The notes under the pieces are model-generated. The model was not told the origin of the DNA. It made no database searches and saw only the letters and a program-made list of their open reading frames with translations. Below, piece after piece: positions 1 to 8,015 of a stretch of 8,015 nucleotides of DNA. This DNA comes from a bacterium (GTDB lineage Bacteria; Blakebacterota; Blakebacteria; Blakebacterales; Blakebacteraceae): positions 1 through 8,015 of the forward strand of contig JALGWK010000245.1 of the NCBI GenBank assembly GCA_025774205.1, read 5' to 3'. Position numbers and translations under genes: made by a program. Numbering within the stretch: position 1 is the stretch's first letter; the number at the start of each line of letters is the position of its first letter.

Positions 1-131
1 TTGTAGAGGTGCCGGTACAGGGGGCCTTCCTCACTCCTCAGGGAGGTACAGGTGTTCAGGGTCATGGCGACCACAATCAGAATAATGGTCATGGATAGCC
101 GGGTTGGTCGCTTGCTTCTGGATGTCATCAT
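1..131 (-). CDS. Secreted or lipoprotein-like small protein, N-terminal part (cut by window edge)
   Basis: The minus-strand frame opens with ATG ATG at 131-126 and stays open to the window edge, giving about 43 residues. The N-terminus is basic (MMTSRSKRPTRLS), followed by a hydrophobic stretch (MTIILIVVAMTL) and then N-T-C-T-S. This looks like a Sec signal peptide, and the cysteine at residue 28 could be a lipid-attachment site, although LNTC is a poor lipobox. The start lies 15 bp after the stop of the methyltransferase gene on the same strand, so it is probably the third gene of that operon. The ribosome binding site is weak (GAGTGACCTG before the ATG). The mature protein lies outside the window, so no function can be given. 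Confidence 0.55.
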   Translation of the reverse strand, partial: MMTSRSKRPTRLSMTIILIVVAMTLNTCTSLRSEEGPLYRHLY

Positions 132-146
132 CAGGTCACTCAAAAT

Positions 147-863
147 TTAAAAGATCCCGGGCGGCAGTTTGTAACTGATTGAAAGACCGCCGCCACTGGT
201 GAAGAAGGTGGTATCCAGACCTTCGGTCGCCAGCAGGGCCTGCACGAATGCGCCGGTTCCGCTCTGACCGCCCCGGCCTCGCCCACCGTACCGGCTGCTG
301 CTGTTGCGGACGTTGTGGGCGGTGAAACAGCCGCCGACCTCCAGCTTGGGGAGCATCCATTCGAAATAGCGGGTGTACCAGTCCTTGTCGGCGTCACTGA
401 AGACGAAATCGAACGGGCCCTCGAGTTGCGGTACCAGCTCATGGGCGTTGGCCAGGCGGGCATCGATGTACTCACTCAGACCTGCCTCCTCGAAGGCGGC
501 GGTCGCCTCACGATGCCGCCGTTCATCGATCTCGATCGTAATGAGTTTCCCACCGGTCTTGCTCAGGGCCCACGCGATCCAGATCCCCGAGTGGCCGGTA
601 GAGGTGCCGATCTCAACCGCCCGGGTGTACTCGTGCTCGACGATGATGTCGTAGATCTTCTGCCCGTCTACGGCAGGCACGTTCATGTCACGCCACCCGC
701 GGCTGCGGCTGTCGAGGAACGCCCGCACCCGGCGGTCGAGGTCGGTCTCCTGATCCTGGGCGGCCGCTGGTGTCGGTCTGATGCTGCCGGCAATCACAAT
801 GATCAGGAGGAGAGCGACGGCAGTCCTCCATGTCGGAGACTTCATGGCCTGGCTCCTTTTCAT
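147..863 (-). CDS. Exported O-methyltransferase-like protein (class I SAM-dependent, COMT-like)
   Basis: This 238-residue protein has an N-terminal signal peptide: a basic start, a hydrophobic core at about 15-26, and a PAAA|Q cleavage site after residue 35. A Rossmann methyltransferase domain follows. Motif I is VEIGTSTGHSG (83-93), the acidic ribose-binding strand end is TIEID (109-113), and FSDADKDWY (155-163) matches the D-x-x-K site of catechol/caffeoyl-CoA O-methyltransferases (D157, K160). In those enzymes a second metal-binding pair, Asp-Asn, follows the LLPGG turn. Here it reads H183-N184. A Gly/Arg/Ser-rich loop (187-204) sits where the substrate loop should be. The gene overlaps the permease stop by ATGA, with GGAGGAA upstream. 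A second ATG at 845 has AAGGAG seven bases upstream and is an equally good start. The fold is convincing, but the substrate is unknown and export of a SAM enzyme is odd. Confidence 0.82.
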   Translation of the reverse strand: MKRSQAMKSPTWRTAVALLLIIVIAGSIRPTPAAAQDQETDLDRRVRAFLDSRSRGWRDMNVPAVDGQKIYDIIVEHEYTRAVEIGTSTGHSGIWIAWALSKTGGKLITIEIDERRHREATAAFEEAGLSEYIDARLANAHELVPQLEGPFDFVFSDADKDWYTRYFEWMLPKLEVGGCFTAHNVRNSSSRYGGRGRGGQSGTGAFVQALLATEGLDTTFFTSGGGLSISYKLPPGIF

Positions 864-2260
864 GCCGGCGGTTCCTCCGGCATGGACTGTTCGTGTTCAT
901 CGCTGTCAGCCGTCTGAGCCTGCTCCCACCTTCGGGTTCGGATGAAGGCATAATAGACCGGAATGCCGGTCAGTACGGTAGCCAGCGCGATCGATGATTC
1001 AACAGGTCGCTCGAAATATGCCAGCACGAGGATCGCTGATGAGATGAGCAGGTAGATGATCGGTATCAGGGGAAAGAGCGGGATCGGTGCCCGGCTCAGA
1101 CCATTCCGGCGCAGTTTGAACAATCCGAATATGGCGAAGAGCGGAAAGATGCCGAGCGCGAATCCCATGTAGGTCAGGATCTGGTCGAAGGTGCCAGAAA
1201 GCACCATGACCAGGGCGATGCAGCACTGCAGGATTATCGATCCGGAGGGGGCCTTGAAGACCGGGTGGACCCTTCCTGCCATGCTGAAGAAGTGACCCTT
1301 CCGGGCCATGGCGTAGTAAATCCGCGGTCCGAGGATGATGAAAGCGCTGATGGATGAGAGCAGGGCGAAGGCGATCAGGAGGGAGATCAGCCTCCTCATC
1401 CCGGGACCGAACAGGTTGCCGGCCGCCAGACCTCCGATCGGGATCTCACCGCTCATCTCGGCCGGCGCCGCGGAATAGATGAAGAGCAGGTTCAGGAGCA
1501 GGTAGAGCAGCATCACGATACCTGTTCCGATGATGAGGGATCGCGGCAGGTTGCGTTCGGGGTCCCTGATCTCGGAGCCGAGATAGGCTGAGGCATTCCA
1601 GCCGCTGTAGGCGAACATGATCCACATCAGCGAGAGCCCGACGGTCTTGAGGCCCGCGAAATCGAAGGTGAAGGCCCGGCCCAGGGAGAAGTTCGACAGC
1701 GACCCCCGGCCGATCGTGAATCCGGTGATGACCAGGACCACGATCAAAAGCACCTTCAGGACGACCAGCCAGTTCTGTATCAGGACTCCGATCTTCAGCC
1801 CCCGCAAGTGGAGCAGGGTGAACCCGATGATGATGGCGATCGCCACCAGTCGCTTGAAAAGGGCGGGATTGCCCCAGGATGTCAGGGCCGGAATCGCCTC
1901 CCAGAGGTACTCACTGCACCCCAGCGAGGCGGCCGCGATGGGAGCCGAGAAGCCCACGAAGAGAGAGACCCAGCCCGCCAGGAAGCCGTAGATGGGATGG
2001 TAGAGGTGGTTGAGGAAGATGTACTCACCACCGGCCTCGGGATACGTTGCGCCCAACTCACCGTAGCAGAGCGCTCCGCAGAGGGCGATGACGCCGCCGA
2101 TCACCCAGAGGATGATCATGAGCAACGGGTTGTAGAGGTCGGCCATCAGGAGGCCGGAGGTGGTGAATATCCCGGTACCGACCATGCTGGCGATGACCAT
2201 GTTGGTAGTGGGAAAGAGGCGGAGTTGGCGCTGAAGCATCGTCCCCGATTCTTCACCCAT
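860..2260 (-). CDS. APC-superfamily amino acid permease (LAT/PotE-like)
   Basis: This 466-residue protein is a hydrophobic inner-membrane transporter with about twelve membrane segments, the usual length for the family. Family signatures are visible in order: GTGIF (28-32) in the first, unwound helix that binds the substrate amino group; GELGATYPEAGGEY (67-80) after helix 2; a Y-S-G-W-N-A stretch (218-223) leading into GSEIRDPERNLPRS (228-241); and GPRIYYAMARKG (311-322). These are typical of LAT/PotE-type amino acid exchangers or proton symporters. The specific substrate cannot be read from sequence. The hydrophilic C-terminal tail (about 443-466) is acidic. The start at 2260 is preferred because AAGGAG lies about ten bases upstream. 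The alternative Met8 has no good site. It is first in a minus-strand operon with the methyltransferase gene, suggesting amino acid uptake or export. Confidence 0.92.
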   Translation of the reverse strand: MGEESGTMLQRQLRLFPTTNMVIASMVGTGIFTTSGLLMADLYNPLLMIILWVIGGVIALCGALCYGELGATYPEAGGEYIFLNHLYHPIYGFLAGWVSLFVGFSAPIAAASLGCSEYLWEAIPALTSWGNPALFKRLVAIAIIIGFTLLHLRGLKIGVLIQNWLVVLKVLLIVVLVITGFTIGRGSLSNFSLGRAFTFDFAGLKTVGLSLMWIMFAYSGWNASAYLGSEIRDPERNLPRSLIIGTGIVMLLYLLLNLLFIYSAAPAEMSGEIPIGGLAAGNLFGPGMRRLISLLIAFALLSSISAFIILGPRIYYAMARKGHFFSMAGRVHPVFKAPSGSIILQCCIALVMVLSGTFDQILTYMGFALGIFPLFAIFGLFKLRRNGLSRAPIPLFPLIPIIYLLISSAILVLAYFERPVESSIALATVLTGIPVYYAFIRTRRWEQAQTADSDEHEQSMPEEPPA

Positions 2261-2569
2261 GAAGTGTCGGCTCCTTGTAAGTCGATTCTGGTCAGATCAT
2301 CGGTCGAACAGAGCAGATACCCGACCGGGATTGCCTGCTCATACTCAAGTGGATTGTGTGCCTCCTGTCCTGCCCGGGTCAACTGACATGATCCTTAACA
2401 ATCGGACAGATTGTCAGGCATGCAGGGGCACATGATCTGAAGGAAGGTCTGCGGGACAGGTGAGTCCCGATCATGAAATCTGTTCATCAGGCTGGAAAAG
2501 TCCTTCAACTCCGGATAGGCTTCCCGCCCGAGAGGAATCAATGAGTTCACTTCTCGGAACGGAGCGGTA
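2261..2569. other. Divergent intergenic control region between permease and UPF0371 gene
   Basis: This 309-bp spacer separates the minus-strand permease gene from the plus-strand UPF0371 gene. Besides the candidate permease promoter it holds a short perfect hairpin, CGGGAC/GTCCCG at 2452-2469 with a six-base loop and no T-tract, and a small palindrome, ATGAA-N5-TTCAT, at 2473-2487. No convincing promoter for the rightward gene was found. Its ribosome binding site is GGAG, five bases before the ATG at 2570. Reading frames in the spacer show no recognisable protein. Confidence 0.5.
2353..2382 (-). promoter_or_regulatory. Possible sigma-70 promoter for the permease operon
   Basis: On the minus strand TTGACC (2382-2377) is followed after 18 bases by CACAAT (2358-2353). 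The -35 box matches consensus at five of six positions and the -10 at four of six. It lies about 90 bases before the permease start, in the right direction. No better pair was seen in the spacer, but this call rests on the motif only. Confidence 0.35.
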
Positions 2570-4067
2570 ATGGGCGCGCAGAAGGGCTTCGACAACGATC
2601 GGTATGTAGAGGAACAGTCAGCAGAGATTCTCAAGAGGGTGGATAAGTATAACAACCGGCTCTACCTCGAGTTCGGCGGCAAGCTGCTCTTCGATTACCA
2701 CGCCGCCCGGGTGCTTCCCGGATATGATCCCAACGTCAAGATCAGACTGCTCCAGAATCTGAAGGAGCAGGTGGATCTGGCCGACTTCGGGATCACCTAC
2801 GAGTCGGACGCCCTGAAGCTGATCGATGATATCCGGGACCGGGGGATCGATGTCCTGGGGGTGGTGATCACCCGCTTCAGGGACCAGCCCTCCGCCCAGG
2901 TATTCCGGAACAAACTTGAACGTCGCGACATCGCAGTCTATACGCACGCCTTCACGAAAGGCTATCCGACCGATATCGATCTGATCGTCAGCGATCAGGG
3001 ATACGGCGCCAACTCCTATATTGAATCGGAGAAACCGCTGGTAGTGATAACCGGTCCGGGGCCGAGTGATAACCGGTCCGGGGCCGGGAAGCGGCAAACT
3101 CGCCACCTGTCTCTCCCAGCTCTATCACGATCACCGGAGCGGCACCCTGAAGTCGGGCTATGCCAAGTTCGAGACCTTTCCGATCTGGAACCTGCCTCTC
3201 AAACACCCGGTGAACATCGCCTATGAGGCGGCCACGGCCGACCTGAGGGATTTCAATCTCATCGATCCCTTCCACCTGGAGGCGTATGGGGAACAGGCGG
3301 TCAACTACAACCGGGACGTGGACGCCTTCCCGCTCCTGCAGCGCATCCTTGAAAAGATCACCGGAGAAGAATCGGTCTACCAGTCACCGACCGACATGGG
3401 CGTCAACCGGGCCGGCTTCGCCATCATCGATGATGAGGTAACCCACGCGGCCGCGAAGCAGGAACTGATCCGGAGGTTCTTCCGGTATCAGTGCGAATAC
3501 GTCCTGGGATTCGTCGACCAGGAAACGGTGAACCGGGCCGAACTGCTGTTGAAGGACAACCATCTCGATCCCGAGGATCGTCCGGTCGTGGAGCCGGCGC
3601 GATCGGCTGCCGGGGAGGCGGAAAAACTGAATAAGGGTGATGAGGGTGTCTTCTGCGGGGCCGCCATCGAGTTGAGAGATGGCACCATGATCACCGGGAA
3701 CAACTCACCACTGCTGCACGCGGCCTCCAGCGTGGTGATCCATGCCATCAAACACCTGGCCGGGATATCGGGCGAAGTCAAGCTTCTGCCTGCGCCGGTC
3801 ATCGAGTCGGTGACCAGGATGAAGACCGGTATCCTGAACGAGAAAAGTGTGAGTCTCGATCTGGAAGAGGTCCTGATCGCGCTGAGCGTCAGCTCCAGCA
3901 CCAATCCGGCGACTCAGCAGGCCATGGAAAAACTGAATGAACTGCGGGGTTGTGAGGCGCATATGACGCACATCCCCCGACCGGGGGATGAGGCGGGCCT
4001 CAGGAGCCTTGGTATCAACCTCACCAGCGATCCGAACTTCTCTACCAGGGATCTCTTCATTTCCTGA
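2570..4067 (+). pseudogene. UPF0371/DUF1846 family gene, frameshifted by a 22-bp tandem duplication
   Basis: Two consecutive frames together encode a full DUF1846 (UPF0371) protein. The first gives MGAQKGFDNDRY through LYLEFGGK (31-38), FDYHAARVLPGYDP (41-54), FRNKLERR and GYPTDIDLIVSDQGYGAN to VVITGPGP (158-165). The second resumes at ITGPGPGSGK and runs through AKFETFPIWNLPLKHPVN, DPFHLEAYG, VNYNRD and SPTDMGVNRAGF to the normal C-terminus ending at 4067. The shift comes from an exact 22-bp tandem repeat at 3043-3064 and 3065-3086. Removing one copy restores a 491-residue protein, close to the usual length of about 500. As written, the first frame runs into unrelated sequence and stops after 218 residues. 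Compared with family members recalled from memory, about 15 residues are also missing near residue 69, between LKEQV and DFGITY. The family's biochemical role is not established. The frameshift could be real or an assembly error. Confidence 0.88.
3043..3086. repeat. Exact 22-bp tandem duplication (two copies)
   Basis: The 22-bp unit beginning AGTGATAACCGG occurs twice without a gap, at 3043-3064 and 3065-3086, with no mismatch. It does not extend on either side (T versus G on the left, A versus G on the right). The unit length is one more than a multiple of three, so the second copy shifts the UPF0371 reading frame exactly within the codons for its GPGPGSGK loop. Confidence 0.97.
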
Positions 4068-4117
4068 AATGGTCCCCGGGTAATCAACCGGGTCACCTGG
4101 GCGGGAACAGACCAGAT

Positions 4118-4150
4118 AAACGCCGGCCGGACTCCGCCCGGCCGGCGTTT
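4118..4150. terminator. Bidirectional hairpin terminator between convergent genes
   Basis: A perfect 13-bp stem, AAACGCCGGCCGG (4118-4130) with CCGGCCGGCGTTT (4138-4150), encloses a seven-base loop. It lies 50 bp after the UPF0371 stop and 65 bp after the stop of the convergent M14 peptidase gene. The T-tract is short in both directions (TTTCTGTT on plus, TTTATCT on minus), but the stem is very stable. It most likely ends transcription from both sides. Confidence 0.8.
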
Positions 4151-4215
4151 CTGTTGGTGGCTGTCTGCCTGTCCTGCGGAATCCGTATTACAGGCTTCCG
4201 GATGGAATGGGGATG

Positions 4216-5961
4216 TCAGCGCAGAATCACCTCTTTACTGTCGGTTCCACCCCTGAGTGATGAGGCCGTGATGGTGACGGTCGGCGCTCTCCTGCTGGTC
4301 GACTTCACCATCCACTCCAGTGATTCCGCGGTCGAACTGTTGCCTGCGAGGTGTCCGATGTCGACCACTGCGTCACCCATGAGCAGGTCGGCTCCATCGA
4401 GCGATAATGACACTGTCACGGTTCCGGCCATTCGGTTCCGTATGGCCTGCTCGGTGACATTGGTAGGCAGGTAGCCAAGGTTCCCGACCTGCGCCGTGAC
4501 TTTGAAGAATCCTGAATCGAGGGCCGTCACCGTCACATCGGTCACCTGCAGCAGGGGCGACTGAGCCACCAGCCAGAGGTTCCACCTGGAGTGCTTCTGC
4601 AGGAAGTCCTCGAAGACCGGTCCGGGGGCGCACATCATGTTGGTGTAGCTGCCCCGGGCCGGGTCCCAGACCTTGGAGACCCATCCGCCGATCTCGACTT
4701 CACCATGAACAGGGTGGTCGAACGGTTTCCAGTCGGCGAAGATCTTTCCGTCCAGCTCGGTGTCGTTCCACCGCATCCGTTCCGCCTCCGAGACGTTGCC
4801 GTCACCATCGTAGTCGCAGAAGGGAGTGTAGGAACCCATCTCCGGCACCCAGCTGTAGATTCCGAGGTGGTCGTAGGCCCAGCCGATCATCACGCCCCAG
4901 ATCGCCCCGTAGCGGGGCGGACCGCCCCGGCCAAGCACCGGCGTCACATCCTGGCCGTTGATGACTTCGGTGTACTTCCGTCCGAGGTAGGCGAAGTTCG
5001 ACTCATCGGAGGCCGCCATTGGGATCTCTTCACCTGTGGCTACGTCGTAGTTCTTGTTGGTGGGGGGGCGGTAGACGAAGTTGCCCGCCATGTGGTGGTT
5101 GATCAGGCCGGTGATGTTGGGATGAGCGAGGATGAAATCCGCCACAGCCCGCGTCTCCGGTTCGGAGAGCGCGTATGGCCCAGCGCCGCCCTGGATGTAC
5201 TCCTGCTGCCAGCGGGAGGGCCAGTTGCGGTTGATGTCGAGCCCGCCGACGCCGTCCTCGTTCACCCGGCCGTCTTTATCGTTGTCGATCCCCTCGGACA
5301 TGACCCGCCACTCACCCTGTTCATTCTCGCCGACCCTGACCATCAGTCGCGGGTCGTCGGGTGAGGTCTTCATGGGGCCCTCGGGATCACGAATGCGCAT
5401 CTGGGTCAGGTAATGGTCGCCGTTGAGGTCCTCTCCCGGATCCTCGTCGAATGAGCCGTCCCGGTCTGAGTCGTGAGGCCGGACACTGCTCCGCATGCCG
5501 TCCGGTTTCGTCAGGTAGTGGTCGGAGCCGTCCGGGTTGAGCTTGGGCATGAGATAAATGACACGGGTATCGATCAGATCGGTGATGAAGGGATCGCGAC
5601 CATACCCCTTCACCAGGGTATCGATGTTATGCAGGGTCACCTCGGCGCCCATCACCTCGCTGGCGTGGAGGTTGCCGTCGATCCAGTAGCCCGGTTTCGT
5701 CAGACCCGGTCCGGTCTCCCGGCTGGTGACTTCGAGCACGAGCAGATCGGTGCCCAGGTAACTCTTCCCGATGGTGTGAAGAGAGGCAATGCCCGGATGC
5801 ATCCGGACGACCTGGTTGAGGTATTCGACCACCTCGGCGTTGGTGTGGTTGTGATCGAAAGCCAGTTCCTGGGCCCGGGCCTGTTGGGCACCCGGTAGAA
5901 CTGTATTTAGCAGTAAGAAAACGGCTGATACCGGCAACAAACGGATTGGTGGAGTCTTCAT
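4216..5961 (-). CDS. Secreted M14-family zinc carboxypeptidase with EF-hand-like calcium loops
   Basis: This 581-residue protein starts with a signal peptide (hydrophobic 11-24, cleavage after ARA at 30). The M14 peptidase domain covers about 36-460. The zinc ligands are H99 and E102 in DGNLHASE, and H289 (or H290) in INHHMAG. LDINRNW (241-247) supplies the substrate-carboxylate-binding Asn/Arg, and E374 in WVPEMGS is the likely general base, so the enzyme looks active. Three D-x-D-x-D-G loops are inserted in the domain: near 164-173, 227-236 and 383-394. They resemble EF-hand or thrombospondin type-3 calcium sites. Residues about 470-581 form a Ser/Thr/Val-rich beta domain, perhaps CARDB-like. 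It should cleave C-terminal residues from peptides outside the cytoplasm. It is transcribed alone from its own promoter, with a G-rich ribosome site (AGGGGG) before the ATG. Confidence 0.93.
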   Translation of the reverse strand: MKTPPIRLLPVSAVFLLLNTVLPGAQQARAQELAFDHNHTNAEVVEYLNQVVRMHPGIASLHTIGKSYLGTDLLVLEVTSRETGPGLTKPGYWIDGNLHASEVMGAEVTLHNIDTLVKGYGRDPFITDLIDTRVIYLMPKLNPDGSDHYLTKPDGMRSSVRPHDSDRDGSFDEDPGEDLNGDHYLTQMRIRDPEGPMKTSPDDPRLMVRVGENEQGEWRVMSEGIDNDKDGRVNEDGVGGLDINRNWPSRWQQEYIQGGAGPYALSEPETRAVADFILAHPNITGLINHHMAGNFVYRPPTNKNYDVATGEEIPMAASDESNFAYLGRKYTEVINGQDVTPVLGRGGPPRYGAIWGVMIGWAYDHLGIYSWVPEMGSYTPFCDYDGDGNVSEAERMRWNDTELDGKIFADWKPFDHPVHGEVEIGGWVSKVWDPARGSYTNMMCAPGPVFEDFLQKHSRWNLWLVAQSPLLQVTDVTVTALDSGFFKVTAQVGNLGYLPTNVTEQAIRNRMAGTVTVSLSLDGADLLMGDAVVDIGHLAGNSSTAESLEWMVKSTSRRAPTVTITASSLRGGTDSKEVILR

Positions 5962-6026
5962 GGAATACTTCCCCCTGGAGTTTCGCTCAATCTGTACCTG
6001 CTGATCTCATCGATTTCAGGAGAGTG

Positions 6027-6055
6027 ATTCTACCTGAGTACATGTGGGTTTACAA
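6027..6055 (-). promoter_or_regulatory. Sigma-70-type promoter for the M14 peptidase gene
   Basis: On the minus strand TTGTAA (6055-6050) is separated by 17 bases from TAGAAT (6032-6027). The -10 box matches consensus at five of six positions with ideal spacing. It lies about 65 bp before the peptidase ATG, giving a leader of roughly 60 bases. Confidence 0.6.
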
Positions 6056-6116
6056 TGGAACGGAGTAGTGAGATCTGCCAATCGTTCATCATTCAATTAT
6101 GGACCGGAGCAGGTGG

Positions 6117-6570
6117 ATGAAATGTGCGTCGACAGTTGCACGATTTTCTCTCGTCCTCATCCTTTTTGGGACAGGTTGCCTGTCTGTTGAGGCTCAGGAG
6201 ATGAATACCGAGGAATTGAAGGTGGGTGAAGTCGCCCCCGATTTCCGGATTCCGAGCACCGTGCCGGTGCCGGCGGATGGTTCAACAGTGAGTGTGAGTG
6301 CCCTGGTCGAAGAGGGAGAAGTTTCTGAGCCTCAACGCGACCGTTGTGACAGTGAGCCTGGACAGCCTGGAGACCCTGCGGGCCTTCGGTGAAAGTGTCG
6401 GCGCCGGGTATCCGATGGGCAGCGACCGGGAGAAGAGGGAAGCCGTCACGGCCTACCGGGTGCCTGTTTCCAGGGGAGAGTACGCTCAGCGCAGCCTTTT
6501 CATTGTCGATCGGAAGGGGATCCTCAGGTATGTGAATTACAGCTATCAGATCACTGGTATGACTATTTAG
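6117..6570 (+). pseudogene. Exported AhpC/TSA-type redoxin, broken: catalytic segment lost and frame shifted
   Basis: The start is ATG at 6117, because GGAG lies seven bases upstream. The ATG at 6099 in the same frame has no ribosome site. The first frame gives a signal peptide (MKCASTVARFSLVLILFGTGCLSVEA|Q) and the redoxin N-terminus GEVAPDFRIPSTV and SVSALVEEG, then loses similarity near 6315 and stops at 6392. The +1 frame resumes at REKFLSLNATVVTVSLDS and runs through AYRVP, SLFIVDRKGILRYVNYSYQ to a stop at 6570. In intact relatives roughly 25 residues with the peroxidatic or CxxC cysteines lie between these parts, and they are absent here. An internal out-of-frame deletion near 6312-6318 explains this. 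The C-terminal helix also seems to be missing. The product could not work as a peroxidase. It is divergent from the M14 gene. Confidence 0.78.
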
Positions 6571-6594
6571 GCGTCCTAATAACGCCTTATTTAC
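6570..6594 (+). terminator. Weak hairpin with T-rich tail after the broken redoxin gene
   Basis: GGCGT (6570-6574) pairs with ACGCC (6582-6586) around a seven-base loop, followed by TTATTT. The stem is only five pairs and overlaps the redoxin stop codon. It may be a weak terminator. Confidence 0.3.
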
Positions 6595-6634
6595 CAATGA
6601 TTTAGGTCGCAATTTGTTACAGATACGCATGCGC

Positions 6635-6662
6635 TTGACACCGGTCTCCCGGATTCTATCTT
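6635..6662 (+). promoter_or_regulatory. Sigma-70-type promoter inside the spacer
   Basis: A perfect TTGACA (6635-6640) is followed after 16 bases by TATCTT (6657-6662), which matches the -10 consensus at four of six positions. Transcription would begin near 6669. The next complete element downstream is the terminator at 6926-6955, so it would drive a short transcript of about 285 bases rather than aprBA. Confidence 0.45.
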
Positions 6663-6663
6663 A

Positions 6664-6683
6664 TCACAGGCAGTAAACTGTGA
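6664..6683. promoter_or_regulatory. Inverted repeat at the predicted transcription start, possible operator
   Basis: TCACAG (6664-6669) and CTGTGA (6678-6683) form a perfect six-base inverted repeat with an eight-base centre. It lies directly after the -10 box of the spacer promoter, covering the expected start site. It could be a repressor site or a short hairpin at the 5' end of the RNA, which would be followed by a run of seven A. Confidence 0.35.
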
Positions 6684-6708
6684 AAAAAATCTCGAATAGC
6701 TCTTACAG

Positions 6709-6743
6709 CTCTCCGGAAGGTAGAAATACCGGTTTCCAGAGAG
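6709..6743 (+). other. Thirteen-pair hairpin with GAAA (GNRA) tetraloop
   Basis: CTCTC (6709-6713) pairs with GAGAG (6739-6743), GGAA (6715-6718) with TTCC (6734-6737), and GGTA (6719-6722) with TACC (6727-6730), closing a GAAA loop at 6723-6726. One C/A mismatch and a three-base bulge (GGT, 6731-6733) interrupt the stem. GNRA loops with bulged stems are common in structured RNAs, so this is more likely an RNA element than a chance repeat. Confidence 0.5.
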
Positions 6744-6780
6744 TCAATTGACAGGCAAATCCGAGATAGAGACATCATCG

Positions 6781-6927
6781 ATGAATTGCAACCCGGACGT
6801 GGAAAGCCAGGTCAATGACGACACCTCTGCACTTCCGATTCCTGTCGCCGACAGCAACGGAAGGGTTGAGTATGTCAGCAGTTATGCCGCCTGGTACAGC
6901 CCCGGGTGCAGGTGGAGGATGGAATAG
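6781..6927 (+). CDS. Possible small ORF of 48 residues, perhaps a redoxin remnant
   Basis: ATG at 6781 opens a 48-codon frame ending in TAG at 6925-6927, just inside the terminator stem. No strong ribosome binding site precedes it. A TTG at 6748 in the same frame is an alternative start. The middle reads ALPIPVADSNGRVEYVSS and the end CRWRME. This vaguely recalls the C-terminal strands of AhpC/TSA redoxins (LP-x-P, D-x-NG-x-V, aromatic strand, R-R-x-E-P). Since a broken redoxin gene lies just upstream, it may be a leftover of a second or duplicated redoxin. The resemblance is weak and the ORF may be chance. Confidence 0.25.
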   Translation: MNCNPDVESQVNDDTSALPIPVADSNGRVEYVSSYAAWYSPGCRWRME

Positions 6928-6955
6928 CGCCGCGTAGACACCGCGGCGTTTTCTG
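6926..6955 (+). terminator. Rho-independent terminator upstream of aprB
   Basis: CGCCGCG (6928-6934) pairs with CGCGGCG (6942-6948) around a seven-base loop. Two more pairs (A-T and a G-T wobble) extend the base, and TTTTCTGTTT follows. The GC-rich stem plus T-tract is a good intrinsic terminator on the plus strand. It would stop readthrough from the spacer into aprBA. Confidence 0.75.
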
Positions 6956-7053
6956 TTTCACCCGTCGGGGCCCAGCTGCTTCGAGGGTGGCGATGATCAC
7001 ACAAGGAGTCCGTACAAGACAGGACACGTAAGGAAGGACATTTTTTACCAAGC

Positions 7054-7073
7054 CTTGTGAAATAAATCACAAG
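7054..7073. promoter_or_regulatory. Perfect 20-bp palindrome upstream of aprB: Rex-like or HcpR/CRP-FNR-like operator
   Basis: CTTGTGA (7054-7060) and TCACAAG (7067-7073) form a perfect inverted repeat around AATAAA. The inner 18 bases match the Rex operator pattern TTGTGAA-N4-TTCACAA at 13 of 14 fixed positions. They also match the CRP/FNR-type pattern TGTGA-N6-TCACA exactly, which as I recall is close to the HcpR sites proposed for Desulfovibrio sulfate-reduction genes. The site ends 47 bp before the aprB ATG and may overlap an extended -10 element (TG-A-AATAAA). A transcription factor site is likely. Which factor binds, and whether it activates or represses, cannot be told. Confidence 0.7.
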
Positions 7074-7120
7074 CAAGGTTCCCGGAAGGTGCCCGTCCAG
7101 GGCGGAAAGGAAGTCCGATC

Positions 7121-7588
7121 ATGCCGAGTTTCGTGATTCCGGACAAATGTGATGGCTGCAAGGCTCTCGACAAGACGGCCTGCCAGTACATTTGCCCCAA
7201 CGATCTCATGGTCCTGAACAAGGAAACTGAAAAGGCCTTCAATCAGGATCCACAGATGTGCTGGGAATGCTACAGCTGCGTGAAGATCTGTCCCACCCAG
7301 GCGGTCGAAGTCCGTGGTTACCAGGACTTCGTCCCGATGGGGGCGAGCGTCACGGCGCTGCGTTCCTCCGAGGACATCATGTGGACCGTTCAGTTCCGTG
7401 ACAAAGAGATCAGGCCGAAGCGCTTCAAGTTCCCCATCCGTCGTGGTGTGGAAGAAGGCAAGGCGCAGCCGTTCGATCATTACCCGACCGGTGACGACGA
7501 CATCAAGAGTACGACCCTGATGACTGAGCCTGAAGGCATCAACACCGAGAAGGGTCCGGTCAAATTCGACAAGCTCCCGACTCTCTAG
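7121..7588 (+). CDS. aprB: Adenylylsulfate (APS) reductase beta subunit
   Basis: This 155-residue protein is the iron-sulfur subunit of dissimilatory APS reductase, which interconverts APS and sulfite plus AMP in the cytoplasm together with AprA. Two [4Fe-4S] sites are clear: C10-x2-C13-x7-C21-x3-C25, and C47-x2-C50-x2-C53-x3-C57. W48, between M46-C47 and E49-C50, is at the position of the tryptophan known from the Archaeoglobus structure to lie between the FAD and the nearer cluster. SEDIMWTVQFRD (83-94) and KRFKFPIRR (100-108) form the conserved beta sheet that precedes the tail wrapping around AprA. The length is normal. AAGGAAG seven bases before the ATG is a good ribosome site. The gene is followed by aprA after 62 bp. 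No sat gene lies upstream in this window. Confidence 0.97.
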   Translation: MPSFVIPDKCDGCKALDKTACQYICPNDLMVLNKETEKAFNQDPQMCWECYSCVKICPTQAVEVRGYQDFVPMGASVTALRSSEDIMWTVQFRDKEIRPKRFKFPIRRGVEEGKAQPFDHYPTGDDDIKSTTLMTEPEGINTEKGPVKFDKLPTL

Positions 7589-7650
7589 TCATTCGGGATC
7601 CGGTCAGAGATCAGGATTTTCAACAGAATGCAGCAAGGAGATAAACGATA

Positions 7651-8015
7651 ATGGCGGATTTCGAGACTGTTGTAGTCGAGACCGACCTGCTGATCTGCGG
7701 AGGCGGTATGGCCGCTTGCGGTGCCGCTGTAGAGGCGTCCTATTGGGCCAGGCAGCACGGTCTCAAGGTCACGGTAGTTGACAAGGCCGCGATGGACCGT
7801 TCCGGCGCCGTCGCGATGGGACTCTCGGCCATCAACCAGTACGTCGACCTGAACAGCGGTAACAACACGCTGAAGGATTATTGTGATTACGTCCGCAACG
7901 ACCTGATGGGGATCACCCGTGAGGACGTTGTGGTCAACATCGCGCGTCACGTAGACAACACCGTCCACCTTTTTGAAAAGTGGGGACTGCCGATCTGGAC
8001 GGACGACGAAGGCAA
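7651..8015 (+). CDS. aprA: Adenylylsulfate (APS) reductase alpha subunit, N-terminal part (cut by window edge)
   Basis: The first 121 residues of the flavoprotein subunit are present, out of a usual total of about 620-690. After a short lead, DLLICGGGMAACGAA (12-26) is the FAD-binding beta-alpha-beta glycine motif. D44 at the end of strand two (VTVVDKA) should bind the FAD ribose. RSGAVAMGLSAINQYV (50-65) is the strongly conserved flavin-contacting segment of AprA, and TREDVVVNIARHV (89-101) follows. AAGGAG lies ten bases before the ATG. With aprB it forms the standard aprBA pair, in which AprA binds APS and the N5 of FAD attacks its sulfur. Electrons arrive through AprB from the Qmo complex in sulfate reducers, but the genes downstream are not visible here. 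Confidence 0.97.
   Translation, partial: MADFETVVVETDLLICGGGMAACGAAVEASYWARQHGLKVTVVDKAAMDRSGAVAMGLSAINQYVDLNSGNNTLKDYCDYVRNDLMGITREDVVVNIARHVDNTVHLFEKWGLPIWTDDEG

Follow-up and report, generated by a model that had tools for sequence, protein, structure and literature searches.

Gene content and host of the locus

The window, meaning the whole stretch of 8,015 nucleotides analysed here, is contig C26 of a MAG (G000; 3.09 Mb, 527 contigs, 86% complete) and closes with genes for the two subunits of APS reductase (Table 1). Its end shares an exact 114-bp overlap with contig C11 (locus L184), on which the rest of aprA, a gene for a 310-aa protein, qmoA, qmoB, qmoC and sat follow on the same strand in a close-packed order; a gap of about 1 kb separates these genes from a 183-aa gene and dsrM, which lie beyond. 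The apr, qmo and sat genes are predicted to form a single transcript, and the operators of the window precede this sulfate-to-sulfite module. When aprA is joined across the overlap, a stop is reached after 208 codons and the gene goes on in another frame, reflecting either a frameshift or an assembly error. Both sat and dsrA are present in the genome. Two qmoABC-like sets were found, one in the apr-sat operon (L184, 4050-8924) and the other on contig C15 (L119, 633-5527), the latter being divergent from a histidine kinase/response regulator pair and furnished with its own operator.

In the collection, relatives of this genome share either its family or nothing narrower than its domain. At 83-90% identity, the nearest AprB proteins belong to MAGs labelled mainly Gemmatimonadota and Planctomycetota, besides Latescibacterota and a few others. 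Neither observation supports a host among the Desulfobacterota, the group from which an earlier sequence-only reading of this DNA took its precedents.

Table 1. Coordinates of the features discussed, in the window and elsewhere in the genome
Feature	Position	Strand	Remarks
Predicted sigma-70-type promoter, candidate for the apr operon	6635-6662	+	TTGACA-16-TATCTT
Upstream operator, Rex2-type	6678-6695	+	CTGTGAAAAAAATCTCGA; 24.8 bits with the Rex2 matrix
Terminator-like hairpin between predicted promoter and aprB	6926-6950	+	0.6 expected from shuffles
Operator upstream of aprB	7055-7072	.	TTGTGAAATAAATCACAA
aprB, APS reductase beta subunit	7121-7588	+	TIGR02060, 184 bits, cut-off 136
aprA, 5' part	7651-8015	+	TIGR02061; continues in contig C11
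YGTGA-W6-TCWCR sites of the genome	window 6679, 7056; second qmoA (C15); rex2 promoter; mnhE (C106)		

Operators and promoter upstream of aprB

Positions 7054-7073, CTTGTGAAATAAATCACAAG, had been read as a perfect 20-bp palindrome directly upstream of aprBA, fitting the Rex box as well as a CRP/FNR-like pattern, and this observation is partly confirmed. Compared with its own reverse complement, the segment agrees at only 16 of 20 positions, since the arms CTTGTGA/TCACAAG are perfect and two pairs within the centre AATAAA are mismatched. The remaining points stood up to recounting: the operator ends 48 bp short of the aprB start, it agrees with the Rex box TTGTGAANNNNTTCACAA at 13 of 14 positions, which places it by sequence among the close variants of that box, and it carries TTGTGA-N6-TCACAA, the signature of HcpR/CRP-FNR regulon sites, exactly (12/12). 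A whole-genome scan of the 3.09-Mb assembly returned this site as the only exact copy of TTGTGA-N6-TCACAA, of which about 0.06 per genome would be expected by chance at 60% GC. As the sole exact genomic match, situated 48 bp before aprB, it is more than a chance match.

The search next to 7055 gave no good promoter, and the only strong match in 6550-7150 is the promoter listed in Table 1 (10/12 positions; shuffles expect 0.3). The operator at 6678-6695, a related second site that had been overlooked, starts 43 bp past the start of the -35 box of this promoter, the corresponding distance in relatives being 42-44 bp. It agrees with the canonical Rex box at only 10 of 14 positions and matches the Rex2-type consensus. 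No clear operator copy was seen in the window upstream of the promoter. Together with its flanks, the terminator-like hairpin folds at -22.5 kcal/mol. A 48-aa ORF (6781-6927) ends at the foot of the hairpin and may represent a leader, a small gene or chance; as a gene it was set aside, having neither a Pfam match, nor a convincing relative among the fetched loci, nor a clear ribosome-binding site. An Rfam search of 6400-7200 returned no element.

Further sites in the genome and its relatives

The pattern used for genome scans, YGTGA-W6-TCWCR, was drawn from sites already seen and its counts are descriptive. It occurs at five distinct places in this genome, and the reversed control pattern was found 0 times in 30 genomes. 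A sixth site, with one G in the spacer, lies before a dsrMK-like operon. The operator of the second qmoA is located between TTGACA and CAGAAT, overlapping the promoter. The further copies that the sequence-only reading suggested looking for were encountered before the second qmoA, the dsrMK-like operon and mnhE, and none was found before sat or dsrA in this genome; the lack of a site before sat is explained by the position of this gene inside the apr operon. Other sites with 0-1 mismatch lie on contigs C304, C370, C439 and C270, on the last of these where an argS-like gene ends.

In the congener G001, the sites before rex2, the dsrMK-like operon and mnhE recur, that of mnhE at an identical distance of 151 bp. 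The complete genome G078, which is labelled Gemmatimonadota, has such sites ahead of rex1, two rex2 genes, aprB and atpA. Additional sites stand before an H+-pyrophosphatase gene in G090 and, in G093/G094, before an hdrC/qmoC-like gene and one that by inspection looks tusA-like, and some sites in G083, G087 and G090 are inside genes or beside unrelated ones. A looser pattern with any spacer gave many scattered matches, some of them intragenic, and was unused as evidence. TGTGA-W6-TCACA sites were also observed in a Zixibacteria genome (G097, CP070766; L213-L219), some before genes reading as nuoA/nuoB and aldehyde dehydrogenase; neither a Rex nor a CRP protein scored over the cut-off in this record, part of which reads N.

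Candidate regulators

Two Rex proteins were identified in the genome by profile search (PF06971, 72 and 46.5 bits, cut-off 27). The gene rex1 is located after gyrA on contig C515, and rex2 is on contig C416 beside a histidine kinase/response regulator pair, HmcF/TmcB-like and DsrK-like operons and genes reading, by inspection, as siroheme synthesis. Rex2 has the winged-helix and NAD-binding domains of the Rex family (NF003994, 200.5 bits, cut-off 130), the solved structures nearest to it are Rex, and both the GxGxxG NAD(H) motif and the QVRKD recognition helix are invariant columns in Rex2.

In this genome and the congener G001 (MAGs 82-86% complete), no CRP/FNR-type HTH exceeded the Pfam cut-off, and the same holds for G083, G093 and G094, which also have such sites. 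Of two weak matches in G000, one is MntR-like and the other is of the Rrf2 type. The same search family was matched in 14 of 14 control genomes. The protein that would place 7055 in an HcpR/CRP-FNR regulon was accordingly not detected in this 86% complete MAG, and with two Rex proteins present, Rex is favoured over HcpR. Of the choice between Rex and HcpR posed by the sequence-only reading, a redox-type Rex operator for aprBA is supported, and the rival HcpR/CRP-FNR is unsupported in these MAGs of 82-86% completeness. That reading would have been abandoned if both regulator types were absent, or if no further copies stood before sulfur or energy genes; neither applies to Rex, as rex genes are present and further sites precede such genes. 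What ambiguity is left at 7055 concerns the canonical Rex1 versus the divergent Rex2.

The Rex2 clade and its linkage to aprBA

Of the 14 nearest loci that include sequence upstream of aprB, 10 have rex2 immediately ahead of aprB on the same strand (partial in one case), and the Rex2 proteins form one clade with a support of 100/100. Among 200 genomes from the phylum of G078 (Gemmatimonadota), four scored high for Rex2 (329-379 bits) and the rest reached at most 290 bits, the divide of 300 bits being chosen once the score gap was visible. All four Rex2 genomes carry aprB (one split over two contigs) in comparison with 1 of 76 others, the control being 76 of the 196 Gemmatimonadota genomes without Rex2, with p = 3e-6 by a calculation that ignores shared ancestry. 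In two of the four, G306 and G297, rex2 is likewise just upstream of aprB. A Rex nearer Rex1 than Rex2, on a very long branch, ends just before aprB in a Latescibacterota MAG (L048:5342-5995) and may be a second Rex type linked to aprBA. The question of HcpR or Rex is an old one; the linkage of a Rex2 clade to aprBA and its operator pattern are new as far as the searched literature shows, and earlier reports are possible.

DNA specificity and promoter geometry

In Thermotoga maritima Rex, R48/K49 are reported to read G5, G7 and A8, and R60/G61 to touch T4/T3 in the minor groove (PMC8836258). Rex2 keeps R48/K49, and instead of the wing R60-G61 it has G-R in nearly all members (one S-R, one G-H). 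Since R60 itself is described as not highly conserved across the family (PMC8836258), the G-R wing is a variant that does not exclude Rex2 from the Rex family. The wing of Rex1 is canonical. On the DNA side, the base before GTGA is C instead of T in 33 of 36 operators from the compared apr and rex2 regions. Both operator types coexist in G078, where the site at rex1 fits the canonical box perfectly and those at rex2 and aprB are of the CGTGA/TCTC kind. The change in the wing may have caused the change in the operator base.

The apr and rex2 regions of several genomes share a common geometry around a TTGACN-16/17 promoter: relative to the start of its -35 box, one operator begins 24-25 bp upstream and a second copy 42-44 bp downstream. 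The geometry suits repression. Activation is also conceivable, given that the upstream copies keep a fixed orientation in several genomes.

Within the genome under study, the fit to the canonical box is 13/14 for 7055, 12/14 for the second qmoA and 10-11/14 for the other sites. The sites of rex2, the dsrMK-like operon and mnhE carry a CGTGA half, and TTGTGA halves occur at the second qmoA and at 7055. The Rex2 matrix assigned 24.8 bits to 6678, 19.8 bits to 7055 and 16.8 bits to the rex2 site, and its separation is less than clean, since the genome's own rex2 site attains only 16.8 bits.

Proposed regulation of the apr-qmo-sat operon

With good though incomplete confidence, 7055-7072 is regarded as one of two operators, together with 6678-6695, of a Rex-family NADH-responsive repressor predicted to control aprBA-qmoABC-sat in an uncultured sulfate reducer. 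While NAD+ prevails, Rex dimers would occupy operators beside or inside the promoter and block transcription; upon a rise of NADH, Rex would be released and the sulfate-activation module made. Probable further members of the regulon are rex2, the second qmoABC set, the dsrMK-like electron-transfer operon and a gene for a cation/H+ antiporter. The sites and their positions, the two rex genes, the rex2-aprBA linkage and the operator-promoter spacing are derived from sequence; from these we infer binding and repression by Rex, and NADH as the signal is carried over from established Rex biology. Several points weigh against this reading: a CRP/FNR gene could lie in the missing part of the MAG, the hairpin separates the predicted promoter from aprB, 7055 has no good promoter match beside it, G097 has similar sites with neither regulator detected in its partly N record, and the search pattern and the 300-bit divide were derived from the data they describe.

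Rex2 appears the likelier regulator, at least at 6678, and canonical Rex1 may act at 7055 as well or instead. It is about an even bet that Rex2 represents a separate branch of Rex dedicated to sulfate respiration, with a DNA specificity shifted by the paired changes from R60-G61 to G-R in the wing and from T to C before GTGA, which would move with aprBA between uncultured lineages and control apr and its own gene via operator sets at fixed spacings (~31 and 67 bp) around the promoter.

The most serious competitor, tentative but deserving of weight, is that Rex1 alone serves 7055 and the second qmoA, Rex2 being confined to the CGTGA-type sites of rex2, the dsrMK-like operon, mnhE and 6678. The canonical resemblance of the TTGTGA halves at these two sites, which also counts against Rex2 at 7055, agrees with the canonical wing of Rex1 and with the perfect canonical box before rex1 in G078. 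Against it, the Rex2 matrix scores 7055 higher than this genome's own rex2 site, the linkage to aprBA belongs to rex2 rather than rex1, and two Rex proteins would be needed for one operon.

Activation by Rex2 from the same sites is unlikely. It would account for the distance and orientation of the upstream copy, fixed in several genomes at 6-7 bp before the -35 box, but the window has no clear copy there, the second copies just past the transcription start and the promoter-overlapping operator of the second qmoA suit repression, and Rex is known as a repressor (PMC8836258).

More doubtful still is control of aprBA through 7055 by a CRP/FNR-type protein, be it HcpR or another, which was the original proposal for Desulfovibrio. 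There, Rodionov et al. 2004 (PMC545781) described TTGTGA-N6-TCACAA, the very signal found here, before sat and apsAB, assigned it to HcpR and predicted repression from the overlap of sites and promoters, and HcpR1 is described as sharing its binding sites with Rex (PMC5701242). This candidate was set aside as the likely factor, since no CRP/FNR HTH scored over the cut-off in the incomplete MAGs G000 and G001 or in G083, G093 and G094, and the family was detected in every control genome. A functionless chance inverted repeat is highly improbable: the loose pattern does have GC-rich variants in scattered places of the genome, some within genes, but only ~0.06 exact matches are expected, AT-centred sites precede sulfur and energy genes, and the reversed control gave none.

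Comparison with known systems

The preferred reading, a Rex-family repressor, has its closest precedent in D. vulgaris Rex (DVU_0916), an NADH-regulated repressor of sat (Christensen et al. 2014, cited in PMC11451228). Both involve a Rex-family regulator, a TTGTGA-type box, a sulfate-activation target and, here by prediction, NADH-relieved repression. Different from D. vulgaris, the boxes in this case precede an apr-qmo-sat operon, the lineage is outside the Desulfobacterota, and a divergent second Rex clade is linked to aprBA. The Desulfovibrio HcpR regulon likewise has TTGTGA-N6-TCACAA before the APS reductase genes, in contrast to which G000 has no CRP/FNR-type protein over the cut-off. With canonical Rex from S. 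aureus, whose box is TTGTGAAW4TTCACAA (PMC2883068), and from T. maritima, Rex2 shares the R-K pair reading G..GA and the GxGxxG motif, differing in the G-R wing and in the C for T before GTGA of most operators.

Most work on how sulfate respiration is controlled comes from Desulfovibrio, in which the same box was at first ascribed to HcpR and afterwards, in the case of sat, to Rex. With a CRP/FNR candidate apparently lacking here, the box can be assigned to Rex with less ambiguity. Through a Rex clade linked to aprBA, the initial steps of sulfate respiration would be coupled to the NADH/NAD+ ratio in lineages known mostly from metagenomes, and the adjacency of rex2 and aprBA could be used as a genomic marker. 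The concerted change of protein wing and operator offers a testable case of specificity change within Rex.

Other features of the window

Just upstream of the apr region, an AhpC/TSA-type redoxin gene is apparently broken into ORFs 6099-6392 and 6298-6570 in different frames; a Pfam match, beginning at profile position 53, was obtained for the latter ORF only. A DUF1846 gene is split into ORFs 2570-3226 and 3066-4067, and the frame break coincides with a perfect 22-bp tandem duplication, AGTGATAACCGGTCCGGGGCCG, at 3043-3086, representing either a real mutation or an assembly error.
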